From a virus: a stretch of 64,000 nucleotides of DNA. The DNA is taken from positions 248,001 through 312,000 of the IMG/VR virus record IMGVR_UViG_3300044796_000662. The stretch is one strand, 5' to 3'. The translations under genes and the position numbers were made by a program. Shown here piece after piece: positions 1 through 64,000 of the stretch (the first letter of the stretch is position 1; each line of letters opens with the position of its first letter). The notes under the pieces are model-generated. The model did no database searches. It had not been told where the DNA came from and saw only the letters and a program-made list of their open reading frames with translations.

Positions 1-420
1 ACGGTTCGCACTGTAAGGCACCCCGACCACTCGCACGCGCATCCCGCCGTCCTCGAAGACCGTGCTCCGCAAGTGCCGAAAGACCCCCGTCTCGTAGAGA
101 ACACCCAGAGGTTGACCGGCCACGCTGTCGAGTCGGTTGTAGGCGATGTCGTGGTTGCCCTCGACGCAATACGTGGGCACCCCATACGTGTTGTGCACGC
201 TAGCCGTTTCCACAACGATCGCGTGGGGGTTGCGACTGGCAGCCTTGATGTGGAAGTAGTCGCCCCCATCGAGGACGGCCTTGACCTCATGCTCCTTGGA
301 GAAAGCCCCGATCTGCCGGAGGTTGGACCAGATCTCCGCGGGGTAGTCCGCCTTCCAGGAGGAAGGGCTACGGTCGCAGAGATGGGTGTCTGTCCGGTAG
401 AGCAGAGAGACGCGCGGCAT
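1..420 (-). CDS. sbcD: SbcD/Mre11-like nuclease subunit, partial
   Basis: This is the N-terminal part of a calcineurin-like phosphoesterase; the gene runs off the window edge. Translating the minus strand from the ATG at 420 gives the order of metal-binding motifs expected for SbcD/Mre11: TDTHLCD near residue 11, DGGDYFH near residue 60 and EGNHD near residue 95. These correspond to the usual D-x-H, GD and GNHD blocks; the first is T-D-T-H rather than S-D-T-H. It starts one base after the stop of the SbcC-like gene, so the two should be translated from one message, as in bacterial sbcDC and T4 gp47/gp46. The expected role is processing DNA ends during recombination. The C-terminal half and capping domain are not visible. 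Confidence 0.85.
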   Translation of the reverse strand, partial: MPRVSLLYRTDTHLCDRSPSSWKADYPAEIWSNLRQIGAFSKEHEVKAVLDGGDYFHIKAASRNPHAIVVETASVHNTYGVPTYCVEGNHDIAYNRLDSVAGQPLGVLYETGVFRHLRSTVFEDGGMRVRVVGVPYSANR

Positions 421-421
421 A

Positions 422-1666
422 TCAGGCCAGCTTCCTCTCCTCGTGGCTGTGCCCGATCTTGACGGGCTGTGCGCACGAAGGACAGAAAGGCAGGGACTTG
501 ATCTCTCCTACCAGTACCTTCTCGTCAGCGAGAGTCTTGTCGTAGTTGTTCTCCAGGTTCGAGATGGTCTCTTCGAGCGAGGCCATTCTCGACGCGAACG
601 ACGAGAGCTGGAGGAGTCGATCCCTGGCCACCTTGAGGCCCGTGGGGTCCGGCGTCGTGACGTTCTCGACCCCCTTGAACTTGACCCACTGATCCTGCAA
701 GCTCTGGAGCTTGTTCGTCCAGGTCGAGAGCTTCTCGAACTTGTCCGCGGCAGCGACGACAGGAGCGGCGATCGGCGTCGGGATGGTCTCGACACCCATG
801 AGCGACTTCACAGCCGTCGCGCGATCGATCACATCGGACTGGTAGCGGGAGAGCTTCTCGAACTCACTGCGCTTGGCCAGCACTGCGTCGATGGTGGGGA
901 CTGGCGTTTCGACAGCCTTCTTCAGGGTATCGACGCGGAAGCCGATCGCTCGCAGTTCCTCGATGTAGGAGTCGAGAGACTCGACTGCCTCCTGAACGAC
1001 GGTGATCTGCCCGAGCTTCTTCTCGACCGCGACGACTCCCGCCACGGCCTCGTCGAGGCCCTCGTACTCGTTGATCTGATGCGTTAGCTCGGTCATGTCC
1101 TTCTCCCGGACCTTCCTTGTGGAGACGGCCTCTTTGCGGTCCTTCTCGACGAACCTCATCGCGACGTTGATGCGGTCAAGATGGGCAACGTCGGAGAACA
1201 CGTCAGCGACAACTCCGCCCGACTGGTCGAGCAAGAAGATGTTGTCGAACTGGTCAGCGATCTGGAGCAGCTTGGCGTTGGGCCCGATCTGCACCATCCC
1301 GAAGTCCTTGGCGAGCTTGGGCCTCTCCAAGAAGTCCGGGGTCCCTCTGTTGGGGACCCCGTAGTCCTGACCGTTGAACGTGTAGCTGTTGCGCTTGTCC
1401 CCCTTCTCCCACTTGAGGTCGAAGCCCTCCGTGCGGAGGTGCACCGAGCAGTAGCATTCGCAGGTCTTGGACCCGCGCAGACGCCTATGACAGGCGACAC
1501 CATGACGGACGAACGAGGTCCCAGTCGCGCCCGTGAGGGCCGCGCGAACGGCCCTCACGATGGCGCTCTTGCCGATGTCGGACTTCCCGACGAGGGCGGT
1601 GAACCCGTCGATGTTGATCGAGACGTGCTCGATCGATTGGAAGTTCCGGACCTCTACGTCGATCAT
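422..1666 (-). CDS. SbcC/RecF-like ATPase with short coiled coil
   Basis: A 414-residue AAA/SMC-type ATPase. The N-terminus MIDVEVRNFQSIEHV is the typical SbcC/RecF start, followed by Walker A GKSDIGKSAIVRAV at about residues 27-40. Residues 170-390 are charged and heptad-like, consistent with a coiled coil. The chain ends shortly after CPSC (about residue 398), which resembles a Rad50/SbcC zinc hook. Full SbcC has a second coiled-coil arm and a Walker B lobe after the hook; those are absent. Short proteins of this shape occur in phages, so it may be a family form rather than a truncation. It sits directly upstream of the SbcD-like nuclease and downstream of RecA, in a recombination operon. 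The partner assignment rests on gene order. Confidence 0.8.
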   Translation of the reverse strand: MIDVEVRNFQSIEHVSINIDGFTALVGKSDIGKSAIVRAVRAALTGATGTSFVRHGVACHRRLRGSKTCECYCSVHLRTEGFDLKWEKGDKRNSYTFNGQDYGVPNRGTPDFLERPKLAKDFGMVQIGPNAKLLQIADQFDNIFLLDQSGGVVADVFSDVAHLDRINVAMRFVEKDRKEAVSTRKVREKDMTELTHQINEYEGLDEAVAGVVAVEKKLGQITVVQEAVESLDSYIEELRAIGFRVDTLKKAVETPVPTIDAVLAKRSEFEKLSRYQSDVIDRATAVKSLMGVETIPTPIAAPVVAAADKFEKLSTWTNKLQSLQDQWVKFKGVENVTTPDPTGLKVARDRLLQLSSFASRMASLEETISNLENNYDKTLADEKVLVGEIKSLPFCPSCAQPVKIGHSHEERKLA

Positions 1667-1668
1667 GA

Positions 1669-3051
1669 TCAGGACTCGCCGGTTCCGCCGTCGATGTCCT
1701 CCGAACCGGGCACCTCATCGTCGCTGTCGAAGGCAGCGTCGTCGCCGAGGTCGGACTCGATCTCCGCGATGAGGGCGTCGTCCTCGCTCTGCTGCTCGGC
1801 AGGGTTGACCGCGGTCGCCGTCGAGAACATGGCCGCCGTGACCTTCGCTTGCAGCTCGGCCAGCAGCTTGGGGTTCTCCGTGAGAACCTTCTGGAAGGTC
1901 TCCTGACCGTGGTAGCGCTGACCGTCGTAGATCAACCAGCCAGCGGCCTCCTTCTTGATCTGCTTGAACCGGATGCCGTTCTCGATGATCGAGTACGTGT
2001 CATCGAGCCCCTGACCGAAGCGAATGAAGATGACCCCCTCCTGGCCCTGCTTCAGGTCGATCTTGGTCTTGACGATCTTGACCTTCGTCACGTTGCCGTA
2101 GGGCAAGCTGATGTCCTTGCCCGTGAGCGCGTCCTTCTTCTTGATGACCTTGCTCATGATGCGGGTCATCCGAAGACGCAGAGACGAGTAGAACTTGAGA
2201 GCCTTGCCGCCCGGCGTCTGATCCTCGTCGCTGGCCCCGTACCCCCCGCCGCCCGTGGAGATCTTGGCGCGCGTCTGGTTGATGAAGATGACCGCCGTCC
2301 CCTTCTTGGGGTTCTTCTCGGGGTCAGGATACTTCGCGAGCCAGATGACGAGCTTCTTGAGGTTGCGCGTCAGCGGTCCCGCGACCGATCCGATGCGCTC
2401 CGCGTCGCCCGCATCCTTCTCCAGTTCGTCCTTGGGCACCATCGAGGCGACGGAGTCCACGACGATGAGGTCCACGCCAGCGCGGATGAGGAGGTAGATG
2501 GCCGTCATGCCCTGTTCGAGGGTGTCCGGCTTGAGGTAGAGAAGCTTCTCCTCGGCGAAGCTCATGCCGCACGCCTTCGCGTACCCGTCGTGAAGTGAGT
2601 GCTCGAAGTCGAGGAACGCGGCCACGCCTCCGGCCTTCTGGCACTGGACGACCGCCGAGATGGCCAGCGTGGTCTTGCCGCACGACTCTGCGCCGTACAG
2701 CTCGATGATGCGCCGACGCGGGTAACCCGGGCAGACTGCGCCCTTGCCATCCGAGGCGGGCGAGCCGCCCATAAGGTTGTTGAGGACGATGGACCCGCTG
2801 GGGATGTGCGCCATCGTCGTGAAGCTCGGCTTCACGGTTTCCAGGCCACCTGCGTGCTTCTTGAGCAGCGCGCGAGCTACGGAGGCGATGGACTGACCCT
2901 TCTTCGGGGCCTCGTCCTTCTCAGGAGCCTTCTTCTTCGGGGTCTCCTTGGGCTCCTCCTTGGCTTCGGCCTTGGTCTCCTTGGGCGGCTCGGGCGGCGG
3001 TGCCTTGTTGTCCTTCTTGCTCATGGTCTCGCTCATGGTGGGGGTCGTCAT
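1669..3051 (-). CDS. recA: RecA/UvsX-like recombinase
   Basis: Strand-exchange ATPase of the RecA family, 460 residues. Walker A is GAESCGKTT at about residue 118. IIVVDSVASMVPKDELE-like sequence (seen as LIVVDSVASMVP) gives the Walker B region, and INQTRAKIS matches the RecA loop 2 area. The first 55 residues are unusual: a Lys, Glu and Pro-rich tail with no homology to the core, possibly a charged regulatory or DNA-contact extension. Three in-frame ATGs (3051, 3036, 3021) could start translation, and all lie inside the end of the upstream ruvC frame. The C-terminus is acidic, as in many RecA proteins. The product should drive recombination-dependent replication with the neighbouring SbcCD, RuvC and RecD2. 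Confidence 0.9.
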   Translation of the reverse strand: MTTPTMSETMSKKDNKAPPPEPPKETKAEAKEEPKETPKKKAPEKDEAPKKGQSIASVARALLKKHAGGLETVKPSFTTMAHIPSGSIVLNNLMGGSPASDGKGAVCPGYPRRRIIELYGAESCGKTTLAISAVVQCQKAGGVAAFLDFEHSLHDGYAKACGMSFAEEKLLYLKPDTLEQGMTAIYLLIRAGVDLIVVDSVASMVPKDELEKDAGDAERIGSVAGPLTRNLKKLVIWLAKYPDPEKNPKKGTAVIFINQTRAKISTGGGGYGASDEDQTPGGKALKFYSSLRLRMTRIMSKVIKKKDALTGKDISLPYGNVTKVKIVKTKIDLKQGQEGVIFIRFGQGLDDTYSIIENGIRFKQIKKEAAGWLIYDGQRYHGQETFQKVLTENPKLLAELQAKVTAAMFSTATAVNPAEQQSEDDALIAEIESDLGDDAAFDSDDEVPGSEDIDGGTGES

Positions 3052-3703
3052 TGGGGTCTTGCTCCACTAGGGAAAATCGGAAGAAGCGGTCATCCTCTCG
3101 AAACACTGTCCCACTCTTCACCGTCTGACCGGCGCGCTTGCCCTTCACGTACGTGTGCGTACGGAGGAACGTGTGCTTCTCGGAGGGAACAAGATCGGCC
3201 TCGGTGAGCAGACCCTTGTCCAGCTCCCAGAAGCGCGCGGCGAAGCGGGCGACGTGATACGCGTCTGCCTCGTTGTGGTTGAAACGTCCCTTGATGCCCG
3301 TGTCTGCGCGTGCCGCTTCCACCATGTCGCTCTTGCGCATCTCGCCCTTGCGGACGCTGGGGTCGAGCTTCGTCAGCGACTTGACCGTGGAGGGGTCGAA
3401 GTAGACGACGTCCTTGCGGTGCTGGAAGACGGCTTCGTTGACCATCACAAAAAGCGCATACGCTCCCGGTGAGAAGGTCGCACCGAAGATCGGGGATTCG
3501 ACGCCCACCGCTTCGATCTGGGGGTACGTGTCTAGCAACCTGTTGACCAGGCTGCGCAACGACATGTACCGCGTGACGAAGACCTCTTTCGTCGTGGTCT
3601 TCTGCACGCCACGTGCGATGACCCTCGCGGTTCCGAACTGCGAGGAGTCATGCACGCACCAGCCGAAGCCAGTGAGCGACGGGTCAAGTCCGAGGGTAAT
3701 CAT
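2921..3703 (-). CDS. ruvC: RuvC-like Holliday junction resolvase
   Basis: RNase H-fold resolvase. The start MITLGLDPSLTGFGW carries the first catalytic Asp (D7). VGVESPIFG near residue 63 gives the Glu, and NEADAYHVARFA near residue 140 gives the C-terminal acidic residues, in RuvC order. The fold should end near residue 155-210, but the frame stays open for another 130 bases across the start of recA, giving a low-complexity His, Asp, Gln and Glu-rich tail. Either the two genes overlap by about 130 bp or recA uses a later ATG and still overlaps. A GGTGTAG box lies about 30 bases upstream of the ATG. The expected role is resolving recombination or replication junctions before packaging. Confidence 0.8.
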   Translation of the reverse strand: MITLGLDPSLTGFGWCVHDSSQFGTARVIARGVQKTTTKEVFVTRYMSLRSLVNRLLDTYPQIEAVGVESPIFGATFSPGAYALFVMVNEAVFQHRKDVVYFDPSTVKSLTKLDPSVRKGEMRKSDMVEAARADTGIKGRFNHNEADAYHVARFAARFWELDKGLLTEADLVPSEKHTFLRTHTYVKGKRAGQTVKSGTVFREDDRFFRFSLVEQDPNDDPHHERDHEQEGQQGTAARAAQGDQGRSQGGAQGDPEEEGS

Positions 3704-3753
3704 GGGCGAGAGTAGAGAGAGCCTTGCGGCCCCCTCTACACCCGACCTCCCGC

Positions 3754-4617
3754 TCAGACGTTGTCGAGCAGCTCCGTGAAGTCGCCGCCTGCGGCCACGT
3801 CCGAAACGGCACTGCCGCCGGCCGAGCCGAGACCGAGCTTCTCGCGAAGCGTCGGGGTGCTCATCTCGCGGAACGGCACGAGCTTGTCGTAGAAGCCGAC
3901 CGCCTTCTCCAGGACGACCTGCTTGAACTTGTCGCTCTTGAGCCACGTCGCCGGACCGTCTGCGGCCGGCTCGATCTGCTGGTACTTCTCGTCCTTGCAC
4001 TCCAGGAGGAGATCCTGGTTGGCGATGCCGGCGCCGTTGCGCACGAGGCCCATGTTGACCTTCCAGATCAGGTCGTAGCGCTTCGAGCTGAAGCGCCAGG
4101 GCATGATGCGCCAGTTGGCGAAGTTCGCCTTGTCGATCTCACCCTTGCGGTTGGTCGGGTAGATGATCAGGAGCGTCGAGAAGTACGTCTTCGGCGCTTC
4201 CAGCTTCTTCCAGACCTCGTCCTCCTCTGCCGTGCCCTTGCCGAGCCGGGAGAGAACGAAGCCCAGTCCGTCGCCACCGTAGTGAGCGCTGAACTTTTTG
4301 AAGCGGACCTCGGTCAGGTCCAGCTTGTCCACCTGCGTGAGCTGATCGACCGTCTTGCCGAGGGCCGCCGCGCGATCCGCGAGGGCCTTGGCAGCGATCT
4401 TCGCTCGCTCTTCTGCGGGCATGCTCGGGCTCTTCTTCCGAGCCTTCGCGACGGTCGCCACATCCACCGGGTGGAAGTAGATGATGCTGGCGCGGTCCGT
4501 CTTGCCCTTCTGTCCCTTGTACCACTCGATGTCGGAGTCGGACTTTGCCGCCTTCCGGTCTTCCTCATCGAGGCCAAGGTCGCTCTCGTACTCCGAATCC
4601 ATCTCTTCTGTGCTCAT
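3754..4617 (-). CDS. Putative single-stranded DNA-binding protein
   Basis: Not assigned by a diagnostic motif. The inference comes from context and architecture: a 288-residue soluble protein in the recombination operon, with a mixed basic and aromatic core (KRYDLIWKVNMGLV, NWRIMPWRF) and a Gly/Ala linker leading to the acidic tail GGDFTELLDNV at the C-terminus. Phage gp32-type and bacterial SSB proteins end in such acidic tails that recruit partners. The next gene upstream ends in almost the same tail (DNDFTDLFDNL). The ATG at 4617 has GGAGAA seven bases upstream; a GTG at 4620 is an alternative. The upstream leader is about 140 bases and contains an imperfect palindrome. Confidence 0.5.
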   Translation of the reverse strand: MSTEEMDSEYESDLGLDEEDRKAAKSDSDIEWYKGQKGKTDRASIIYFHPVDVATVAKARKKSPSMPAEERAKIAAKALADRAAALGKTVDQLTQVDKLDLTEVRFKKFSAHYGGDGLGFVLSRLGKGTAEEDEVWKKLEAPKTYFSTLLIIYPTNRKGEIDKANFANWRIMPWRFSSKRYDLIWKVNMGLVRNGAGIANQDLLLECKDEKYQQIEPAADGPATWLKSDKFKQVVLEKAVGFYDKLVPFREMSTPTLREKLGLGSAGGSAVSDVAAGGDFTELLDNV

Positions 4618-4701
4618 CACTGTTCTCCGTTGTGGGAAACCCCGAGGCCGACAAGATGCCGATTAGGCTGGGTGGCTCAGAGTGACCAGTTGCGTTGCGG
4701 G

Positions 4702-4724
4702 GACGTCTGACACGTCAGAACGTC
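4702..4724. repeat. Imperfect palindrome in 5' leader
   Basis: The arms GACGTCTGAC and GTCAGAACGTC pair with one bulged base around a short loop. The element sits about 90 bases upstream of the putative SSB gene start, between it and a GGTGTAG box at about 4737. It could be an operator or an RNA hairpin for autoregulation, as gp32-type proteins often repress their own mRNA. No protein partner can be named from sequence. Confidence 0.4.
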
Positions 4725-4760
4725 CGGTGGTGTGTCTCTACACCGCTAAGAAGGGCCCAA

Positions 4761-5603
4761 TCACAGATTATCGAAGAGGTCTGTGAAATCGTTGTCCGCG
4801 ACTGCGGACTGCATGGGCATAGCGGGCACGGAGACGGTCACCACGGGCGCGGGCGCACTGGGCTCTTCTGCTGGAACTGCAAGAAAGTCTCTGATTTCAT
4901 CCTCTTCCGAAGCCGGCTCTTTGGGCCCAGCGACGGGGGTAGCAGGAGCAGCCTTCACGGGCTCAGCCTTCTCGATGACGGGCTCCTCCGGAGCACCGTT
5001 CGCCTCCAACATCTTCTCGATGTCGTCCTCGTCGATGCCTTCCGGTCTCGCGTGAACCCCCGGGGTAAACGCAGCCTGCATCGCATCTGCACCGCCACCC
5101 ATGGCGGTCGGCCGCTCGTCGCCGTACATGGCGCCGGTCTCGTGTTCATCGCGAATCAGGCCGCGCTGCGTTTGGATCTCGCGCATCGTGTCCTTCAGCT
5201 CGCGGTGCCGCAGCTTCACGAAGTCCTCGACGTGCTCCAGATCGAGCGCGTCGTTCTTGAGGTTCATGATCTCGCGGTGCTCGTCCTTGAGGATGATGTT
5301 GATCTGCGACTCCCGGTCCTTGATGTTCGGGAGATTGCGGACGATGGGGTTCGTGGCCAAAAGACCGTCAGCCGCGATCTTGAAGGCCGTCTCCTTGCGA
5401 CGCAGCTCGAAGTCGATCTCCATCTTGGATCGCCGCACTTCGTTCAAGAGGAGCACCACTTGATTCGTGTGATTGCGGCACGTGGCGATCATGTCCTGAA
5501 GGTACTTGGGGCCCAACACAGTCGGGTCGTTGGCCAGACGGATCTGGTACTTGTCACACTCCGACATGACCCACTGCATACGGTCGTTCGTCATCCTGGC
5601 CAT
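4761..5603 (-). CDS. Hypothetical coiled-coil protein with SSB-like tail
   Basis: Not recognised. Residues 1-150 are helix-rich and charged (LRRKETAFKIAADGL, VKLRHRELKDTMREIQTQR), predicting a helical bundle or coiled coil. Residues 165-265 form a long Pro, Ala and Glu-rich linker. The last eleven residues DNDFTDLFDNL match the tail of the putative SSB gene next door (GGDFTELLDNV). Shared tails suggest both proteins dock the same partner, or that this protein competes with SSB for it. Start ATG at 5603 has GGAG eight bases upstream, and the gene begins two bases after the stop of the preceding gene, so it belongs to the same operon. Confidence 0.65.
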   Translation of the reverse strand: MARMTNDRMQWVMSECDKYQIRLANDPTVLGPKYLQDMIATCRNHTNQVVLLLNEVRRSKMEIDFELRRKETAFKIAADGLLATNPIVRNLPNIKDRESQINIILKDEHREIMNLKNDALDLEHVEDFVKLRHRELKDTMREIQTQRGLIRDEHETGAMYGDERPTAMGGGADAMQAAFTPGVHARPEGIDEDDIEKMLEANGAPEEPVIEKAEPVKAAPATPVAGPKEPASEEDEIRDFLAVPAEEPSAPAPVVTVSVPAMPMQSAVADNDFTDLFDNL

Positions 5604-5605
5604 CT

Positions 5606-5968
5606 TCAGGCTCCGTTCTTCAAGTGCTTGGCGATCTGCGCGTCGTAGCGGGCGAGGATCCCGAGCGCCTCTTCCTTGGCCTCCGCGGGCGGCAAGATGA
5701 GGCGCTTGACGGCGTCATCGTACGTTGCGGCAACCACATGCTTGCAAAGCAAGCAACGCACGATCTTGAGGTCGTCGATCCCCCAGGAGGCGCCCTCGCC
5801 CACCTGGGATGAACCGTCGTCCCGCGACGCCGTGACAGAGTAGAACGCCGACCGCTTGCCTGCTTCGACGCTGCACGAGACCGTGATGCGGTCGTGGCGG
5901 ATCTCAGTGGTCAGCTTTGACAGGCGTGCTCTCTGGTCGTCCGTCAGCTCCTCGTGCAGGCTCGACAT
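5606..5968 (-). CDS. Hypothetical protein, two-Cys
   Basis: A 120-residue soluble protein with no recognised domain. It has an N-terminal helical part (ELTDDQRARLSKLTTEIR), a central beta-rich stretch (ITVSCSVEAGKRSAFYSVTAS) and a CLLCKH motif near residue 85 that could hold a metal with other ligands. A GGTGTAGAGAGAGC segment ends two bases before the ATG at 5968. The start lies 65 bases inside the end of the upstream RecD2-like frame, so the two genes overlap unless RecD2 ends earlier than its stop codon suggests. Function unknown; the position implies a role in DNA metabolism. Confidence 0.6.
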   Translation of the reverse strand: MSSLHEELTDDQRARLSKLTTEIRHDRITVSCSVEAGKRSAFYSVTASRDDGSSQVGEGASWGIDDLKIVRCLLCKHVVAATYDDAVKRLILPPAEAKEEALGILARYDAQIAKHLKNGA

Positions 5969-8177
5969 GTGCTCTCTCTACACCAGCACGAGCTGCCACC
6001 GCCTCGTTGACTGCTCGGGCGAAGACCGTGTTCCTTTGGATCACACGGTCGTTGCCGATAGCCTTGTGAACTGCCGACTGATCACCGATGAGCCACACCT
6101 TCTTCTTCGCTCGGGTCACGGCCGTGTAGAAGAGGTTGCGCTGAAGCATCCGGCCCTGTGCGCGCACCACGGGCAGGACAACCGTATCGAACTCAGACCC
6201 CTGGGACTTGTGGACCGTGATGCAGTAGGCGAGCCTCAGCATCCCCAAAACCGACGTCTTCGGGATCTCCACCTGCATGTCCGGAGCGGTACCCACGCTG
6301 TGGATGCGGACTGTGAAGTTGTCGCGCCCGATGGTGATGAGTTTCCCCATGTCCCCGTTGGACACGTTCAAGCCGTAGTCGTTCTTGATGACCATGACAC
6401 GGTCACCCTCACGAAAGTGCAGGCTCCCGACCTTGTGCTCCTTCTGCCCGTTGTTCAGAGGGTTGAGCTGCTCGCGAATGGCTTGGTTGAGGTTGTGTAC
6501 CCCCACCGGCCCCTCGTACTTGGGGGATAGCACCTGGAAATTCGCGTCCCGGGACTTGAGCTTGACCGCCATCTGGACGATGAGGTCCACGATGCGATCC
6601 TCGTCCTGTAGGTTGACGAACTGGAACTCCTCGGTTGGCTGACGGCCTTCGAGCTGCGGAGCCTGGCCCTTGTTGATCTTGTGGGCCGCGATGACGATCG
6701 CGCTCTGCTGTGACTGCCGGAAGATGTGCGTCAGACGCACGTGCGGGATACTCGGACACGAGAGCAGCTCACGCAGAACGTTGCCGGGACCGACCGAAGG
6801 GAGCTGCGCGTCATCGCCGACGAGCACGAGCATCGTCTCTGGATGCAGCGCGTCGAGGATGCGATAGAAAAGCTCCTGGTCCACCATGGACATCTCGTCC
6901 ACGATGACCGCCCCGATGCCGAACTTGTTGCGGGAGTTGAACTCCCAGGCGGTGCCCGTCCAGCCGAACGTCCTGTGGATGGTCGATGCCGGCTCCCCAG
7001 TGACCGCTGCAAGGCGTTTGGCTGCGATGCCGGTAGGTGCCATCAAGAGACAGGAAACCCCCGTCTGCTTGAAGAGGCGGACGATGGCACGGATCAGGGT
7101 CGTCTTGCCGGTGCCAGGTAGCCCCGTCAGGGCAAGCACCCGGTTCTCCACGAGCTTGCGTACGGCCTCTCGTTGGGCTTCTGAGAGGTCGATGGTGTTG
7201 CCCTTCTGGTACTGCCCGAGGAACCCTTCCAGGTCGATGTCGAGCTTCGAGGGCGTCACGAACTCGGCCAGCTTACGAGCCCCCTCGCGCTCATACATGT
7301 AGAGGTCCGGCAGGTACACGCCGACCTCGGGATCCACCCGGACAGCCCCACTGTCCACGAGGCGGTTGACCGACGCCATGAGACGGTCATGTAGGTCGGC
7401 CCCCTCGAATCCCTCGGACAGGTCGTTGACGAGCAGGCCCTTGAGCAGATCGCCGAAGGCCCCACGCCGGACGGCCAGATGGCCTTGCTGCGCCTCGGAC
7501 TTGAGGATCCAGAAGACTGCCCCGTCCATCCTGCGAGGGTCGTCCCGACCGATGCCGATACGTGAGGCAAGCTTGTCCGCCTTCGAGAAGACGAACCCGT
7601 CCACGGCCACGAGGCGGTACGGGTTGTCAGAGATGAGCGAGACCGCTTCTGTGCCGAACTTCGTGAAGACGTTCCGAACAACGTCTTCCGAGAGGTCGTA
7701 GTCCTGAAGGAAGATGGACAAGTTGCTCAAGGCGCGAGCCTCAGCCCACCGCAGGAGTGCAGACTCCGCGAGCACCCGCCTGGCCTCAGGGACCACGGCC
7801 ATGACCTCCTCGGGGTTGTCCGTGAGCTTGTCGAAGGTCAGCGTCCCGAAAGCATCAACGATGGACTCGACGAGCTGCTTGTCCTCGAAGCCGGAGACGC
7901 ATTCGTTCAAGAAGCGCTGAACCCCAAAGTCGTGCGTTGCCCAGGGGAACCACCCGTAGAGCGAGAACTGGCGCCCGTACTTCGGATGCCGGATCCAGTC
8001 CCCCACGAACTGCACGGAGATACCCGTCCGGATCTGTTGCAGACCGTAGAGGTGGCCCGTCAACGTGACGGTCTTCTCGTGGACGTGGGGCTCGGCGTGA
8101 TCCACCTCGAAGGCGAAGACGAAGAAGTCGTTGCCCTGATGGATGACCCGCGAGACGTGGCCGAATACGCTCGCCAT
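5904..8177 (-). CDS. recD2: RecD2-like SF1B DNA helicase
   Basis: 757-residue 5'-3' helicase. The N-terminal third holds an OB-like region and helix-hairpin-helix repeats (LTDNPEEVMAVV, ISDNPYRLVAVDG), the hallmark of RecD2 rather than RecBCD-bound RecD. Helicase motifs follow in order: motif I GLPGTGKTT at about residue 345, motif II VIVDEMSMVD at about 400, motif III VGDDAQLPSVGPG at about 430, motif IV near FRQSQQS, and the C-terminal motif V/VI region AYCITVHKSQGSEFD and FYTAVTRAKK near 640-680. It starts one base after the ligase stop. The last 25 residues, past the helicase fold, overlap the next gene. Likely role is fork repair or recombination. Confidence 0.92.
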   Translation of the reverse strand: MASVFGHVSRVIHQGNDFFVFAFEVDHAEPHVHEKTVTLTGHLYGLQQIRTGISVQFVGDWIRHPKYGRQFSLYGWFPWATHDFGVQRFLNECVSGFEDKQLVESIVDAFGTLTFDKLTDNPEEVMAVVPEARRVLAESALLRWAEARALSNLSIFLQDYDLSEDVVRNVFTKFGTEAVSLISDNPYRLVAVDGFVFSKADKLASRIGIGRDDPRRMDGAVFWILKSEAQQGHLAVRRGAFGDLLKGLLVNDLSEGFEGADLHDRLMASVNRLVDSGAVRVDPEVGVYLPDLYMYEREGARKLAEFVTPSKLDIDLEGFLGQYQKGNTIDLSEAQREAVRKLVENRVLALTGLPGTGKTTLIRAIVRLFKQTGVSCLLMAPTGIAAKRLAAVTGEPASTIHRTFGWTGTAWEFNSRNKFGIGAVIVDEMSMVDQELFYRILDALHPETMLVLVGDDAQLPSVGPGNVLRELLSCPSIPHVRLTHIFRQSQQSAIVIAAHKINKGQAPQLEGRQPTEEFQFVNLQDEDRIVDLIVQMAVKLKSRDANFQVLSPKYEGPVGVHNLNQAIREQLNPLNNGQKEHKVGSLHFREGDRVMVIKNDYGLNVSNGDMGKLITIGRDNFTVRIHSVGTAPDMQVEIPKTSVLGMLRLAYCITVHKSQGSEFDTVVLPVVRAQGRMLQRNLFYTAVTRAKKKVWLIGDQSAVHKAIGNDRVIQRNTVFARAVNEAVAARAGVERAHVEPARGADGRPESTPVKADH

Positions 8178-8178
8178 A

Positions 8179-10068
8179 TCAGCCCGCCGCCATCTTGACG
8201 AAGTCGCTCTCCGAGATGGTCACCGTGCCGTGCTTCTTGGCTGCCTGCGCTTTCGTGCTCGCGGAGTTGGGATCGGCCATGACCAGATACGTGAGCCCCG
8301 CGCCCACGGAGCCCTTCACGGTCCCGCCGGCGTTGCGGACCATGTCTTCCAGGTCCGCCCTCTTGTGCTCGGACTTGCCCGTGAAGCAGAAGCTCTTGCC
8401 AGTCAGGCCACCCCTCACACGGTCCTTGAGCTTGAGCCCCGTCGAGAGGGTGTCCTTGACGACGTCCTTGCCGTGGGTCGAGAACCAATCGGAGAGCGTC
8501 TTCGATCGAACCGGCCCGAGGCCCTTGATGGCCATGAGTTGCTCAGTGCGAACGGCCAGGAGCTTCTCCACCGTATCGTAGCCGGCATCGACGATGAGCC
8601 GGATCATGGACTCCCCGCAACCCGGAATGGATAGCGCTCCGAAGAACGACTCGATCGGCAAGGGGTTCTTGGCCCAGAGCGTCTTCAGGAGGTTCTGCGC
8701 AGACTTCTCCCCCATGCGGTCGATGTCCGCGAGGTTGAGCTTCTCCAGCCTGTAGAGGTCCGCCACGTTCTTGACCATCCCTGCGGCCACGAGGCGCTCC
8801 ATGACCGCCTCGCCCCATTCGAGGATGTTGAGGGATTTGACGTACCGGATCAGACGGCCAAGCGTCTGCGCGGGACAATCGGCGGTGTCCGTGCAGACGA
8901 GGTACTCGCCGTCCCAATCGGTGGGCGCTCCGCACGACGGGCACTTCGAGGGTGGCTCTGCGACCGAGCCAGTTCCTTCCACGACTTCCGTGACCCTCGG
9001 GATCACGTCGTTGGCCCGTGCTACGAGGATGCGGGCTCCGACGTTGAGCTTGAGGTCCCGAATGTACTTCCAGTTGTACAGGCTCGCCCGCGTGACCTTC
9101 GTACCGAGGAGGTTCACCTCGTCGAAGATGGCCACGGGAGTGATGTGCCCAGCGCCGCCAGTCTGATTGTCGATCTGGCGAAGGGTAGACTCCCTAGAAG
9201 GAGCTGCGAACTTGAAGGCCCGTGCGCCGTTGGGGCAACCACTGCTCTCGCCCATGGCCTCCTGCTTGGCCACGTCGTTGATCTCGACCACCAGACCGTC
9301 GATCGCGTAGTCCAGCTTGTCGCGGGTGGTCTTCTGATACTCCTCCCAGATGGGCTCGGGATCGAGAGTCACGGAGCTGTTGGGTGTCTTGAACCCCAGC
9401 TTGCGGATCCAGGAAAGCTGCGCGCTCCGCGTCGGCAGGTTGTCCGCCCCCTCTGCGACCCGGTAGACGAGCACCGTCAGATGCTCGCTGCCCGTGCCAT
9501 CCAGACGGCTTGCGATACCGCTCGCCGTGTTGCGAGGGTTCGCGTATTCGGGGAAGTTCTTGGCGAGGGAGCTGAGGGTGCAGATGATCTCCCCTCGGAA
9601 CTGAGCCGTGATGTCCTTGGGAAGCTTTGCCGGCACGCCTGCCATCTTGGCGACGTTGCGGGTGATGTCCTCACCCTCCTGGCCATCACCGCGGGTGACA
9701 CCCTGAGTGAAGACCCCGTTCTCGTAGCGCAGGGCAACCGAGATACCGTCGAGTTTCTCGGTCACGAACAGCTCGCCCGTGTTGTTGTCCTTGATCCACT
9801 TGGCCATCTCGAAGGGGAAGTTGACCTTGTCCAGAGACCCCATGGGGATCTCGTGGGCGACTTTCTTCCACTCGGACTTGACCGCCGCACCTACGCCCGT
9901 GACCTGGGGGCTCTTGGGGCGTAGGCCGCGCAGCTCGTCTACCCACGCGTCGAAGGTCGCATCCGAGACCTTCGGCTTGTGCTTGACGTAGTAGTCCTCC
10001 CGGGCAGCGGAGATGAGCTTCTCCAACTCATCGGCCCTGGCCTCGTCCAGATCTTCGGGGTCGAGCAT
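8179..10068 (-). CDS. ligA: NAD-dependent DNA ligase LigA
   Basis: 629-residue ligase close to the normal LigA length (about 670). The Ia-like N-terminus is seen as AREDYYVKHKPKVSDATFD, the adenylated lysine lies in EKLDGISVALRYENG at about residue 110, and the nucleotidyltransferase motif FRGEI follows. Then come the OB domain, a four-Cys zinc finger (CPSCGAP...CTDTADCPAQ, about residues 375-398), helix-hairpin-helix repeats and a C-terminal BRCT domain (GKSFCFTGKSEHKRADLEDMV). All parts appear intact. Phages usually carry ATP-dependent ligases, so a full LigA is notable but known in large phages. A GGTGTAG box lies 11 bases before the ATG. Confidence 0.95.
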   Translation of the reverse strand: MLDPEDLDEARADELEKLISAAREDYYVKHKPKVSDATFDAWVDELRGLRPKSPQVTGVGAAVKSEWKKVAHEIPMGSLDKVNFPFEMAKWIKDNNTGELFVTEKLDGISVALRYENGVFTQGVTRGDGQEGEDITRNVAKMAGVPAKLPKDITAQFRGEIICTLSSLAKNFPEYANPRNTASGIASRLDGTGSEHLTVLVYRVAEGADNLPTRSAQLSWIRKLGFKTPNSSVTLDPEPIWEEYQKTTRDKLDYAIDGLVVEINDVAKQEAMGESSGCPNGARAFKFAAPSRESTLRQIDNQTGGAGHITPVAIFDEVNLLGTKVTRASLYNWKYIRDLKLNVGARILVARANDVIPRVTEVVEGTGSVAEPPSKCPSCGAPTDWDGEYLVCTDTADCPAQTLGRLIRYVKSLNILEWGEAVMERLVAAGMVKNVADLYRLEKLNLADIDRMGEKSAQNLLKTLWAKNPLPIESFFGALSIPGCGESMIRLIVDAGYDTVEKLLAVRTEQLMAIKGLGPVRSKTLSDWFSTHGKDVVKDTLSTGLKLKDRVRGGLTGKSFCFTGKSEHKRADLEDMVRNAGGTVKGSVGAGLTYLVMADPNSASTKAQAAKKHGTVTISESDFVKMAAG

Positions 10069-10091
10069 GGCCGACCCCTACACCGAAAGTG

Positions 10092-10358
10092 CTAGGAACT
10101 AGCCTTCGGTCCACCGATTCCATCGGCGATCTGGACGTCCCCCACGAGAGCTGTGAGACGGTTGATCGTCTCCATCGTGGCGAGTGTGAGACGGACCTCG
10201 TGACCCTCGTACTGGTGCAATACCTGTTCGAGAGGGAAGTAGGCCGGCGTCCCGTCGTCTTGCACCACCCGAAGGACCCAGGCCCCTCCTGTTGGGTGGC
10301 GCTCGACGACGCCGGTCACGAGGTAGCCGAGATCTCCCAGTTCTGATTCTGTGGCCAT
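10092..10358 (-). CDS. Hypothetical small protein
   Basis: About 88 residues from the ATG at 10358 (MATESELGDLGYLVTG). The body is beta-rich (GAWVLRVVQDDGTPAYFPLEQVLHQYEGHEVRLTLATME), resembling a small barrel or SH3-like fold, but no family is recognised. It begins five bases after the stop of the ribonucleotide reductase gene and ends just before a GGTGTAG box that serves the ligase gene. A longer reading frame runs upstream into the reductase gene but is not needed. It may be a reductase accessory factor by position only. Confidence 0.6.
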   Translation of the reverse strand: MATESELGDLGYLVTGVVERHPTGGAWVLRVVQDDGTPAYFPLEQVLHQYEGHEVRLTLATMETINRLTALVGDVQIADGIGGPKASS

Positions 10359-10362
10359 GGAC

Positions 10363-12303
10363 TCACCTGACGGGGCAGACGCCCGACGCGCACTCGTCCA
10401 CCTCGAAGCTGCCCCCGCGAGCAAGCTGGTGGTCCGACTTGATGGCCGCCGAGCGACGGTTGAAGTCGTCTTCAGTGATGGTCTCGTACGGCGCCTGCGC
10501 GTAGGAGTGCGACTTCGCGAGCATGGAGGTGCTCTTGAGATGCGGCACGTGCTCCTTGAGCAGAGCGGCCATCTGCTCCTTCTCCGTCTCGACGTTGAAG
10601 GACAGCGTGGCCGAGACCGCGTTGTCGGCCCAGTTCTCCTGGACGCGACGCTGACGCTCGATCTGATCGCGGATGGTCTCGTTCTGGACCGTCATGTTCG
10701 TGTGCTTGGCCCGCATCGGGAACGAGAACACGTAGGTGCGACCCGTGTTGTCGTACTGGCACGGCTCGTAGGGGACACCGGCCTCGATGAGGACGGGCAC
10801 CATCGGGTCATTGACTGCCAGGCGAGCACGGCGGATGTAGAACGGAGCGAACGGCGCATGGATGCCGGGGCTCGAACCGTTGAGCAGACTGATCGTCCCG
10901 CTCGGCTTGACGGTGGTGACCGTGATGGGCGACGCGACGCCCAACTCGTCCGCGTAGTCGTTCGCTTCAGTGCGGCAGAGGCCGAACCACGACGAGAGCT
11001 GGCTGTCCTCCCACGGGAAGTCGCAGAGGCCGCCGAGACCCACGCCAACGCGCATGTTTCGCTGGCCGACCTCGTGACTCCGAGGATCGAGCAGTGGCGT
11101 GAGCCGCTGCCGCAGGCAGTAGCGGGTGACCAGGCGGAAGGTCATGCTCTCGTCGGTCATCTCGTCGAAGTTCGCAGGGAAGACCTCTGCGAGGTTGCAC
11201 GCCTCACGGTCATGGAGCGCCTGCTCACCGCAGGGGTTCACGCCACGAGCTGCGGGATCGGTCTTCCAGACGAGCGGCAGGTTGAGCAGACCAGGCTCGC
11301 CGAAGTTGATGTTGTCCTCGACGAGGCCCGCGTAGTCGAAGTTTGCGATCTCTTCCCACGAGCGGAAGACGACGCTGTTGTTGCTCGTGTGCCGGTGGCT
11401 CTGGACCTTCTCCCAATCCTTCTTCGCATCGCGGAACGGCTGATCGGTCGCCGCGCCGAGAACGATAAGGGCCGAGCGACGCACGTTGCCGCTCTTGACG
11501 CAGAAGCCGATGTAGTTCGTGATGTCGAGGCATTCGACCGACGTCAGACGACGACCTTCAGCCCCGCGGATGATGTCCCACGCCGAACGCAGGAGGTGTG
11601 TGAGCGGACCAGGGCCGCACGCGATGCCGCCGAAGGTCTTGATCGGCAGACCACGCTGACGGACGTCTGACACGTCCACGATGAGGTCTCGTCCCTCGTA
11701 CGCGGCCGCGAGGACCTGGTACAGGGCCTCGACCCAACCCTCACGCGAGTCGGCCACGCGGAACACGGGCGTCTGACCGTTCAGGAACGCCTTGTCGTTC
11801 GGCTTGACCTCTCCGATGTCCTGGTGGTCCGCCTTGCACCAAACGGCGAAGCGTGCACGAGCCGATGCAACGATCGGGAGCTGATCGATGTCGTGCAGAC
11901 CCACGCCGACCCCTCCCCCGAGCATGAGCTGGTTGGCAGTCCAGCACCAGTCGTCGATGCCGGAGAGAGTCGTGTACCAGCAGTTGTAACGGGCGTCGGC
12001 AGGGATCCCAGGAATGCCGCCCGTCCAGAGGCCGCGACCAGGGGGAAGAGCCTGACCAGTCCAGAAGAGGTGGAAGAGCTTCTCCGCCTCGCGCTCCTGC
12101 ACGGGCACATGCGCGAGAGCAGCGTTGCCCTCGACGACACGCCGAATCGTATCCGTCCACGTCTCGTTGTCGCGGCAGTACTTTGTCAAGTACGTGCTGC
12201 GGGCGAGCAAAGTCTGGAAGGGATCGACCTGCTTGCGGTACTGCGCAAGGAAGCTTTCCTTCAGACGGAACGATCTCGGTTGCGCGATCTGGACGATCTC
12301 CAT
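10363..12303 (-). CDS. Class II (B12-dependent) ribonucleotide reductase
   Basis: 646-residue monomeric adenosylcobalamin-dependent ribonucleoside-triphosphate reductase (RTPR type), converting NTPs to dNTPs. Visible signatures are the substrate Cys in YNCWYTTLSGIDDWCW (about residue 108), SGNVRRSALIVLG, the radical-site block NPCGEQALHDREACNLAEV (about residues 355-373), and PSGTISLLNGSSPGIH. The C-terminal CASGVCPVR is a redox pair for reduction by thioredoxin. Length and motif order fit the Lactobacillus leichmannii type. No class I small subunit or activase is nearby, as expected for class II. It allows dNTP synthesis with or without oxygen if the host supplies B12. Confidence 0.92.
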   Translation of the reverse strand: MEIVQIAQPRSFRLKESFLAQYRKQVDPFQTLLARSTYLTKYCRDNETWTDTIRRVVEGNAALAHVPVQEREAEKLFHLFWTGQALPPGRGLWTGGIPGIPADARYNCWYTTLSGIDDWCWTANQLMLGGGVGVGLHDIDQLPIVASARARFAVWCKADHQDIGEVKPNDKAFLNGQTPVFRVADSREGWVEALYQVLAAAYEGRDLIVDVSDVRQRGLPIKTFGGIACGPGPLTHLLRSAWDIIRGAEGRRLTSVECLDITNYIGFCVKSGNVRRSALIVLGAATDQPFRDAKKDWEKVQSHRHTSNNSVVFRSWEEIANFDYAGLVEDNINFGEPGLLNLPLVWKTDPAARGVNPCGEQALHDREACNLAEVFPANFDEMTDESMTFRLVTRYCLRQRLTPLLDPRSHEVGQRNMRVGVGLGGLCDFPWEDSQLSSWFGLCRTEANDYADELGVASPITVTTVKPSGTISLLNGSSPGIHAPFAPFYIRRARLAVNDPMVPVLIEAGVPYEPCQYDNTGRTYVFSFPMRAKHTNMTVQNETIRDQIERQRRVQENWADNAVSATLSFNVETEKEQMAALLKEHVPHLKSTSMLAKSHSYAQAPYETITEDDFNRRSAAIKSDHQLARGGSFEVDECASGVCPVR

Positions 12304-12316
12304 GGATCCCTACTCC

Positions 12317-13318
12317 TCATTGCCCAGCGATCGACAAGACCGCCAGCTCCACGAGCGTTCTCTTTGAACGCGACGGGCCCTTCACATCCGCATCTAGTCT
12401 GCACAGGCGAGTCATGAGACTCGCCAGCGTCTTCTCGTCATGCTTGCGTGCGTTCGGCAGAAGCGTGTCTCTACACCAGATGAAGGGCACGCCCAGCACA
12501 CCCGCGATGTCTTTCACGGGCATGTCCGACTTCAAGAGATGCTTCGCTACGATGGTCTTCTGTAGCTCACGCATCAACCCAGAGACGATAGGCACTGAGG
12601 CTTCCTCGCCCATGGTCCTGTAGACGCGCGACAAGGAGTTCATCGCCTCTTTTTGGTTCCGCGCAAAGGCTGCGCTCGCAACATCCCACGGCTCCGTCTT
12701 CGACGTGTTCGTGGTGATGAGCGCCAAGTGTTTGATCGTCACTTTGCCGCTGTTGCCAACGAGCAGGTGAAGCTTCCTCAGCTCGTTGCGGATCGCGTAG
12801 AGGTTGCCGCCCGTCAACTGGAAGAGCTGGCGATCCACGTCCTTGTCAAGGACGAGTCCCAAGCTGATCGCGTGCTTCGGGATGAAGTCCTTGATGACCT
12901 CGTTGTTGCTCTCGTAGGTCTTGAGCTTCTGCCGCTCTCGCAGCTTGCCCTTGGCCGCCAAGTGCGACCACATCTCGGGGAGCTTGCTGCCGCGCACGAT
13001 AGCGACGAGCACAACGCGTAGATCGCTCACGCTCTTGCTATCGGCGTACTCGCGGAGAGGCTTGCTCTTGCCCTTGCTCTCCTTGACCTTCTGCGCTTCT
13101 TCCACGATGACCGTCCGAGGGGAGTCGTCCTCGTTGGGCATCTCCAGGATCTTCACGAGGTCGTTGTCATCGAGAGCCTCGATGCTCGCGTCGATGACCA
13201 TGGGTACCCGTCCACCCCAAGTGCGAGCGAGTCCGAGATCCTGATCGAGGTAGTAGTCCTCTTCTCCGTACGAGACGAAAAAGGGCACGTTGGGGCCGGA
13301 GGTCACCTTCGCCGCCAT
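12317..13318 (-). CDS. holA: DNA polymerase III delta-like clamp loader subunit
   Basis: 333 residues, HolA-like. The N-terminus PFFVSYGEEDYYLDQDL matches the delta-family nucleotide-fold start. The middle holds LFQLTGGNLYAIRNELRKL, the conserved GG/GN-L...E-KL segment of HolA at about residue 170, and the C-terminal helical collar has IVAKHLLKSDMPVKDIAGVLGVP, matching the K-x3-A-x-LG-V region. As in bacterial delta there is no Walker A. It starts two bases after delta', so the two subunits are coupled. A phage with bacterial-type delta and delta' probably loads a beta-type sliding clamp; neither clamp nor polymerase is in this window. Confidence 0.82.
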   Translation of the reverse strand: MAAKVTSGPNVPFFVSYGEEDYYLDQDLGLARTWGGRVPMVIDASIEALDDNDLVKILEMPNEDDSPRTVIVEEAQKVKESKGKSKPLREYADSKSVSDLRVVLVAIVRGSKLPEMWSHLAAKGKLRERQKLKTYESNNEVIKDFIPKHAISLGLVLDKDVDRQLFQLTGGNLYAIRNELRKLHLLVGNSGKVTIKHLALITTNTSKTEPWDVASAAFARNQKEAMNSLSRVYRTMGEEASVPIVSGLMRELQKTIVAKHLLKSDMPVKDIAGVLGVPFIWCRDTLLPNARKHDEKTLASLMTRLCRLDADVKGPSRSKRTLVELAVLSIAGQ

Positions 13319-13319
13319 G

Positions 13320-14276
13320 TCAGACCCCGAACGCTTCGACGAAGAGCGCCTGCGTGTGGAACAGCAGGTTGATGTTGATGCTCTCGTACCGGGCGAGCAG
13401 TGCCCGCAGACCGTTCGAAAGCTTCGTCCAGGACTCGTCGCTCATCTTCTCGCGCGTGTTCTTGATGATCTCTTCGAGGTCGAGGTTGATCATGCGGGAA
13501 GGGTCGTGGCGGACGATCAGGAAGTCATGCACTAGGTGGTCAAGGAAACGAAGTCCCAGAGGCAGCTCCTTTTCCACTGACGAAGCGATAGAAAAAATGG
13601 ACGGAAGATCCCTGCGAACGCCAGCGGAGATGAGCGAGAGCATCTTGTCTCGCAGTCCGATCCTGCCGGCGCCCAAGTATTGGATGGCTCGTCCAACCGA
13701 GCCTTCACCCATGCGCGCATAGACAAGAGCCTTATTGCTGTCCTCTTCCAGCTCGCTGACCTTCTGAAGGACGAAGCTCTCTGGAAGTGGTTGGAATCTG
13801 ACGCGACCACAACGTGATCGAATCGTCGGAATCACGTGAGAGTCTCGCTCGGCGAGCAGGAAGAACCGCGCAACGCTTGACGGTTCTTCGAGAGTTTTCA
13901 GGAAGGCGTTCGCCGCCGGCAGCGTCATGTTGTCCGCCCCGTCCACGAGAAAGAGCCTCAGAGGGGCGATAGAAGGAAATTCGCTGGCCGTCTCGATGAT
14001 GGTCCGGATCTCGTCTACCTTGATCTCCTTGTCGGTCGGAGGCGCGACCGTGGTGAAGTCAGGGTGCGTGCCTTCGTTGATCTGGAGGCACTGGTAACAC
14101 TCACAAGAGGCTGTCCTCGTACCCGTGCAGAAGATCTCCTTCGCGAGCTGCGTGACCGCGAACCTACGACCGATCCCAGAGTCTCCCACGAGAAGCATGG
14201 GCGAGCTGTATTGACGGTCTGCGACTCGACGAAGGAATCGCACACCCTCGTCTTGTCCGTGAACGTCAGCCAGCAT
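13320..14276 (-). CDS. holB: DNA polymerase III delta'/gamma-like clamp loader
   Basis: 318-residue clamp-loader ATPase-fold protein. The segment MLLVGDSGIGRRFAVTQLA holds a P-loop with Arg where the catalytic Lys normally stands, so it probably does not hydrolyse ATP, as in E. coli delta'. A four-Cys zinc module follows (CECYQC plus flanking Cys), then DEIRTIIE, LFLVDGADNMTLPAANAFLKTLEEP (Walker B and sensor-1 region) and IRSRC, the SRC motif. C-terminal helices form the collar. It overlaps the upstream zinc-ribbon gene by 11 bases and precedes delta. With no separate gamma/tau in view, a catalytically active loader subunit should lie elsewhere in the genome or come from the host. Confidence 0.88.
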   Translation of the reverse strand: MLADVHGQDEGVRFLRRVADRQYSSPMLLVGDSGIGRRFAVTQLAKEIFCTGTRTASCECYQCLQINEGTHPDFTTVAPPTDKEIKVDEIRTIIETASEFPSIAPLRLFLVDGADNMTLPAANAFLKTLEEPSSVARFFLLAERDSHVIPTIRSRCGRVRFQPLPESFVLQKVSELEEDSNKALVYARMGEGSVGRAIQYLGAGRIGLRDKMLSLISAGVRRDLPSIFSIASSVEKELPLGLRFLDHLVHDFLIVRHDPSRMINLDLEEIIKNTREKMSDESWTKLSNGLRALLARYESININLLFHTQALFVEAFGV

Positions 14277-14454
14277 CGTTCTTCTCGGGAAGCATCGGCA
14301 GCCGCATGGGATCCACGGGCACGAGCTGCATCACCAGGAGGTAGTTCTGGCCGCAGCCCTTGCAGATGTGCCGATGGGGTTCAGAGCCGCTCGGTTCGAG
14401 CTGACTCTTACACCGTGCACAGAACATCAGACTGGTGGGGTTCTCAGGGGGCAT
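14266..14454 (-). CDS. Zinc-ribbon small protein
   Basis: 62-residue protein from the ATG at 14454 (MPPENPTSLMFCARC). CARCKSQLE and CKGCGQNYLL form two CxxC knuckles about 22 residues apart, a compact zinc ribbon. It overlaps its neighbours by 11 bases on both sides (metallopeptidase upstream, delta' downstream), which supports real translation and tight coupling. It could be a nucleic-acid-binding adaptor for the clamp loader, but nothing in the sequence shows this. Confidence 0.65.
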   Translation of the reverse strand: MPPENPTSLMFCARCKSQLEPSGSEPHRHICKGCGQNYLLVMQLVPVDPMRLPMLPEKNDAG

Positions 14455-15253
14455 GGAGCAACTTGTTGCGGCGCATGAAGCTGTACACCACCGCGAAGGG
14501 TTGCTCCCTCTGTAGTTCGCCGCTCTGGGCTTTCTCGGCCACGGCATCAAGACGCTTGCGTGTATTTACGCCGCTCCAGTCCGTGTAATAGTGGCTGGAT
14601 CCCGTGAAGTAGAAGCCCACGCCTGAGCGGTAGATCGCAGGAACGCGACCGAGGGCCCAATGCGTGATGGCAACGTTCATCGAGTAGCCGCGCATCTCGA
14701 TGTTCGTCCTCCACGGCGAAGGCCACGGGCCCAGAAGGGCGAGACCGCTGAAGAGCAGTGCCGACCACCAGTGCGTGAGAAGCACCGCCAGAACCCCCGC
14801 GGCGACAACTCCCCCCAGGACCGTCACGTAGAAGGCCCCCAAGAACTTGCGGCCGACGATACAGCCGAGGAGGTAGCACGCGGCGACAATCGCCAAGGGC
14901 CACGCGTGTTCCCGCGTGTAGAAGACGTAGGCGGCGAGGGGGAAGATCGCCAAGAGCTGCGGCATCAAGTACGAGAGCCGGGCCAACGGCTTGCCCTTCA
15001 TGTCCACCAGGTGGACCATCTCGTGCGCAAGCACGAGGAAGGACGCCCAAGGGTGCGCCTCGTACTGCTTCTTCGAGGGGAAGTAGACGGTCGGGTAGAC
15101 CGTCGTCGCGCCCTTCGTCAGGTACGTCCGGTTCAAGGGTAGGAGAAACCCTAGAACCCTCTGGAAGAAGGTCTGGTCCTTGAACCCGAGCTTGAACTCG
15201 GGGCAGACCCGACGAACCTCAACTTCGAAGGCACGCAGTGTTCGAAGGTCCAT
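14444..15253 (-). CDS. Membrane zinc metallopeptidase-like protein
   Basis: 269 residues. LAHEMVHLVDMKGKPLARL near residue 78 contains the zincin motif HEMVH. It is followed by several hydrophobic spans (LLAIFPLAAYVFYT, WPLAIVAACYLLGCIVG, FYVTVLGGVVAAGVLAVLLT, LLFSGLALLGP), so the active site sits next to four or more membrane segments. The C-terminus is soluble and basic. Substrate unknown. In a phage this could act on membrane or envelope proteins during takeover or lysis. The position between small zinc-ribbon genes in a replication operon is unexpected. Confidence 0.65.
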   Translation of the reverse strand: MDLRTLRAFEVEVRRVCPEFKLGFKDQTFFQRVLGFLLPLNRTYLTKGATTVYPTVYFPSKKQYEAHPWASFLVLAHEMVHLVDMKGKPLARLSYLMPQLLAIFPLAAYVFYTREHAWPLAIVAACYLLGCIVGRKFLGAFYVTVLGGVVAAGVLAVLLTHWWSALLFSGLALLGPWPSPWRTNIEMRGYSMNVAITHWALGRVPAIYRSGVGFYFTGSSHYYTDWSGVNTRKRLDAVAEKAQSGELQREQPFAVVYSFMRRNKLLHAP

Positions 15254-15289
15254 CGGGGTGCTCCTCGAACAGTGACCCCCAAAAGAGGT

Positions 15290-15502
15290 TTAGATGTCGA
15301 TGTGCCCGCCGACGTTGATCCCCCACTGGTGCCGGCACTTCACGCAGCGGTACATACGGATCTGCGGCTGGCTGGGGATGACCACCTTGAAAGCAGTGAT
15401 CGAGTCACACCCCTCGCGGCGGCACTTCATGCTCACCTCTTCGAGGGCTGGGGGTGCGGCCGGAAGGGGCTGGGGCTTGGTGCCCGTGGGGTCGATCGGC
15501 AT
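15290..15502 (-). CDS. Zinc-ribbon small protein
   Basis: About 70 residues from the ATG at 15502, which has GAGGAG seven bases upstream. A Pro-rich leader (PTGTKPQPLPAAPPALEEV) is followed by CRREGC and, 24 residues on, CVKCRHQW, a two-knuckle zinc ribbon resembling those of transcript-cleavage or ribosomal-type small proteins. Target unknown. Confidence 0.6.
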   Translation of the reverse strand: MPIDPTGTKPQPLPAAPPALEEVSMKCRREGCDSITAFKVVIPSQPQIRMYRCVKCRHQWGINVGGHIDI

Positions 15503-15512
15503 CTTCATCTCC

Positions 15513-15905
15513 TCAGATTTTGGATGTGGGGTACGGGGTGGGGAACAGCTCGGTCAGGATGCCTGACACGCGCCGGTAAAGGTCCGCGTCCTGGATGTCC
15601 ACGGTCGCAGGATTGAGCAGCGGGTCGCCCCTGGTGATGGCCACCGCGGTAGTGAGCGGGTTGAAGTCCCCGTTGACCAGGTAGGGGGCGATCTTGAGCC
15701 AGTCCTCGCTGCGTATGTACAGATCGATCCCGAGGCCGCTGATGTAGATCATCGCGACACGGTTGCGGGCGTAGATGACCTTCAACCCCGCGAAGCCACG
15801 GATGCACGAGACGAGGGCCTTCGCGACGTAAGGCACGTCGTTCCTCGTCAGGTTCGCGACCTGTTGACCTCCCTTGAGGCCGAAGAGCGGGAGTCGAGCG
15901 TCCAC
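15513..15905 (-). CDS. Hypothetical protein
   Basis: 130 residues starting at GTG 15905. Mixed alpha/beta sequence with two short hydrophobic beta-like stretches (LKVIYARNRVAMIYISGLGIDLYI). No recognised motif, no membrane span, no signal peptide. It lies just downstream of the groEL terminator in transcription order, so it probably has its own promoter. Real-gene status rests on the open frame filling the space between two supported genes. Confidence 0.5.
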   Translation of the reverse strand: MDARLPLFGLKGGQQVANLTRNDVPYVAKALVSCIRGFAGLKVIYARNRVAMIYISGLGIDLYIRSEDWLKIAPYLVNGDFNPLTTAVAITRGDPLLNPATVDIQDADLYRRVSGILTELFPTPYPTSKI

Positions 15906-15921
15906 CCCAGGGTGTGGGGCA

Positions 15922-15959
15922 CAAAAAGAAAGGGCGGCCCCGTTGAGGGACCGCCCTTG
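15922..15959 (-). terminator. Rho-independent terminator after groEL
   Basis: On the minus strand AAGGGCGGTCCC and GGGGCCGCCCTT pair around a short CAAC-type loop, followed by TCTTTTTG. It lies 20 bases past the groEL stop, so it ends the groEL transcript and separates it from the downstream operon. Confidence 0.85.
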
Positions 15960-15978
15960 TACGCACCCTAGTCAGGGT

Positions 15979-17655
<1,677 letters not shown>

Positions 17656-17656
17656 C

Positions 17657-17662
17657 TACACC
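17657..17662 (-). promoter_or_regulatory. GGTGTA box upstream of groEL
   Basis: GGTGTA on the minus strand, 29 bases before the groEL ATG and followed by AGGAGG. One of many copies of this box lying just upstream of genes in the window; it may be the -10 region of a phage-specific promoter. Confidence 0.4.
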
Positions 17663-17668
17663 GAAGCC

Positions 17669-17965
17669 ATGTCGATCTACGACCGTCGTATGACCGCGGA
17701 CGAGCATCTTGGGACGCTTGGCATCACGCACGAGCAAATCGCGAACGCTTTCCGCCACGGAATGGGGCTCGACGAGTCCACGCCCGTCAACATCCTCTTC
17801 GGACAGACGGGCACGACGTCAGACCGCGAGATGTACGTGGGCTTCACAGCCATGGGCGGCGGCAAGAGCAGCAACGGTCGAGTCGCCTTCCGAATCATCG
17901 AGGAGAGCACGCGCGCCTGGATGGGGGCTGCCATCGTCCTCGACACCCGGATCGAGCTGCTCTAG
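17669..17965 (+). CDS. Hypothetical protein with YDRR N-terminal peptide
   Basis: 98 residues on the plus strand, divergent from groEL. It begins MSIYDRRM, one of four proteins in the window whose first residues follow a (M/V)xYxYDRR-like pattern. The rest reads [21 protein letters not shown] and then a Gly-rich stretch ([20 protein letters not shown]) with no recognised domain. It converges with the next gene and their stop codons overlap by four bases. The shared N-terminus suggests a sorting or cleavage signal rather than a common function. Confidence 0.65.
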
Positions 17966-18357
17966 TCCGACGTGTGCTTCTTCTCGACCATGTGGCGAAT
18001 CGCCGCAGGATTGAGGTCGTCAGGGTCAGGGACTTCCGGCCCGTAGCCGGTTGCAACCTTGCGGCCCGGTTGAGGTCGTAGACGAGGGTCTGGACGACGG
18101 TTCCAGATCGTTCGTCGCGTGCCCATCGAATTGCGAGTGAAGAGCCAGAAGTACACGTCGAGCATCGCCACCCGCTGGTCGGGGCCGGCACTCGCCTTGA
18201 CCACTGCCCCGCTGTCGTCCTTGACCTGGCAGGAGAAAGGCTGCGTGGATTGTGGGTCAGCCCCGTACGCAAGGGTCCAACCCGCAGGGAGCAAGATCTC
18301 GGCCTGGGCGTTGATCTCCTCAATCGTCCAGACCGTCATCTCTTCGATCGTGGCCAT
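17962..18357 (-). CDS. Hypothetical protein
   Basis: 131 residues ([16 protein letters not shown]). An N-terminal segment ([16 protein letters not shown]) reads like a small beta-rich domain; the C-terminus is basic and Pro-rich ([15 protein letters not shown]) and ends in acidic EVPDPDDLN plus a short helix. No family recognised. Its 3' end overlaps the convergent gene at 17669-17965 by four bases. Confidence 0.5.
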
Positions 18358-18397
18358 CTACCCAGGAAGGTAGTCCTCCCGGGACCTTCTCGCCAGG

Positions 18398-19051
18398 CTA
18401 CTTAAGCCTCGACCCATTCGGTACGGGACTGGTGACCCGCACAAGCTTGAGGCTATCAGGTTCACCGGTTGCGAGGATCATCCCGTGGGAGGTCAACCCC
18501 TTGCCGAAGTCTCGCGGCGCCAGGTTCGCGACCACCACAACTTGCAGCCCAACGAGCATCTCCGGTGGTTGGAACGTCAGCGCGAGCCCGGCCACAATCG
18601 TTCGTGGTGTCGGCTCCCCGAGGTCCACGGTGAGCTTGAGTAGCTTGTCCTTCTTGGGGATGCGATCGGCCGCTGTGATGGTCCCCGCAACCAGCTCCAC
18701 CTTCTGGAAGGTATCGTAGTCGAGGTACGTCGGCTCCGGCTTGGTCTCCGGAACGGCCTTGGGGTCTTCGGCGGGCATGTTCATCCAATCCTCCACGAGC
18801 GTCTTGTGCTTCTCGTACACCTCGTCCGAGATGACAGTGATCCAGGTCCCCTGGTCGAAAGACCACGGAGCGTGACGGACAGTGACCCCGACACCTTGGA
18901 GCTGTTCGATAACCTTCGTGACCTGGCGGAAGGTCCCGATCACCAGGAACCCGGGCCGATCCGTGCAGCGCTCGATGACGAGCTTCACGAGCCGACCCTC
19001 AAGCACCTGCTTCTGCTCCGCTGACGGGGGCACCGGAATGAGCCGCACCAT
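18398..19051 (-). CDS. tRNA-binding OB-fold (EMAP-II/MetRS C-terminal-like) protein
   Basis: 217 residues. The C-terminal half matches the tRNA-binding domain found at the end of bacterial MetRS, in CsaA and in Arc1p/EMAP-II: VELVAGTITAADRIPKKDKLL, LKLTVDLGE, RTIVAGLALTF, MLVGLQVVVVANLAPRDF and SHGMILAT appear in family order. The N-terminal 110 residues are a separate alpha/beta domain I do not recognise. No aminoacyl-tRNA synthetase core is present. The ATG overlaps the rtcB stop (ATGA), so it should be made with RtcB in fixed ratio. With some 70 tRNA genes around, a role in capturing or handing over tRNA or tRNA fragments is likely. Confidence 0.8.
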   Translation of the reverse strand: MVRLIPVPPSAEQKQVLEGRLVKLVIERCTDRPGFLVIGTFRQVTKVIEQLQGVGVTVRHAPWSFDQGTWITVISDEVYEKHKTLVEDWMNMPAEDPKAVPETKPEPTYLDYDTFQKVELVAGTITAADRIPKKDKLLKLTVDLGEPTPRTIVAGLALTFQPPEMLVGLQVVVVANLAPRDFGKGLTSHGMILATGEPDSLKLVRVTSPVPNGSRLK

Positions 19052-20454
19052 CAATCCGTGCCCTTCAAGTTCGCGATCGGGTAGAGGCGGTTCGCCACCC
19101 GTGCGATCTGCTCCTCTTCGAGGACAGCAAGCACGGTGTCGAGGTCCTTGTACACGTGAGCGCACTCGTCGAGCGGCACGTGCTTGTGGTTGCCCACGAT
19201 GCCCTCGATCTGCACACCGTTGAAGGTGCGCACGACATTGGCCATCTCCTCGTCGATGCGGAGCTGCTTGTGCTCCAGCTTCCGCTTCGCCTCCCCGCGA
19301 GCGAGGATGCGCCCCGACCCGTGGTTGACCGAGCAGGCCGTCTTGTACGCGCCCTGGAGCGGGAACAAGATGGCCGCACCCTCGTACATCGAGCCCGGGA
19401 TGAGACACGGGTGCCCCGTGGTCTCCCACTGCGTACCGACGAGATCCGGGTGACCGGCCGGGAAGGCGCGCGTTGCGCCCTTACGGTGGACGAAGCCCCT
19501 CTTCTGCGTGCCGTCCGGCAGGACGATCGTCTCCTCCTGAACCAGGTTGTGGCTGATCTCGTAGTAGACGTTCACGTCCGAGTTGAAGACCTCTTGGGTC
19601 GCCTCCCGGACGCCGTTGACGATGATGTGGCGGTTCGCCACGGCGAAGTTCGCCGCCGAGTTGTGGTAGGCCCAGTATTCCTTGCCGAGCGGCTCGTCAG
19701 CACGCAACCACGAGTCTTCACGGCGGTTCTTCGGCAGACCGCGGAGCTTCGCCCCCTCGTAGAAGAAGTAGTTGGCGAGCTGCCAGCCGTACCCACGGCT
19801 ACCGCAGTGGACCATGATGTAGACCTCGCCCGAGTCGCGGTCGCACTGCATCTCGATGAAGTGATTGCCGCCCCCGACGCTTCCGAGCTGCGGTCCGACC
19901 TTGTCGTAGGCCGCCGAGATCTTCTTCAGCTCCAGGTCGCGCGGAACCGGGATGTACTGGCGCTCACAGAGAGCCTCATCGACCCCGAGAGCCTTCGCGC
20001 CGAAGCGCAGGATCTCCTCGGTCTTGTCGGTCGGGAAGCGCTTCATGAACTTCGGGCGCTCACCACGGATGCCCGTTTGGATGCGCTTCTCGATCTCCGT
20101 GACCCACCGCTCACGGTTGTACTTGCTCTTGACCGAGCCAGCCGTGAGGTTCGCCTTCATGTAGATGACGCCACACGAGATGTCGTAACCGGAGCCGCCC
20201 TGGATGATGGTCCCGTCCGTGACGATGACCGAGCCCACCGGGACACCGTAGCCCGTGTGCGTGTCCGGCATGAGATACGCCCCCGTCACGCCCTCGAAGC
20301 TCGCGCCATGAGAGATCTGTTGCCAGACGTTCTCCTCGGACGCCTCGAAGAGAGACTCGGACAGGAAGGCGTGAGCCTCCACCTTCATCTCGCCTACCTT
20401 CGGCAGGACGTAGTGGTTGTCGGAGACCTTGGTGACGGCGTACTTGAGGGACAT
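19051..20454 (-). CDS. rtcB: RNA-splicing ligase RtcB
   Basis: 467-residue GTP-dependent ligase that joins 2',3'-cyclic phosphate (or 3'-phosphate) ends to 5'-OH ends. Signatures: MPDTHTGYGVPVG, GYDISCGV (metal Cys), GSVGGGNHFIEMQ, MVHCGSRGYGW, and SVNHGSGR with the guanylylated His. Length is normal for the family. Its known jobs are tRNA exon ligation and repair of nuclease-cut tRNA or rRNA. Here it is coupled to a tRNA-binding OB-fold protein and lies in a genome with apparently permuted and intron-bearing tRNA genes, so both splicing and repair are plausible. No archease gene was seen next to it. Confidence 0.93.
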   Translation of the reverse strand: MSLKYAVTKVSDNHYVLPKVGEMKVEAHAFLSESLFEASEENVWQQISHGASFEGVTGAYLMPDTHTGYGVPVGSVIVTDGTIIQGGSGYDISCGVIYMKANLTAGSVKSKYNRERWVTEIEKRIQTGIRGERPKFMKRFPTDKTEEILRFGAKALGVDEALCERQYIPVPRDLELKKISAAYDKVGPQLGSVGGGNHFIEMQCDRDSGEVYIMVHCGSRGYGWQLANYFFYEGAKLRGLPKNRREDSWLRADEPLGKEYWAYHNSAANFAVANRHIIVNGVREATQEVFNSDVNVYYEISHNLVQEETIVLPDGTQKRGFVHRKGATRAFPAGHPDLVGTQWETTGHPCLIPGSMYEGAAILFPLQGAYKTACSVNHGSGRILARGEAKRKLEHKQLRIDEEMANVVRTFNGVQIEGIVGNHKHVPLDECAHVYKDLDTVLAVLEEEQIARVANRLYPIANLKGTD

Positions 20455-20470
20455 GGGTTCACGGGTGCCC

Positions 20471-21082
20471 TTAGGGGCGGAAAAGGGTGCGGAACTCAGC
20501 GAGCAGTTCGTTGTGCACTTGGGGAGTCAGCGGATTGAGTTTCGTGGTGGGGGACGGTGACCAACGGTTCCACGGCTTGCCCGTGACCATGATGCTGTAG
20601 ACGGGAGCGAGGGGACGGACGTCGTGCCAGCCGGCCGGGTCAATCATCTCATACTCGGAGCCCTCGCGGAGCACCAAAGTTGTGGCAGTTGGGGGTTCCT
20701 GGTTGCCAGCCCCGTACCCCACCCTCATCTCGTAAGTGCCCAAAAGGATGTGGATGGCACTCGGCCAAGGGTGGGGATGGTAGAGAGCCTTCTTGCAGGG
20801 GTGGATCCGGTGCAGATAGATCCGGTACTCCTCGTCGTACTGGAGCCAGAGCCGCTCTACGTGCGGCGGCTCGTAGTTCACGTCGAGGCTGGACCACAAC
20901 CTCGGCATCGAGAGCAAAGGCGCCAGCCCCCTCTCGATGTTGCGCATGGCGTGGAGGAGGGTGCCTTGAGTAAGTCCCCCGATTGGCCGCCAGTCCACGC
21001 GGCTGCCCGTCCAATGGGTGTTACACGCGTAGTCGGTCGCACGCTGAAGGGTCGCGAGCTGGCCGCAGGGACATGAGGGCAT
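20471..21082 (-). CDS. Cupin-like hypothetical protein
   Basis: 203 residues. The N-terminus MPSCPCGQLATLQRATDYACN has three Cys in a possible metal site. The middle (HPHPWPSAIHILLGTYEMRVGYG, then LREGSEYEMIDPAGWHDVRPL and VYSIMVTGKPWNR) reads like the two conserved halves of a double-stranded beta-helix (cupin), with His and Glu as candidate metal ligands. Substrate cannot be told. A GGTGTAC box lies 12 bases before the ATG at 21082. Confidence 0.55.
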   Translation of the reverse strand: MPSCPCGQLATLQRATDYACNTHWTGSRVDWRPIGGLTQGTLLHAMRNIERGLAPLLSMPRLWSSLDVNYEPPHVERLWLQYDEEYRIYLHRIHPCKKALYHPHPWPSAIHILLGTYEMRVGYGAGNQEPPTATTLVLREGSEYEMIDPAGWHDVRPLAPVYSIMVTGKPWNRWSPSPTTKLNPLTPQVHNELLAEFRTLFRP

Positions 21083-21102
21083 GGCCCACTAGTACACCAT
21101 AG

Positions 21103-21188
21103 CGGAGAGAGGGTGAGTCGAACACCATGCCCTTGCGAGCACGCACCGGGTAGCAACCGGCCGGGCGTCCACACGCCCTTCACTCTCC
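21103..21188 (-). tRNA. tRNA-Ser(GCT)
   Basis: Acceptor GGAGAG pairs with TCTCTCC. Anticodon loop TTGCTAC on a GCCGG/CCGGT stem reads AGC/AGU. Long variable arm as expected for Ser; discriminator G; CCA not encoded. Confidence 0.88.
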
Positions 21189-21194
21189 AAGTAG

Positions 21195-21279
21195 CGGAAG
21201 CCGAGGGACTCGAACCCCAGCGCCTTGCGACGCCCATCTGCTTTCGAAACAGCGCCGGATCCCATCCGGTTCGTCTTCC
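21195..21279 (-). tRNA. tRNA-Ser(CGA)
   Basis: Acceptor GGAAGAC/GGCTTCC with one A-G mismatch. Loop TTCGAAA, long variable arm with a GTCGCAAGGC hairpin, discriminator G. Reads UCG. Confidence 0.85.
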
Positions 21280-21381
21280 AGTGCATCGGGAGGCGTACCT
21301 CCCGGAAGTTTCCTACCGTTGGGTCTCGATAAGAACTCCTTCTGCTTCTCGTCGCGGTTTCAAGGACCGCCGCAACAATCG

Positions 21382-21469
21382 CGGAGCGTGAGGGACTCGA
21401 ACCCCCGAAACCCCTTGCGAGGTTCTGTCCGATTTCAAATCGGGTGCCTTACCACTCGGCCAACGCTCC
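21382..21469 (-). tRNA. tRNA-Ser(TGA)
   Basis: GGAGCGT/ACGCTCC acceptor, loop TTTGAAA, long variable arm with CTCGCAAGGGG, discriminator G. Third of three adjacent Ser tRNAs covering AGY, UCG and UCA. Confidence 0.92.
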
Positions 21470-21511
21470 AAGAAACGGGGGCCGCCTTCGCGACCCCCGG
21501 CGAAGTCCCGC

Positions 21512-23176
21512 TTACCAGCTCTTGTTGGAGCGGGTCTGCTTGAGGGACTTCTTGGACGACGCCTTGTCCTGTGACTTGGCGTCGCTCTTGCTCGTTTCGT
21601 GAGCGGGGACAGGTGCGGGAGGCGTAGGCGGTGCAGTGACACCGACCACGGCCGGAATGGCAGGCGAGGCCGTAACGCCCCCGAGGTCACCCGAGAAGGG
21701 TGAGCTGCCGCCAACCCATGCGGGGTTGCCCTGGAGGTTGATGCTGCTGTCAGCGATCCAGGTGACCGGCTGGACAGCCGGTGCCACCACCGCTCCCGTG
21801 AGGGAGGGCTGGACCACGGAGCCAGAGCCCGTGAAGGATGCCGAGGTCGTCGTCTGCGACGATGTGCTCGTCATGACGCCGAGTTCCTGGAGATCGTAGT
21901 CCGCGCCGGCCGAGTAGGACGCGACGCCGACGCCGCGGGTGACCCCGCGTTCGAAGCTCTTGAGGTAGCCATTGTTCTGCACGTAGAGCGACGCGCTGGC
22001 CATCTTGCCGCCGATGTTGGACGAAGCGGCTGCGAGCTTCTCACGTCCCCGGCGCTTGAAGTCGTTCGCCCGGTGCTCCATGACCGCCGCTGCGGCCGCG
22101 TAGTCGCCGCGCTTGGCCTGCGACTCGGCTTCGAGCTGCGAGCGTACGAGCTGCGCGAGACCCACGATGTCATCGAGGGTGGCGTCAAGCTTCTTGTCCT
22201 CGTCGCCCTCCTTGACGAACTGCACGCGGCCCTTGGACTCGACCGTGTGCGTCTCCTTCTTGCCCTGCGCGTCGAAGGTCTGGAAGGTTGCCTTGACGTC
22301 GAAGACGTTGACAGCGCGGGGACCGTGAGCCTTCTGCTTGGCCATCTTGACGGCGACCACAAGATGGCGCGTCTCCTCGGCGAGCAGGTCGGGCACGTTG
22401 ATGTAGACCTCACCCGTGTTCTCTTCGTCCACGTCCACGTCCGAGATGACCTTCTCGACGGAGTGACCGTTGAGCGGCTTCAACTCGATGCGGACGTCAG
22501 TCGCGTACGTCGAGATGAGCCCTCCCAGCTCGGTCCCGAACGCCTGGAGGGCCTTGTCCGGGTCCTCCACGTGTGCGTAGTTACCCTTGCCCTCCTTGGC
22601 GAATTCCGTCAGGAAGTCCGGCGAGAAGTCCGTGCCGCTGCCGTAGCCGAAGGCACTGGCAGTCACGTGCTCGGCGTTGGCCTTGAGCAGCTTGATGATC
22701 TCGGCGGGCTCCTTCGCGGGACCGACGTTCGCCTGACCGTCCGTGAACATGATCACGCGGTGGATGTAGCTGCCGTTGAGATCGAGGTTCTTGAGCAGGT
22801 CGATGCTCTTGAGCATCCCGCCCGAGAAGTTGGTCATCCCGCTCGTGGTGAGCCCCTGGACAGCCTTACGGAACTCGTCCTTGTGGCCTTCGAGGCGTTG
22901 AGGCGCCGCGACCACTCGAACCTGCGAGTCGAAGGTCACGACGCCGAAGACGTCGTCACCCTTCATGTGCTCGATCATCTTGAGCACGCTCTGCTTGGCG
23001 TACTCCAGCTTGGGGCCTGCCATCGACGAGCTGGTGTCGATGCACATGATGAGTGCGAGCTTGGGCCGGGTCTTCTCCGCGTTCACGGCGGGTGCGGTGA
23101 GCGTCAGAACGAGATGGGCGTCCGTCTCCTGATCGAAGCGGACCTTCTCTTGCGTGAGTCGAGTTACGAGCTTCAT
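21512..23176 (-). CDS. VWA-domain protein
   Basis: About 554 residues from the ATG at 23176 (GGAGA eight bases upstream). The von Willebrand factor A domain is at residues 35-220: MIDAS MCIDTSSSMAGPK (DxSxS), T in GLTTSGMTNF and D in IMFTDGQANVG. Then come a beta-rich region and a helical region of the VIT/YfbK-like type, with EAESQAKRGDYAAAAAVMEHRAN. The C-terminal 110 residues are Ser, Thr, Pro and Gly-rich and end in a basic tail (SKKSLKQTRSNKSW). No signal peptide or membrane span, so it is probably cytoplasmic, or a virion protein. Metal-dependent protein binding is expected. A second VWA domain occurs in the Ro60-like gene at 46.5 kb. Confidence 0.8.
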   Translation of the reverse strand: MKLVTRLTQEKVRFDQETDAHLVLTLTAPAVNAEKTRPKLALIMCIDTSSSMAGPKLEYAKQSVLKMIEHMKGDDVFGVVTFDSQVRVVAAPQRLEGHKDEFRKAVQGLTTSGMTNFSGGMLKSIDLLKNLDLNGSYIHRVIMFTDGQANVGPAKEPAEIIKLLKANAEHVTASAFGYGSGTDFSPDFLTEFAKEGKGNYAHVEDPDKALQAFGTELGGLISTYATDVRIELKPLNGHSVEKVISDVDVDEENTGEVYINVPDLLAEETRHLVVAVKMAKQKAHGPRAVNVFDVKATFQTFDAQGKKETHTVESKGRVQFVKEGDEDKKLDATLDDIVGLAQLVRSQLEAESQAKRGDYAAAAAVMEHRANDFKRRGREKLAAASSNIGGKMASASLYVQNNGYLKSFERGVTRGVGVASYSAGADYDLQELGVMTSTSSQTTTSASFTGSGSVVQPSLTGAVVAPAVQPVTWIADSSINLQGNPAWVGGSSPFSGDLGGVTASPAIPAVVGVTAPPTPPAPVPAHETSKSDAKSQDKASSKKSLKQTRSNKSW

Positions 23177-23403
23177 TGGTTGTCTCCGTACACGGTTTCG
23201 GTTCGGTCTCGCCGGATGCGGAGCTGGACGTGCTCCCAAATCACGACTGCCTTAGCGATCGTCCTCAGCTTCCCCAAACCCTTGCGGGCGCGGTCGGCTG
23301 TACAGAGACCGTCCCGGCGTGCCGGGCAAGTCCAAACCCTTTTGGGCGCGACTCGATCTCTTCGCACTTCTTACACCATTGGGCCCTTGTGCGCAAGAGC
23401 CAG

Positions 23404-23491
23404 CGGAAGGAGGAGGTCTCGAACCCCTGGCAGCTTACGCCGCCCGCGCTGCTTTCCAAGCAGGCCCCGCATCCCAGCGGGTTCACCTTCC
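23404..23491 (-). tRNA. tRNA-Ser(GGA)
   Basis: GGAAGG/CCTTCC acceptor, loop TTGGAAA on CCTGC/GCAGC, long variable arm, discriminator G. Completes a four-member Ser set. Confidence 0.88.
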
Positions 23492-23497
23492 AATGAG

Positions 23498-23573
23498 TCG
23501 GGGTGACTGGATTCGAACCAGCGACCTCTCGTCCCCCAGACGAGCGCTCTTGACCAGGCTGAGCTACACCCCG
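23498..23573 (-). tRNA. tRNA-Pro(GGG)
   Basis: CGGGGTG/CACCCCG acceptor with C1, D-arm TAGCTCAGCCTGGTCAAGAGC, loop CTGGGGG on CTCGT/ACGAG, discriminator A. Confidence 0.92.
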
Positions 23574-23598
23574 ATTGGCCCCCGTGAGGGGGCGCGTA

Positions 23599-23967
23599 TT
23601 ACTTGAGTTCGACCGTCGCGCCGAGCTTGACGAGCGTGTCTCGCAGCGCCTCGGCTTCCGCCTTGGGCAGCGATTCCTTCAGCGTCTTGGGCGCCTGCTC
23701 GCTCAAGTCCTTGGCCTCCTTGAGACCAAGACCCGTGACCTCTCGGATGGCCTTGATGACGCCGATCTTGTTCGAACCCGAGTGGACGAGGATGACGGAG
23801 AACTCCGTCTGCTCCACGGTATCCGGCTTCGTGTCAGGGACGGGCTTGACCGTCACTGCCTGAGGGACCGCCTGGACGTTCCACTTGACTTCGAGTTCCT
23901 TCGTGAGCTTGACCAGCTCGGGAGCCGTGAGGTTGCCGAGCGCCGTGACAATCTGTTCCGAGTTCAT
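23599..23967 (-). CDS. rplL: Ribosomal protein bL12 (L7/L12)
   Basis: About 122 residues from the ATG at 23967, which has a strong AAGGAGG. The N-terminal dimerisation domain [26 protein letters not shown] is followed by a hinge and the L7/L12 C-terminal domain: [33 protein letters not shown] and [23 protein letters not shown], with the conserved GLGLKEAK-L...P...K motif. Length and order equal bacterial bL12. An upstream ATG at 24012 would add 15 residues and overlap a perfect palindrome. bL12 is a known virus-encoded ribosomal protein; it could replace host copies on the stalk and bias recruitment of translation factors. Confidence 0.93.
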
Positions 23968-24010
23968 TTGGGCCTCCTTGAGGCTCTGTTCTGTGTCGTC
24001 GATCGGTGAC

Positions 24011-24046
24011 ATCCCCGTATGTCGTCGAGCGACGACATACGGGGAT
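24011..24046. repeat. Perfect 36-nt palindrome upstream of bL12
   Basis: ATCCCCGTATGTCGTC and its exact complement flank a GAGC loop, giving a 16-17 bp hairpin with no T-run. It lies 44-79 bases upstream of the favoured rplL start and just after the HNH gene stop. It could be a processing site, an attenuator or a translational operator for bL12 autoregulation. Confidence 0.85.
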
Positions 24047-24054
24047 CACTGGGA

Positions 24055-24609
24055 CTAGCCGACTGCCGCGATGAACGTAGCAGCTTCGAGGTACGGCAGC
24101 ATCTTCGGGTGGGCCTTGTGGCCCATCGTGAAGATGGGAGCCGTCATCGGAAGTGTCTTCGGCTTGAAGGGCTTGCGCAGGAGCTTCATGCCTGCCTGCT
24201 CCGGCGTGCGACGGTCCTTGCGGCTGTTGCACGGGTAGCAAGAAGTCACGATGTTGTCCCACTCCGTCTTCCCTCCCTGAATGCGCGGGACCACATGGTC
24301 GTAGTTCAGCGCCTTCATGTCCAACTGACGGCCGCAATACTGGCAGCGGAACCCGTCGCGAGTGAACACGTTGATGCGCGAGAACTTGACGCCCTGCTTG
24401 TGCCGGCTGACCGCCCTCTTCAGACGCACGACGCACGGGAGTGCGATCGTGATCTTCGGGTTGGTCTCCGACCCCGCGGAGGAGATCGTCTCATCGTACT
24501 CTTCGAGGACATCGATCTTGCCCTGGAAGTAGTCGAGCACGGCGTCCTGCCACGGCACAAACCTGTGCGGTGACATCCACGGCGTGAGCACGAGAGTGGA
24601 GTGAGACAT
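24055..24609 (-). CDS. HNH endonuclease
   Basis: 184 residues. The HNH domain at about 85-150 has CQYCG, then YDHVVPRIQGGKTEWDNIV with the catalytic His in DHV and the Asn in DNIV, and CYPCNSRK, which completes the zinc pair. The N-terminal 80 residues hold a beta-rich domain often found before HNH in bacterial and phage proteins. Such genes may be free-standing homing enzymes or act on phage DNA at packaging. It lies next to bL12 and a tRNA-Leu; a second HNH gene is 300 bases upstream, so they may be related copies. Confidence 0.88.
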   Translation of the reverse strand: MSHSTLVLTPWMSPHRFVPWQDAVLDYFQGKIDVLEEYDETISSAGSETNPKITIALPCVVRLKRAVSRHKQGVKFSRINVFTRDGFRCQYCGRQLDMKALNYDHVVPRIQGGKTEWDNIVTSCYPCNSRKDRRTPEQAGMKLLRKPFKPKTLPMTAPIFTMGHKAHPKMLPYLEAATFIAAVG

Positions 24610-24703
24610 GACGCACCTACCTTTTTCGCCTTCGTCTGAGCCTTTTCATTGGAACTCCCTTACTGGGGTTGGGCCTTAGCGGACCATTCCGCCAAGTCCC
24701 AGG

Positions 24704-24791
24704 TGCTCACGGAGGGATTCGAACCCCCACGTCCCTTGCGGAACGGCCGGGTTTGAGCCGGCTGCGTCTACCTACTTCCAGCCACGTGAGC
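24704..24791 (-). tRNA. tRNA-Leu(CAA)
   Basis: GCTCACG/CGTGAGC acceptor, Leu-type D-arm, loop CTCAAAC on GCCGG/CCGGC, long variable arm with TTCCGCAAGGGA, discriminator A. Sequence ACCTGG follows, so CCA is not fully encoded. Confidence 0.9.
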
Positions 24792-24907
24792 ATGTGTGTG
24801 CGAGAAAAAAGAACAGGGCGGGTACGTTGCCGTATCCGCCCTGCACAGGGGTGACCGGATGCCCGGCCGCCCTCCACCACTTCATCGGGCGCAAGGCCCG
24901 CGAAGAC

Positions 24908-25494
24908 CTACCGCGACTTGACGTGCCGAACACGGGGGATGGTGTCCAGCGTCGCGAGCACCGCCTCGTTGGCGGCACGAACCTCAGGCTTGAGGCTCTG
25001 GGAGACCTTGAGGTAGTGCGGGTGGCGCAGCCACTCGCCGTACGACAGGTTGCTCCGAACCTTGTTGTCCTTCTTGCAGCTCGACAAGAGGTTCTCCTCG
25101 ATGTTCGGGCCGCCGTCCTCGTGCACGACGAGATGGTCCACTGTCAGAGGCACGTCGTTCCTTCCGCAGTAGCGGCAGGCGTACCCGTCGCGCCGGAAGA
25201 CGTTCCACTGGATCGTGGGGTCGATGTTCCTGGCGCTCTTGCGGAAGATGGCCTTGGCCAGCTCTCCGTTCGAGGACTTCGTCAGGATCTCGGTCTCCAC
25301 GATGTCTGTCTGGCGCAGGAAGACCTTCCAGTCATCGAGCCCCATCTCCAGGAACGTGAGAGGGAGAGCCGCCGCCTTGTGGTCTTCCGGGAAGAGGGTC
25401 ACATAGGCGCGCTCCGAGTTCGCGTACACGGCACCGACCATCTGGATCGAGTTGCCGACCTCGTACAGGTTGATGTCCTTGAGCGTTGCCATGT
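24908..25494 (-). CDS. HNH endonuclease
   Basis: About 195 residues. The ATG at 25494 has GAGG eight bases upstream; two earlier ATGs (25500, 25506) are possible. HNH core: CRYCGRNDVPLTVDHLVVHEDGGPNIEENLLSSCKKDN at about residues 108-146, with both CxxC-like zinc pairs partly kept. The Asn of N-x-x is in ENLL. The N-terminal half resembles a small beta domain (MVGAVYANSERAYVTLF). It differs clearly from the HNH protein at 24055, so it is probably an independent arrival. It lies directly downstream of the tmRNA gene. Confidence 0.85.
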
Positions 25495-25517
25495 TCATCC
25501 TCATCTGGGTTGTAGTG

Positions 25518-25900
25518 GAGCTGGGCGGAATCGAACCGCCGTCTCCAAGAACGTCCTGACCGTCGTTTACGATGCGTAGCCTGATCCTCAGGCGGGATCC
25601 CCTCTGAACCTCGGGGCGGGTTTGCAAGCCATCGCTCTTGCGAGCTGGGAGACGTGCGGCCCTAGACCCTCAGAATGCTCGCTCCCTCATTGGGTCAAAG
25701 GCGGGGAGCCCAGCCTCAAGGGGTTGACGATTCTAGTGATCAGGTTGAGGCGCCCTGATCGAATCGGCTCAGGCCGCGCGGGCCTGGGCGACGCCGTTGT
25801 CGTTGGCAGGTATTTCGCCTCGATTTATTTGAGCGGGTCGAGGAGCCCGCTTACACGTAGACGATCGTTCGGTTCCCGGATCGAAACCAGGGCAGCCCCT
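25518..25900 (-). ncRNA. ssrA: Transfer-messenger RNA (tmRNA)
   Basis: 383 nt. The ends form the tmRNA acceptor: GGGGCTG pairs with CAGCTCC and includes the G3-U70 wobble needed for alanylation; the T-arm is GGCGGTTCGATTCCGCC. The 5' segment holds the degenerate D-loop (TTTCGATCCGGGA). The tag frame reads EIPANDNGVAQARAA and then TGA, with the typical ANDN core but ending RAA instead of the usual LAA. Pseudoknot-forming segments follow. The discriminator is A, but CTA rather than CCA comes next, so the tail must be added. A GGTGTAAG box is 15 bases upstream. Function: rescue of stalled ribosomes, possibly with altered tag fate. Confidence 0.93.
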
Positions 25901-25915
25901 TTCAAAGAGTCCCTT

Positions 25916-25921
25916 ACACCA
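25916..25921 (-). promoter_or_regulatory. GGTGTA box upstream of tmRNA
   Basis: GGTGTA ends 15 bases before the mature tmRNA 5' end. Its presence before a non-coding gene argues that the box acts in transcription or RNA processing rather than in ribosome binding. Confidence 0.45.
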
Positions 25922-25937
25922 AGCACAAAGAGAAGTT

Positions 25938-26747
25938 TCAGAGGATGTGTGAGATGCGGGCGAGCGCCTTCACGATCAGCTCCGCCGACTGCTTCAGGAA
26001 CGTGTAGTCGAGCGTCGCAGGGGTGTCGGTGGGCTTGTGGTAGTGTGGGTTGCGCAGGAACGCGGTGTCCGTTGCAAGCAGCGCCTTCCAGCCGGCGTCC
26101 CAGAAGGACCCATGGTCGCTCAGACGCGAGAGCATGGCCGCCTCGGTTCCGCTGGGAACCGTCACGGTCTCGTAAGGGAGCGGCGAGTCGATGCCCTCGA
26201 ACAGCTTCAGGAGCGAGGCACTCTTCGGATTCGACACGAGCGCGAGGAAGTCACCCTCCTTGCGCTGGATGCTGACGCCCTCCACATAGGTCTGCCCCTC
26301 GCTCTTGTAGCCGAGCATCTCCAGGGAGATCATGCCGAGGACGTCGTAGCCCTCCTTGCGCAGCCACTTGCAGTGGTGCCCGCTGCCGATGAGGCCGTCC
26401 TCCTCACGGTCGAAGGCGACGAACTGGATGCGGTGCGAGTCCGGCATGTGGAACCGATACTCGCGGGCAACCTCCAAGAGGGCCGCCACCCCGCTCGCGT
26501 TGTCGTCAGCGCCGGGAGACCCCGGAACGCTGTCGAAGTGCGCCCCGACGACGAAGGTTGGCACCTTCGACTTCTCGGCCACGATGTTCACCGAGCCGTC
26601 TTCGAAGACGTGCTTGACGCACCACAGCCCCATGTCGTTGAAGGCGTCTTCGATGTACTCGACCGCCCGCGCGTGCTCGGGTGTGCCAGGCACGCGCGGG
26701 GTGCCCGCTAGGGCTTCGACATGTTGGCGCAGGCGTGACTCGTCCAT
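25938..26747 (-). CDS. M28-family zinc aminopeptidase-like
   Basis: 269 residues. Metal ligands of family M28 are in order: H and D in GAHFDSVPGSPGADDNASG (residues about 65-85), the E-E pair in DREEDGLIGSGHH (about 112), a later acidic residue near ATDTAFLR, and the C-terminal His in HYHKPTDTPATLDY. The co-catalytic two-zinc site looks complete. No signal peptide, so it acts in the cytoplasm or is packaged. A GGTGTAG box ends ten bases before the ATG. Likely activity is exopeptidase on small peptides; the natural substrate is unknown. Confidence 0.85.
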   Translation of the reverse strand: MDESRLRQHVEALAGTPRVPGTPEHARAVEYIEDAFNDMGLWCVKHVFEDGSVNIVAEKSKVPTFVVGAHFDSVPGSPGADDNASGVAALLEVAREYRFHMPDSHRIQFVAFDREEDGLIGSGHHCKWLRKEGYDVLGMISLEMLGYKSEGQTYVEGVSIQRKEGDFLALVSNPKSASLLKLFEGIDSPLPYETVTVPSGTEAAMLSRLSDHGSFWDAGWKALLATDTAFLRNPHYHKPTDTPATLDYTFLKQSAELIVKALARISHIL

Positions 26748-26769
26748 GGGGTCACTCTACACCGGGTAG

Positions 26770-26855
<86 letters not shown>

Positions 26856-27035
26856 AAAAGAACGAGAGAAACAGGAGCGAGAAGGGCATATACGGACCGA
26901 AAACGGGAAAGTGGCTAACCCCTGGGTCTGGACGGTGCCGTACGGGGTATCAGAGTCGCCGAAGGGGCGTTCCCGGTCATGTGTATGAGCGTTCCAACCT
27001 ATCTCTAGGTCAACTGATAGCGCTCTCTCGTTCAA
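26856..27035. other. Intergenic region without a recognised gene
   Basis: 180 bases between tRNA-Leu(CAG) and a hairpin. No supported open frame. On the minus strand TTGACC occurs at about 27009 with AT-richer sequence downstream, a possible promoter for the tRNA. Confidence 0.3.
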
Positions 27036-27064
27036 CGGTGACCCGGTTTCGAACCAGGTCACCG
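27036..27064. repeat. Inverted repeat after gene 27075
   Basis: CGGTGACCTGG pairs with CCGGGTCACCG (one wobble) around a loop of five to seven bases. No T-run follows. It lies ten bases after the stop of the minus-strand gene and could mark a 3' end or processing site. The loop sequence mimics a tRNA T-loop (TTCGAAA). Confidence 0.5.
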
Positions 27065-27074
27065 CTCGGCCCGG

Positions 27075-27584
27075 CTACTCGAAGAGCGCCGAGTCCAAGT
27101 CTTCGATCTCGACCTCGCGTGCGTTGCCCAGGGCGATAGCCGCCCTGAAGGCCCCTGCGCGCTTGGCCGAATGGGAGGCAAGCTTGGCCGCCTCGTTCAG
27201 CGTGATCGTCGCCACGGCGCGGACCTGGTTCGGGTCACGCACGTCGTCGTTGTTGTAGCCGTAGCGCTCCTGGTTCGGAGCCGCTGCCGACCGCCACATC
27301 TTCTCGGCCCGAGCATCCGCGCCGATGCGCTTGATAGCCTCGGCCAGAGTCATCTTCTCACCGTGCACCTCGACCTGGACGGCCAGGTTGTAGCGCATCT
27401 GCGCCGTCTGGAGCTTGGCGACGGCCTTCTCCGCCGTGAGGAACTGCTGGACGACCTCTTGCGGCTTGTCCTTCTTGTCCTCCGGGAACGTCTTGAGGGT
27501 CCCGTTGAAGGCACGGGCAGCGGTGTCCCGGCGAAGCTCGTGCTGCTTGATGGCCTCGCGGAGGCCGTACCCTGTGGTCTTCAT
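27075..27584 (-). CDS. Hypothetical helical protein
   Basis: About 169 residues from the ATG at 27584 (GGAGAG six bases upstream; an ATG at 27590 is the alternative). Nearly all helical and charged, with MTLAEAIKRIGADARAEKMWRS in the middle and DPNQVRAVATITLNEAAKLASHSAKRAGAFRAAIALGN near the end. The layout loosely recalls the small DIP1984-like helical proteins, but I cannot confirm this. A GGTGTAC box lies about 20 bases upstream. Confidence 0.55.
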   Translation of the reverse strand: MKTTGYGLREAIKQHELRRDTAARAFNGTLKTFPEDKKDKPQEVVQQFLTAEKAVAKLQTAQMRYNLAVQVEVHGEKMTLAEAIKRIGADARAEKMWRSAAAPNQERYGYNNDDVRDPNQVRAVATITLNEAAKLASHSAKRAGAFRAAIALGNAREVEIEDLDSALFE

Positions 27585-27637
27585 CTTCATCTCTCCGTGT
27601 GTATGCCTGTACACCGCTCGCGCGGGCCAAGGTCCCT

Positions 27638-27669
27638 TAAAAGCGAAGGGCCTCGTCGCCGAGGCCCTC
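27638..27669 (-). terminator. Rho-independent terminator
   Basis: AGGGCCTCG and CGAGGCCCT pair around GCGA, followed by TCGCTTTT on the minus strand. Ends the transcript of the gene at 27696-27974. Confidence 0.8.
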
Positions 27670-27695
27670 CACCACCAAAAACTCCTCCTTCAGGG

Positions 27696-27974
27696 TCAGG
27701 ATGCCTTGAGGTGCACTTCGCTCTCCATTGGAGGCGGCGGTTGGGGTTCACCCGCGTACCGCGTCCGCCAATCCGGACCGTGCATCATCTCCATCATCTC
27801 GTCTTCCAGAACCCGATCCTTCTCTCTCTTCTCCGCCGTGATCTTGTCGCGTCGGATTTCGGCCATCGTCTTGATGCGCTCTTCCATTGCCTCTGCGAGC
27901 GTCTTCTTGGGCTTCGCTTGCTTCATGGGCTCTCGGTCCTGTGGTTGCTTTGAGGATCGCTGAAACCGTGGCAT
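27696..27974 (-). CDS. Hypothetical small charged protein
   Basis: 92 residues from the ATG at 27974, six bases after GGAGGTG. The first 30 residues are basic and polar, followed by a strongly charged helix (TLAEAMEERIKTMAEIRRDK and on to EMMEMM) and a Pro-rich tail. No recognised domain. A terminator follows the stop at once. Confidence 0.6.
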   Translation of the reverse strand: MPRFQRSSKQPQDREPMKQAKPKKTLAEAMEERIKTMAEIRRDKITAEKREKDRVLEDEMMEMMHGPDWRTRYAGEPQPPPPMESEVHLKAS

Positions 27975-28033
27975 CCACACCTCCCTGAGGGTTCCGCCTA
28001 AGCGATCCGATAAAAGGACCGTGAGGGCACTGC

Positions 28034-28381
28034 TCAGGCGAAAGCGTGTGCCAGTGGCGCACCCCCAACAACGTGCATGTGCAGATGTTGGACCGTCTGT
28101 TTCGCATCGGAGCCCGTGTTGAACACGACACGGTAGCCGGTCTTGTCCAACCCGTGCGATGTCACGAACATGTGCGCGAGCTGGAAGAGCATCGGCAAGG
28201 TGTTGTCATCCCGGGCACCCGTCCCCAACTCCGTGAGACTGGCAACGTGCTTGCGAGGAATGACGAGAGCGTGCACGGGGGCGGCGAGTTCGATCGGCTT
28301 GATGATGACCCCGCCGTAGCCCTGGAGAAGGAACGTGGCCGGCGCGTCACCCGCGATGATCTTGCAGAAGATGCAGTCCAT
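28034..28381 (-). CDS. HIT-family hydrolase
   Basis: 115 residues, HINT-like. MDCIFCKIIAGDAPA is the usual N-terminus with CxxC, APVHALVIPRKHVASL is the middle strand-helix, and VQHLHMHVVGG is the H-x-H-x-H triad. Such enzymes hydrolyse nucleoside phosphoramidates, dinucleoside polyphosphates or adenylated intermediates. In a genome with a DNA ligase, an E1-like enzyme and RtcB, clearing aborted adenylyl adducts is one conceivable job. A GGTGTAG box lies nine bases before the ATG. Confidence 0.9.
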   Translation of the reverse strand: MDCIFCKIIAGDAPATFLLQGYGGVIIKPIELAAPVHALVIPRKHVASLTELGTGARDDNTLPMLFQLAHMFVTSHGLDKTGYRVVFNTGSDAKQTVQHLHMHVVGGAPLAHAFA

Positions 28382-28421
28382 GCTGGCACCTACACCGCCA
28401 CGATCTCGTAGCCTTTCACAC

Positions 28422-28506
28422 TGGTAGGCCGCTGAGGAGTCGAACCCCTGAGGAACACCCGCTCATAAGACGAGCGCCAGCGACCGGCTGGCTTATCCAA
28501 CGGCCC
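28422..28506 (-). tRNA. tRNA, anticodon uncertain (TAT or CTT)
   Basis: Acceptor GGGCCGT/GCGGCCT with A73 and an encoded CCA. Seven bases (TGGATAA) separate acceptor and D-stem (GCCA/TGGC), more than the normal two. With CTCGT/GCGGG as stem the loop CTTATGA gives TAT (Ile); with CGCTC/GAGCG it gives CTT (Lys). Degenerate but plausible. Confidence 0.6.
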
Positions 28507-28536
28507 GAAGGATGCTCTTGTACGACCGTATCGGGC

Positions 28537-29187
28537 ATGAGCTACGTCTACGATCGTCGCACCATGTCGGCCGAGCAGACCCCGACGATGGACTTTAGCC
28601 AGGTGACGCGCTTCTTCGGGAAGAACAAGAAGGCGTACGCGAAGTTCCTGTCCGACAAGTCGGGCTTCGAGTTCGAGGCGTCCGACCACATCGGCCGGTC
28701 CTTCAGCGGCGTCGAGTACCGCTTCTGGCAGAAGACCAACGGCGACGTGCAGCCAGCCTCGCGCGTGGTCATCGAGCTGTCCATCCAACCCTCTCGCGAA
28801 GAAGGTAAGGCGGACATCCGAGCCGGCGCGACCCGCAACAATCGGTCCCTCGCCTGGAACTATATGGCGTCTGTTCCGATTGACACCATCAAGCGTCCGC
28901 ACGAGATCTTCAACGACAAGTTCTTTGGCGACCTCGTGCCCAGCATGCGTGGGTCCTACGACCGCGAGCTGGGAGAGGTCCAGAAGGCCATGGTGGAGAT
29001 CATGGCCACGCACAGGGAACTCGACCCCATGCTCATCGAGGTCGAGAAGCTCGTGAAGGCCGATCCCGTCCGGAACTACGAGGCCATCGAAAAGGCCGCG
29101 CGAGAAGCGTCCTACAAGGCCGACAGCGTGGGCCGCTCTCTCAAGAGCCTCACCGACGCCATCGAAACGGTCGTCAACAAGAAGTAA
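28537..29187 (+). CDS. Hypothetical protein with YDRR N-terminal peptide
   Basis: 216 residues on the plus strand, starting MSYVYDRRTMSAEQ. The body is mixed: TRFFGKNKKAYAKFLSDKSG, a beta-rich centre (RVVIELSIQPSREEGKADIRAG) and a long helical C-terminus (EVQKAMVEIMATHRELDPMLIEVEKLVKADPVR) that could be a coiled coil. No enzyme motif. It is flanked by minus-strand tRNAs and so transcribed alone. The N-terminal peptide matches genes at 17669, 34213 (minus) and 35413. Confidence 0.7.
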   Translation: MSYVYDRRTMSAEQTPTMDFSQVTRFFGKNKKAYAKFLSDKSGFEFEASDHIGRSFSGVEYRFWQKTNGDVQPASRVVIELSIQPSREEGKADIRAGATRNNRSLAWNYMASVPIDTIKRPHEIFNDKFFGDLVPSMRGSYDRELGEVQKAMVEIMATHRELDPMLIEVEKLVKADPVRNYEAIEKAAREASYKADSVGRSLKSLTDAIETVVNKK

Positions 29188-29190
29188 CGG

Positions 29191-29264
29191 TGCTCACGGA
29201 GGGATTCGAACCCTCACTGCTCCGTTTCTAAAACGGATGACTCCTGCCGTTGGTCTACGTGAGC
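29191..29264 (-). tRNA. tRNA with TAG anticodon and short variable loop
   Basis: GCTCACG/CGTGAGC acceptor (identical to tRNA-Leu(CAA) at 24704), D-stem GAC/GTC, stem TCCGT/ACGGA with loop TTTAGAA, five-base variable loop, T-arm GAGGG/CCCTC, A73. The anticodon pairs with CUA (Leu), yet the long Leu variable arm is missing. Confidence 0.75.
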
Positions 29265-29265
29265 G

Positions 29266-29337
29266 TGGTACGGGAGGAGGGAGTCGAACCCACTCATCCG
29301 GCTTGTAGGGCCAGTGCCTCGCCTTGAGGTCCCCCGC
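29266..29337 (-). tRNA. tRNA-Val(TAC)
   Basis: GCGGGGG/CTCCCGT acceptor with wobbles, stem CTGGC/GCCGG, loop CCTACAA (C instead of U at position 33), A73 and encoded CCA. D-loop short. Confidence 0.7.
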
Positions 29338-29351
29338 GCATGAAGTGAAGT

Positions 29352-29425
29352 TGGCTGGGGAGGAAGGAATCGAACCCTCATAGGCAGAGCCAGAATCTGC
29401 TGTCCTACCGTTGGACGACTCCCCA
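29352..29425 (-). tRNA. tRNA-Gln(CTG)
   Basis: TGGGGAG/CTCCCCA acceptor, loop TTCTGGC on GCAGA/TCTGC, discriminator G, CCA encoded. Confidence 0.93.
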
Positions 29426-29442
29426 GTGACGTAAGCGTAAGC

Positions 29443-30072
29443 TCAGCGAAAGAACTTGGTCGGAGCAGGGCGGTCATGTTCTTCGACCTGCCCGAGAGGC
29501 TCGTTCCACATCTGCGTGCCCTTCACAAGGTAACAGTTGCCGTGATCCCTGGCCACTTGCTCGGCCTTCGACTTGGACGAGAAGACTTCAACGTCCGCCG
29601 CGTACCCGTGGTCCACGCCCAGGGTGACGACAGACCAGGCTTCACTCGACTCTTCCCCCGAGTCCTTGAGCTGGCGCTTGAGATCCGCCAAGACAGCATC
29701 CGCAGCGTCGAGCATCGCGCCAGGCATCTTGTCGAGCGGGAGCTTCTCGTGGTCCTTGACCGGCCAGACCAGGTTAGAAGTGCCGACCGACCCCGACTCC
29801 TTGTACAGGTCCCAGTAGAACTTGATCCCAGGGTGGTACGCGGGGTTGATCTTGTCGTGAACGAACCGGAGAAAGAAGGTGGTGTGGATACCCCGGTGAT
29901 CCTCGTCGATCGACTCTTGAGGGTTGTATTTGACGACCGAACCGAAGCCCATGGCCCGGACTCCGTCACCTACCCGCTTGATAGCCTTGATGATGGAGGT
30001 GCGAAACTCCTCGATCAAGGCATCGTTCTTGGCCTGCAAAAACCGATGTGCGACCCGCTCCGCCAAGCTCAT
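29443..30072 (-). CDS. Hypothetical protein with RVAxRF N-terminal peptide
   Basis: 209 residues. Starts MSLAERVAHRFLQAKND, an amphipathic basic helix shared in pattern with proteins at 38532, 39038 and 48695. The rest is soluble alpha/beta (IHTTFFLRFVHDKINPAYHPGIKFYWDLYKES, AWSVVTLGVDHGYAADVEVFS) with no recognised domain. Neighbours are tRNA genes on both sides. The peptide may be a packaging or propeptide signal; that is inference. Confidence 0.65.
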   Translation of the reverse strand: MSLAERVAHRFLQAKNDALIEEFRTSIIKAIKRVGDGVRAMGFGSVVKYNPQESIDEDHRGIHTTFFLRFVHDKINPAYHPGIKFYWDLYKESGSVGTSNLVWPVKDHEKLPLDKMPGAMLDAADAVLADLKRQLKDSGEESSEAWSVVTLGVDHGYAADVEVFSSKSKAEQVARDHGNCYLVKGTQMWNEPLGQVEEHDRPAPTKFFR

Positions 30073-30100
30073 GGCGTTGCAGAACTACAAGTAGATCCGG

Positions 30101-30169
30101 TCGCGGCGAAGGGACTCGAACCCTAGCGCAAGGGCGTATGAAACCCCGCTCCCACCATGGGACACCGCG
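30101..30169 (-). tRNA. tRNA with CAT anticodon (Met or Ile2), short
   Basis: CGCGGTG/CGCCGCG acceptor, reduced D-arm (CCC/GGG, loop ATGGT), stem GGGGT/GCCCT, loop TTCATAC, A73. Only 69 nt. C1-G72 is paired, so it is not the initiator. Confidence 0.65.
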
Positions 30170-30175
30170 AGATAG

Positions 30176-30670
30176 TCAGCGCGGGGGAGGCCGAAACGTC
30201 CCGAGGACGCGGTCCCACCCGAACCAGTAAATGCCGAGATTCCGGCGCATGTTGATGTGGTGATAGAAGTGAAGCGCGATGAGCGAACAGAACCAGCGGG
30301 ACTTCAAGAGCCGAGTCGTCCGCAAGTGCATCAACGTGTGAAGCCAGTCGTGCGCCACGCCGAGCACAAGGGCCTCAAAGCAGGCCCAGAGAAGCAAGGG
30401 CACCGAGATGCCCAGGACGTGGAGCACGCCAACGAAGCCTACGAAGGCAAGCACTATGGCCGGCGTGAAGAAGAGCAGCCCGTTGTCCGTGCCCGGTGAT
30501 CGATACCTGTCCGAGACCAGGTCGGACGGCGGGTACTGCTTCAAGTGGTGGTTCATGTGGGCGATGTGGATGAACCCACTCCACCGTTGGTGAAGGGTCC
30601 AGTGCACCACCCATCCGGCGAACGTTCCGTACAGAAACGTCGCGATGGTCACGAGAACGAAGGCGACCAT
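30176..30670 (-). CDS. Fatty acid hydroxylase/sterol desaturase-like membrane protein
   Basis: 164 residues with four hydrophobic spans. The di-iron His clusters of the fatty acid hydroxylase superfamily are present: HIAHMNHH near residue 35, HDWLHTLMH near residue 107 and HFYHHINMR near residue 133. Length suits the small bacterial members. It would oxidise a lipid acyl chain in the membrane using oxygen and electrons from the host. A lipid-modifying enzyme in a phage suggests membrane remodelling during infection. The gene stands between tRNA genes and has no obvious partner. Confidence 0.78.
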   Translation of the reverse strand: MVAFVLVTIATFLYGTFAGWVVHWTLHQRWSGFIHIAHMNHHLKQYPPSDLVSDRYRSPGTDNGLLFFTPAIVLAFVGFVGVLHVLGISVPLLLWACFEALVLGVAHDWLHTLMHLRTTRLLKSRWFCSLIALHFYHHINMRRNLGIYWFGWDRVLGTFRPPPR

Positions 30671-30715
30671 ACCAAGACCCGTCCAGAAGTAGATTCTGGG
30701 GGTCTCAGGGCACCG

Positions 30716-30744
30716 AACTAGAAAGGCCAGCTCGACGCCGGCCC
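30716..30744 (-). terminator. Terminator-like hairpin after initiator tRNA
   Basis: AAGGGCCGGC pairs with GCTGGCCTTT around GTCGA on the minus strand, then TTCTAGTT. Lies just past tRNA-fMet. Confidence 0.6.
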
Positions 30745-30750
30745 TTCACT

Positions 30751-30827
30751 TGGTAACGGAGGCAGGATTTGAACCTGCGGCCTTCAGGTTATGAGCCTGA
30801 CGAGCTACCAGACTGCTCTACTCCGCG
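30751..30827 (-). tRNA. Initiator tRNA-fMet(CAT)
   Basis: CGCGGAG/CTCCGTT acceptor with the C1-U72 mismatch that marks bacterial initiators. D-arm GAGCAGTCTGGTAGCTCG, loop CTCATAA, T-loop TTCAAAT, A73, CCA encoded. The anticodon stem has TCAGG/CCTGA instead of three full G-C pairs. Confidence 0.92.
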
Positions 30828-30872
30828 ACCCCTCTTATGACCCGATTCGGCGAAGTCGTCAAGGAAAAGTAG

Positions 30873-30943
30873 TACCCCTGTCCGGAGTCGAACCGGACCA
30901 AGCGGCTTCGAAGGCCGCAGCGTGAATCCATCACGTCAGGGGC
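30873..30943 (-). tRNA. tRNA-Arg(TCG)
   Basis: GCCCCTG/CAGGGGT acceptor, stem GCGGC/GCCGC, loop CTTCGAA, A73. CTA follows instead of CCA. Confidence 0.88.
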
Positions 30944-31004
30944 GAGCGCGGCGTTCAGGCACGGTCGCCGCAACCGTTCCAACCTCGGGCGTCCCCGAGT
31001 GACC

Positions 31005-31079
31005 TGGTCCCCCTGCCGTGAGTCGAACACGGTGCAATCAGGTTCGCAACCTGAAGCCTGGATCCGCCAGGACAGGGGG
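31005..31079 (-). tRNA. tRNA-Arg(GCG)
   Basis: CCCCCTG/CAGGGGG acceptor, D-stem CTGG/CCAG, stem TCAGG/CCTGA, loop TTGCGAA, A73, CCA encoded. GCG-type Arg tRNAs are rare in bacteria, which normally read CGC with ACG. Confidence 0.85.
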
Positions 31080-31110
31080 AGGCGGCCCCAAGATGGGGCC
31101 TGTGTACGTC

Positions 31111-31299
31111 TTAGAGAGCATCCCAGAGGATGTTCCTCGGGTGCTTGTCCTGGCAGTCGTCGTAGCGCTCATGGGCGAGAAGATGTCGCTCACGGGCGCG
31201 TTCGCGCTGCCAGTAGTTCCGCTTCCAGGGACCGAGGTCCGTGTACCAGCGCCCGCGGGCGCAGCGGTACTTGATCTTGCGTCGATGATTGACGTGCAT
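31111..31299 (-). CDS. Hypothetical small basic protein
   Basis: 62 residues, start ATG 31299 with AAGGAG eight bases upstream. Very basic and aromatic (MHVNHRRKIKYRCARGRWY, WQRERARERHLLAHERYDDC). It could bind nucleic acid; two Cys are far apart. No family recognised. Confidence 0.6.
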   Translation of the reverse strand: MHVNHRRKIKYRCARGRWYTDLGPWKRNYWQRERARERHLLAHERYDDCQDKHPRNILWDAL

Positions 31300-31362
31300 G
31301 GCCGCTCCTTGGGTCGATGACCCTAGAGCGGCGCCCCCTTGCCGACCTGCATGCAGCCTCCT

Positions 31363-31692
31363 TTACGAGTCGCTGTGGTACCTCTGGACGGCAGCGGAGC
31401 AGATGCCCCCTTCGTCCTCCCACTCGATGATCGCGACCACCTGGGCGTGGTTGCCCATGGGGTCTCTGCGGGTGTATGCCTCGACCGCAGCGTTGCCATC
31501 CCTGAGGGCGGCTTCGGCGCTGACGTTGGCCTCAGTGACCTCGATGTGGCCCCCGTAGATAGGCAACCGCACGCCTCGACGTTCGAGGTCCCGTGCCTGC
31601 ACCCTGTCGTAAGGATGCGGCATCTCCATGGGGATCTTCACGGTCGGCACGTGCGCAGCGACCTTCCAGCGAGCATCCTTGGACGGGATCAT
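31363..31692 (-). CDS. Hypothetical protein
   Basis: 109 residues from the ATG at 31692 (MIPSKDARWKVAAHVPTVK). An upstream in-frame stretch runs through a tRNA gene and is not coding. Contains a likely beta-strand-rich middle (RGVRLPIYGGHIEVTEANVSAEAALRDG) and a C-terminal HAQVVAIIEWEDEGG. No recognised motif. Confidence 0.5.
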   Translation of the reverse strand: MIPSKDARWKVAAHVPTVKIPMEMPHPYDRVQARDLERRGVRLPIYGGHIEVTEANVSAEAALRDGNAAVEAYTRRDPMGNHAQVVAIIEWEDEGGICSAAVQRYHSDS

Positions 31693-31720
31693 CACCCTGA
31701 CGGGTCGATGAAAGAAGTAG

Positions 31721-31794
31721 TACCCCCGGCAGGACTCGAACCTACGCGGGCCCAGCTTCGTAGGCTGGCGCTCTTCCAACTGAGCTACGGGGGC
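31721..31794 (-). tRNA. tRNA-Arg(ACG)
   Basis: GCCCCCG/CGGGGGT acceptor, loop CTACGAA on CCAGC/GCTGG, A73. Reading CGC by inosine would need the host TadA. Confidence 0.92.
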
Positions 31795-31806
31795 GTTTCG
31801 TTGCAG

Positions 31807-31879
31807 TACCCCCGGCAGGACTCGAACCTGCGCAAACCTGCCTTCGGAGGGCAGTGCTCTTCCTCTGAGCTACGGGGGC
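31807..31879 (-). tRNA. tRNA-Arg(CCG)
   Basis: Same acceptor as the neighbouring Arg(ACG) gene. Loop CTCCGAA on CTGCC/GGCAG, A73. Likely tandem-duplication partner. Confidence 0.92.
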
Positions 31880-31974
31880 GTAACGCTGACAAGTAGGGGC
31901 CGTGACGAACGTAAGCTACGGGACAGCGTTACCTTTACCGTCCGCATCCTTCCCGTGCCGTTCGTTTAGGCCAG

Positions 31975-32046
31975 TACCCTGGGCAGGAGTCGAACCCGTT
32001 CGTAGAGCTTAGAAGGCTCCCGCCTGCATCCAGCAGGTCCCAGGGC
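31975..32046 (-). tRNA. tRNA-Arg(TCT)
   Basis: GCCCTGG/CCAGGGT acceptor, stem GGAGC/GCTCT, loop CTTCTAA, A73. Confidence 0.88.
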
Positions 32047-32050
32047 ATAG

Positions 32051-32131
32051 AGGTGAGAACTGGAATCGAACCAGCGTTGGCTTGCGCCACCAGGGTTGCA
32101 ATCTGGCCCCTTACCACTCGGGCATCTCACC
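32051..32131 (-). tRNA. tRNA-Cys(GCA) with long variable arm
   Basis: GGTGAGA/TCTCACC acceptor, loop TTGCAAC on CCAGA/CCTGG, discriminator U as in Cys tRNAs. A TGGCGCAAGCCA hairpin forms a Ser/Tyr-like extra arm, which is atypical for Cys. Confidence 0.85.
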
Positions 32132-32136
32132 GTAGT

Positions 32137-32394
32137 TCAGTTCATTCTAGCAGGGTCCCAGCCCTGCCGCTTGCGATACTCCCAGAGGCGTGACATCTCC
32201 TTCTGGTAGTCCTCCTCCGCGAAGGGCACGCAGGTCGTCATCGGCAGACCCGGATGCACCTGATCCCGAAGCTTGCGACGCGCGAGGCGTTCGGCCTCCT
32301 GCACGTCCTCTGCGTCAACCCACGTGCTGGGGGAGATGTGCCACACATCTCCTTCCGGCGCCCATGCTTCGAACGATACCCACCAGTGGGTCAC
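32137..32394 (-). CDS. Hypothetical protein
   Basis: 85 residues (MTHWWVSFEAWAPEGDVWHIS). N-terminal beta-hairpin-like sequence then helices (DAEDVQEAERLARRKLRDQ, EEDYQKEMSRLWEYRKRQGW). No known family; resembles small phage proteins that wrap an incoming signal with an amphipathic helix. A GC-rich inverted repeat lies upstream at 32402-32425. Confidence 0.55.
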   Translation of the reverse strand: MTHWWVSFEAWAPEGDVWHISPSTWVDAEDVQEAERLARRKLRDQVHPGLPMTTCVPFAEEDYQKEMSRLWEYRKRQGWDPARMN

Positions 32395-32401
32395 TTACTG
32401 C

Positions 32402-32425
32402 ACCCCCGACACCCAAGGTCGGGGG
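32402..32425. repeat. GC-rich inverted repeat
   Basis: CCCCCGAC and GTCGGGGG pair around CTTGGGT, directly past the stop of the ATP-grasp gene. No T-run. Possible intrinsic 3' end signal. Confidence 0.45.
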
Positions 32426-32434
32426 ATAGAAGGG

Positions 32435-33166
32435 TTACGAGGCCAACTCGTGCCAGCGTGCTGCCAGCATCCTTGCGTGACTCACGACCGGCAGGCCGTA
32501 TCCTCCGAAGGACATCCCGTCGTTGGCCTCGACCAAGAGGGTCCGGCCGTCCGCCGTGACCCCCCAATCGAGGCAGCACGCAGCCGGCGCGACCTTCTTG
32601 TACTGCTTCCAGGCGGCCTCAACGACCTTGCGGTCCGGGGCCACCCCCCAGTCGCCCTTGTACTTGCGGCAGTCGATGATGGTCTCGTAAAGCTGAAAGG
32701 CTCTGTACTCGACCACGAACTCGACCGGATCCGAGACCCACACGGGCATCTCGTCGGTCTGCGTGACGACCCGCATGCGTGACTCGCGGTCGGCTCTCCA
32801 GACGAACCCCGTGAACGCCTTGTGCTCCTGCGGCTTGACGAAGATGGGCTCGACCATGTTGCGGACCTCGCCGAGCGTCGCCTGACGGACGTTGCGGCCG
32901 AGGAACTCGCGCAGCTCCTCCGGGTAGTCGAGAGGCGGCGGGATGGGCTTGCCGAGCTTCCTGAGACCGTTCCAAACGTCCCCGAGCCATCCGGCCACAC
33001 CGACCTCAGGTCCAAGGTCTTCCACCTTGTCGATGTCGTCAGGCCAGTAGAAGGGCACCGTCTCGACGTTGAGCTTGTCCATCCCGAGCCAGGCCGAGTA
33101 CAGCACCTCTGTCTCCGGATGCTGCTCACGGTAGCGGATGTAGAACTTCCGCGCCTTGATGTCCAT
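32435..33166 (-). CDS. ATP-grasp (R2K-type) protein
   Basis: 243 residues. The layout fits the short phage ATP-grasp families: a divergent N-terminal domain (EVLYSAWLGMDKLNVETVPFYW), then the grasp core with PIFVKPQEHKAFTGFVW (ATP-binding Lys), a beta segment PVEFVVEYRAFQLYETI, and CCLDWGVTADGRTLLVEANDGMSFGGYG, where Asp and the E-x-N pair bind Mg-ATP. Such enzymes join a carboxylate to an amine on a peptide or small molecule. The substrate is not shown. A GGTGTAG box lies eight bases before the ATG. Confidence 0.75.
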   Translation of the reverse strand: MDIKARKFYIRYREQHPETEVLYSAWLGMDKLNVETVPFYWPDDIDKVEDLGPEVGVAGWLGDVWNGLRKLGKPIPPPLDYPEELREFLGRNVRQATLGEVRNMVEPIFVKPQEHKAFTGFVWRADRESRMRVVTQTDEMPVWVSDPVEFVVEYRAFQLYETIIDCRKYKGDWGVAPDRKVVEAAWKQYKKVAPAACCLDWGVTADGRTLLVEANDGMSFGGYGLPVVSHARMLAARWHELAS

Positions 33167-33184
33167 GAACCGAGGCTACACCAC

Positions 33185-33814
33185 CTAGAGCGAGTTGGAC
33201 AGAAGCCCGACCAGTTCCGGCAAGTCCCTCAGATCCTTGTCCTCGATCTGGAAGCCGGGATGCTTGTCACCCGTGTTCGGAATCTCCCCACGAACGCCCG
33301 TCTCCCATTCGGGGGACCCGCGACGAACCCACCCGAGAACGTAGAGGTGAGGAGGCTCCGGCCGCATGTCCCGATCGAGGCTCGGGATGAGGACACGGGG
33401 CTTGTCCGGATCGATGCGCCCCACGCGCATGATGCACTGGATGTACAGTTCGGGGTGCTTCTTCTTCAGCTCCTCGCCCTTGATGATGAGGTGCAGCCCC
33501 GAGCGCATGTGCGTGTTGCTCGTCTTGACGTTGATCGTCAAAGCCCGCTCTGTGGCCTTCTCCCAGACCTGCATGTCCACGCCATCGTCCCCGCGGCCGC
33601 TGACGAGAAGAGAAGCGACTTGCTTCCCCTTGTCGCGGAAGAAGTCGAAGAGGACATCGGTCGCCACGAAGTCCAGAAAGTCCCCTTGCCCCTTACCGAC
33701 GCCCTCGGCATCCGGGATGCCCGAGCGACGCCCATGCAGTGGACGGAGCTTCTCGTACTTGTTGAGGGCGTAGTCGATGATGTACGCCGGTACATCGAGG
33801 CGAACAGGCTCCAT
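33185..33814 (-). CDS. Putative PD-(D/E)XK nuclease-like protein
   Basis: 209 residues from the ATG at 33814. A region near residues 45-95 (GQGDFLDFVATDVLFDFFRDKG, then GRGDDGVDMQVWE and LTINVKTSNTH) matches the PD-(D/E)XK pattern: helix, strand with Asp, strand with V-K. The later half (LYIQCIMRVGRIDPDKPRVLIPSL, YVLGWVRRG) may be a target domain. It reads like the phage and restriction-endonuclease-like family that binds a modified or foreign DNA, but the assignment is from pattern only. A GGTGTAT box precedes the start. Confidence 0.55.
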   Translation of the reverse strand: MEPVRLDVPAYIIDYALNKYEKLRPLHGRRSGIPDAEGVGKGQGDFLDFVATDVLFDFFRDKGKQVASLLVSGRGDDGVDMQVWEKATERALTINVKTSNTHMRSGLHLIIKGEELKKKHPELYIQCIMRVGRIDPDKPRVLIPSLDRDMRPEPPHLYVLGWVRRGSPEWETGVRGEIPNTGDKHPGFQIEDKDLRDLPELVGLLSNSL

Positions 33815-33835
33815 ACCCCCAAGATACACCGTCAG

Positions 33836-33907
33836 AGCGGGCGGCGGGAATCGAACCCGCGACATCCAGCTTGGGAAGCTAGCGGTCTACCACTGACCTA
33901 CGCCCGC
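33836..33907 (-). tRNA. tRNA-Gly(CCC)
   Basis: GCGGGCG/CGCCCGC acceptor, loop TTCCCAA on CTAGC/GCTGG, discriminator U. Confidence 0.92.
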
Positions 33908-33913
33908 GTGCTG

Positions 33914-34213
33914 TTACTTCCGCGCCTCGACCTTGAGCTTGGTCACGCACGAAAACGTCTTGCCGTCCCAACCCGTGGCGTGAAGCTCAATCTCACCTGG
34001 GCGGTGCTGCTTCGCCTTCCCGTCCTTGTGGTGCTTCTCCAGGTACTTCACCACGGCCTGCTCAGGAACCTCCCCCTTGCGAAGGTCGAGCGACTCCGGG
34101 TCCAACTCGTCGCAGTCCCCACCGAAGTACACGACCGCGTTGCCCTCAAGGGGCTTGGACGGGTCAAGAAGTGCTCGCGGTGCGGCAGTGCGACGGTCGT
34201 ACGAGTAGCGCAT
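33914..34213 (-). CDS. Hypothetical protein with YDRR N-terminal peptide
   Basis: 99 residues starting MRYSYDRRTAAPRALLDP, the minus-strand member of the YDRR group. After a Pro-rich link comes NAVVYFGGDCDELDPESLDLRKGEVPEQAVVKYLEKHHK and a beta C-terminus (IELHATGWDGKTFSCVTKLKVEARK). No family recognised. GGTGTAG ends six bases before the ATG, and a terminator for the previous gene lies just upstream, so the transcript must start within a very short space. Confidence 0.65.
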   Translation of the reverse strand: MRYSYDRRTAAPRALLDPSKPLEGNAVVYFGGDCDELDPESLDLRKGEVPEQAVVKYLEKHHKDGKAKQHRPGEIELHATGWDGKTFSCVTKLKVEARK

Positions 34214-34229
34214 GACCTACACCCCCGAC

Positions 34230-34270
34230 AAAAGGAGTAGAGCGGGGCCGCCGAAGCGACCCCGCTCTCC
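34230..34270 (-). terminator. Rho-independent terminator
   Basis: GAGAGCGGGGTCGC and the facing GGCCCCGCTCT pair around TTCGGC, followed by ACTCCTTTT on the minus strand. Ends the transcript of gene 34273-34545. Confidence 0.82.
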
Positions 34271-34272
34271 GA

Positions 34273-34545
34273 TCACTGCGCTTGTGCCTGCAACGGGGTG
34301 CGGAGGTTGTACAGGGTCGGGTTGCAGTGCTTGCACCCGATGTTCCCGCACGGACCCGCCGTGTGTCTCGCGAGCCTGATCGTCTTCTTGCGAAGACGCT
34401 GAGCCCGGAGCTTCACCCTCTTGCTCTTGCTGTTCCGGCCTTCCCGCATCCACTGCTGGTAGAGGGCCTTCTGAGCTGCCTTGCGTGCGATCTTCTTCGC
34501 TCGACGACGCTTACGCTGGTCGAGACGCTTTGCTTTTCCTGCCAT
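34273..34545 (-). CDS. Small lysine/arginine-rich protein with Cys cluster
   Basis: 90 residues. The first 65 are extremely basic (MAGKAKRLDQRKRRRAKKIA, RVKLRAQRLRKKTIRLARH), followed by CGNIGCKHCN, a CxxxCxxC cluster. This looks like a nucleic-acid-binding protein with a zinc knuckle, reminiscent of small ribosomal-type or DNA-condensing proteins. The leader upstream (34546-34740) has a possible short ORF and a strong hairpin. Targets unknown. Confidence 0.6.
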   Translation of the reverse strand: MAGKAKRLDQRKRRRAKKIARKAAQKALYQQWMREGRNSKSKRVKLRAQRLRKKTIRLARHTAGPCGNIGCKHCNPTLYNLRTPLQAQAQ

Positions 34546-34652
34546 GTGACCACTCAGCCGCTTCGAGAGTCGGCGGAGCGGGCGGTGGGGGCGAACCCTA
34601 CGGCTTGGCGAACGTCCCCGAGCCCACCCGCATAACGGGCCTACTCGACGAC

Positions 34653-34738
34653 GCGCGTGACGTTGGTCTCCGCGTGAACAACGTCACGCGCAAGCGGCGA
34701 TGGTGATCTTCATGGGGAGCCCTCCTGTCAGGTACACT
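34653..34738 (-). promoter_or_regulatory. Leader with nine-codon ORF and 13-bp hairpin
   Basis: In transcription order: a GGTGTAC box at about 34738, AGGAGG, the short ORF MKITIAACA (34713-34684), and a perfect hairpin whose arms CAACGTCACGCGC and GCGCGTGACGTTG (34679-34691, 34653-34665) overlap the stop codon of the ORF. The gene at 34545 follows. This resembles an attenuator or a small regulatory RNA. No amino-acid codon run explains the peptide. Confidence 0.4.
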
Positions 34739-34754
34739 GTACACCGTTTCGGTG

Positions 34755-34829
34755 TGGAGCAGGCGAGGGGAATCGAACCCCCACATCATCGTTGGCAACG
34801 ACAAGCCGGGAAGCCACCCGGACGCCTGC
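34755..34829 (-). tRNA. tRNA-Gly(GCC), copy 1
   Basis: GCAGGCG/CGCCTGC acceptor, stem TGTCG/CGATG, loop TTGCCAA, discriminator U, CCA encoded. Confidence 0.9.
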
Positions 34830-34840
34830 GATAGAGTCAG

Positions 34841-34912
34841 AGCGGGAGAAGGGACTCGAACCCTCGATCTTCGCGTTGGCAACGCGCTGCTCTACCACTG
34901 AGCTACTCCCGC
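34841..34912 (-). tRNA. tRNA-Gly(GCC), copy 2
   Basis: GCGGGAG/CTCCCGC acceptor, loop TTGCCAA, discriminator U, no CCA. Differs throughout from the copy next to it. Confidence 0.92.
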
Positions 34913-34939
34913 ATTTCGTTCGATGAAGCCGCTTTGTGC

Positions 34940-35416
34940 ATGGGTGACGAGCAGCAAAAGAAGTTCGATCTGAAGGGGTGGGCGGCCATTATCGCCGCCC
35001 TGGCCGCCATGTTGACGTCCGTGGGCTCCTGGTACAAGCCTCAAGACACGTCCGTGGAGAAGACGGCCTACGAGACCTTGAGCACGAGCATCTCCAAGCT
35101 GTCGGACTCGGAGCAGAAGAACCACGAGGACATCTCGAACCTGCGCGGCTACCTCGACGGCATCTCCCGGGCTCCACTGCTTGTGCCCGCGGACACGGCC
35201 ACCTCGTCCCCGGCCCCTACGCCTTTGCCAGCCGATGCTCCCCACCCTGCCCCGCATGCGGCAGCGACGTCCCCTTCCACCTCGGGTCCAATCTCCTTCG
35301 CCCTCAGCGCGCCCCCGGTTCCTGCCGTCCACGCTGCGCCGGCGCCGGTTGCCCCTCCCGCCTTCTCGGCAGTTGCGGCCGCCGCTGCGGCTCCCGCAGC
35401 CGGCAACGTGCCGTGA
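34940..35416 (+). CDS. Small membrane-anchored protein with Pro/Ala-rich tail
   Basis: 158 residues, start ATG 34940. After MGDEQQKKFDLK comes a single hydrophobic segment (GWAAIIAALAAMLTSVGSWY), then a short coiled-coil-like stretch (TAYETLSTSISKLSDSEQKNHEDISNLRGYLDG), then 90 residues of Pro, Ala and Ser. The plan (N-terminal anchor, coil, disordered periplasmic or cytoplasmic tail) is that of spanin-like or other envelope phage proteins, but no lipobox is present. Its stop overlaps the GTG of the next gene (GTGA), so the two are translationally coupled. Confidence 0.6.
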   Translation: MGDEQQKKFDLKGWAAIIAALAAMLTSVGSWYKPQDTSVEKTAYETLSTSISKLSDSEQKNHEDISNLRGYLDGISRAPLLVPADTATSSPAPTPLPADAPHPAPHAAATSPSTSGPISFALSAPPVPAVHAAPAPVAPPAFSAVAAAAAAPAAGNVP

Positions 35417-35838
35417 CGTACCTCTACGACCGCCGCGCCTCGAAGGGCATCGTCATCCGTCCCGAAGGCTGGCGCGCTCAGAACGACGAGCCGGGCAAGT
35501 GGACCCGCTCGGGCCACCTCTACCGGGGCATGACCGAGGCCGAGTACCATTACGTCCAGTCACACGGCCACATCAAGAGCAACGAGTCCTACTCGGCCCA
35601 CGGCGAGGGTACGAACTTCAGCGAGAGCGCGGAAGACGCCGAAGGCTACGTGAACTTCGGTCGTGACGACCCACGCACCACTGGCAAGCCGACCTACATC
35701 GTCGAGGTGAAGAAGACCGACCTCTTCAAGCGCTGGCCGGACGGCTACTGGAAGGCGCCCGAGGTTCCGAAGTCCCTCATCACGCGCGTGTGGAAGTGCG
35801 TCGGCTCGGACGGTCAAGTCGTCGCCTACGAGCTGTAG
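35413..35838 (+). CDS. Putative ADP-ribosyltransferase-fold protein with YDRR N-terminus
   Basis: 141 residues from GTG 35413, coupled to the upstream membrane protein. N-terminus VTYLYDRRASKG belongs to the YDRR group. The core reads HLYRGMTEAEYHYVQSHGHI, then GEGTNFSESAEDAEGYVNFG and TYIVEVKKTDLFKRW: an L-Y-R-G strand, a T-x-F-S-x-x-x-x-x-A segment and later a strand with acidic residue match the general R-S-E ADP-ribosyltransferase layout. A catalytic Glu of E-x-E type is not clear. Phage ARTs such as T4 Alt are packaged and injected with the DNA. Assignment is moderate. Confidence 0.5.
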   Translation: MTYLYDRRASKGIVIRPEGWRAQNDEPGKWTRSGHLYRGMTEAEYHYVQSHGHIKSNESYSAHGEGTNFSESAEDAEGYVNFGRDDPRTTGKPTYIVEVKKTDLFKRWPDGYWKAPEVPKSLITRVWKCVGSDGQVVAYEL

Positions 35839-35911
35839 AGCGGGCGGGGGGAATCGAACCCCAATTTGACAGCTTGGAAGGCTGTTGTCAGACCACCTGA
35901 CGGCCACCCGC
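35839..35911 (-). tRNA. tRNA-Gly(TCC)
   Basis: GCGGGTG/CGCCCGC acceptor, loop CTTCCAA on ACAGC/GCTGT, discriminator U. Overlaps nothing but abuts the convergent gene stop. Confidence 0.88.
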
Positions 35912-36055
35912 ATGAAGAGGCGCTAAAGGGGCGTGAGCATCTCAGCTCCCCGACCAGCACTGTGTTGACCCCGTCCGTGGCTGGCCGTGTCACAGCCCTT
36001 TGGACTCGAACGGGAACAGTACCTTTTCCCCCTTGTGGGGCTTTAGTTACCTCAG
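35912..36055. other. Interval with one T-loop-like segment, no gene
   Basis: 144 bases. GTTCGAGTCC occurs (minus, about 36005) but flanking stems do not pair, and no acceptor is found. Possibly a decayed tRNA. Confidence 0.3.
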
Positions 36056-36134
36056 AGCCGGTAGAGGGAATCGAACCCCCGATGGTTGCCCGACTGTTTA
36101 CAAAACAGTTGCTCTACCACTGAGCGATACCGGC
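36056..36134 (-). tRNA. tRNA-Thr(TGT)
   Basis: GCCGGTA/TACCGGC acceptor, loop TTTGTAA on ACTGT/ACAGT, discriminator U. Variable region is longer than usual (CGGGCAACCATC). Confidence 0.88.
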
Positions 36135-36145
36135 AAAAGTGCCAG

Positions 36146-36218
36146 AGCCGGTGATGGGAGTCGAACCCACTTAAGCCTCCTTACCATGGAGGTGCTCGTC
36201 CACACGAGCATCACCGGC
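36146..36218 (-). tRNA. tRNA-Thr(GGT)
   Basis: GCCGGTG/CACCGGC acceptor, loop ATGGTAA on CCTCC/GGAGG, discriminator U. Its 5' end carries the stop codon of a membrane micropeptide ORF. Confidence 0.9.
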
Positions 36219-36303
36219 AAACGTTCGTGAACACATACCAGACGAGGAGTGCCGTAACGAGCACGAAGCCCATGGCAGCCTTGTCGAGTTCCTTACCCTC
36301 CAT
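36211..36303 (-). CDS. 30-residue membrane micropeptide
   Basis: MEGKELDKAAMGFVLVTALL and on to FTNVCR, stop TGA. A GGGAGG seven bases upstream of the ATG at 36303 supports translation. Short charged N-terminus and one hydrophobic span of about 17 residues. The last codons TGC CGG TGA lie in the acceptor stem of tRNA-Thr(GGT), as also happens at 54135-54260. Could be a small holin-like or regulatory membrane peptide. Confidence 0.5.
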   Translation of the reverse strand: MEGKELDKAAMGFVLVTALLVWYVFTNVCR

Positions 36304-36384
36304 GATGAACCTCCCCATTAAGCTGGCGCAATAGGGGATCTTCAACGCCAGATCCACCTATCCCGGGTGTATTGGGGGTAGACG

Positions 36385-36462
36385 ATGGGCGAGGAGGTTG
36401 ATCACCGGACACTTCGGTTGGTCGCCCTCGCTGTGATCGTCGCTCTGCTTCTCTGGCGCTAG
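36385..36462 (+). CDS. 25-residue membrane micropeptide
   Basis: MGEEVDHRTLRLVALAVIVA followed by LLLWR and TAG. GGGGG lies a few bases upstream of the ATG. Acidic N-terminus and one hydrophobic span, like the micropeptide 80 bases away on the other strand. Its stop abuts a tRNA-Ala gene. Convergent pair; function unknown. Confidence 0.4.
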   Translation: MGEEVDHRTLRLVALAVIVALLLWR

Positions 36463-36534
36463 TGGACCAACGGGGATTCGAACCCGCGATTTACCCCGTG
36501 CGAGGGGGTCGTACTGCCGTTGTACTATCAGCCC
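36463..36534 (-). tRNA. tRNA-Ala(CGC)
   Basis: GGGCTGA/TTGGTCC acceptor including G3-U70, D-stem GTAC/GTAC, stem ACCCC/GGGGT, loop CTCGCAC, A73. T-stem imperfect. Confidence 0.82.
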
Positions 36535-36612
36535 ATTGGCTTTTGAGAAGCGGAGCCGCAACCGCTATCACGACACCGTGTCACCCGTGATCAGGATCGC
36601 AGTGTCTACCCG

Positions 36613-36684
36613 TGGAGCTGAGAGGTATCGAACCTCCTGCCTTCCCCGTGTCAGGGGGACGCTCTACCAGTGAGCTACAGCTCC
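36613..36684 (-). tRNA. tRNA-Val(GAC), copy 1
   Basis: GGAGCTG/CAGCTCC acceptor, loop CTGACAC flanked by CCCC/GGGG, A73. Confidence 0.92.
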
Positions 36685-36772
36685 GGAAGGCGGTTTCAGG
36701 TTGGGGCGCCTAGCCCAAGATCCACCCCGCTGCCCTATCCCCGTGGACTGGGGGTAATGGCTTGCGGAATCC

Positions 36773-36846
36773 TGGTAGGCGCGAAGGGAATCGAACCCCC
36801 ATGTCCTCCACGTCAAGGAGGTGTTCTACCACTGAACTACGCGCCT
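36773..36846 (-). tRNA. tRNA-Val(GAC), copy 2
   Basis: AGGCGCG/CGCGCCT acceptor, loop TTGACGT on CCTCC/GGAGG, A73, CCA encoded. Confidence 0.9.
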
Positions 36847-36862
36847 ATGCTTCGTTGACTAG

Positions 36863-36934
36863 TAGGCGCGAAGGGGATTGAACCCATGACCCTCCCCGTG
36901 TGAAGGGGATGCTCTACCACTGAGCTACGCGCCT
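36863..36934 (-). tRNA. tRNA-Val(CAC)
   Basis: Same acceptor and D-arm as Val(GAC) copy 2, so probably a duplicate with a new anticodon. Loop TTCACAC, A73. Confidence 0.92.
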
Positions 36935-36950
36935 GTTTCTGTGAAGGTAG

Positions 36951-37021
36951 TGGACCTGTAGGGAGTCGAACCCTCACGCGCGACCTTGCAAAGGTCGGCC
37001 CCGAAGCCCTCGGACAAGCCC
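36951..37021 (-). tRNA. tRNA-Ala(TGC)
   Basis: GGGCTTG/CAGGTCC acceptor with G3-U70, D-stem CCGA/TCGG, loop TTTGCAA on CGACC/GGTCG, A73. Confidence 0.9.
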
Positions 37022-37117
37022 ATGAGGAGCCCCTGCCGTCCCCTTGGCGTGGGGGCGAACAGGAACCCCGAGGGGTTTCACCCCTGCCTCATCAGACCTT
37101 CATTGGAGCACCTCTAG

Positions 37118-37190
<73 letters not shown>

Positions 37191-37191
37191 G

Positions 37192-38532
37192 TCACGACCA
37201 CTTGCTCTCTGCCATCTCTAGCAGAAGGCTTTCCTTCTCACCGTACTGGTCCACGGCCTTGCGCACTCGGCGCTCCTTCGCGGCCAGCACCTTCACCTGG
37301 ATCAAGTTCTGGGTGACCTTGATGTAGTCACCTTCCTTCACGACGCCAGGGAGACCGTTGATCTCTACCAGATCGTGGTAGCCATCGCCATCGTAGAGTT
37401 CCTCACCGTTGTCCCTCGCCATCTGGAGGGCGACCCTCGTTGTCAGATCCGCGAACGGACGGTCGTACTCGATGCGGTAGAGGAAGACGCCCTTGTCTGG
37501 GGCGTCGCGGAAGAACCCGAACCCGTGGATGAACTTCTCGTCGGGCTCCTGGAGGAACGCCCGGTCGTAGACGATGAAGGTGATGTCCCCGTCCGAGTAG
37601 ACGAGGATGTCGCCGGTCGCCTTGACGGCCTCGGGCGTCTGCTCCCGCTCGATGTGCTCTGGCTTTTCCCCCGCTTCAGCAAGGATCTGCTTCACCTTGC
37701 TGAGGCTCAACTTCCCCTCACGTACCAGGTCTGAGTACCAACCCTGAGCACTGAACTCGTGCACGCGGTCCCGCCAGAGAGCGAGGGCGTTGCGCTCCCC
37801 TGCCGGCGTGAACCCTCCCGACGTGAACGACGGGTTCAGCTCATACCAGAACTGCCCGATGATCTTGCCGAGGCCCTTGCCGCGGTACTCTTGCGCCACC
37901 GCAAGGAGGGTGGCTCCCCACTCGTTCGAAGCTTGTGCGACGACCAGGCCGTCCGCGTTGAAGATGGCGAGGGTCACGCCTGAGTCGGTCTTGGGCTGCT
38001 TCTCAGCCCGCACGCTCATGGCCTCGCCCTTGACGATGATGTGCTGGAGGACAACCGGGTACTTCGCCTCGTTCAGCTTGGCGATGGGGCTGATGAGCGG
38101 CATGACCTCGGAGAGGTACTTGACCTGCTTGTAGGACGTGACCCCGAGGTCCGTCTGCTTGCCCATGTGGTCGAGCACATACTTCGGGATGCGCCCCTTG
38201 AGATGCGGCTTGTCGAAGTAGGCGACGCCGTTGTGGATGACGCCGATGATGGCGCCCTCCTTCATGACCTCGTAGCCGCCGCTCAACTGGTAGACCGTCA
38301 CCATGTCGCTGCCGTGCGAGCCCTGCGTGCCCACTTGGCGAGGATGGTCCTCGTTCAGGTGGAAGACGTCGAAGTCGTACGACTCGCTGTTGTGGTGCTT
38401 GTCCTCCGGGTTGCGGAACGCGAGGAACTCCTCCTTCGTCATGAGCCCGATCTCGGTCTTGGGGAACGAGGTCGGGAGCGGATTTGCTCGCGCTTGAAGG
38501 TACCGGGCAGCCACCCGTACTGCGATCATCAT
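37192..38532 (-). CDS. GNAT-domain protein with RVAARY N-terminal peptide
   Basis: 446 residues, start ATG 38532 overlapping the upstream stop (ATGA). The N-terminus MIAVRVAARYLQARANPLP belongs to the RVAxRF group. A GNAT acetyltransferase core is visible at about 205-290: ATLLAVAQEYRGKGLGKIIGQFWYELNPSF, with the R-G-K-G-L-G acetyl-CoA loop. A second alpha/beta domain follows (ILVYSDGDITFIVYDRAFL) and a C-terminal DGYHDLVEINGLPGVVKEGDYIKV segment. The N-terminal 180 residues are unassigned. It may acetylate host or virion proteins. The coupling with the next protein, which carries a similar peptide, suggests joint packaging. Confidence 0.7.
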   Translation of the reverse strand: MMIAVRVAARYLQARANPLPTSFPKTEIGLMTKEEFLAFRNPEDKHHNSESYDFDVFHLNEDHPRQVGTQGSHGSDMVTVYQLSGGYEVMKEGAIIGVIHNGVAYFDKPHLKGRIPKYVLDHMGKQTDLGVTSYKQVKYLSEVMPLISPIAKLNEAKYPVVLQHIIVKGEAMSVRAEKQPKTDSGVTLAIFNADGLVVAQASNEWGATLLAVAQEYRGKGLGKIIGQFWYELNPSFTSGGFTPAGERNALALWRDRVHEFSAQGWYSDLVREGKLSLSKVKQILAEAGEKPEHIEREQTPEAVKATGDILVYSDGDITFIVYDRAFLQEPDEKFIHGFGFFRDAPDKGVFLYRIEYDRPFADLTTRVALQMARDNGEELYDGDGYHDLVEINGLPGVVKEGDYIKVTQNLIQVKVLAAKERRVRKAVDQYGEKESLLLEMAESKWS

Positions 38533-39038
38533 GCGACGCGAGCCAGGAGGGACCTCGCGAGGCGCATCATGGTCATGCCGGCGAGGTCCGGGTTGCCGAC
38601 GATCGTGTGGTACTGGATGGCCTTCGAGTAGTCCATCCGGTCCTTCGCCACGTTGTACGGCACGTAGCCGACGACCAGGTACAGCTCGCCCTGGTGCATG
38701 ATGATGTTGACCGCGAAGGCGTCGATGGGGTCGTGCGCCTGGAAGAAGTAGTAGATGCGCGTGCCCGACTTGCTGACGGCCGCATGGTAGTGCTCGTGCA
38801 GCTTCGAGTACAGGAGTCCTAGAAAGTTCGGCAGGAGCGCCTCGACGCTGTCACGAGCGTCCTGGAACAGTTCGGCGTCCGTGTGGTGGACTGGCGTGAC
38901 CGAGTAATCGTCCAGCTCGCCGATGAAGGCGAAGCGGTTCGCCCACGCGATGGCCTCTGCGGGGACCGAATGCCTGGCCCCGGCCGTGGCGACCTTCAGG
39001 CCCCATCGGGCCGCTACTGTACGCGCAAGGCGATCCAT
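38529..39038 (-). CDS. Hypothetical protein with TVAARW N-terminal peptide
   Basis: 169 residues beginning MDRLARTVAARWGLKVATA, a variant of the RVAxRF peptide. The body alternates helices and strands (NFLGLLYSKLHEHYHAAVSK, RIYYFFQAHDPIDAFAVNIIMHQGELYLVVGYVPYN). No enzyme motif recognised. It is coupled to the GNAT protein by an ATGA overlap. A terminator for the preceding unit lies just upstream of the ATG. Confidence 0.65.
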   Translation of the reverse strand: MDRLARTVAARWGLKVATAGARHSVPAEAIAWANRFAFIGELDDYSVTPVHHTDAELFQDARDSVEALLPNFLGLLYSKLHEHYHAAVSKSGTRIYYFFQAHDPIDAFAVNIIMHQGELYLVVGYVPYNVAKDRMDYSKAIQYHTIVGNPDLAGMTMMRLARSLLARVA

Positions 39039-39053
39039 CGCCCATGTCGGGCG

Positions 39054-39090
39054 ATAAAAGGAAGGCGCGGACGTTGCCGCCCGCGCCTCA
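39054..39090 (-). terminator. Rho-independent terminator
   Basis: GGCGCGG and CCGCGCC pair around GCGGCAACGT, followed by TTCCTTTTATC on the minus strand. Ends the unit containing the 32-residue zinc peptide. Confidence 0.8.
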
Positions 39091-39148
39091 ACCCAAACGT
39101 CCCGGGGGTACGTTCACTCTACCCCGGCTCCCTCTCTCCCTGAACGCT

Positions 39149-39168
39149 ATGCCAGGGACTCAACCCTG
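39149..39168. repeat. Short hairpin
   Basis: GCCAGGG/CCCTGGC around TTGAGT, downstream of the zinc micropeptide. No T-run. Confidence 0.35.
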
Positions 39169-39194
39169 GCTACCTGGAGAGGCTTCGATCTTCG

Positions 39195-39293
39195 TCACGT
39201 CCTCCGCTTGTTTCTGTACTGACGCCGCCAACAGGGCCGGCATAGGTACAGGTACCCAAGAATACCTTGGGCAATCTGGCACCACTTGCACAT
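39195..39293 (-). CDS. 32-residue zinc-finger micropeptide
   Basis: MCKWCQIAQGILGYLYLCRP continuing CWRRQYRNKRRT. Two CxxC pairs 14 residues apart form a complete mini zinc finger with a basic tail. AAGGAGG lies seven bases before the ATG at 39293, as good a ribosome site as any in the window. Too short for standard gene calling. It probably binds RNA or DNA; a role with the nearby tRNA genes is guesswork. Confidence 0.7.
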   Translation of the reverse strand: MCKWCQIAQGILGYLYLCRPCWRRQYRNKRRT

Positions 39294-39362
39294 GTGGAAC
39301 CTCCTTTCTGCGATGAAAGGAGGCTGCTACGGCGGGCGAATGACGTTCTCCATGGGAGTCCT

Positions 39363-39587
39363 TCAGGAGGGGCGGATGCGACGTTCGAGTTCGGTGACGA
39401 CGGCCTGGTACACCATCTTGGGGTCCGCCGTGCTGAGTTTGTGAGTCACCTGACCGAAAAGGAACCCCACGCAGGACTTGCCCGACGCGTAGAGCTGGAC
39501 CTGATCGGGGTGCCGGTCGATGACCCTCTGGACGCACTCTTCGACGCTCAGGATCGCAGGCGGAACGGAAGAAGACGACGTGATCAC
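39363..39587 (-). CDS. GatB/YqeY-domain small protein
   Basis: 74 residues from GTG 39587. The sequence CVQRVIDRHPDQVQLYASGK, then GFLFGQVTHKLSTADPKMVYQAVVTELERRI, matches the C-terminal tRNA-binding tail of GatB and YqeY: the N-P-x-x-V-x-x-Y-x-x-G-K, G-F-x-x-G-Q-V-M and A-x-P-K-x-V blocks all align. The catalytic GatB core is absent. The domain alone binds tRNA acceptor regions, so this may act as a tRNA-binding adaptor or influence mischarged Gln/Asn tRNAs. A GGTGTAG box precedes it. Confidence 0.72.
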   Translation of the reverse strand: MITSSSSVPPAILSVEECVQRVIDRHPDQVQLYASGKSCVGFLFGQVTHKLSTADPKMVYQAVVTELERRIRPS

Positions 39588-39648
39588 GGGATGATTCCTA
39601 CACCGGGGAGTGACGTTAGGCTACCGGGACAAGTAGGTTCTGCAACGC

Positions 39649-39900
39649 CTACAAGAACTCCCGGTATGCCCCGAGCTGCGCCGCTCTGGTCTCGTCCACC
39701 TCGAACTTGTCGGTGCACGACCCACCCTTGAAGATGGAGAGCTGACGCTTCGGACCCGTATGTTTCCGATGTTCGTACTGACGTACGTCACATCCCCCGA
39801 ATTCTTTAGCCCCGACGAAGACACCGTGAACGCAGAGCCCGCACGTGCGCGGGATGCGGTAGCCGATGCTGCGAAGCTCCGTGAGCTTGTTCTGGTCCAT
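39649..39900 (-). CDS. Cys-rich hypothetical protein
   Basis: 83 residues (MDQNKLTELRSIGYRIPRTC). Four Cys in CGLCVHG, GGCDVRQYEHRKH and GGSC could bind one metal. Similar small Cys-rich proteins occur in phage accessory regions. Start ATG 39900 with GGGGGT nearby. Function unknown. Confidence 0.6.
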   Translation of the reverse strand: MDQNKLTELRSIGYRIPRTCGLCVHGVFVGAKEFGGCDVRQYEHRKHTGPKRQLSIFKGGSCTDKFEVDETRAAQLGAYREFL

Positions 39901-39922
39901 GACAGACCCCCAAAAGTAGCAT

Positions 39923-40005
39923 TGGTGGAGAGGATGAGGAATCGAACCCACCGGCTTGGCGGGGAAGCAAGTTCCCAGGCCGCGCCCCAGCACCCATGGC
40001 TCCCC
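39923..40005 (-). tRNA. tRNA-like gene, degenerate
   Basis: GGGGAG/CTCTCC acceptor with G3-U70, A73 and encoded CCA, TTCGATT T-loop. T-stem is poor and the anticodon arm is not clear (TGGGA/TCCCC with ACTTGCT is one option). Lies just 3' of rnpB. Confidence 0.45.
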
Positions 40006-40011
40006 GAGTTA

Positions 40012-40375
40012 GTGAAGTGAGCGTATAAGCCGAGTTCTGTTCCCCGTTACCGGGTGATGATCATTCCTCTAGGCCCACCGTTGCCGATGGGCTCAAGCAG
40101 TCAACCCGGGGGTATCGGCCGGACGCGCCACCCCCTGCATGACCTTGCTCCCGGTGAGGTTTGCCTTGCGACCGATGTTACCACCGGCCCGGTGGGCTCT
40201 TACTCCACCCTTGCACCCTTACCTGATCCCCTTGCGGGGCCATCGGCGGTCTTCTCTCTGTTGCACTTTCTGTCGGGTCACCCCGCCCGGCCGTTAGCCG
40301 GCACCGTGTCCAGTGGAGCCCGGACTTTCCTCCCGCTGTCGTACTGACCAGCCGGCGACCATCTCACTCACTTCG
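40012..40375 (-). ncRNA. rnpB: RNase P RNA (class A)
   Basis: About 363 nt. The ends pair as helix P1 (GAAGTGAG with CTCACTTC). Conserved blocks occur in order on the minus strand: GAGGAAAGTCCGGGCTCC (CR I), ACAGAAA, GGGTGGAGTAAGAGCCCACC (CR II/III area), GGCAAACC, GGTTGACTGCTTGAG (L15-type), TAGAGGAATGATCATC (CR IV/V) and ACAGAACTCGGCTTAT at the 3' end. The gene begins directly after tRNA-Trp, so tRNA 3' processing could release its 5' end. It is the catalytic RNA for tRNA 5' maturation and would need the host protein subunit or one encoded elsewhere. Confidence 0.95.
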
Positions 40376-40446
40376 CAGGGGCAGCAGGAATCGAACCCGC
40401 GTAGTCCGTTTTGGAGGCGGACGTCTTACCACTAGACGATACCCCT
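40376..40446 (-). tRNA. tRNA-Trp(CCA), copy 1
   Basis: AGGGGTA/TGCCCCT acceptor, D-arm TCGTCTAGTGGTAAGACG, loop CTCCAAA with a C-A pair at the stem top, discriminator G. The next base starts rnpB. Confidence 0.85.
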
Positions 40447-40449
40447 GAA

Positions 40450-40468
40450 AAGAGCCCGAAGGCTCTAG
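40450..40468 (-). terminator. Short terminator between Trp tRNAs
   Basis: AGAGCC-TTCG-GGCTCT followed by TTTC on the minus strand, between the two tRNA-Trp genes. It would partly uncouple the upstream copy from the rnpB transcript. Confidence 0.65.
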
Positions 40469-40539
40469 CAGATCGGAAGGGAATCGAACCCTCTTGACGC
40501 GGGTTTTGGAGGCCCGCCGCTTACCATCAGCACCGACCT
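40469..40539 (-). tRNA. tRNA-Trp(CCA), copy 2
   Basis: AGGTCGG/CCGATCT acceptor, loop CTCCAAA on CGGGC/ACCCG, discriminator G. Body differs from copy 1. Confidence 0.8.
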
Positions 40540-40547
40540 AAGCGCTG

Positions 40548-40671
40548 CTTTTCGTGTCACGTACTCCGCTGGGTTCGGCGCCGACAGTCTTGCGGGTGGA
40601 GCAGCAACCCGCAGCAAGACCAGCAAACGCTATCCGTTGCAGAGCAGCTACGTCATGAAGCCGTAGCTTGG
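40548..40671 (-). other. Structured intergenic segment, possible small RNA
   Basis: Contains AGCTACG/CGTAGCT (7 bp) and GTCTTGC-GGGT facing ACCC-GCA-GCAAGAC with a bulge. No open frame. Could be a small RNA, a processing spacer or a decayed tRNA pair. No family recognised. Confidence 0.3.
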
Positions 40672-40748
40672 CGGGGCTAGCGGGATTTGAACCCTGCGAT
40701 CTCCTCCGTGACAGGGAGGCGAGGACGGCCGGACTCCTCTATAACCCC
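40672..40748 (-). tRNA. tRNA-Asp(GTC), copy 1
   Basis: GGGGTTA/TAGCCCC acceptor, loop CTGTCAC on CCTCC/GGAGG, discriminator G. Confidence 0.88.
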
Positions 40749-40760
40749 AAACACACTTCG

Positions 40761-40832
40761 CGGCCCCAAGGGGAATCGAACCCCTACTTACGGCGTGACA
40801 AGCCGTCGTCCTAGCCGTTGGACTATGAGGCC
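40761..40832 (-). tRNA. tRNA-Asp(GTC), copy 2
   Basis: GGCCTCA/TGGGGCC acceptor, loop TTGTCAC on ACGGC/GCCGT, discriminator G. A second Asp gene with unrelated stems. Confidence 0.9.
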
Positions 40833-40872
40833 GTTCTATCGTCACTATCTGGCGTATCCATGACCTGTCCTT

Positions 40873-41418
40873 TCAGTATTCGTAGTGGACTCTCTCGCGC
40901 GGCGCTTTCAGCTTGTACTGTTTGAGCCAGGCGACGTTCTGGGACTTCTTCGCGAACTTCATGCAGAGGTCCCATGCGTCATCGCGGACGCCGCCTGGGA
41001 GCTTCTGACGGCCCGCGTAGCTCTCTCCGAGCAGCTTGCGGTGCCAAGAGGTGGTGGAGGTCTCCGGCAAGTGCTTGTCCACGATGGTAAGCAAGTGCTC
41101 GGGACCCGTCCCGATGAACTGCTCGTGCTCGTAGACACGAAGGCCGACGCCTCCGAACATCCCGTGACTGATTGGCTCGATGACCAAGTCTGCATCGGCC
41201 AGGATCGTGAAGAGCCTCACAACCTCTGCGTTCTTGAGTCGCTCACGCGGCTTCTTGGGTAGCGGTGGAAGGCTCGCCTTGCGCGCCTTCCAGATGGGAT
41301 CCTTGGACTTCCGGATGATGCCGTCCAGGCGTTGCTCCATCGGAGACCTCTTGTCCGGAGGCGGCCAGAGGTCCTCTTGGAGTTCCTTCATCCAGGAGCG
41401 GTCTGTTGCAGAGAGCAT
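40873..41418 (-). CDS. Hypothetical protein
   Basis: 181 residues from the ATG at 41418 (MLSATDRSWMKELQEDLWPP). Mid-protein NAEVVRLFTILADADLVIEP and a C-terminal basic helix (AWDLCMKFAKKSQNVAWLKQYKLKAPRERV). No domain recognised. GGTGTAC ends eight bases before the start. An upstream extension runs through a tRNA gene and is unlikely to be coding. Confidence 0.55.
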   Translation of the reverse strand: MLSATDRSWMKELQEDLWPPPDKRSPMEQRLDGIIRKSKDPIWKARKASLPPLPKKPRERLKNAEVVRLFTILADADLVIEPISHGMFGGVGLRVYEHEQFIGTGPEHLLTIVDKHLPETSTTSWHRKLLGESYAGRQKLPGGVRDDAWDLCMKFAKKSQNVAWLKQYKLKAPRERVHYEY

Positions 41419-41434
41419 AGTGACTGGTACACCG

Positions 41435-41510
41435 TGGTACCCCCGGCAGGGATCGAACCTGCGCTGGCCCGCTTTAGGAAAGCGGCGCTCTTCCGCTGAG
41501 CTACGGGGGC
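41435..41510 (-). tRNA. tRNA-Arg(CCT)
   Basis: GCCCCCG/CGGGGGT acceptor, loop TTCCTAA on CCGCT/AGCGG, A73, CCA encoded. Same acceptor as Arg(ACG) and Arg(CCG), suggesting duplication. Confidence 0.93.
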
Positions 41511-41842
41511 ATGTGGGACGGCGCGGTACCGTCCGAAAGCATCTGTGCGAGTTGGACTCGGTCTTTGGAGACCATGAGATACTGGCGGAACACCACAAGT
41601 CGTCGCTCAGGGTCCATGGCGGGCATGAGGCTCTTCTGAAGCTCCGAGATCGTGATGCGCCATCCGTAGAAGCCGCTGCCGTCCAACATACGGGCCGGAG
41701 CGTTCTCCGTGGAGATGAACCCGATCGTGCGCGTCTTCGCGTCGTCGTGGGACGATACCTTATGGCCTGTCTCGGCGACATAGCGCTTGATGCTGTCGAT
41801 CATCGACCAGAATCGGTTGGTCCTGTAGTCGAACTCAGGCAT
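41501..41842 (-). CDS. Hypothetical protein
   Basis: 113 residues (MPEFDYRTNRFWSMIDSIKR). Looks like a compact alpha/beta protein (TRTIGFISTENAPARML, GFYGWRITISELQKSLMPAMD). The leader folds GATCTC/GAGATC around the AGGAGA ribosome site, which could limit initiation. The 3' end overlaps ten bases of tRNA-Arg(CCT). Confidence 0.55.
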   Translation of the reverse strand: MPEFDYRTNRFWSMIDSIKRYVAETGHKVSSHDDAKTRTIGFISTENAPARMLDGSGFYGWRITISELQKSLMPAMDPERRLVVFRQYLMVSKDRVQLAQMLSDGTAPSHMPP

Positions 41843-41880
41843 TTGGATTTGATCTCCTCTACAGAGATCCGATAGGAAGA

Positions 41881-42471
41881 CTACTTCTGCACGTCGTCGA
41901 TCCAGTAGGCGTCGAGGTCGGGCAGCTCCCAGCGAAGGCCGGTGCTGAGCGCGTACTTCCATGCGTAGTCCTTGGTCCAACCGAAGAGCTTCATCCCGAC
42001 AAGGGCCGAGATCATCCCGCCGCGGTCACGGTCGTGGACACACCCCCAAACGACCACATCTCCTCGGGCATGAGCGTCGAGGATGGCGTTGACGGCCTTG
42101 TCCACGTCGCTCTTCTTGGGCTTCACGAAGACAGTGAGAGGCTTGTCGTCCTCGGGGGTCAGCGGGACCTTGATGACGTTCCAACCGAACGCGTAGGCGG
42201 GCGACTCGTCTCCTTCCGCGTCGTCGTGCAGGACAACCTTGGTCACCCTCCTGTTGGGCTCCTCTACGATGTTCCGCAGAGCGTTCCAGGCCGCCTGATC
42301 GGACGGGATGCCCGTGCGCCACATCCCCGGAGCAAAGTTGTGCAGGTTGGGGATCCCCTGCGTGTTCGTGTCTGCGTACGAGGCAGGCAGGCAGCCTACC
42401 AAGAAGCAGGCGACCAGAAGTCCGACGATGAGTACCAGGACGATGGGGAGGGCCAAGATGAAACGGGCCAT
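41881..42471 (-). CDS. Dual-specificity phosphatase-like lipoprotein
   Basis: 196 residues. MARFILALPIVLVLIVGLLV continues into CFLVGC, a lipobox (L-V-G-C at about residue 27), so it is probably membrane-anchored as a lipoprotein. The catalytic region VVVWGCVHDRDRGGMISALVG near residue 140 contains the C-x5-R loop of Cys-based phosphatases, with Gly in the usual place but Trp before Cys where His is normal. A general-acid Asp may lie in LHDDAEGDES. It may dephosphorylate host proteins or lipids from the membrane. Confidence 0.65.
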   Translation of the reverse strand: MARFILALPIVLVLIVGLLVACFLVGCLPASYADTNTQGIPNLHNFAPGMWRTGIPSDQAAWNALRNIVEEPNRRVTKVVLHDDAEGDESPAYAFGWNVIKVPLTPEDDKPLTVFVKPKKSDVDKAVNAILDAHARGDVVVWGCVHDRDRGGMISALVGMKLFGWTKDYAWKYALSTGLRWELPDLDAYWIDDVQK

Positions 42472-42499
42472 GCCCCATGCGCCCTCACGAAAGGACTAG

Positions 42500-42573
42500 G
42501 GTGAGCGGCGGGAATCGAACCCAGCGTAGACAGGGCCACAACCTGTTGCCTGAACCACTCGGCTACGCCCACC
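42500..42573 (-). tRNA. tRNA-His(GTG), copy 1
   Basis: GTGGGCG/CGCTCAC acceptor with a G at -1 facing C73, the His identity pair. Loop TTGTGGC on ACAGG/CCTGT. Confidence 0.92.
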
Positions 42574-42851
42574 ATACAGACAGAGAAAGGCGCACGCCGC
42601 CTACCGCGCGAACGTGCAACCCCACATGACCTTAGAGACGGTAGCTCGGTCCGGCGGATTGCCAGACCCATACACCGTCGAAGAGTTGGGGTTGGAGACG
42701 CGCTGGCCTAGCGCGCACTTACCGCTCCGGCGATCTGACCGAAGCCCCTCGGTATTCGTCCCCGGTCCCCCTTGCAAGGACCAGGTCCGCGCATCCCGAC
42801 GTGTAGAGCGGTGGTCAAGGGCCAGAGCACTACACTTTTGTCGGGGATTTG
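42574..42851. other. Structured gap, no gene identified
   Basis: 278 bases with several hairpins: CGCGCT/AGCGCG around AGGCC, GGTCC/GGACC around a TTGCAAGG loop, and on the plus strand GTGTAGAGC facing GCACTACAC followed by TTTTG. A GGTGTAT box (minus, about 42668) precedes a possible short ORF MWGCTFAR. Possibly a non-coding RNA or further decayed tRNA material. Confidence 0.3.
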
Positions 42852-42982
42852 TGCCGCTCCCAGGAATCGAACCTGGAACTTGTATGCACGCCGGATGGTC
42901 CCCTCTCACAGGGACGAGATGGCAGGCAGGTTGCTTTTTGTTCGCGTTAAAGGTGCGAGTGGACAACCTTGTCCAGAGCGGC
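42852..42982 (-). tRNA. tRNA-Lys(TTT)-like with ~65-nt insertion
   Basis: 131 nt. GCCGCTC/GAGCGGC acceptor, D-stem GGACA/TGTCC, stem TCGCA/CGCGA with loop CCTTTAA, T-arm CCAGG/CCTGG, A73. Between anticodon stem and T-arm lies a large insert that folds as outer stem (TGCCTGCC with GGCGTGCA), a CTC-ending internal loop and inner stem GTCCC/GGGAC, and ends in ATACAAG. The loop here is not GNRA. Confidence 0.7.
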
Positions 42983-43020
42983 AGAAACTAGACCACATCC
43001 GAGGTGACGGAGCTGGGGGT

Positions 43021-43048
43021 GACCGACGCCCACTCCGGGGCGTCGGTC
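43021..43048. repeat. 11-bp hairpin
   Basis: GACCGACGCCC and GGGCGTCGGTC around a six-base loop. Follows the Gly(TCC) extended tRNA in transcription order; could be a terminator without a T-run. Confidence 0.5.
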
Positions 43049-43093
43049 TGTCCTTTCCAGGGCTTGTGAGATCCGTCGAGAGGATGCGGTCGG

Positions 43094-43230
43094 AGCCGGG
43101 TCTCGGAGTCGAACCGAGAATGCTTGTGCGGACTGCGGGGAGCTTCCTTGCGGAAGCGAGGGGCAGACCTGGGTTGAGCTTGCGCTCCTCCGTGGAAGGG
43201 AGGTGACGGACCGACCGTCTGTAACCCGGC
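43094..43230 (-). tRNA. tRNA-Gly(TCC) with 68-nt insertion
   Basis: 137 nt. GCCGGGT/ACCCGGC acceptor, D-stem GACGG/CCGTC, perfect stem CCTCC/GGAGG with loop CTTCCAC, T-arm CTCGG/CCGAG, discriminator U as in Gly. The insert after the anticodon stem forms a small AGC-GCAA-GCT hairpin, then GGTCTGC/GCAGTCC outer stem, CCCTC and TCCCC internal loops, and GCTTCC-GCAA-GGAAGC inner hairpin, and ends GCACAAG. Confidence 0.8.
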
Positions 43231-43279
43231 ATGTGACAGTGAAGTTAGGAAGCGTCCGAGGTGTAGTGCGGGGTTTTGG

Positions 43280-43351
43280 CGCAATAGGCGGGAGTTGAAC
43301 CCGCAACTGTCAGCTTCGAAGGCTGATGCTCAACCATTGAGCATCTCTTGC
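43280..43351 (-). tRNA. tRNA-Arg(TCG), second gene
   Basis: GCAAGAG/CTATTGC acceptor with one G-A mismatch, loop CTTCGAA on TCAGC/GCTGA, T-loop TTCAACT, discriminator G. Normal length within the extended-tRNA array. Confidence 0.8.
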
Positions 43352-43381
43352 ATGTGCGCGCTACGGGTTGGACGTTTCCAG

Positions 43382-43490
43382 AGGGGCTTGCCGGAATCGA
43401 ACCGGCGAAGATCTTGTAGGCACTCAAGATGCCTCCTTGCGGAGGCGAGTGCGAGAGCCGTTCAGTTTGGGCGCCATGCCCAAAAGCCCC
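43382..43490 (-). tRNA. tRNA-like with insertion, anticodon unresolved
   Basis: 109 nt. GGGGCTT/AAGCCCC acceptor, D-stem GGGC/GCCC, T-arm GCCGG/CCGGC, discriminator U. Middle folds as GCACTC/GAGTGC outer stem and GCCTCC-GCAA-GGAGGC inner hairpin, then CTACAAG. No clear anticodon stem; an alternative fold AGGCA/TGCCT exposes loop TCTTGAG. Confidence 0.6.
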
Positions 43491-43519
43491 AGAGGACAGT
43501 GACAGAAGATAAGTAGCAG

Positions 43520-43644
43520 AGACGGGTGAAGGAGTCGAACCTTCCAAGCTTGTAGACGCACGTGGCGGCTCCCTTGCGGGAGCGAGAGTGAGCGTCGGAT
43601 GTATCTCTTATGAGGAGAAGCGGGACCCACGTCCCTTACCCGTC
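43520..43644 (-). tRNA. tRNA-Met(CAT) with 59-nt insertion
   Basis: 125 nt. GACGGGT/ACCCGTC acceptor, D-stem GGGAC/GTCCC, stem TCTC/GAGA with loop CTCATAA, T-arm GAAGG/CCTTC, U73. Insert: GACGC/GCGTC outer stem, TCACTCTC internal loop, GCTCCC-GCAA-GGGAGC inner hairpin, then TACAAG. Confidence 0.78.
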
Positions 43645-43655
43645 ATGATTTCCCC

Positions 43656-43790
43656 CGCGTTCGAGTGACTGAGGCTTGTGCGTTGTGATCGTCCTTCAAA
43701 CGATTGCCTTACCATTTGGCTACGGTTCCCGAAGGAATCGACGGGATTCGAACCCGCATTGCTTGTGAGCCTCAACCTGATGAGCGCGAG
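43656..43790 (-). tRNA. Candidate circularly permuted tRNA-Phe(GAA)
   Basis: The order on the minus strand is inverted relative to a normal tRNA: TCACAAG, T-arm GCGGG/CCCGT, 3' acceptor CGATTCC, linker TTCG, 5' acceptor GGAACCG, D-arm (GCC/GGC), and anticodon arm ATCGT/ACGAT with loop TTGAAGG. Acceptor halves pair 6 of 7. The outer flanks pair as GCCTCA/TGAGGC and GAACGCG/CGCGCTC (one mismatch), so the insertion fold seen in neighbouring tRNAs is rebuilt with its tip opened. Confidence 0.6.
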
Positions 43791-43794
43791 GTAG

Positions 43795-43923
43795 GGGGCA
43801 TTCCAGGAATCGAACCTGGGCTTGTAAGAACCGCGGGGGCTCCCTTTCGGGAGCGAGTTGCGGTGCTGATTCACGTGACCTGTTTTTCAGACAGATTGAG
43901 GAACCAACCTCGGTGAATGCCCC
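43795..43923 (-). tRNA. tRNA-Phe(GAA) with 59-nt insertion
   Basis: 129 nt. GGGCATT/AATGCCC acceptor with an extra G(-1)-C73 pair, D-stem GAGG/CCTC, stem TCTGT/ACAGG with loop CTGAAAA, T-arm CCAGG/CCTGG. Insert: ACCGC/GCGGT outer stem, AACTC loop, GCTCCC-GAAA-GGGAGC inner hairpin, CTTACAAG end. Confidence 0.78.
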
Positions 43924-44003
43924 GTGCGCGGGATGAACACATCCCGTATTGCGTGTGAGAAGTTACGTGAAGTGGTCTTGACTGTCAAGACCGTTTATGG
44001 GGG

Positions 44004-44579
44004 TCAGATGCGGATTGTGCCCGCTGGGGACACACTGAAGCCGATCTTCTGCCCGGTTGCGAAGTAGACCTTGATCGCGTGCGCGATGTACGCGCTCGTG
44101 ATGGCAAGGAACGGAAGATGCTCCCCGTTCTCGCAGGTCGCCGCGCTCGTGTTGGACTCGTCGTCGATGACGAAGTCCTCGTCCCAGACGACGCGTCCGA
44201 ACTGCCCGTCCGGCGCCACAGCCCCGTGCAGGCACGGGAGCTTGTTGGCTCGAACGAAGGTCTGGATGACCCGGCGCGAGGCGCCGTTGTCGAGGCAGTC
44301 GAGCACGAGGTCGCTCTTGCCGAGCAGCTCCTTGACGTTGTCGGCGACGAGCTTGTTGCCGTTCGTCTCGATCTTCGTGCCGAAGAGGAAGTTCATCGTC
44401 TGCTTCACGGCCTCGACCTTCGCCTTGCGGAGATGAGTCTTGCCGTGGAACTGGCTCTGCGTGTTCTTCTGCTCGACGTGATCGAAGTCGATGACCTTGA
44501 TGGCCACCTCGACGTTGCGGATGAACTGCACGACGTGGGAGCCGAGCGCTCCGACGCCGACGATGGTGATGTTCTTCAT
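44004..44579 (-). CDS. ThiF/E1-like adenylyltransferase
   Basis: About 191 residues from the ATG at 44579 (GGAGG eight bases upstream). MKNITIVGVGALGSHVVQFI is the nucleotide-binding GxGxxG of ThiF/MoeB/E1 enzymes, VIDFDHVEQKNTQSQFHG is the D-x-D...N...Q substrate motif, and later LVLDCLDNGASRRVIQ and PCLHGAVAPDGQFGRV follow. The Cys in TCENGEHLPF or PCLHG could form a thioester. It is a minimal E1 without the extra catalytic or ubiquitin-fold domains of eukaryotic enzymes. It sits 57 bases after a small protein that may be its Ub-like substrate and near a JAB peptidase. Confidence 0.85.
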   Translation of the reverse strand: MKNITIVGVGALGSHVVQFIRNVEVAIKVIDFDHVEQKNTQSQFHGKTHLRKAKVEAVKQTMNFLFGTKIETNGNKLVADNVKELLGKSDLVLDCLDNGASRRVIQTFVRANKLPCLHGAVAPDGQFGRVVWDEDFVIDDESNTSAATCENGEHLPFLAITSAYIAHAIKVYFATGQKIGFSVSPAGTIRI

Positions 44580-44636
44580 CTGGATGCCTCCGTGTACCGT
44601 GGCCATGATACGTACCATGACCACGGTACTTGGTGG

Positions 44637-44909
44637 TCAGCTACCGAACGGCGTCTTCGGCCTGATCTGGATCAGGTTGAACGGACGCTGCTCGTTCGGA
44701 CGGAAGCGGTCCACCACGAAGTCGGTGAAGTCCACGTCCGCGTCAGCGCGGATGCCGGGCACGCTGCCGTTGGTGACAGCCTCCGTGATCCACTGCTTGA
44801 TGTCACCCTCGGTCGCGTCGAACGGCGCCGGGTTCGGGAGGTCGCCGTTCTGGCCCCTCCAGGTGATGTTGACACGTGCCTCGTGAGCGAGGATGTCGTT
44901 CTGGTTCAT
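44637..44909 (-). CDS. Putative ubiquitin-like small protein
   Basis: 90 residues from the ATG at 44909 (AAGGAGG upstream), overlapping the JAB gene stop (ATGA). A beta-grasp-like profile is plausible: RVNITWRGQNGDL strand pair, then helix TEGDIKQWITEAVTNG, then DFVVDRFRPNEQRPFNLIQIRP. It ends KTPFGS, so removing one residue would leave a C-terminal Gly, as expected for a Ub-like protein activated by the E1 gene and trimmed by the JAB gene beside it. The call rests on gene context and pattern, not on a recognised family. Confidence 0.5.
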   Translation of the reverse strand: MNQNDILAHEARVNITWRGQNGDLPNPAPFDATEGDIKQWITEAVTNGSVPGIRADADVDFTDFVVDRFRPNEQRPFNLIQIRPKTPFGS

Positions 44910-45319
44910 GACGTTGCCTCCTTCTGATCTGATCGCGCGGTTTGAATCATGAGCGAGTGGGCGCGCAGCTCCACAAGCCATCCAGGCTCGTCCTGAACGA
45001 CGAAGCGTTGGTAGTCGTACTTTCCAGGCCCCGACCAGCGGGCCACGATGATGCGGTCGGAGCTGGTGATCCACCACTCCAAGCGCCGGTCGAGTGCCTG
45101 CTCCACTGCGTGGAAGGTTGTCACATCCGTCCACGACGGCCTGGGCATGCCCGAGCCGGGGTGGCTGTGTGCGAACCCGAGCAGGTTGTCTCGGTTGTCC
45201 CAGAGGACGTCCCACAGCTTGCGGCTGTCAGGAAGAGAACCGCCCGTGCGGTCTTCCGGAAGGTGCCAGTAGATGGGCTCCCCCTTAAGGTTGACCACCA
45301 CTCCTGCTTCGATCGTCAT
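44906..45319 (-). CDS. JAB/MPN+ metalloprotease-like protein
   Basis: 137 residues from the ATG at 45319, overlapping the HTH gene stop. The JAMM motif is clear: a Glu near the N-terminus (IEAGVVVNLKGEPI) and GFAHSHPGSGMPRPSWTDV, i.e. H-S-H-P-x7-S-x-x-D. This is the zinc site of deubiquitinase-type isopeptidases such as Rpn11 and of bacterial Ub-like systems. Next to an E1-like and a Ub-like gene it may mature the modifier or remove it from targets. No signal peptide. Confidence 0.88.
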   Translation of the reverse strand: MTIEAGVVVNLKGEPIYWHLPEDRTGGSLPDSRKLWDVLWDNRDNLLGFAHSHPGSGMPRPSWTDVTTFHAVEQALDRRLEWWITSSDRIIVARWSGPGKYDYQRFVVQDEPGWLVELRAHSLMIQTARSDQKEATS

Positions 45320-45489
45320 GGGCGTCCCCGCTTCTGTTCGAGCCAGGCTTGGGCAGCGTCGCCGACGAGCGCGTTCTTCTGAGCCCACTGCTTCAGGCTC
45401 AGACCACTGCCCTCTTCCTTCCAACGTCGGATGAGGCGTTGACGCTCGCGGCGACCCAGACCCTTGCTCTTCTCTTCGTCAGTCCTCAT
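45316..45489 (-). CDS. Small HTH-like protein in the Ub-like operon
   Basis: 57 residues: MRTDEEKSKGLGRRERQRLI and RRWKEEGSGLSLKQWAQKN, ending in QAWLEQKRGRP. The spacing R-R-W-x-E-x-G-x-S-L-K-x-W-A resembles a helix-turn-helix. Its ATG lies inside the end of the upstream gene (45479) and its stop overlaps the JAB start, so it belongs to a four- or five-gene coupled operon. It may be a DNA-binding regulator or an adaptor. Confidence 0.6.
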   Translation of the reverse strand: MRTDEEKSKGLGRRERQRLIRRWKEEGSGLSLKQWAQKNALVGDAAQAWLEQKRGRP

Positions 45490-46426
45490 CGACGTGCCGG
45501 AAGACGACGAGGCGTCTTTCCTTATCTGCTTGGTGGATTACACCGGGCAGAGACTCCAACGTGAAGTAGTTGTCTCCGCGCTCTCCGGTGCCGTGATCGA
45601 TCAGACAGATCCCAGCGTCGATGATCCTGAGGGTCTGAGCGTCACATACGCACTCGAAACGGCGCCGCAGCATGCGGTAGACCACCACCATCTCGTTGCG
45701 CTTACCTGCACGCCTGTGGTCAAGGTACTCGGCACCGCCAACGGCCAGAGCCGCACGCGCTGCCTCTCCGAAGTCTTCCTTGGCCATGTCGCGACGGCCC
45801 TGTGCGTTGCCGAGCTGCTCGAAGAGCTTCAGGCGACGTTCTTCACGTGCCAGGCGCTCCTCTTCCTCTCGACGCTGCCGCTCAAGCTCCTCACGCCGGC
45901 GCTGAGCCTCGATGCGCTGGTAGGCTTCCATGCGGAAAGCCGCGTCCAGAGCAGGCGCAACGCCCGCGATCATGTTCACCGACTCCTTCTGGTCGAAGAA
46001 CGACTTGAGCACCTCCTCTTCGGGGCCGAGCGGCATCTCCTGCCGCGCGTACACGAGAGGGCCGCCCTCATGCGTCCGTCCCGCGCTGACGCGAGCGAAC
46101 CTGTCGAGTCCCGGTTCGACGAGGAAGACAGGCTCCGAAGAGGCTGCGATCTTCGCCGGATTGGGATCGACTCGAACATCGTCTGCGATGAAGCGGTCTC
46201 CGACGAGGTACCCGCTCTTGAGATGGCGGAGCGACTCGACGGCGGCTTCGGCTTCCTTGCCGAAGGTCGCCTCACGGCTCTTCAGGTGGAAGGTGTACCA
46301 CCCGTGCTCGGGCGGCCTCTTCCCCTTGACCCGCCACGTACGCTCCCCGGCTCGGAGTTCGTTGTCTCCGACCCACGGCGCGACGAGGGTCTCGTCCGCC
46401 GCTTGAAGCAGATCCCTCCAGCCCAT
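45479..46426 (-). CDS. Unknown first gene of the Ub-like operon
   Basis: About 315 residues from MGWRDLLQAADETLV (ATG 46426, GAGG six bases before). The N-terminal 140 residues are beta-rich (RTWRVKGKRPPEHGWYTFHL, SGYLVGDRFIADDVRV). The middle holds a 45-residue charged helix (RIEAQRRREELERQRREEEE). The end is an alpha/beta region (RMLRRRFECVCDAQTLRIIDAGICLIDHGTGERGDNY) with several Cys. No family recognised. As it is coupled to the HTH, JAB, Ub-like and E1 genes, it may be the conjugation target or an E2-like carrier (Cys in ECVCD); that is speculative. Confidence 0.6.
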   Translation of the reverse strand: MGWRDLLQAADETLVAPWVGDNELRAGERTWRVKGKRPPEHGWYTFHLKSREATFGKEAEAAVESLRHLKSGYLVGDRFIADDVRVDPNPAKIAASSEPVFLVEPGLDRFARVSAGRTHEGGPLVYARQEMPLGPEEEVLKSFFDQKESVNMIAGVAPALDAAFRMEAYQRIEAQRRREELERQRREEEERLAREERRLKLFEQLGNAQGRRDMAKEDFGEAARAALAVGGAEYLDHRRAGKRNEMVVVYRMLRRRFECVCDAQTLRIIDAGICLIDHGTGERGDNYFTLESLPGVIHQADKERRLVVFRHVDED

Positions 46427-46450
46427 GGTCATCCTCATGTGGCAGGACAG

Positions 46451-46479
46451 AGGCGCACCGCCTTGCGAGCGATGCGCCC
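46451..46479. repeat. Hairpin after Ro60-like gene
   Basis: GGCGCA pairs with TGCGCC around a GC-rich loop, past the stop of the TROVE gene. No T-run; possible 3' end. Confidence 0.35.
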
Positions 46480-46503
46480 CGTCTCTGCTAGTAAGGAAGC
46501 GGC

Positions 46504-48399
46504 TCAGGCAGCCCAGGCGGGCTTGACGAGCAGCTTCGTGTTGACGATCTCGTCCACGAGCGAGACGCGCTGCGGAGCAACGGCCACGTTCGTGATGCCA
46601 ACCGGCGTCGCTGCGATGAGGTTGCGGATCGCACGCGGAATCGCGTACGGGTCCACGCGCCCATCCTGCGCGAGGTTGGCGAAGATCCGGTCGTCGATCG
46701 GCAGGCACGGGATGCCGAGCTGCGCCGCCGTATCACGGACAGCGCGGTCGCCTTCCCCACCGCCGACCTTCAGAAGACCGAACGCGATCGGGTTGATGCC
46801 CGAGTTGCGAACGTGCGGCATGAAGGCAGGAGCCTGCTCGTCGCCGACGAAGATCATGATGGCATCTTCACCCGGCCCCGGCTTGCGATCCTGGAGAGCA
46901 CGGACACCCTCACCGTACGAGGTACCACCGTTCGCGGCGATGCCGCGGAAGGCGTTCTCGATGCCGGCAGCCGATGCGTGCTTGATCTCGATGCGGCGCC
47001 CCGCCGTGTTGAAGACGGACACGTGCAGCTTGTCCAGCGGGAATGCCTGGAGGAACTGCGCGATGTACTTCTTCGCGGTCGGGATGCTGTTCACCATCGA
47101 GCCCGAGATGTCCAGGATGAAGTAGATGACGAGGCCCTTCATGACCTCGACGACCGCCTTCTGGAGCGCCTTGTCCGCGCCCTCCTGGAGCTTCTCCTTC
47201 ACTTCCTTGGACTTGACGCGCGTCGCGATGTTCGCCGCACGCATGTCCTCGGAAGCCGCATTCGCCTTCTCCCACCGCTCACGGACGTCCTGGACCTGCA
47301 TGAGGCCCAGCTCCTCGATGGTGGGAGTCAGGATGACGAGGTCCTTGTTCGAGAGCGAACCGGCCTCGATTGCGGCCGTCAGGATGGCCCGCGTCACACC
47401 GTTCGGCAGCATACCGACGATGCGCTTGTAGTTCGGGCGGTCCTTGACGATCCTCTCGCAGATCTGCTCCTCGGAGAGACCGACCCACGTTTCGGCTGCC
47501 TCGACGGCCTGGCCGATGGCCAGGGTCCTGCGACCATCCTTCGCCTGCGCCTGCTTCCAGCGCAACGTTTCGAAGAACTTCGTCGTGGTCGGCTTGTACC
47601 CGACGCGACGCGCGAGGTCCATGACGGTCTGACGGAAGCCAGCCTTCACGAGCCCTTCGAGCAGCTTCGGGTTCTCCTCACGGAAGAGGAGCCACTTCTC
47701 GACCGCCTTCTCCCAGCGACCGAGGAACGGCCTACGAGCCGACTTGCCGAACCCAAGCTCGCGGTTGATGGCCGCGACGCCAGGGAGCATGAGCACGTCG
47801 TACACGCGGAGCAGGAGCTTCGGGTTGAAGTCCTTGCCGTCCTTCGTGTGGAGCAGCATCATCGCCTCGCCGATGTCCCTGTAGTCCTCGTCGTGGAAGG
47901 CGACCTTCTTGCCGCCGTTCTCGGTATCGAGGACCGGGTCACCCTTGCGCGTCTGGACGAGCATGAGGGCGGCCAGGATCACCTTGAGGTCGCGGTGCTC
48001 CTGCTTGAACGCGTAGCTCGCCCAGTGGGCAGCGAACTCGTTGTCCTTCGCGTAGACGTCCGCAGCCTGCCGGTACATCCAGGTCGCGACCTCCGGGAAG
48101 ATGCCGGCCGAGCGGTACTCGCCGATGATGTTCCCGTTGTCCGCCTTGATCTGGTAGCCGTTGTCGGCCAGCGTGCCGACCTTGACCTTCGTGGTCTTCC
48201 GGCCGACCTTGTTGACCTGGTAGACGACCTTCTTCTTGTCGTCACCCTCGACCTTGTGGGTCACGGGGGTCCAGCGGACCCCGATCCTTGCGGACGGGTC
48301 GCGCACGACCATGCCAGGACGGTTGTGGACCATGTGGTCCGTGTAGCCGATGAGGGTCTGGATGATCCCCTCGGCAGCGCTCAGGTTTTCCTTGTCCAT
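46504..48399 (-). CDS. rsr: Ro60/TROVE-domain protein with VWA domain
   Basis: About 631 residues from MDKENLSAAEGIIQTL. HEAT-like TROVE repeats span residues 60-430 (AATWMYR-like helices, LLRVYDVLMLPGVAAIN, RILKVVGMLPNGVTRAIL-like segments). The VWA domain follows with MIDAS IYFILDISGSMVNS (DISGSM), a T in GGTSYGEG and D in IFVGDEQAP. This is the architecture of eukaryotic Ro60 and bacterial Rsr, ring proteins that bind misfolded RNA and Y RNAs and tether PNPase. Known in some phages. No Y RNA was found nearby by eye. It fits the RNA-centred content of this genome, with RtcB, which often pairs with Ro60 in bacteria. Confidence 0.88.
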   Translation of the reverse strand: MDKENLSAAEGIIQTLIGYTDHMVHNRPGMVVRDPSARIGVRWTPVTHKVEGDDKKKVVYQVNKVGRKTTKVKVGTLADNGYQIKADNGNIIGEYRSAGIFPEVATWMYRQAADVYAKDNEFAAHWASYAFKQEHRDLKVILAALMLVQTRKGDPVLDTENGGKKVAFHDEDYRDIGEAMMLLHTKDGKDFNPKLLLRVYDVLMLPGVAAINRELGFGKSARRPFLGRWEKAVEKWLLFREENPKLLEGLVKAGFRQTVMDLARRVGYKPTTTKFFETLRWKQAQAKDGRRTLAIGQAVEAAETWVGLSEEQICERIVKDRPNYKRIVGMLPNGVTRAILTAAIEAGSLSNKDLVILTPTIEELGLMQVQDVRERWEKANAASEDMRAANIATRVKSKEVKEKLQEGADKALQKAVVEVMKGLVIYFILDISGSMVNSIPTAKKYIAQFLQAFPLDKLHVSVFNTAGRRIEIKHASAAGIENAFRGIAANGGTSYGEGVRALQDRKPGPGEDAIMIFVGDEQAPAFMPHVRNSGINPIAFGLLKVGGGEGDRAVRDTAAQLGIPCLPIDDRIFANLAQDGRVDPYAIPRAIRNLIAATPVGITNVAVAPQRVSLVDEIVNTKLLVKPAWAA

Positions 48400-48520
48400 C
48401 TTCGATCCGATCTCGGCCCCCGCACATGGGGCCGCGTCGCTACATACACCGCTCGGTGTGCGGACCCCCAGATTGAGGGTCGAGTTTCCGAACGGTGGTT
48501 GAGCGCGACGATGCGCTCGG

Positions 48521-48593
48521 GGTGACGTACGGGAATCGAACCCGCCAGAGACCGATTCACAGTCGGCCGTGTTCGCCAGCTCACTCACGCCAC
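48521..48593 (-). tRNA. tRNA-His(GTG), copy 2
   Basis: GTGGCGT/ACGTCAC acceptor, loop CTGTGAA on GCCGA/TCGGT, C73. The base at -1 is T here, so the G(-1) would have to be added or is absent. Confidence 0.8.
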
Positions 48594-48595
48594 AG

Positions 48596-48669
48596 TCGGG
48601 GTGACAGGACTCGAACCTGCGAAAAACGTGCACCCAAAGCACGCGCACTAGCCGCTATGCGACACCCCG
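48596..48669 (-). tRNA. tRNA-Pro(TGG)
   Basis: CGGGGTG/CACCCCG acceptor, loop TTTGGGT on CGTGC/GCACG, A73. A GGTGTAAG box lies about 20 bases upstream. Confidence 0.9.
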
Positions 48670-48694
48670 AAGTACCTATCGACCCCCTTACACC

Positions 48695-48955
48695 ATGGGG
48701 TCTGTCATCCACCGAGTCGCTGCACGGTTCGCCTTCAAGTACGAGCCGAAGGAGACCAAGCAGCACAGGGCAGAAAAGCTGCGCGACGCCATCCGCGAGG
48801 CCACCGGGCTCTCCAGGGGGATGAGCGAGGCCATCGCAGATGCCGTCGTTCGTGGACGCGAGGTCGAACGCCTCGCGCTTCAGAAGAGCTGGCCCATCGA
48901 GGACGGGGTCATCATCGGACCGTCCGGGCAGTTGCCTCTTCAGAACTTGACCTAA
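48695..48955 (+). CDS. Hypothetical protein with RVAARF N-terminal peptide
   Basis: 86 residues, start MGSVIHRVAARFAFKYEPKE, the plus-strand member of the RVAxRF group. The remainder is a helical stretch (AEKLRDAIREATGLSRGMSEAIADAVVRG) and a short tail. The start codon overlaps the minus-strand GGTGTA box. It may be a small packaged protein. No family recognised. Confidence 0.55.
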   Translation: MGSVIHRVAARFAFKYEPKETKQHRAEKLRDAIREATGLSRGMSEAIADAVVRGREVERLALQKSWPIEDGVIIGPSGQLPLQNLT

Positions 48956-48960
48956 GGGTT

Positions 48961-49136
48961 TGTCGCGCCCGAGTGGAAGGAGCCGGATGCCTTTCGGCTG
49001 GATTCCATTTCCAGTGCGTCTACCATTTCGCCACTCGCCCAGGTTGTAGAGCCTTGCGGCTCAGTGGGCGAGGCAGGATTCGAACCTGCATATCCCTTGC
49101 GGGATGCTTGTGGGATCCCTCGATGAGGGCGCGACA
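48961..49136 (-). tRNA. Candidate circularly permuted tRNA-Leu
   Basis: Minus-strand order: stem TGTCGCGCCC, loop TCATCGA, GGGATCC, CACAAG, variable arm ATCCC-GCAA-GGGAT, T-arm GCAGG/CCTGC, 3' acceptor CTCGCCC plus A73, 24-nt linker (GAGCC-GCAA-GGCTC hairpin), 5' acceptor GGGCGAG, Leu-type D-arm, stem CTGGA/TCCAG, and tail CACTC then GGGCGCGACA. Acceptor halves pair 7 of 7 and the unit ends pair 10 of 10. The anticodon loop AATGGAA lacks U33, so identity rests on the D-arm and variable arm. Confidence 0.65.
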
Positions 49137-49137
49137 G

Positions 49138-49210
49138 TCGGAGCGGGGAGAATCGAACTCCCGATGTGCCTGTACCCGAAACAGGTGCCCTACCACTAGG
49201 CGACGCTCCG
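49138..49210 (-). tRNA. tRNA-Pro(CGG), copy 1
   Basis: CGGAGCG/CGCTCCG acceptor, loop TTCGGGT on CCTGT/ACAGG, A73. Begins two bases from the end of the permuted Leu unit. Confidence 0.9.
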
Positions 49211-49294
49211 ATTGCCCCTGTAAGACCGGGGCGGGCCATGGGTGCCCAATAGGGCGGTGATGAAAGAACCGGCACTAAGGCGACCGGCGACCAG

Positions 49295-49369
49295 TTGGGG
49301 CGGGGGGAATCGAACCCTAATCCGTAGCGGGATCCAAAGGCCCGCGTCCTACCATTGGACGACGCCCCA
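49295..49369 (-). tRNA. tRNA-Gln(TTG)
   Basis: TGGGGCG/CGCCCCA acceptor, loop CTTTGGA on CGGGC/TCCCG, A73. Confidence 0.88.
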
Positions 49370-49402
49370 GCAACTTCCAAAGCAAGCAGACAAGAGGAAC
49401 AG

Positions 49403-49486
49403 TGGGCTGTCAGAGAATCGAACTCTGCGGACCTTTCGGTCCCCGCTTATCAGGCGGGTGGGTTCTACCAGCTCCACTCACAGCCC
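49403..49486 (-). tRNA. tRNA-Ile(GAT) with long variable arm
   Basis: GGGCTGT/ACAGCCC acceptor, loop CTGATAA on CCCGC/GCGGG, a GGACC-GAAA-GGTCC extra arm, A73. Ile tRNAs are normally class I, so the arm is unusual. Confidence 0.82.
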
Positions 49487-49493
49487 AGAACAG

Positions 49494-49567
49494 TGGGACA
49501 CCGGGGACTCGAACCCACGCGCAGAGACTTTATCAGAGTCTCCAGGGCAACCCGCCCGTCGTATCCC
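49494..49567 (-). tRNA. tRNA-Ile(GAT), class I
   Basis: GGGATAC/GTGTCCC acceptor, loop CTGATAA on AGACT/AGTCT, A73. T-stem has two mismatches. Confidence 0.8.
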
Positions 49568-49586
49568 AGCAAGATAGTGGCTTTCC

Positions 49587-49612
49587 ATTACCATCGGCCC
49601 GAATCGAACGGA
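49587..49612 (-). other. Orphan T-arm
   Basis: GTCCG-TTCGATT-CGGGC forms a good T-arm, but no matching acceptor or D-arm lies beside it. Possibly a remnant of a permuted or deleted tRNA. Confidence 0.4.
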
Positions 49613-49626
49613 CTCCCTACCCTTCG

Positions 49627-49712
49627 TGCACACGAGAGGACTCGAACCTCCACGACCCTTTCGGGCCACATGCACCTCAAGCATGCGCGTCTACCAGCTC
49701 CGCCACGTGTGC
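49627..49712 (-). tRNA. tRNA-Leu(GAG)
   Basis: GCACACG/CGTGTGC acceptor, loop TTGAGGT on CATGC/GCATG, long variable arm with GGCCCGAAAGGGTC, A73. Confidence 0.92.
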
Positions 49713-49718
49713 GTTTCG

Positions 49719-49994
49719 TTACTCGTTCGCGAGCCGTGCCAGGACATGTCCATGACACGCTTTCGGGTCGCACCAGCAACCCAAAACCTTGCCTCGGAGG
49801 ACCCGCTTCGCCATCGCCACGAGGGCGGGCTGCGTCTTGATCCACTCCGTGTACCGCGCGATGGCCTCTTCGCGCGTCTCGACCTTGTACTTAGCCTTCG
49901 TGCCCTCCTTGTGCGAGAAGGGGTTGCCCCAGATCGTCGTGCGGTCGATGAGCACGTCGTAGGGCTCGCGCTTGCAGTGGACGACGAGCTTCAC
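49719..49994 (-). CDS. DUF4326-type small protein
   Basis: 91 residues from GTG 49994, overlapping the upstream regulator stop (GTGA). WGNPFSHKEGTKAKYKVETR, AIARYTEWI, LRGKVLGCWC and ACHGHVLARLANE match DUF4326: W-G-N-P-F near the N-terminus, L-G-C-W-C-x-P-x-x-C-H-G-x-V-L-A near the C-terminus. Three Cys and a His could form a metal site. Common in phages and plasmids; function unknown. Confidence 0.75.
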   Translation of the reverse strand: MKLVVHCKREPYDVLIDRTTIWGNPFSHKEGTKAKYKVETREEAIARYTEWIKTQPALVAMAKRVLRGKVLGCWCDPKACHGHVLARLANE

Positions 49995-50980
49995 TCCGCA
50001 GCGACGTCCGCGGTGCGGTCCTTGGCTGTCAGGCTCAGAATCTTGCACGTCACCGCTGAACGCGTCCGATTCATCTGAGCGGCGATCACCCCACGGTCGA
50101 TGCCCTCTGCATGGAGCTGCGCAAGCTTCTGGAGGTCCACTTCTGTCCAGGGGTTCGCTTCACGCCGCTGAAGCGACGAGGCGATGCGATCAATGTCCAG
50201 GCGTTTGACGCCCCAACGACCGTGCGGAATGCCGAGCCTCTTCAAGTGCACCGTGAGGGTCTTCGGCTTGTAACCGAGGCGCTCAGCGGCGGACCGGATG
50301 GTCTCGTTGACCTGTGAGCGCTTGGCCTTGGCTTCCGCGCTCTTCTTGATGGCGTCGTCGATGTCCTTCGAGGGGATGCGCCAGACCGCGTGCTTCTTGG
50401 CCGGCGGCTGAAGCCCGCTCTCGATGAGCTGCGACTTCAACGTGTCCACGCACATGCCGCGCCGGCAAGCTGCGTCGAAGAGGGTCTCCGAGTCGCACCA
50501 TACGGACACGGCGTAGTCCACGTCCCCCGGCCGTACGATGAACACGTGGTACTTGGCCTTGCGTTCGACGAGGGAGTAGCTCGGCGAGGGCTTGATGCCC
50601 GCGTGCGCCAAGATGTTCTTCAAGGTCTCGACCATGTAGCCCGTGCGCTTTGCCGCATGGGCCATGCGCTCCCAACCGTTTGGGCAGCCGACCTTCAAGC
50701 CAAGAGTGTGCTTCGCGTACTGGTAGACGCCCGCCTTCGTGCGGTCAAGCAACTTGGCGATACGGTCAAGAGGCTCGGCGCCCCACAAGACCCGAAGACG
50801 ATCCGCCTCTTCCTGCGACCAGTGCGAGCGCTTGGTCAGACCAAGCTTGCGGGCCATCTGGTAGATGCTGCGCCTCGAACGATGAGGCAACGCCTTCTTG
50901 ATAGCCCTGTAACCCCGGCGGTACTTGAACTTGCTCTGGAGGAGTGTCTTCTCCTCCTCGGTCCAGAACGTGTAGGCCAT
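49991..50980 (-). CDS. Multi-HTH DNA-binding regulator
   Basis: 329 residues made of repeated small helical units of Myb/SANT or GcrA style: FWTEEEKTLLQSKFKYRRGY, HWSQEEADRLRVLWGAEPLD, RSAAERLGYKPKTLTVHLKR and WTEVDLQKLAQLHAEGIDRG. Each begins with W-T/S-x-E and ends in a recognition-type helix with R-S-A/T. Between them is a domain YHVFIVRPGDVDYAVSVWCD that may be an effector or dimer part. Likely a sequence-specific regulator, or a protein that binds tRNA-like or branched DNA. A GGTGTAC box lies nine bases before the ATG. Confidence 0.7.
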   Translation of the reverse strand: MAYTFWTEEEKTLLQSKFKYRRGYRAIKKALPHRSRRSIYQMARKLGLTKRSHWSQEEADRLRVLWGAEPLDRIAKLLDRTKAGVYQYAKHTLGLKVGCPNGWERMAHAAKRTGYMVETLKNILAHAGIKPSPSYSLVERKAKYHVFIVRPGDVDYAVSVWCDSETLFDAACRRGMCVDTLKSQLIESGLQPPAKKHAVWRIPSKDIDDAIKKSAEAKAKRSQVNETIRSAAERLGYKPKTLTVHLKRLGIPHGRWGVKRLDIDRIASSLQRREANPWTEVDLQKLAQLHAEGIDRGVIAAQMNRTRSAVTCKILSLTAKDRTADVAAE

Positions 50981-51002
50981 CGACTAGAAGCCGTACACCA
51001 TG

Positions 51003-51257
51003 TCACTCGTCGGGATGAGAGGATTCGAACCTCCGACCCCCTGGTCCCGAACCAGGTGCGCTACCAGACTGCGCTACATCCCGTTGCTTCAGCATCTTCG
51101 CGTACCGCTTCTCGCGGTCCCTCACCGTAACCTTGCCAACCCCAAGCGCGTTGGCGATGAACCAGGTCTGCGAACCGTCCGCCCGCATCTGCGCCACCTG
51201 CTTGCAGAAGCGCTCCAGTTCCTCGTCCGACAGGTTGCGGTTGTCAATCGACGCCAT
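51003..51257 (-). CDS. HTH-like small protein whose frame runs through tRNA-Pro
   Basis: 84 codons (MASIDNRNLSDEELERFCKQ, QTWFIANALGVGKVTVRDREKRYAKMLKQ), then 26 codons that coincide with tRNA-Pro(CGG) at 51010-51083. The N-terminal 58 residues look like a small homeodomain-like or sigma-4-like HTH (IANALGVGKVTVRDREKRYAK). No stop exists before the tRNA. Either the natural end was replaced by the tRNA, or translation truly continues and is disrupted by tRNA processing. Confidence 0.5.
   Translation of the reverse strand: MASIDNRNLSDEELERFCKQVAQMRADGSQTWFIANALGVGKVTVRDREKRYAKMLKQRDVAQSGSAPGSGPGGRRFESSHPDE
51010..51083 (-). tRNA. tRNA-Pro(CGG), copy 2
   Basis: CGGGATG/CATCCCG acceptor, loop TTCGGGA on CCTGG/CCAGG, A73. 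Entire gene lies inside the 3' end of the HTH frame. Confidence 0.9.
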
Positions 51258-51279
51258 GACCCCCTAGCCTATCACACAG

Positions 51280-51352
51280 TGCGGCCTTCCGGAATCGAAC
51301 CGGCATGGTCCGTGTTTCAAACGGATGCAATCACCAGACTTGCTCAGGCCGC
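51280..51352 (-). tRNA. tRNA-Phe(GAA)
   Basis: GCGGCCT/AGGCCGC acceptor, loop TTGAAAC on TCCGT/ACGGA, A73. Confidence 0.9.
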
Positions 51353-51354
51353 GT

Positions 51355-51423
51355 TGCGGGCCGGGGAGTCGCGCCCCGTCAGGCTGGCTTATGAGACCGA
51401 CCCAGCATCTCCGCTTGCCCCGC
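51355..51423 (-). tRNA. tRNA-Met(CAT)-like, degenerate
   Basis: GCGGGGC/GGCCCGC acceptor with one mismatch, loop CTCATAA on TCGGT/GCCAG, T-arm CGGGG/CCCCG with loop CGCGACT. D-stem AGC/GCT. Could be Met or Ile2; fills the gap between two Phe genes. Confidence 0.6.
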
Positions 51424-51425
51424 GG

Positions 51426-51498
51426 TGGTCACGGAGGGACTCGAACCCCCGACGCACTGCTCTTCAGGCAGTCGCTCTACCAACTGAGCTACGCGACC
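51426..51498 (-). tRNA. tRNA-Phe(GAA), normal second copy
   Basis: GGTCGCG/CGTGACC acceptor, loop CTGAAGA on ACTGC/GCAGT, A73. Confidence 0.9.
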
Positions 51499-51514
51499 AT
51501 GTTTTTCGTGAACG

Positions 51515-52018
51515 TCAGGTTGTCGGTGGCTCCTCGGGAGGAGGCAACGACAGCGTGTGAACTTGCTCTACCGGAACCCCGAGCATCGCTGCGATCTGCT
51601 CTCGTTCGCTCTGACCCACGGCGGGCTCGGCCACCTTGGGCGGCTCCTCTTCCTCCCACTTGATGTCCCCGGTCTCGTTGACCTTGACGATGCAGGCCCA
51701 GCATCCCCGCATGTCCTTGTCGAAGATGTAGCCGGGCGCTTCAGTCGAGTGCGTGTGCAGCTTGCGCCAGGCTTCCCACTGCCCGCCCGCCTCAACCATC
51801 TCGTGGTGGTCGAAGCCGTCGATGCCCTTGAGCAGGAAGCGGTTGTTCATGCCGAGGATACGGGCGAAGTCCCTGTTCTTCGCCTTGACGCGCACCGTAC
51901 CAGCGCGGGGGTCAAGCCACCGTGCCTGCGTGTTGCCGCAGCGGCAGACCGTCCAACCGCACTCGGGGTCAAGGGCTCGGATGTCGAGGCACTTCGCGCA
52001 GAGCAGAGCTTTCGTCAT
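51515..52018 (-). CDS. Zinc-ribbon protein
   Basis: 167 residues. MTKALLCAKCLDIRALDPEC, then CRCGNTQARWLDP: CAKC and CRCG form one zinc ribbon at residues 7-28. Later CWAC near residue 107. A DP-rich linker and an acidic Pro-rich C-terminus follow (KWEEEEPPKVAEPAVGQ). No catalytic motif. A GGTGTAG box lies ten bases before the ATG. Possibly a nucleic-acid or protein adaptor. Confidence 0.6.
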   Translation of the reverse strand: MTKALLCAKCLDIRALDPECGWTVCRCGNTQARWLDPRAGTVRVKAKNRDFARILGMNNRFLLKGIDGFDHHEMVEAGGQWEAWRKLHTHSTEAPGYIFDKDMRGCWACIVKVNETGDIKWEEEEPPKVAEPAVGQSEREQIAAMLGVPVEQVHTLSLPPPEEPPTT

Positions 52019-52119
52019 GCCCTCGCTCTACACCAAAAGCGGAACCCCGGAGAGTAGCCTTCCCCGGGGTCCCTTTGTGCGACTTGCGCCGCTCGTCTTT
52101 TTAGGGTGACCACTGGCGT

Positions 52120-52275
52120 TTAAGGTCGGCAGTGAGTCCTGAGCCTCTAGTGTCCTGTCGCTAGACGACCGCCCTGTAGGTGTTGCGTAGCTGCGCGAGG
52201 CAGCAGCAGGGTGGGCGGGATTCAAACCCGCGTCCTAGAGAATTGTTGCCTTCCGTTCGATTGGCCTCCCGACGA
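52120..52275 (-). tRNA. Candidate circularly permuted tRNA, opened in the anticodon loop
   Basis: Minus-strand order: GTCGG, spacer, stem strand TCTAG, T-arm GCGGG/CCCGC (loop TTTGAAT), 3' acceptor CCACCCT, linker with GCTGC/GCAGC hairpin, 5' acceptor AGGGCGG, D-arm (GTC/GAC), stem strand CTAGA, tail to CCGAC. Acceptor pairs 6 of 7, anticodon stem CTAGA/TCTAG 5 of 5, unit ends CCGAC/GTCGG 5 of 5. D-arm resembles Glu/Gln tRNAs; the anticodon cannot be read because the joint lies in the loop. Confidence 0.5.
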
Positions 52276-52284
52276 TGTTGCTGA

Positions 52285-52485
52285 GTCTGGAGTAGTAGTC
52301 TCAGGCTGAGCCGCGCTACGGGTTGCGTCTGCCAATTTCGCCACCCCCGTGTTGTCAGGTCCAGCCTTTACGGCCGGGCCTTGCACCCTGCGGTGCAGTA
52401 CGGGGGGAAGGATTCGAACCTTCAGCTTTCGCCGTCGCGCTAGATGAGTCTGAATCTGAGTCTGAGCTTGAACTCCACTCTTGTC
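52285..52485 (-). tRNA. Candidate circularly permuted tRNA-Leu-like gene
   Basis: Minus-strand order: TGGAGT, CTCAG, spacer, variable-arm-like CGGC-GAAA-GCTG, T-arm GAAGG/CCTTC, 3' acceptor CCCCCGT plus A73, 48-nt linker with two hairpins (TGCACC-GCAG-GGTGCA and CCGGCC-GTAA-GGCTGG), 5' acceptor ACGGGGG, Leu D-arm TGGCGAAATTGGCAGACGC, tail with CTGAG and ACTCCA. Acceptor pairs 7 of 7; the unit ends pair as CTGAG/CTCAG and ACTCCA/TGGAGT. Anticodon arm unresolved. A GGTGTAAG box lies at the start of the unit. Confidence 0.6.
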
Positions 52486-52487
52486 TT

Positions 52488-52493
52488 ACACCG
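52488..52493 (-). promoter_or_regulatory. GGTGTA box at the permuted tRNA unit
   Basis: GGTGTA on the minus strand immediately upstream of the 52285-52485 unit and just past the stop of the gene at 52500. Confidence 0.4.
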
Positions 52494-52499
52494 CCGAGG

Positions 52500-53252
52500 T
52501 CACGGCGCGAAGACGAAATCGAAGATGGGCTTGCCGGCGGACAGATCCTTCGGCACGTCGTGGCTGTTGGCGGTCTCCTTGGCCTGCTTGACCGCGTGCT
52601 GGAGCTTCTCGATCCGAGCGAGCAGGAGATCCTTCTGGTCCATCGGCATCGCCCCGGAATACTTGATGGTCTTCCAGGTGCCGGTGATCTTGTCCTCCGT
52701 AATGAGCTGGACCTGCGCCGGGTGCTCCTTCGAGCCCGGGTGCATCACGAGAGGCACCTGGAGCTTCTTCGTGCGGACCGTCTCGGTCGGCTGCGTCGCG
52801 TAGAGGCTCTGCTCCTTGTCGAGCGTCCACTTCTCGGCCGGGTCGAGCGTCGGCATCTTCTTGACCTCCGTGTAGAGGTCGTCGAGCTGGTGCCCGAGCC
52901 AGAGCAGGTACGTGACCGGGGCATCCTTCAGGATCGTCTTGCCCTCCACGACCACGTCCGCCTTCGCGGAGCAGTTCGTGACGTCGCGCTGGAAGGTCAT
53001 GTCGAACAGCTCGGTCTGCTCCTTCTGAATGGTCTTCAGGAGGACGGCCGTGTTCTGCTGGACGTTCTGGCGCTCGTCCGGCAGCATCTCGTGCAGGTTC
53101 GACTCCGGGTTCGCGTCGCGAGCCGACCACGTCTTCACGTGGCCGCTGAAAAGCGCCGGCTTCTGGAACGTGTGGTAGATGGCGGTCAGCTTCTCGGCCA
53201 CCTTCGTCTTGAGGCCCGACTCGATGGCAAGAACGTGATGCAGCTTCGACAT
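52500..53252 (-). CDS. Hypothetical protein
   Basis: 250 residues from the ATG at 53252 (GGAGACC upstream). Sequence starts MSKLHHVLAIESGLKTKVAE and is mostly helical with a beta middle (AKADVVVEGKTILKDAPVTYLLWLGHQLDDLY), ending in a basic helix and SAGKPIFDFVFAP. Strong conservation-like features (D-H-Q-L-D-D-L-Y near residue 145) suggest a common phage family that I cannot name. No membrane span or signal. Own GGTGTAC box about 40 bases upstream. Confidence 0.6.
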   Translation of the reverse strand: MSKLHHVLAIESGLKTKVAEKLTAIYHTFQKPALFSGHVKTWSARDANPESNLHEMLPDERQNVQQNTAVLLKTIQKEQTELFDMTFQRDVTNCSAKADVVVEGKTILKDAPVTYLLWLGHQLDDLYTEVKKMPTLDPAEKWTLDKEQSLYATQPTETVRTKKLQVPLVMHPGSKEHPAQVQLITEDKITGTWKTIKYSGAMPMDQKDLLLARIEKLQHAVKQAKETANSHDVPKDLSAGKPIFDFVFAP

Positions 53253-53325
53253 GGTGGTCTCCGATCCGATTTGGGTCTGTGGGTCAGTAGTACACCGGAC
53301 CCCCACCCCTTCAGGACCGTCAACG

Positions 53326-53400
53326 TGGTACCCCGTGCGAGAATCGAACTCGCGTTCCGAGATTGAAAGTCTCGTAGCCTGCCACTAGCGTGAACGGGGC
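53326..53400 (-). tRNA. tRNA-Glu(TTC)
   Basis: GCCCCGT/ACGGGGT acceptor, loop CTTTCAA on CGAGA/TCTCG, A73, CCA encoded. Confidence 0.93.
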
Positions 53401-53448
53401 GAAAATAGCTGGCCTGAAGCGGTTGGGGTTCGGTGTTCAATAAGGGTA

Positions 53449-53847
53449 ATGTCCGTCCTGCTCCGGTTGCCCCTCTACATCGAGCCCGCCCTTGCACTCG
53501 TTCCCACGCCGACCCCCGAGCCGGCCGAGGAAGACCTCACGTGGCCCGAGGGTGAGGAACCCGTGCGGCCAAGGACCCGCGGCGAGTGCGAGGATGCCCC
53601 GCGCCCGTGCCCGTGGGTCTCGTGCAAGCAGCACCTCTTCTGGGAATACCTGAAGCACCATCCGGAGGCGACGGTCGAAACGATGAAGCACTCGTGCGTG
53701 CTGGACATCGCCGACGAGGGCGGCATGACCCTGGAAGATGTCGGCGAGATCTTCGGGCTCACCCGAGAGCGCATCCGACAGCTCGAAACCGATGCCCTGC
53801 GGAAGCTCAAGAAGCGCCCGCAGTTGATGCAGTACCGGGCCGAGTAG
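53449..53847 (+). CDS. Sigma-region-4-like transcription factor
   Basis: 132 residues on the plus strand. The C-terminal part MTLEDVGEIFGLTRERIRQL, ETDALRKLKKR is a classic sigma-70 region 4 HTH. The middle RTRGECEDAPRPCPWVSCKQ is a Cys-containing motif (three Cys) that I know from HTH proteins of myxobacteria and related Deltaproteobacteria. No region 2 is present, so it is not a full sigma factor; it may act as an activator or anti-sigma partner and be host-derived. GGTGTTC and AAGGG precede the ATG. Confidence 0.78.
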   Translation: MSVLLRLPLYIEPALALVPTPTPEPAEEDLTWPEGEEPVRPRTRGECEDAPRPCPWVSCKQHLFWEYLKHHPEATVETMKHSCVLDIADEGGMTLEDVGEIFGLTRERIRQLETDALRKLKKRPQLMQYRAE

Positions 53848-53920
53848 TGCTCTCACGGGGGGTCGAACCCGCGTTTTCCTGGTTGAGAACCAAGCGTCCT
53901 AGCCGGTAGACGATGAGAGC
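53848..53920 (-). tRNA. tRNA-Glu(CTC)
   Basis: GCTCTCA/TGAGAGC acceptor, loop TTCTCAA on CTTGG/CCAGG, A73. Abuts the stop of the convergent sigma-like gene. Confidence 0.92.
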
Positions 53921-53942
53921 ATGTGCACGGTTGTGAGCTTCA

Positions 53943-54050
53943 CACCGGGGGACGGACTCGAACCGCCCACCAGAAGCCCGTGCAACTCGGTCCCTAACGC
54001 CAGGGTCCTACTATGCACGGGGCGTTACCCTCTGGCGCCCAAGCCCCAGT
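53943..54050 (-). tRNA. tRNA-like gene with putative hairpin intron in anticodon loop
   Basis: 108 nt. ACTGGGG/CCCCGGT acceptor (one wobble), D-stem GGGCG/CGCCC, T-arm GGCGG/CCGTC. The anticodon stem CGTGC/GCACG encloses ATAGTA, a perfect 7-bp hairpin GGACCCT-GGCGTT-AGGGACC, and GAGTT. Removing the hairpin and a few bases leaves a normal seven-base loop. The anticodon depends on the exact joint (GAG, AGT or AGG are possible). Confidence 0.6.
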
Positions 54051-54070
54051 GGGAAGCCCACAACCGTCAG

Positions 54071-54142
54071 AGCCGGAGAAGGGAATCGAACCCTCTGCGA
54101 CCTCCTTACGAAAGAGGTGCCCCGCCATGGGGCCTCACCGGC
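54071..54142 (-). tRNA. tRNA-Thr(CGT)
   Basis: GCCGGTG/CTCCGGC acceptor with one mismatch, loop TTCGTAA on CCTCT/GGAGG, discriminator U. Its 5' end holds the stop of a membrane micropeptide, like tRNA-Thr(GGT). Confidence 0.88.
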
Positions 54143-54260
54143 AGAAGCAGACCACCGTCGTCACAACGACGGCAAAGAGACCGACGACCAACCGCCAGTC
54201 CGGAGGGAGCGGCGCCTGATATGCGGCAGGCAAGAGAGCGAAGTTGAAGTCGAGGGTCAC
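54135..54260 (-). CDS. 41-residue membrane micropeptide
   Basis: VTLDFNFALLPAAYQAPLPP then DWRLVVGLFAVVVTTVVCFC and R. One C-terminal membrane span. GTG start overlaps the stop of the gene before it (GTGA), so it is translationally coupled. Ends TGC CGG TGA inside tRNA-Thr(CGT), exactly as the 36211-36303 peptide does in tRNA-Thr(GGT). Possible holin or antiholin-like role. Confidence 0.5.
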   Translation of the reverse strand: MTLDFNFALLPAAYQAPLPPDWRLVVGLFAVVVTTVVCFCR

Positions 54261-54385
54261 GTTTCCACGTCCTTGCAGTTGCGGCCGTTCTCGGCCGTGA
54301 TCTCGTCCCACTCCTCGTCGAGGGACTTGATCCAGTTCTTGATGGTCGTCCAGAGCTTGGCGAAGATGTTCATGCCCTGGGGCAT
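54257..54385 (-). CDS. 42-residue helical micropeptide
   Basis: MPQGMNIFAKLWTTIKNWIK then SLDEEWDEITAENGRNC and KDVET. Amphipathic N-terminal helix with Trp and Lys, acidic C-terminal half. Could start at the second ATG (MNIFAK). Coupled to the membrane micropeptide downstream; the two may form one small membrane-active module. Confidence 0.45.
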   Translation of the reverse strand: MPQGMNIFAKLWTTIKNWIKSLDEEWDEITAENGRNCKDVET

Positions 54386-54416
54386 CAACTGAAACGTCAA
54401 GATGACGACCACGTAG

Positions 54417-54500
54417 CGTACGGGGCAGGATTCGAACCTGCGATGGGTGTTACCCCGGTCGGTTAACGGCCGACTGCCTTGGCCTCTAGGCTACCCGCAC
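54417..54500 (-). tRNA. tRNA-Asn(GTT) with extended variable region
   Basis: GTGCGGG/CCCGTAC acceptor, loop CCGTTAA (C33) on GTCGG/CCGAC, variable GGGG-TAACA-CCC, discriminator G. Confidence 0.82.
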
Positions 54501-54501
54501 A

Positions 54502-54576
54502 TGGCTGCACCCGCAGGACTCGAACCTGCATCTTATCCGTTAACAGCGGAGCGCACGGCCATTGTGCTAGGGTGCA
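54502..54576 (-). tRNA. tRNA-Asn(GTT)
   Basis: TGCACCC/GGGTGCA acceptor, loop CTGTTAA on CTCCG/CGGAT, discriminator G, CCA encoded. Confidence 0.9.
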
Positions 54577-54578
54577 AA

Positions 54579-54622
54579 AATGAGATGGGTGCGCCTCCCC
54601 TTGCGGTTTGGCGCACCCGTCC
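54579..54622 (-). terminator. Rho-independent terminator
   Basis: GGGTGCGCC and GGCGCACCC pair around a 14-base loop, followed by ATCTCATTTTTG. Ends a transcript arriving from 54.6-54.9 kb. Confidence 0.8.
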
Positions 54623-54922
54623 CCGAAACGACCAAGCCTTGACCCCGAAGGGCCTCAGCTCGCCCGTTTCCACGAAACGAACAGGAGCGGATGTCATGCC
54701 TGCGGATGCGGATTGGTGGTCCACACTCTTGAGCACCACTTGACCCCACCTGTCTTATCGGTGGTAGAGAGCCAGTAAGGCGCCGCTTTTCCACGCATTA
54801 GGCTCAAAACTTCTGGGCCCAACCGTGGTGGAGATGAGGGGCTCTCGGTGCGAACCGGGGCCTTTCATCAGTCCCTGCTAAATTGTCAATGAACGGAGAC
54901 GCCCCGAAGGGCGGCTCGTTAG
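54623..54922 (-). other. Unassigned transcribed-looking interval
   Basis: 300 bases upstream of a clear terminator. Contains TTGACA at about 54891 and hairpins (GCCGCCC-TTCG-GGGCGTC, CCACC/GGTGG, GTGGT/ACCAC). A frame MTSAPVRFVETGELRPFGVK runs into the terminator and is probably not a full gene. A non-coding RNA is possible; no known family was recognised. Confidence 0.3.
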
Positions 54923-54994
54923 ATCCAGGAGGGGGAGTTGAACCCACCGTAGCGAGTTTCAGAGTCTCGCGTCCTACCGTTGGACGATCCTGGA
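54923..54994 (-). tRNA. tRNA-Gln(CTG), second gene
   Basis: TCCAGGA/TCCTGGA acceptor, loop CTCTGAA on CGAGA/ACTCG with one A-A pair, discriminator U. Confidence 0.8.
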
Positions 54995-55045
54995 ACAGCG
55001 ATGCCGTCTTCTGATTCGATCTGATCTGGGTACTGCTTGACCTAG

Positions 55046-55117
55046 TGCGCCCGGAGGGACTTGAACCCTCACTTCAACGGGTAAGAGCCGCGTATGCTGC
55101 ATTGACATCACAGGCGC
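55046..55117 (-). tRNA. tRNA-Lys(CTT)
   Basis: GCGCCTG/CGGGCGC acceptor, loop CTCTTAC, D-stem ATG/CAT, T-loop TTCAAGT, A73. Confidence 0.78.
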
Positions 55118-55125
55118 ATTGACTG

Positions 55126-55198
55126 TGGGAGGCACGGGAGTTGAACCCGCATCTTGGGACTTAAAAGGAACCTGCTCTACCGATTGAGCTAACCTCCC
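55126..55198 (-). tRNA. tRNA-Lys(TTT)
   Basis: GGGAGGT/GCCTCCC acceptor, standard D-arm, loop CTTTTAA on a weak stem (GGTTC/GTCCC), A73. Confidence 0.75.
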
Positions 55199-55252
55199 AG
55201 CGACGTGGTAGGGCAGGTCTGTTTGAGTTGAGTGTGCATGGTCTTGTGTTGG

Positions 55253-55336
55253 TGGAGCCGTGCGGAATCGAACCGCCTAGCGCAGAGGCCCGACGTTTAC
55301 AGCGTCAGTCGCCTTCCAAGGACGAACCCCGACTCC
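55253..55336 (-). tRNA. tRNA-Tyr(GTA)
   Basis: GGAGTCG/CGGCTCC acceptor, loop CTGTAAA on TGACG/CGTCG, long variable arm, A73. First gene of the tRNA belt in transcription order. Confidence 0.85.
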
Positions 55337-55485
55337 AGAGGGGATATGGAGGATCGGAGTTCTGATAGCTCTCTCGGTTCATCATCGGATACACGTCTCC
55401 TGTGATTCCAAGGAACACGCCGGGCAGATCCCGAGCGTCGGATTCCTCAGATTCGCGAATTTTTCGAGCCCTGAAACGACGAAGG

Positions 55486-55516
55486 CCGCCACCGGGGTTC
55501 CCGGGGCGGCCTTTTG
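55486..55516 (+). terminator. Terminator, plus strand (possibly bidirectional)
   Basis: GGCCGCC and GGGCGGCC pair around ACCGGGGTTCCCG, followed by TTTTG. On the minus strand the run is TTCGTCGTTT, so it may also act there. Confidence 0.7.
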
Positions 55517-55553
55517 CACGAGCACTTGCTCGGCTTCGGACCGCCCCTTACTC

Positions 55554-55593
55554 TCCCACCTCCGGCTTGGCTTGATTCAAGGAGGTGGGATAT
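55554..55593. repeat. Perfect 10-bp inverted repeat
   Basis: TCCCACCTCC and GGAGGTGGGA separated by about 17 bases. On the plus strand the right arm carries a GGAGG core. May be an operator or an RNA hairpin; no gene start follows. Confidence 0.5.
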
Positions 55594-55827
55594 GCGGGCG
55601 TGTGGAGAATCTGGGCGAACTGGAGGGTCTGATCGACGCTACCGCGCAGAACGCAAGATCCCGCCATCGCCTTGAGCGATTTGGCAGACCTTGATTCGAG
55701 CGACCAGCGTGTAGACACAGCGTTCTCCGTTGCACCGTGATGGTGCGTTGACTCTTGCTTGTATACGGGCACCACGAAAAGCGCGCAAGGACTTTTCTTG
55801 ACCCTCGCGCATTTTCTCCCGCACCTT

Positions 55828-56493
55828 TCACGCGGGGGTCGGGAAGACGGGCGCGACGGGCGACCCGGCCGCGAGCTGCACGATGGTGATCCCGGTCACG
55901 TTCGGGAACGGCGAGAGTGCGGCGAGGCTGATGCCCACGCCGAGTTCGAGAGCCACTGGCAGGAACGGCGTCCACGCCGTGGTCGGGCTGGTGGTGAACG
56001 GCACGCTGGTTCCGTTGACCGTGAGCGACACGTACGGCTTCCGCGCGTCCCACGAGAACACAATGATCGCCGGGGTACCCGCGACGCCGGCGGCACCGCT
56101 CGGAACGGCCGCTGCGACCAAGTTGCCATAGATGTCCGTGATCTTCGCGCCGACGCGGTTCGAAGAGTCGAGGTAGATGCCGCAGTACCCGAGCGGCGTC
56201 GAGGCGTTGTCCACCGAGAACGCGAGCGAGTACGCCGTGCCCGCGGTCGGCAGAATGACCTGCGCGTTCATGATCCCGCAGACGCCACCGTAGGCTTGGG
56301 GGACATTGAGCGAGGTGAGGTCTGTCTCACCAAGACCTCGGCGGATCAGCGAACCGCCCATGTTCTTCTGAACCGGGGCCACGGTGTAGGGGGTGGCTGC
56401 CTGTCCAACACCGCGCAGAGTCGGACCTGCCGAAACCGTGGGCCAGTTGGGCAGCGCGAGGAACCCTGCCGGGGAGATGATGAAATCGGACAT
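55828..56493 (-). CDS. Putative virion or tail-associated protein
   Basis: 221 residues from the ATG at 56493 (AGGAG upstream). Ala, Gly, Thr and Pro-rich beta sequence: TAYSLAFSVDNASTPLGYCG, KITDIYGNLVAAAVPSG, TPAIIVFSWDARKPYVSLTV, LELGVGISLAALSPFPNV. Such low-charge beta-sandwich proteins without catalytic residues are typical of phage tail fibre or decoration proteins. No collagen repeat or lectin motif. It diverges from the metallopeptidase gene from a nearly shared start region. Confidence 0.5.
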   Translation of the reverse strand: MSDFIISPAGFLALPNWPTVSAGPTLRGVGQAATPYTVAPVQKNMGGSLIRRGLGETDLTSLNVPQAYGGVCGIMNAQVILPTAGTAYSLAFSVDNASTPLGYCGIYLDSSNRVGAKITDIYGNLVAAAVPSGAAGVAGTPAIIVFSWDARKPYVSLTVNGTSVPFTTSPTTAWTPFLPVALELGVGISLAALSPFPNVTGITIVQLAAGSPVAPVFPTPA

Positions 56494-57196
56494 GTCGGTC
56501 TCCTCTACCTGGGAGGACATAAGGTTCTTTTGCGGCGCACGAGGTGTGAACCCCTACGACGTTCCGGCGCCTGACTCGGTGGAGGAGGTGCGCAAGCTCC
56601 TCATCGAAGCCTCGCAACCCTCCTCCACCAAGACCGCCGCCGAAGCTCCGCGCTTCACGTGCCGCGTGTTCAACAGCCCGTGGGATCAGTTCGTCGAGCT
56701 GTGGGCTCCCCGCATCTACGCGTTCGTCGGCCACGCCCTCGGACCCTACGGCAAGACCCCCTTGCCCGAGATCAAGCGGATGCCCGACGCGGAGCACACC
56801 TCCGGCGCAACCGCCAGCTTCCAACCGGACACCGGCCAAGTCCGACTCTCAACCTCCGTTGAGGGCAAGGCAGGCCAAACGTTGGAGAAGCTCACCCACG
56901 AGTTCACGCACGGCTCCCTCGCCCTGTTCCCCGAGGGCGACGCCTTCTACGAGGAAGGCTTCGTGGACTACAGCGTGTGGGTCATGGCACACGCTCCCGC
57001 CTGGGAGCCCTACCGCGATCAGATGATCGAGGCCGCTGCCTTCAACATCACCATGCGCCGCGAGCGCGCGATGATGGACATGTCGGACTGGGATCGCAAG
57101 CGTTGGGCTGGCGGGCTCTACGCTAGCCTCTCGCGTGGCCCGCTCGTGATCGCGAGCCTCAAGCAGCGCAAGATGGAAGGCACGCTCTACTGGTAA
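56492..57196 (+). CDS. Gluzincin-like metallopeptidase
   Basis: Up to 234 residues. A clear zinc motif LTHEFTHGSLALFPEGDAFY contains HEFTH at about residue 131, and EEGFVDYSVWVMAH follows 20 residues later with the third ligand Glu in E-E-G-x-x-D-Y, as in gluzincins. A C-terminal helical domain (EAAAFNITMRRERAMMDMSD) completes it. The start is unclear: ATG 56492 or 56480 overlap the divergent gene, GTG 56546 does not. No signal peptide, so possibly packaged or cytoplasmic. Might cleave host peptides or a virion precursor. Confidence 0.7.
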   Translation: MSVSSTWEDIRFFCGARGVNPYDVPAPDSVEEVRKLLIEASQPSSTKTAAEAPRFTCRVFNSPWDQFVELWAPRIYAFVGHALGPYGKTPLPEIKRMPDAEHTSGATASFQPDTGQVRLSTSVEGKAGQTLEKLTHEFTHGSLALFPEGDAFYEEGFVDYSVWVMAHAPAWEPYRDQMIEAAAFNITMRRERAMMDMSDWDRKRWAGGLYASLSRGPLVIASLKQRKMEGTLYW

Positions 57197-57270
57197 CCCT
57201 CACGGACGATCTCTGGCGTGAGATCGAAGCACACACCGCCGAGCGCGTCCTCGCGCACACGGGCTGGTGT

Positions 57271-57519
57271 GTGTATATACTGCACGGCGTCGAGAAGGAC
57301 ACCCTCTACACGGGGATCTCGAACCGTATCGCCTTCCGCGTGCGTGCTCACAACACCGGCAAGGGCGCGCGGTATACACGCACAGGCGGACCCTGGAAGG
57401 TCGTCTTCCTCCTGCCGGTCGCCTCGAAGAGCGAGGCACTCAAGACCGAGTGGCGCATCAAGCAGATGCCCCGAACTGAGAAGCTCAGGATCATTCAGCA
57501 ACGCGCCGTGGACGGGTGA
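57271..57519 (+). CDS. GIY-YIG nuclease-fold protein
   Basis: At least 82 residues: VYILHGVEKDTLYTGISN gives the GIY..YIG strands (as Y-I-L and Y-T-G), followed by RVRAHNTGKGARYTRTGGPW with the catalytic Arg and the conserved G-K-G-A-R-Y-T-R, typical of single-domain UPF0213-like GIY-YIG proteins. The listed GTG start is late; upstream codons LTDDLWREIEAHTAERVLAH are in frame back to the end of the previous gene and may be coding. A free-standing GIY-YIG may be a homing-type nuclease or repair protein. Confidence 0.78.
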   Translation: MYILHGVEKDTLYTGISNRIAFRVRAHNTGKGARYTRTGGPWKVVFLLPVASKSEALKTEWRIKQMPRTEKLRIIQQRAVDG

Positions 57520-57520
57520 C

Positions 57521-60331
57521 CTACTCGGGCAGGTCGGCCATCTCGTCGAAGAGGTCCTTCTGACTGCGCTCTGCTTCGGCCTGCGCGTGCTTCGTCAATA
57601 CACGCTTGGACGCGATGTCGTGGAAGTGCTCGTCCTTCTCGATGCCGACGAAGGACAGGCCCGCCTCGGTCGCAGCCGCGCACGTCGTCCCTGATCCGCA
57701 GTAAGGGTCGAGCACGATGCCATCCTTGGGGGTCACGAGGCGCACGAGAAAGCTCATGAGCGCAATGGGCTTGACCGTGGGATGGTCGTTGCCGCCCGCC
57801 ATGTCGTCCACCTCGAAGTGCTCCCGCAGGCTCTCCGGGATGATCCGCTCGAAGATGGTCGCCTCCAAGCTCTCTGTCTCCGGGTCGAAGGAGCCGAGCA
57901 CCTCCGTGACCGTCTCCTGGATGCGCATGGTGACGTCTGTATCGACGCCCTCCTTGATCTTGAAGTAGACGAGCTTGGGCTGGTTTTTGGACTTCGTCTT
58001 CGGCGGCTTGGGCTTCTCGAACGCGCTGTTGCGCTCCGACCTCGACGCCTTCGCCGAGTAGTAGAATGGTGCCTCCGGGACGAACTGACCGAAGAAGCGG
58101 CTCGCTCCGCCCGAGTCCCCGTAGTGGAACGGCAGGTGCTCGCCCTTCGACCAGGACGCACCCGCAGCGTCACTCGTGGCCCTCGGCTGTACATACGGAC
58201 CGCGACCATCGACGCGACCGCTCTGCTCGTCCATCGCCTTGACCGGGCACCCCTCGACGCACTCGAAGACCGCGACCTCTTCGTTGCCCTCTGTGTCGCC
58301 CGTCTGCGTGCTCGTGAAAGGGTGGCGTGCGCCACCCCCGAACGGCTTCATACCGTCGTCGAAGCGGTTGATGACGGGCGCCGGGACCTTCTTCGTGCCG
58401 ACCTTCTCGCAGCCCGCTGCGTGGACCATGACCACGTTCGCGGGCCAGCGGCCGCCTTCCTTGACGTCGTTGGCACCCGAGAGGTCGGACGAGTTCTTCC
58501 AGGAGTTGCCGAGCTTGCCGCCCTTGGCCTTGAGCGCGGCCACCATCGCCTTGTGGGCTTCGAGATCTGCGGCGTTGGCGTGCTTGATGCGCGTGCCGTC
58601 GATGTTCAGACCGCCCGTGCCGGTCGTGACCACCTGCTCCGCGATGGACGACTCCTCGACCGGCTTGCGGAAACAGAGGACAGGCTCCCATGCGGGCTTG
58701 AGGGCGGTGCCCCACCCGTCCCACTTCTTGGCCAGCTCCGCGATCTCTGCTCGACGGCGCTCCACCTCGTCTTCCGACAAGCCTTCCGCGATTTCGAGCT
58801 TCGCGATGGCCTTGCCGATGTTGAGGCTCTTGGGGAAGCCCTGCCCATGAACCCACTGGAGCACGCTGGGCCCGAACATCGTCGCCACCGTGTCGCGGTT
58901 CTCGAAGCCTGCGGCCCGGATGCCGATCGACATGATGTCCCATGTGCGGGTATTCCCACACCACACGGCCTTGCCGTTGCGTCGAACGTAGAGAGTATGG
59001 TGCCTCTCCAGCTCGACGCAGTAGACCGTCCGTCCCTGCCACTCTTCCGCCGGGACAAGGGTGCGAACGGGATTCTTCAAGCCGGATCGGTCATAAACCT
59101 CAGGCTGGTTCTGTACATGGTTAAACGTCACCGCGTAGGACGGTCGCCGCGCATGAATCTCGCGCCCGTTGATCTTCGGGACACGCTTCTTGGGCTTCGT
59201 AACCACCCAGTCGGCAGAGATCCCCATGTACATCGCAACCTCTTGCCAATCGTCCCGAAGGCGACTGGAGGTTGTGTACCCCACACGGTGGTCGTGACCG
59301 TCACCGCGCATGTACCAATCCCACAGAACCTTCAGACGAGAGGAAGGCAGGGTCTTGATCCAGTCGGGAATAAACTTCTCCCAAGACTTGCCGAACTGGC
59401 GCAAGTACAGGGTGAGCTGCTTGTCATTGATACGGAGCTTCCCGATGCTCTCGTAGACCTTCACGTCGAACCAGTCCGACAGACGACGCTGTACTTCTCG
59501 AAGATTCTCGGTGTCGAAGTGTGCGATCGAGACGTTGTACCCGAATCCCTGTTCGTGGCCATCTCGCGGCTTGTTCTTGACGATGCTGGCGCTTCCTTCG
59601 GCCAGATACAACCCAAAAAAAGGCAGCCAAGCGTCAAGTGGGATCACCTTCTCCGGTAGCTCGACTTGATGCCCGTGACTCGTCGTCTGCATGACGGCTG
59701 GCAGTTTGAAAGAGTCAGGGTTCTGGAGGTCCATCCGCCCCCGACTCGTCTTGGTCATCTTGATCGCTCGCCCATGTTCGTCTGCCCTGACGAGGCTGAA
59801 CTTGGCAGGTGAGCCGAGCGTAGCGACAAACATGTTGTGGTTTGGCGTGACCAGCAGATCGACCTTGTTGGTCTTGTACCGCACCATCTCGCCAGGATTC
59901 GGCTGACGGACAACTTCCTTAGCCCGCTGCCAACCCACCTTGTGGGTCTCCGGGTCTAGGGACGCAAACTCTTCGTCCCCGGTCACGTCAGGGAAGCGGA
60001 CCCAGCCCTTGCGCGTGAGCACCTCCGTGTGCTCGTCGTAGCACCCCGCGAACGCCAAGAGGTGCCCACCTGGCTTCAGGATGCGGTAACACTCCTGCCA
60101 GACGGCGACGGGCGGGATCTCCCACTCCTTGCCCATGAAGTCACCCCCAGTGTCGAGGCGCTCGCCCTTGAGATAGTGCGCGATGTCTTCGCCCGTTGGC
60201 TCGCGATTGCCGATGCCATAGGGGGGATCCGTGACGACGCTGTCCATACAGGCGTCCGGCATCGTCTTGAGGACTTCCAGGCAGTCGCCGTTGAGGATCC
60301 GATTCCGGAACGCCGCGTCGAGGGTCTTCAC
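57521..60331 (-). CDS. DNA methyltransferase interrupted by a LAGLIDADG intein
   Basis: 936 residues before splicing. Extein: LNGDCLEVLKTMPDACMDSV, then VVTDPPYGIGNRE (motif IV DPPY) and C-terminal GIVLDPYCGSGTTCAAATEA (motif I), with LSFVGIEKDEHF: a beta-type N6-adenine or N4-cytosine DNA methyltransferase. Intein from Cys 97 (CYDEHTEVLTRKGW, block A) to WCGN/T near 455: block B TPNHNMF, LAGLIDADG motifs FGLYLAEGSA and LWDWYMRGDGH, and C-terminal block ending Gly-Asn before Thr. The insertion lies in the catalytic domain next to motif IV, a usual choice. The start is GTG 60331; a GGTGTAA box overlaps the previous stop. Confidence 0.88.
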   Translation of the reverse strand: MKTLDAAFRNRILNGDCLEVLKTMPDACMDSVVTDPPYGIGNREPTGEDIAHYLKGERLDTGGDFMGKEWEIPPVAVWQECYRILKPGGHLLAFAGCYDEHTEVLTRKGWVRFPDVTGDEEFASLDPETHKVGWQRAKEVVRQPNPGEMVRYKTNKVDLLVTPNHNMFVATLGSPAKFSLVRADEHGRAIKMTKTSRGRMDLQNPDSFKLPAVMQTTSHGHQVELPEKVIPLDAWLPFFGLYLAEGSASIVKNKPRDGHEQGFGYNVSIAHFDTENLREVQRRLSDWFDVKVYESIGKLRINDKQLTLYLRQFGKSWEKFIPDWIKTLPSSRLKVLWDWYMRGDGHDHRVGYTTSSRLRDDWQEVAMYMGISADWVVTKPKKRVPKINGREIHARRPSYAVTFNHVQNQPEVYDRSGLKNPVRTLVPAEEWQGRTVYCVELERHHTLYVRRNGKAVWCGNTRTWDIMSIGIRAAGFENRDTVATMFGPSVLQWVHGQGFPKSLNIGKAIAKLEIAEGLSEDEVERRRAEIAELAKKWDGWGTALKPAWEPVLCFRKPVEESSIAEQVVTTGTGGLNIDGTRIKHANAADLEAHKAMVAALKAKGGKLGNSWKNSSDLSGANDVKEGGRWPANVVMVHAAGCEKVGTKKVPAPVINRFDDGMKPFGGGARHPFTSTQTGDTEGNEEVAVFECVEGCPVKAMDEQSGRVDGRGPYVQPRATSDAAGASWSKGEHLPFHYGDSGGASRFFGQFVPEAPFYYSAKASRSERNSAFEKPKPPKTKSKNQPKLVYFKIKEGVDTDVTMRIQETVTEVLGSFDPETESLEATIFERIIPESLREHFEVDDMAGGNDHPTVKPIALMSFLVRLVTPKDGIVLDPYCGSGTTCAAATEAGLSFVGIEKDEHFHDIASKRVLTKHAQAEAERSQKDLFDEMADLPE

Positions 60332-60339
60332 GCCCGCCC

Positions 60340-61101
60340 TTACACCGCCGATACGACCTCTGACCCGAGCAACCCGTTGGGCGCAAGGGGATCCAAAACT
60401 TTTCCTCCAAGGGGACTGACGAGCCGAAGAAGCCAGTCCACAAGCTCTGTCTCAGTCATGAACTGCGGGATGAATCTACCAGCCGCACCGTCATCCGCAT
60501 GCAAGCCCCCCTCGACCCTGGAACCCATGACACCCGCTGCCTTGCTCTGACGCTCCAGGAAAGGCAAGGGGCACTCTGCCGTGCAGTCTATCACCGGGAT
60601 CTCGACCCCGTGCTGCTTCTTCACACCACGGTGGACGCACCCTGCCGTATGCCGGATGAGCATGTTCGTGGGCCAACGGCCGAGTTGGTTGGGTGGGGGT
60701 GGGGCCACAAGCTTCGGAAGGTCCCCTTTCGTATCGAACCGTCTATACTCTCGCACGGTAGTGGGTGCTGGGACGACGCCCTGGATGCGTACACGGTCGA
60801 TGTTGTAGGCCCCGGTATCTGTAGCAAGAACCTGTTCGAGAGCGCTGGATCCCGACAGGGGCTTACGAAAGACAAGAATGGGCACCCACCGCAGGCCCCC
60901 ATCGAAGTAAAGAATAGTGTCGCGGTTCTCGAACCCTGCTCCGCGCAGAGCTATGGACGTATCAACCCAGGAGCCGTCAGCGATAACGAGCACGGGCGAA
61001 CCAGGCTTCAATACCCGCCAACTCGGCCCCGCATCAAACGGACGGCCACACCTAGTGATGAGAGCGTGTGCACTCGTGGGGGGTAGACTGGCGATGCGCA
61101 C
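60340..61101 (-). CDS. Degenerate methyltransferase paralogue
   Basis: 253 residues from a GTG or ATG near 61101. Segments align with the intact methyltransferase next door: ALRGAGFENRDTILYFDGGL matches IRAAGFENRDTVATMFGPS, VLVFRKPLSGSSALEQVLA matches PVLCFRKPVEESSIAEQVV, GRWPTNMLIRHTAGC matches GRWPANVVMVHAAGC, and KVLDPLAPNGLLGSEV is a broken motif I (DPYCGSGT). No DPPY motif is seen. Probably an inactive paralogue that keeps target-recognition parts, perhaps a partner or regulator. It arose by duplication, as the two genes lie head to tail. Confidence 0.75.
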   Translation of the reverse strand: MRIASLPPTSAHALITRCGRPFDAGPSWRVLKPGSPVLVIADGSWVDTSIALRGAGFENRDTILYFDGGLRWVPILVFRKPLSGSSALEQVLATDTGAYNIDRVRIQGVVPAPTTVREYRRFDTKGDLPKLVAPPPPNQLGRWPTNMLIRHTAGCVHRGVKKQHGVEIPVIDCTAECPLPFLERQSKAAGVMGSRVEGGLHADDGAAGRFIPQFMTETELVDWLLRLVSPLGGKVLDPLAPNGLLGSEVVSAV

Positions 61102-61110
61102 AAGCGCTGA

Positions 61111-62037
61111 TTACACCGGGCCGTTCTTCTTGTACCACTCCGGCCCCTTCTTGAGGACACCCTTCTCACCGCGGAGTCGCGGGGACATCTTCTCCGGATC
61201 CCCAAGATACTCCGGGGCATGCCGCTGGAAAACGCGCAGGATCTTTGGCAGAATTCTGTAACCCCAGAGCTGTGGGACGGCCTTGTAGTGCGGGAGCATG
61301 GACGGGAGATCCTTCCTGGGGTCCCCCAGGATCTCATTCGACGTGTACCCTTGCATGAGCAGGTCCAACCACAACGGAGCATCAGGATGTGCGCCAGTCT
61401 CCAGTTCCCGTTTGATATGGGGGTCGTTCCAGATGTGCCCCCTTCCTTCAAGCATATGGCGAAGGGCCTTCGGGTCATCCGGAGTGAAGAGGGGTGTTCC
61501 CTCCTCGTCCGTCCTGTCAATACTGATGTCTCTGTGCTGGCGCTTGTCGCCACGAAGTTGGTTGATGGTGGCGTTCTCCAAGCTACGGAGCACGAAGCTA
61601 CGTGCCTCCGTAAGAGAGATACCAGACCGCATCTGCTCCCACTTGTTATCCAGGATGAACGTGAAGAGCCACGCGCTAATCGCGCGGTCTACAGCATCAT
61701 CATTGTGATACTTGCGGTGCAGAAGTTCCTGAAGGCTCTCGGCGAAACCTTCGAGGTAGTTCGGGGGCAGGAACCGCGAAGGATCCTTGCCCTCGGCTCG
61801 AAGCTGCTTGACGGGGAAGTCAAGGGCCGGACCCGCGTACTTACCCGAGGAGATGTCGGGGAGCCCGTGCACCTCCTTCTCGATGAAGACGACCCCCAAC
61901 GTGCGGCCGAGAGACCGTACGTCGGTCCCGGCAAGGATCGAAAACACGTACGCCAGGCGCACGCTTGGGGGTAGAGACGCAAAAAGCGCGCGACCAAGGA
62001 AGGCCGCGCGCTTCTGGAGTGCCGAGATCTTGACCAT
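61111..62037 (-). CDS. Sigma-70-like protein, divergent
   Basis: 308 residues. HNDDAVDRAISAWLFTFILD to LTEARSFVLRSLENATINQLRGDKRQHRDIS resembles sigma region 2 (D-D-x-x-D-x-x-x-x-A-W and N-x-x-x-x-x-L-R-x-D-K-R). Region 4 may be LWLDLLMQGYTSNEILGD. The N-terminal 100 residues are unique. Phage-encoded divergent sigma factors direct late or middle transcription, so this could recognise the GGTGTA-type boxes. Its stop codon forms part of the GGTGTAA box of the next gene. Confidence 0.5.
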   Translation of the reverse strand: MVKISALQKRAAFLGRALFASLPPSVRLAYVFSILAGTDVRSLGRTLGVVFIEKEVHGLPDISSGKYAGPALDFPVKQLRAEGKDPSRFLPPNYLEGFAESLQELLHRKYHNDDAVDRAISAWLFTFILDNKWEQMRSGISLTEARSFVLRSLENATINQLRGDKRQHRDISIDRTDEEGTPLFTPDDPKALRHMLEGRGHIWNDPHIKRELETGAHPDAPLWLDLLMQGYTSNEILGDPRKDLPSMLPHYKAVPQLWGYRILPKILRVFQRHAPEYLGDPEKMSPRLRGEKGVLKKGPEWYKKNGPV

Positions 62038-62064
62038 CCTACGCAGGTGCGCAGGATGAATGGA

Positions 62065-63120
62065 TTAGGACGCCATGGCCTGTTGCAGGAGACGGCGGTT
62101 TCCGCAGACCTCACGCTTGGTTGCGCGCTTGGCCTCGGTCGCCAGGTCCAGCTTGTCGATGGCCTCCTCCATGGAGTAACCATCTTCGAGCAGCTCGAAC
62201 AGCTCGTTCTTGAGCGGAGCTGCGGGGGTGCGGTCGATACGGCGGATGAGGAGCCCAAGCTCGGCGTGCACTTCGGCCGAAGCAGAGGACACGTCCGGCA
62301 GGCGCGTCTCCCACGGCGTCGGATCGTCCACCGCGGGGCGAAGCTCGGCGAACGTGTCGTGGAGGCGCTCCTTGTGGTGCCGGTCCTCGGTGCGGCAGAA
62401 GTTGGCGAAGCGGTTGTGCACACACTTCGACAGGTAGTGTTGGAAGTGCTTGCGGGTCGGCTTGGGGATGATGTCGGCGTGGTCCTTGTGGCCCACCTTC
62501 TTGAAGTACTCCATCGCGTCGAGCTGCATGATCTCGGACGTCTTGTAGATGGCCTTCTTGCTCTGGTAGCTGCCCTCGATCGGGAGGGGCATCCAGGCGG
62601 TCTTGCGGCGCTTAATGTCGGCTGGAGCGGCCTTGACCATACCGCGCGCCCCGCTCGCCTTCTCGGGGTAGCCCTTGGCGAAGTGCCAGATGGCGACGCG
62701 GAACTGGTCCCACCCCACACCTAGCACGCGATGTGCTTGTTCCGCGGTGATGGTCTCCGGCATCGAGTCACGCGCCTGGTCGAAGAACTTCTCGATGAGG
62801 CGCGCCTCCATGAGCTGCTTGAACAACTCCTGGACGATCTCGCGCGAATTGCGCGTGACTTTGTTGCGCTTTGACACGAGGTGGACCACGAACGGCCCGA
62901 ACTGCTCGAAGAACGCCGAGTACACCTCGGCACGGTTCAGGGTCGTGATCCCGAACACGGCCTCGATGAACGAAGCGTAGAAATCATCAAACGTGTCCGG
63001 CACCTTTGGTGCCGCTGGTCCCGCGATCTCGACCGACTTGCCCGCTACGATTTGACCTTCCGCCATCTGCCGCACCGCCCCTTCGATTTGATTGCGCGCT
63101 CCGATCAGCGCTCCGCACAT
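62065..63120 (-). CDS. Sigma-70-like protein, divergent
   Basis: Up to 351 residues; MAEGQIVAGK (ATG 63066) is an alternative start. FGPFVVHLVSKRNKVTRNSR, EIVQELFKQLMEARLIEKF looks like region 1.2/2 of a sigma factor, YLSKCVHNRFANFCRTEDRH like the N-R-x-x-x-x-x-R end of region 2, and ELFELLEDGYSMEEAIDKLD, LATEAKRATKREV like region 4. It precedes the other sigma-like gene in the same operon. Region 4 motifs are weak, so a role as an anti-sigma or sigma-mimic is possible. Confidence 0.5.
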   Translation of the reverse strand: MCGALIGARNQIEGAVRQMAEGQIVAGKSVEIAGPAAPKVPDTFDDFYASFIEAVFGITTLNRAEVYSAFFEQFGPFVVHLVSKRNKVTRNSREIVQELFKQLMEARLIEKFFDQARDSMPETITAEQAHRVLGVGWDQFRVAIWHFAKGYPEKASGARGMVKAAPADIKRRKTAWMPLPIEGSYQSKKAIYKTSEIMQLDAMEYFKKVGHKDHADIIPKPTRKHFQHYLSKCVHNRFANFCRTEDRHHKERLHDTFAELRPAVDDPTPWETRLPDVSSASAEVHAELGLLIRRIDRTPAAPLKNELFELLEDGYSMEEAIDKLDLATEAKRATKREVCGNRRLLQQAMAS

Positions 63121-63187
63121 TGGAAAAGTTACGTGAAATCAGAGAGTTAGGTATGAATCTGAAAAGTGAAGCGTTCCTTCAGGGCTC

Positions 63188-63193
63188 ACGGTG
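63188..63193 (+). promoter_or_regulatory. GGTGTA box, plus strand
   Basis: GGTGTAAG on the plus strand, about 65 bases before the start of the gene at 63254. Shows that the box is used on both strands. Confidence 0.4.
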
Positions 63194-63253
63194 TAAGATT
63201 GATGGTAGACAAGGTCGATCCCTTCGGCCCAAACCGTGCATCGTGAGACCGCC

Positions 63254-63898
63254 GTGACCATCGACTCCATCCCCTCGTTGCGGGCCATGCCCGCAGTTCC
63301 CTCGACGAGTGAACTCGATAGCGCCATCGACGACTTCGACGAACGCCGTACCGTCGATGACATCGTCGCCGAGATGAACGCCCTCAACGCTGCGGGTCGC
63401 GCCGTTCGGAACCAGGAACGACCTGAAGAAGCAAAGCGTATGGTGGCTGAGGTCTTCACCGTTCGTCAAGACCTGCCGCCGTTCCTCGCCGAGGACTACG
63501 CCATCCACTGCGCCATGGCCAAGATCGTTGGAGCCGACGTGACCCCCTTCCTCGTTCCTGCGGCCCCCGATGATGAGGCGACCTGGACCACGTTCACCGT
63601 CCGCACGGTGCTCAACGCATGGACGCTTTGGGCTGCCGGTTCCATCCCGGAAGCTCTGAGCAGCCTCCAGCGGTTCCGGGATCGGCAGTACAGGGAGGAG
63701 ACCGTCACCACCCGCAAGGGCGGTGTCAACCTCATGTCGCTCTACTTCTGGGCTGGCGGCATCGAAGCGCTTGCTCGCGGAGAACGCAGCGAGGCCATGC
63801 GTCTGTGGAACCGCTCGCTCGAACTCGCGGCGACGCACGGAACGAGCAGCAGTCCGCTCATTCAGTGGACGTTCGTGGCGAGCTTCTTCCCGGTCTGA
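63254..63898 (+). CDS. Hypothetical protein, TPR-like
   Basis: 214 residues from GTG 63254 (VTIDSIPSLRAMPAVPST); an ATG at 63236 is an alternative. Helical and Ala-rich throughout, with FTVRTVLNAWTLWAAGSIPE and LMSLYFWAGGIEALARGERS, SEAMRLWNRSLELAATHG spaced like tetratricopeptide repeats (A-x-x-x-W-x-x-G and so on). No catalytic motif. Possibly a scaffold or regulator. Confidence 0.6.
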   Translation: MTIDSIPSLRAMPAVPSTSELDSAIDDFDERRTVDDIVAEMNALNAAGRAVRNQERPEEAKRMVAEVFTVRQDLPPFLAEDYAIHCAMAKIVGADVTPFLVPAAPDDEATWTTFTVRTVLNAWTLWAAGSIPEALSSLQRFRDRQYREETVTTRKGGVNLMSLYFWAGGIEALARGERSEAMRLWNRSLELAATHGTSSSPLIQWTFVASFFPV

Positions 63899-63938
63899 CC
63901 GGCCGGTCTGAAGAAGGCTGTTCTTCTGTGCGAGGAGA

Positions 63939-64000
63939 ATGGTCACGACGCTCCCTCACCACGGCCCCGAGTTCACCCTGCTAGTGAACTACAAGAGCCC
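63939..64000 (+). CDS. Start of a gene, partial
   Basis: ATG 63939 with GAGGAG just upstream gives MVTTLPHHGPEFTLLVNYKS and runs off the window. Frame open to the end. Product unknown. Confidence 0.4.
   Translation, partial: MVTTLPHHGPEFTLLVNYKS

Follow-up and report, generated by a model that had tools for sequence, protein, structure and literature searches.

A candidate RNA splicing or circularisation element that interrupts and permutes tRNA genes in large phages

Introduction

Introns of archaeal and eukaryotic tRNA genes with a bulge-helix-bulge (BHB) motif are spliced by EndA/Sen, with RtcB as the joining enzyme in archaea, and in the motif a bulge follows each strand of the central helix, where the enzyme cuts. 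The BHB has been defined by a central helix of 4 bp and bulges of 3 nt (PMC3978253, PMC6379350). Permuted tRNA genes have been described in algae and in Thermofilum pendens (PMC3978253; PMC3218864), and a count of 34 such genes draws on six algae and a single archaeon, with no case from bacteria or phages (PMC3978253). Phage-encoded tRNAs are known to counter the tRNA-depleting defences retron-Eco7 and PrrC (PMC11555353), and a defence that cuts the CCA tails of tRNAs also exists (PMC12851939).

Here we describe tRNA genes with a shared insert in a stretch of 64,000 nucleotides, hereafter the window, which covers positions 248001-312000 of a virus record 362,937 bp long. The window contains about 50 ordinary tRNA genes. 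A class A RNase P RNA (40010-40374, minus strand, 299.5 bits) and a tmRNA (25513-25899, minus strand) with the tag ANDNGVAQARAA are also present, and together with the ordinary tRNAs they make up a nearly complete tRNA-processing kit of the phage. An open reading frame with a Cpn60/TCP-1 chaperonin domain lies at 15979-17628 (minus strand, 236.8 bits).

Results and Discussion

Interrupted tRNA genes in the window

Between 42852 and 43923, on the minus strand, lie five tRNA-like genes with an insert, and none of them was called by ARAGORN; all five tRNAs that the first-pass annotation had credited with a shared insert were thus found. A tRNA-Lys-like gene with anticodon UUU and C33 (42852-42983) is recognised by ARAGORN as tRNA-Lys only once the element is deleted, and its linear element (42879-42928) reads P2-NNCUC-P3-tip-P3'-loop-P2'-U-ACAAG. 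The tRNA-Gly(UCC) gene (43095-43230) is interrupted by an element at 43123-43170, the tRNA-Met(CAU) gene (43521-43644) by one at 43549-43596, the tRNA-Phe(GAA) gene (43795-43923) by one at 43821-43867, and a gene at 43383-43490, here called class X, by one at 43413-43459. With a covariance model, R1, built on 11 gapless copies, the Gly and Met elements, both members of the model, scored 68.9 bits (E 1.4e-16) and 62.9 bits, while the Phe and class X elements, both outside the model, scored 53.2 bits (E 3.3e-12) and 47.8 bits (E 1.1e-10); the Lys element scored 27.2 bits. The insert had been put at about 45-70 nt, and the element proper, from P2 to ACAAG, measures 47-50 nt. The GNRA tip reported for four of the five is present as GAAA once and GCAA three times, the Lys tip being of another kind. 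The ACAAG motif occurs eight times near a T-loop in the window, against 0.3 expected. For an interrupted tRNA, the phage often has an ordinary tRNA of the same isotype as well (in the window for Phe, Gly-UCC, Lys and Met).

The class X gene has acceptor, D and T arms, and its anticodon arm is not recognisable even after removal of the element, a point against splicing; the earlier placement of the insert after the anticodon stem in all five genes therefore does not apply here. This form recurs at L004 (6495) and at L002 (3531)/L005, and such a gene is possibly completed in trans, or serves as a mimic.

In the tRNA-Gly(UCC) gene a mini-hairpin, AGC-GCAA-GCU, separates the anticodon stem from P2, and the predicted fold of the unit contains the full cloverleaf, the mini-hairpin and the element (-61.7 kcal/mol, z = -4.3). 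That all arms and the element can form at once speaks for a retained structural clamp, which would never be spliced and would stand as a giant variable arm in linear tRNAs, with P2/P3 tying the ends of permuted ones together. We consider such a clamp rather unlikely, and the size of the insert matches no known tRNA variable arm.

Deletion of the element and the tRNA context

Forty-six linear copies of the element were parsed, all in tRNA context and mostly in the variable loop. ARAGORN called 0/46 of these genes as they stand, which also argues against a retained clamp; 32 were called once P2 to ACAA was deleted, and 35 at some length of 5' linker removed. This recovery identifies the flanks as tRNA exons. 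It cannot place the splice sites, since shortening the variable region by any deletion would have the same effect.

The exons themselves are often unusual. By eye, U33 is absent in about 13 of 38 element tRNAs with seven-nucleotide anticodon loops, against 10/245 ordinary tRNAs of the same loci, an ARAGORN set that could be biased since ARAGORN may favour U33. G33 was found in element tRNA-Tyr at L001, L004, L007 and L076. Among the element tRNAs that lack U33, position 33 is G in Tyr and Asn, C in Lys and A in Gln, Met, Val, Arg and Glu, and some anticodon loops have 8 nt; genes without U33 or with an 8-nt loop lie at window 42883, L001 349, L003 6028 and 7146, L004 6675, L006 4645, L007 1286, L053 5785, L054 3653, L069 2038, and L076 4828 and 5114. 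Non-U33 loops, together with truncated acceptors and units without an anticodon arm, might suggest degenerate or pseudogenic tRNA islands that arose by recombination and carry functionless hairpins. We find this barely credible, as strong compensatory change in P2/P3, seen in about 22 divergent phages along with unpaired motifs that do not vary, is incompatible with neutral decay.

Architecture and covariation

The element consists, in order, of a C, P2 (8 positions), NNCUC, P3 (beginning with G, 6 bp), a tip, P3', a loop of 4-8 nt that mostly starts with A, P2' (8 positions), Y and ACA(A/C)G, and the T-stem follows after 1-6 nt. Both strands of P2 lead into 5 nt and an invariant G, namely NNCUC|G inside and YACA(A/C)|G outside. 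CUC followed by G, and likewise ACA(A/C)G, were present in 100% of the 46 linear copies, values that are partly built in, since the CTCG string and ACA(A/C)G were search criteria. The C preceding P2 and the G at P2 position 2 were each found in 98%, and the 5' loop has 5 nt in 40/46. CTC and ACAAG had already been picked out as conserved, correctly so, and the list has to be extended by the P2 length of 8, the C before P2, the G-C at P2 pair 2 and the G after CTC.

A retained clamp leaves much of this unexplained, as pairing accounts neither for the unpaired invariants CUC|G and ACA(A/C)G nor for the fixed 8-pair P2 and the conserved C before it. The fold is small and rigid, has invariant unpaired nucleotides at two sites and is tolerant of permutation as small ribozymes are. 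It could also belong to a self-splicing or self-cleaving ribozyme, in which the ~50-nt element would cut at one junction or at both, and perhaps reseal them, whether or not RtcB takes part. We regard a ribozyme as quite unlikely: the element resembles no Rfam ribozyme at E up to 10, one small motif would be needed at two sites, and known self-splicing introns are far larger.

In L009 (record G001), near locus 1340-1480 (minus strand), a permuted tRNA-Phe-like unit has ACATG in place of ACAAG and an acceptor closed by a short loop, and the motif may therefore be looser than searched. A separate ACAAG, at 29302-29306 in the window, was rejected as an element because it belongs to an ordinary tRNA-Val-like sequence (29280-29330, minus strand), overlooked by ARAGORN, and falls in its anticodon loop.

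Pairing was compared with a control in which strands were swapped between copies. Linear P2 was paired at 87.8% against 64% after swapping and linear P3 at 95.7% against 70%, percentages inflated by a parser that demanded at least 6/8 P2 and at least 5/6 P3 pairs; in permuted units, P2 was paired at 92.6% against 62% and P3 at 92.6% against 64%. Double-change cells, a comparison not inflated to the same degree, numbered 84 against 26 in column shuffles for linear P2 and 69 against 19 for linear P3, and 0/500 shuffles reached the observed covariation values. A covariation count on 11 sequences with slid controls had the same outcome. The stems thus vary while pairing is kept, as had been noted from the window; the possibility then raised against the element, that homologues would lack covariation, is contradicted by the P2 and P3 data, and structural selection on the RNA is confirmed by covariation among the copies of about 22 phages, 46 of them linear and 27 permuted.

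Permuted units

A pattern search for the order P3'-loop-P2'-N-ACAMG, exon, P2-NNCUC-P3 gave 27 strict permuted units; the permuted-order search with eight control motif pairs of similar make-up gave 0, 0, 0, 0, 0, 0, 1 and 2. The 3' half of the tRNA lies upstream of the 5' half, with a complementary processing motif on the flanks, as in permuted genes. The exon is always on the ACAMG side of P2, so that polarity and junction are those of the linear form; C follows the G at the exon start in 27/27 units, and most exons end in C.

Three permuted units, all on the minus strand, lie in the window. The first-pass annotation had reported two with the ACAAG junction, which are present, and had overlooked the third, which lies outside the cluster at 42852-43923. 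One unit (42991-43091, z = -4.8) has the order P3'-P2'-C-ACAAG-exon-P2-CACCUC-P3 and a non-tRNA exon of 48 nt plus G (43015-43063) that forms a strong hairpin. Another (43653-43791) is a permuted tRNA-Phe(GAA) with half-elements at 43762-43791 and 43653-43676; its exon, counted from the G (43677-43762), runs through T arm, 3' acceptor, UUCG cap, 5' acceptor, D arm and anticodon arm. The overlooked unit (48961-49136) encloses a Leu-like tRNA (exon 48985-49107).

By reading the sequences we assigned the exons to three classes. Class (a) comprises tRNAs, mainly Phe(GAA), permuted at the variable loop, the site of the linear insert (window 43653-43791, L003, L006, L007, L054, L063 and others). In class (b) the tRNA is enclosed from the acceptor, with the 5' strand beginning at the G of ACAMG and often with 3-5 acceptor pairs (L004 9693, L058 7213, L007 680, L053 6197, L061, L076 5174). 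Class (c) consists of small non-tRNA exons of 18-54 nt, such as window 43015-43063 and L053 7102, the latter being a tRNA-Met anticodon arm plus a hairpin. In the short exons at L007 1455, L071 3717 and window 43015-43063, a CUGGAAGG-like stretch recurs next to a strong hairpin, and such exons are perhaps a conserved non-tRNA circular RNA.

In class (a) the acceptor strands may be closed by loops, UUCG in window 43653-43791, GCAA in L002 and L076 and GAAA in L004, so these tRNAs would not be chargeable unless opened. Other class (a) units carry NCCA and a short linker (L003 7207, L007 986, L063 13275, L071, L054) and could be openable to ordinary tRNA ends.

For permuted units a retained clamp would mean a tRNA-like domain that is nicked or mounted on a stem, comparable to two-piece tmRNA, where a permuted tRNA-like gene works without ligation; this form of the clamp, too, strikes us as rather unlikely. 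In its favour, P3 spans more pairs in permuted units, where it was scored over 10 bp, than in linear copies with their 6 bp and a loop, as holding the ends together would need.

Distribution

The element was found in about 22 phages after near-identical records were merged, all of them large-phage records. A first degenerate DNA pattern, composed of CTCG, P3 with GNRA, ACAAG and a T-loop, matched seven IMG/VR contigs of 87-529 kb, and a second pattern without the GNRA requirement added about 20 contigs. The covariance model that the first-pass annotation had suggested recovered the element in these phages. R1 matched the element in tRNA islands of carrier phages, including 8/8 records in one search, which serves as positive reference for its lack of a match in 30 comparator records, a search with no built-in positive control. 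Across GTDB, a pattern scan covered 84,980 genomes of bacteria and archaea and gave 46 matches, none real by R1 or by eye. Array queries of 50,697 phage records returned ordinary tRNA stretches only, among the matches listed. R1 matched nothing in four isolate-phage regions, and no cultured phage carrier was found among these searches. A search via the ThiF neighbour found no related loci, and a tmRNA pattern tried as a baseline gave no match. No intron-less orthologue of the interrupted tRNAs was present among the fetched loci, so there is no empty site to show where the element begins and ends.

Rfam cmscan, at gathering thresholds and at E<=10, returned only tRNA, RNase P, tmRNA and sub-threshold noise and no family that equals the element; the tRNA-Sec model was sub-threshold (32.6 and 20.4 against 47 bits). 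In the open-access literature searched, permuted tRNA genes appear in algae and archaea only and no such phage element is described; an earlier description in subscription papers or preprints is possible.

Candidate enzymes

A candidate joining enzyme, the RNA ligase RtcB (PF01139), is encoded at 19060-20319 on the minus strand (E 8.6e-88 over the record; Pfam 292 bits). An overlapping downstream frame on the same strand (18398-19429) has a C-terminal tRNA_bind domain (PF01588, EMAP/Trbp111-like) and is a possible tRNA-processing partner; the two frames adjoin within 18398-20454 (minus strand).

RtcB was detected in 13/27 element-bearing records (8/8 of the first set and 5/19 of the second), two of the matches being partial, and in about 12/23 carriers after removal of near-duplicates. 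It was found in 1/29 tRNA-Met-bearing viral comparator contigs, with L077, a relative of this phage, left out, and in 532/50,697 phage records. This enrichment, which counts against a retained clamp, is suggestive only, because the comparators are mostly smaller than the carriers, and both genome size and lineage act as confounders. In jumbo phages, RtcB is rarer than ATP-grasp ligases according to a review (PMC7824862). Neither RtcB nor a PF09414 ligase was found in the carriers G014 (372 kb, at least 5 element copies) and G019 (398 kb); the PF09511 (T4 Rnl1) profile carries no weight either way, as its positive control was silent. Large carriers in which no ligase was detected fit a clamp and a ribozyme alike and weigh against the splicing model favoured below. 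EndA/Sen (PF01974) was found in 0/19 carrier records, with the control matched in four archaea, and the absence of an EndA homologue from these 19 carriers is a further point for a ribozyme.

Proposed model and its meaning

Considering the above results, we think that the element is probably a new RNA splicing or circularisation element of large phages. On present sequence evidence its most likely nature is a BHB-like splicing motif, by which linear genes would yield tRNAs and permuted genes circular tRNAs or mimics. Of the readings offered by the first-pass annotation (small intron, ribozyme-like module, processing signal), the intron and processing part is best supported, because the permuted units have the same polarity and junction, tRNAs are recovered in silico and RtcB occurs in about half of the carriers; the ribozyme part gained no support and keeps a low probability.

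P2 and its two flanks share the topology of the BHB, and for this reason we propose a BHB-like working, in which P2 and its flanks would be recognised, the RNA cut close to where the exons end, and the exons joined by RtcB. The RNA would be cut at exon ends close to the base of P2, on the 5' side at or near C|P2 and on the 3' side at or near ACAM|G, either by a nuclease or by the RNA itself, leaving 2',3'-cyclic phosphate and 5'-OH ends. Strictly symmetric BHB-like cuts at CUC|G and ACAM|G were set aside, since the 5' strand of P2 would remain in the product. The ends would be joined by RtcB, which is phage-encoded in about half of the carriers and elsewhere perhaps supplied by the host. A linear gene would thereby shed its insert to give a tRNA, and a permuted gene would give a circle, some circles being opened at the acceptor into normal tRNAs by way of the encoded NCCA and linker. 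Permuted units with tetraloop-capped acceptors, acceptors of 3-5 bp or non-tRNA exons would stay circular mimics.

The products might serve as tRNAs and as decoys resistant to host tRNA-cutting defences. A use as mimic or decoy is suggested by the frequent absence of U33 and by the capped or truncated acceptors of many permuted units; that these variants are directed at host tRNA-cutting defences is speculation. We consider it quite unlikely that the element is an autocatalytic splicing RNA of ~50 nt, of a kind apart from group I, group II and BHB introns, with which phages both interrupt tRNAs and make covalently closed tRNA decoys directed at the tRNA-cutting immunity of the host.

If the element is spliced, it would represent an intron type of bacterial viruses outside groups I and II, add phages to the known bearers of permuted tRNA genes, provide a defined substrate for phage RtcB and bring genome-encoded small circular tRNA mimics into the arms race between phage and bacterium. 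Even if retained, it is a new RNA family that is widespread in large phages, strongly conserved and not in Rfam. For the production of circular RNA, an adapted form of the short permuted units could be a compact tool.

Comparison with known systems

Like group I introns of bacterial tRNAs, the element resides in tRNA genes and can be permuted. Group I introns differ from it in being several-fold larger, in their anticodon-loop positions and in their group I core, for which the ~50-nt element gave no Rfam match (cmscan, gathering or E<=10). Two-piece tmRNA is likewise a permuted tRNA-like RNA with pairing halves; it remains in two pieces, and we know of no two-piece tmRNA with this clamp motif. 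With the anti-defence tRNAs of phages, the element shares tRNA-rich regions and isotypes such as Tyr, Lys, Phe and Met. Those tRNAs are ordinary and contiguous and supply function, whereas the element tRNAs are interrupted or permuted, often lack U33 and in some cases seem unchargeable.

The element resembles the BHB in its central helix, each strand of which is followed on the 3' side by an unpaired region where cutting would take place, in its non-anticodon sites and in the use of one motif for linear and permuted forms; in about half of the carriers, a phage RtcB could act as the ligase. It differs in a P2 of 8 pairs with 5-nt flanks and an invariant G, in the fixed CUCG and ACA(A/C)G, in the lack of an EndA family protein in 19 carriers and in its occurrence in bacterial-type phages. 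We therefore place it outside the BHB family, as it has neither the defining dimensions nor, in the 19 carriers searched, the enzyme. As in the permuted genes known from algae and Thermofilum pendens, the 3' half precedes the 5' half and a pairing processing motif flanks the unit, and in both a circular intermediate, opened at the acceptor, is presumed; unlike those genes, several phage units have a truncated acceptor or one closed by a tetraloop, and some enclose an exon other than a tRNA.
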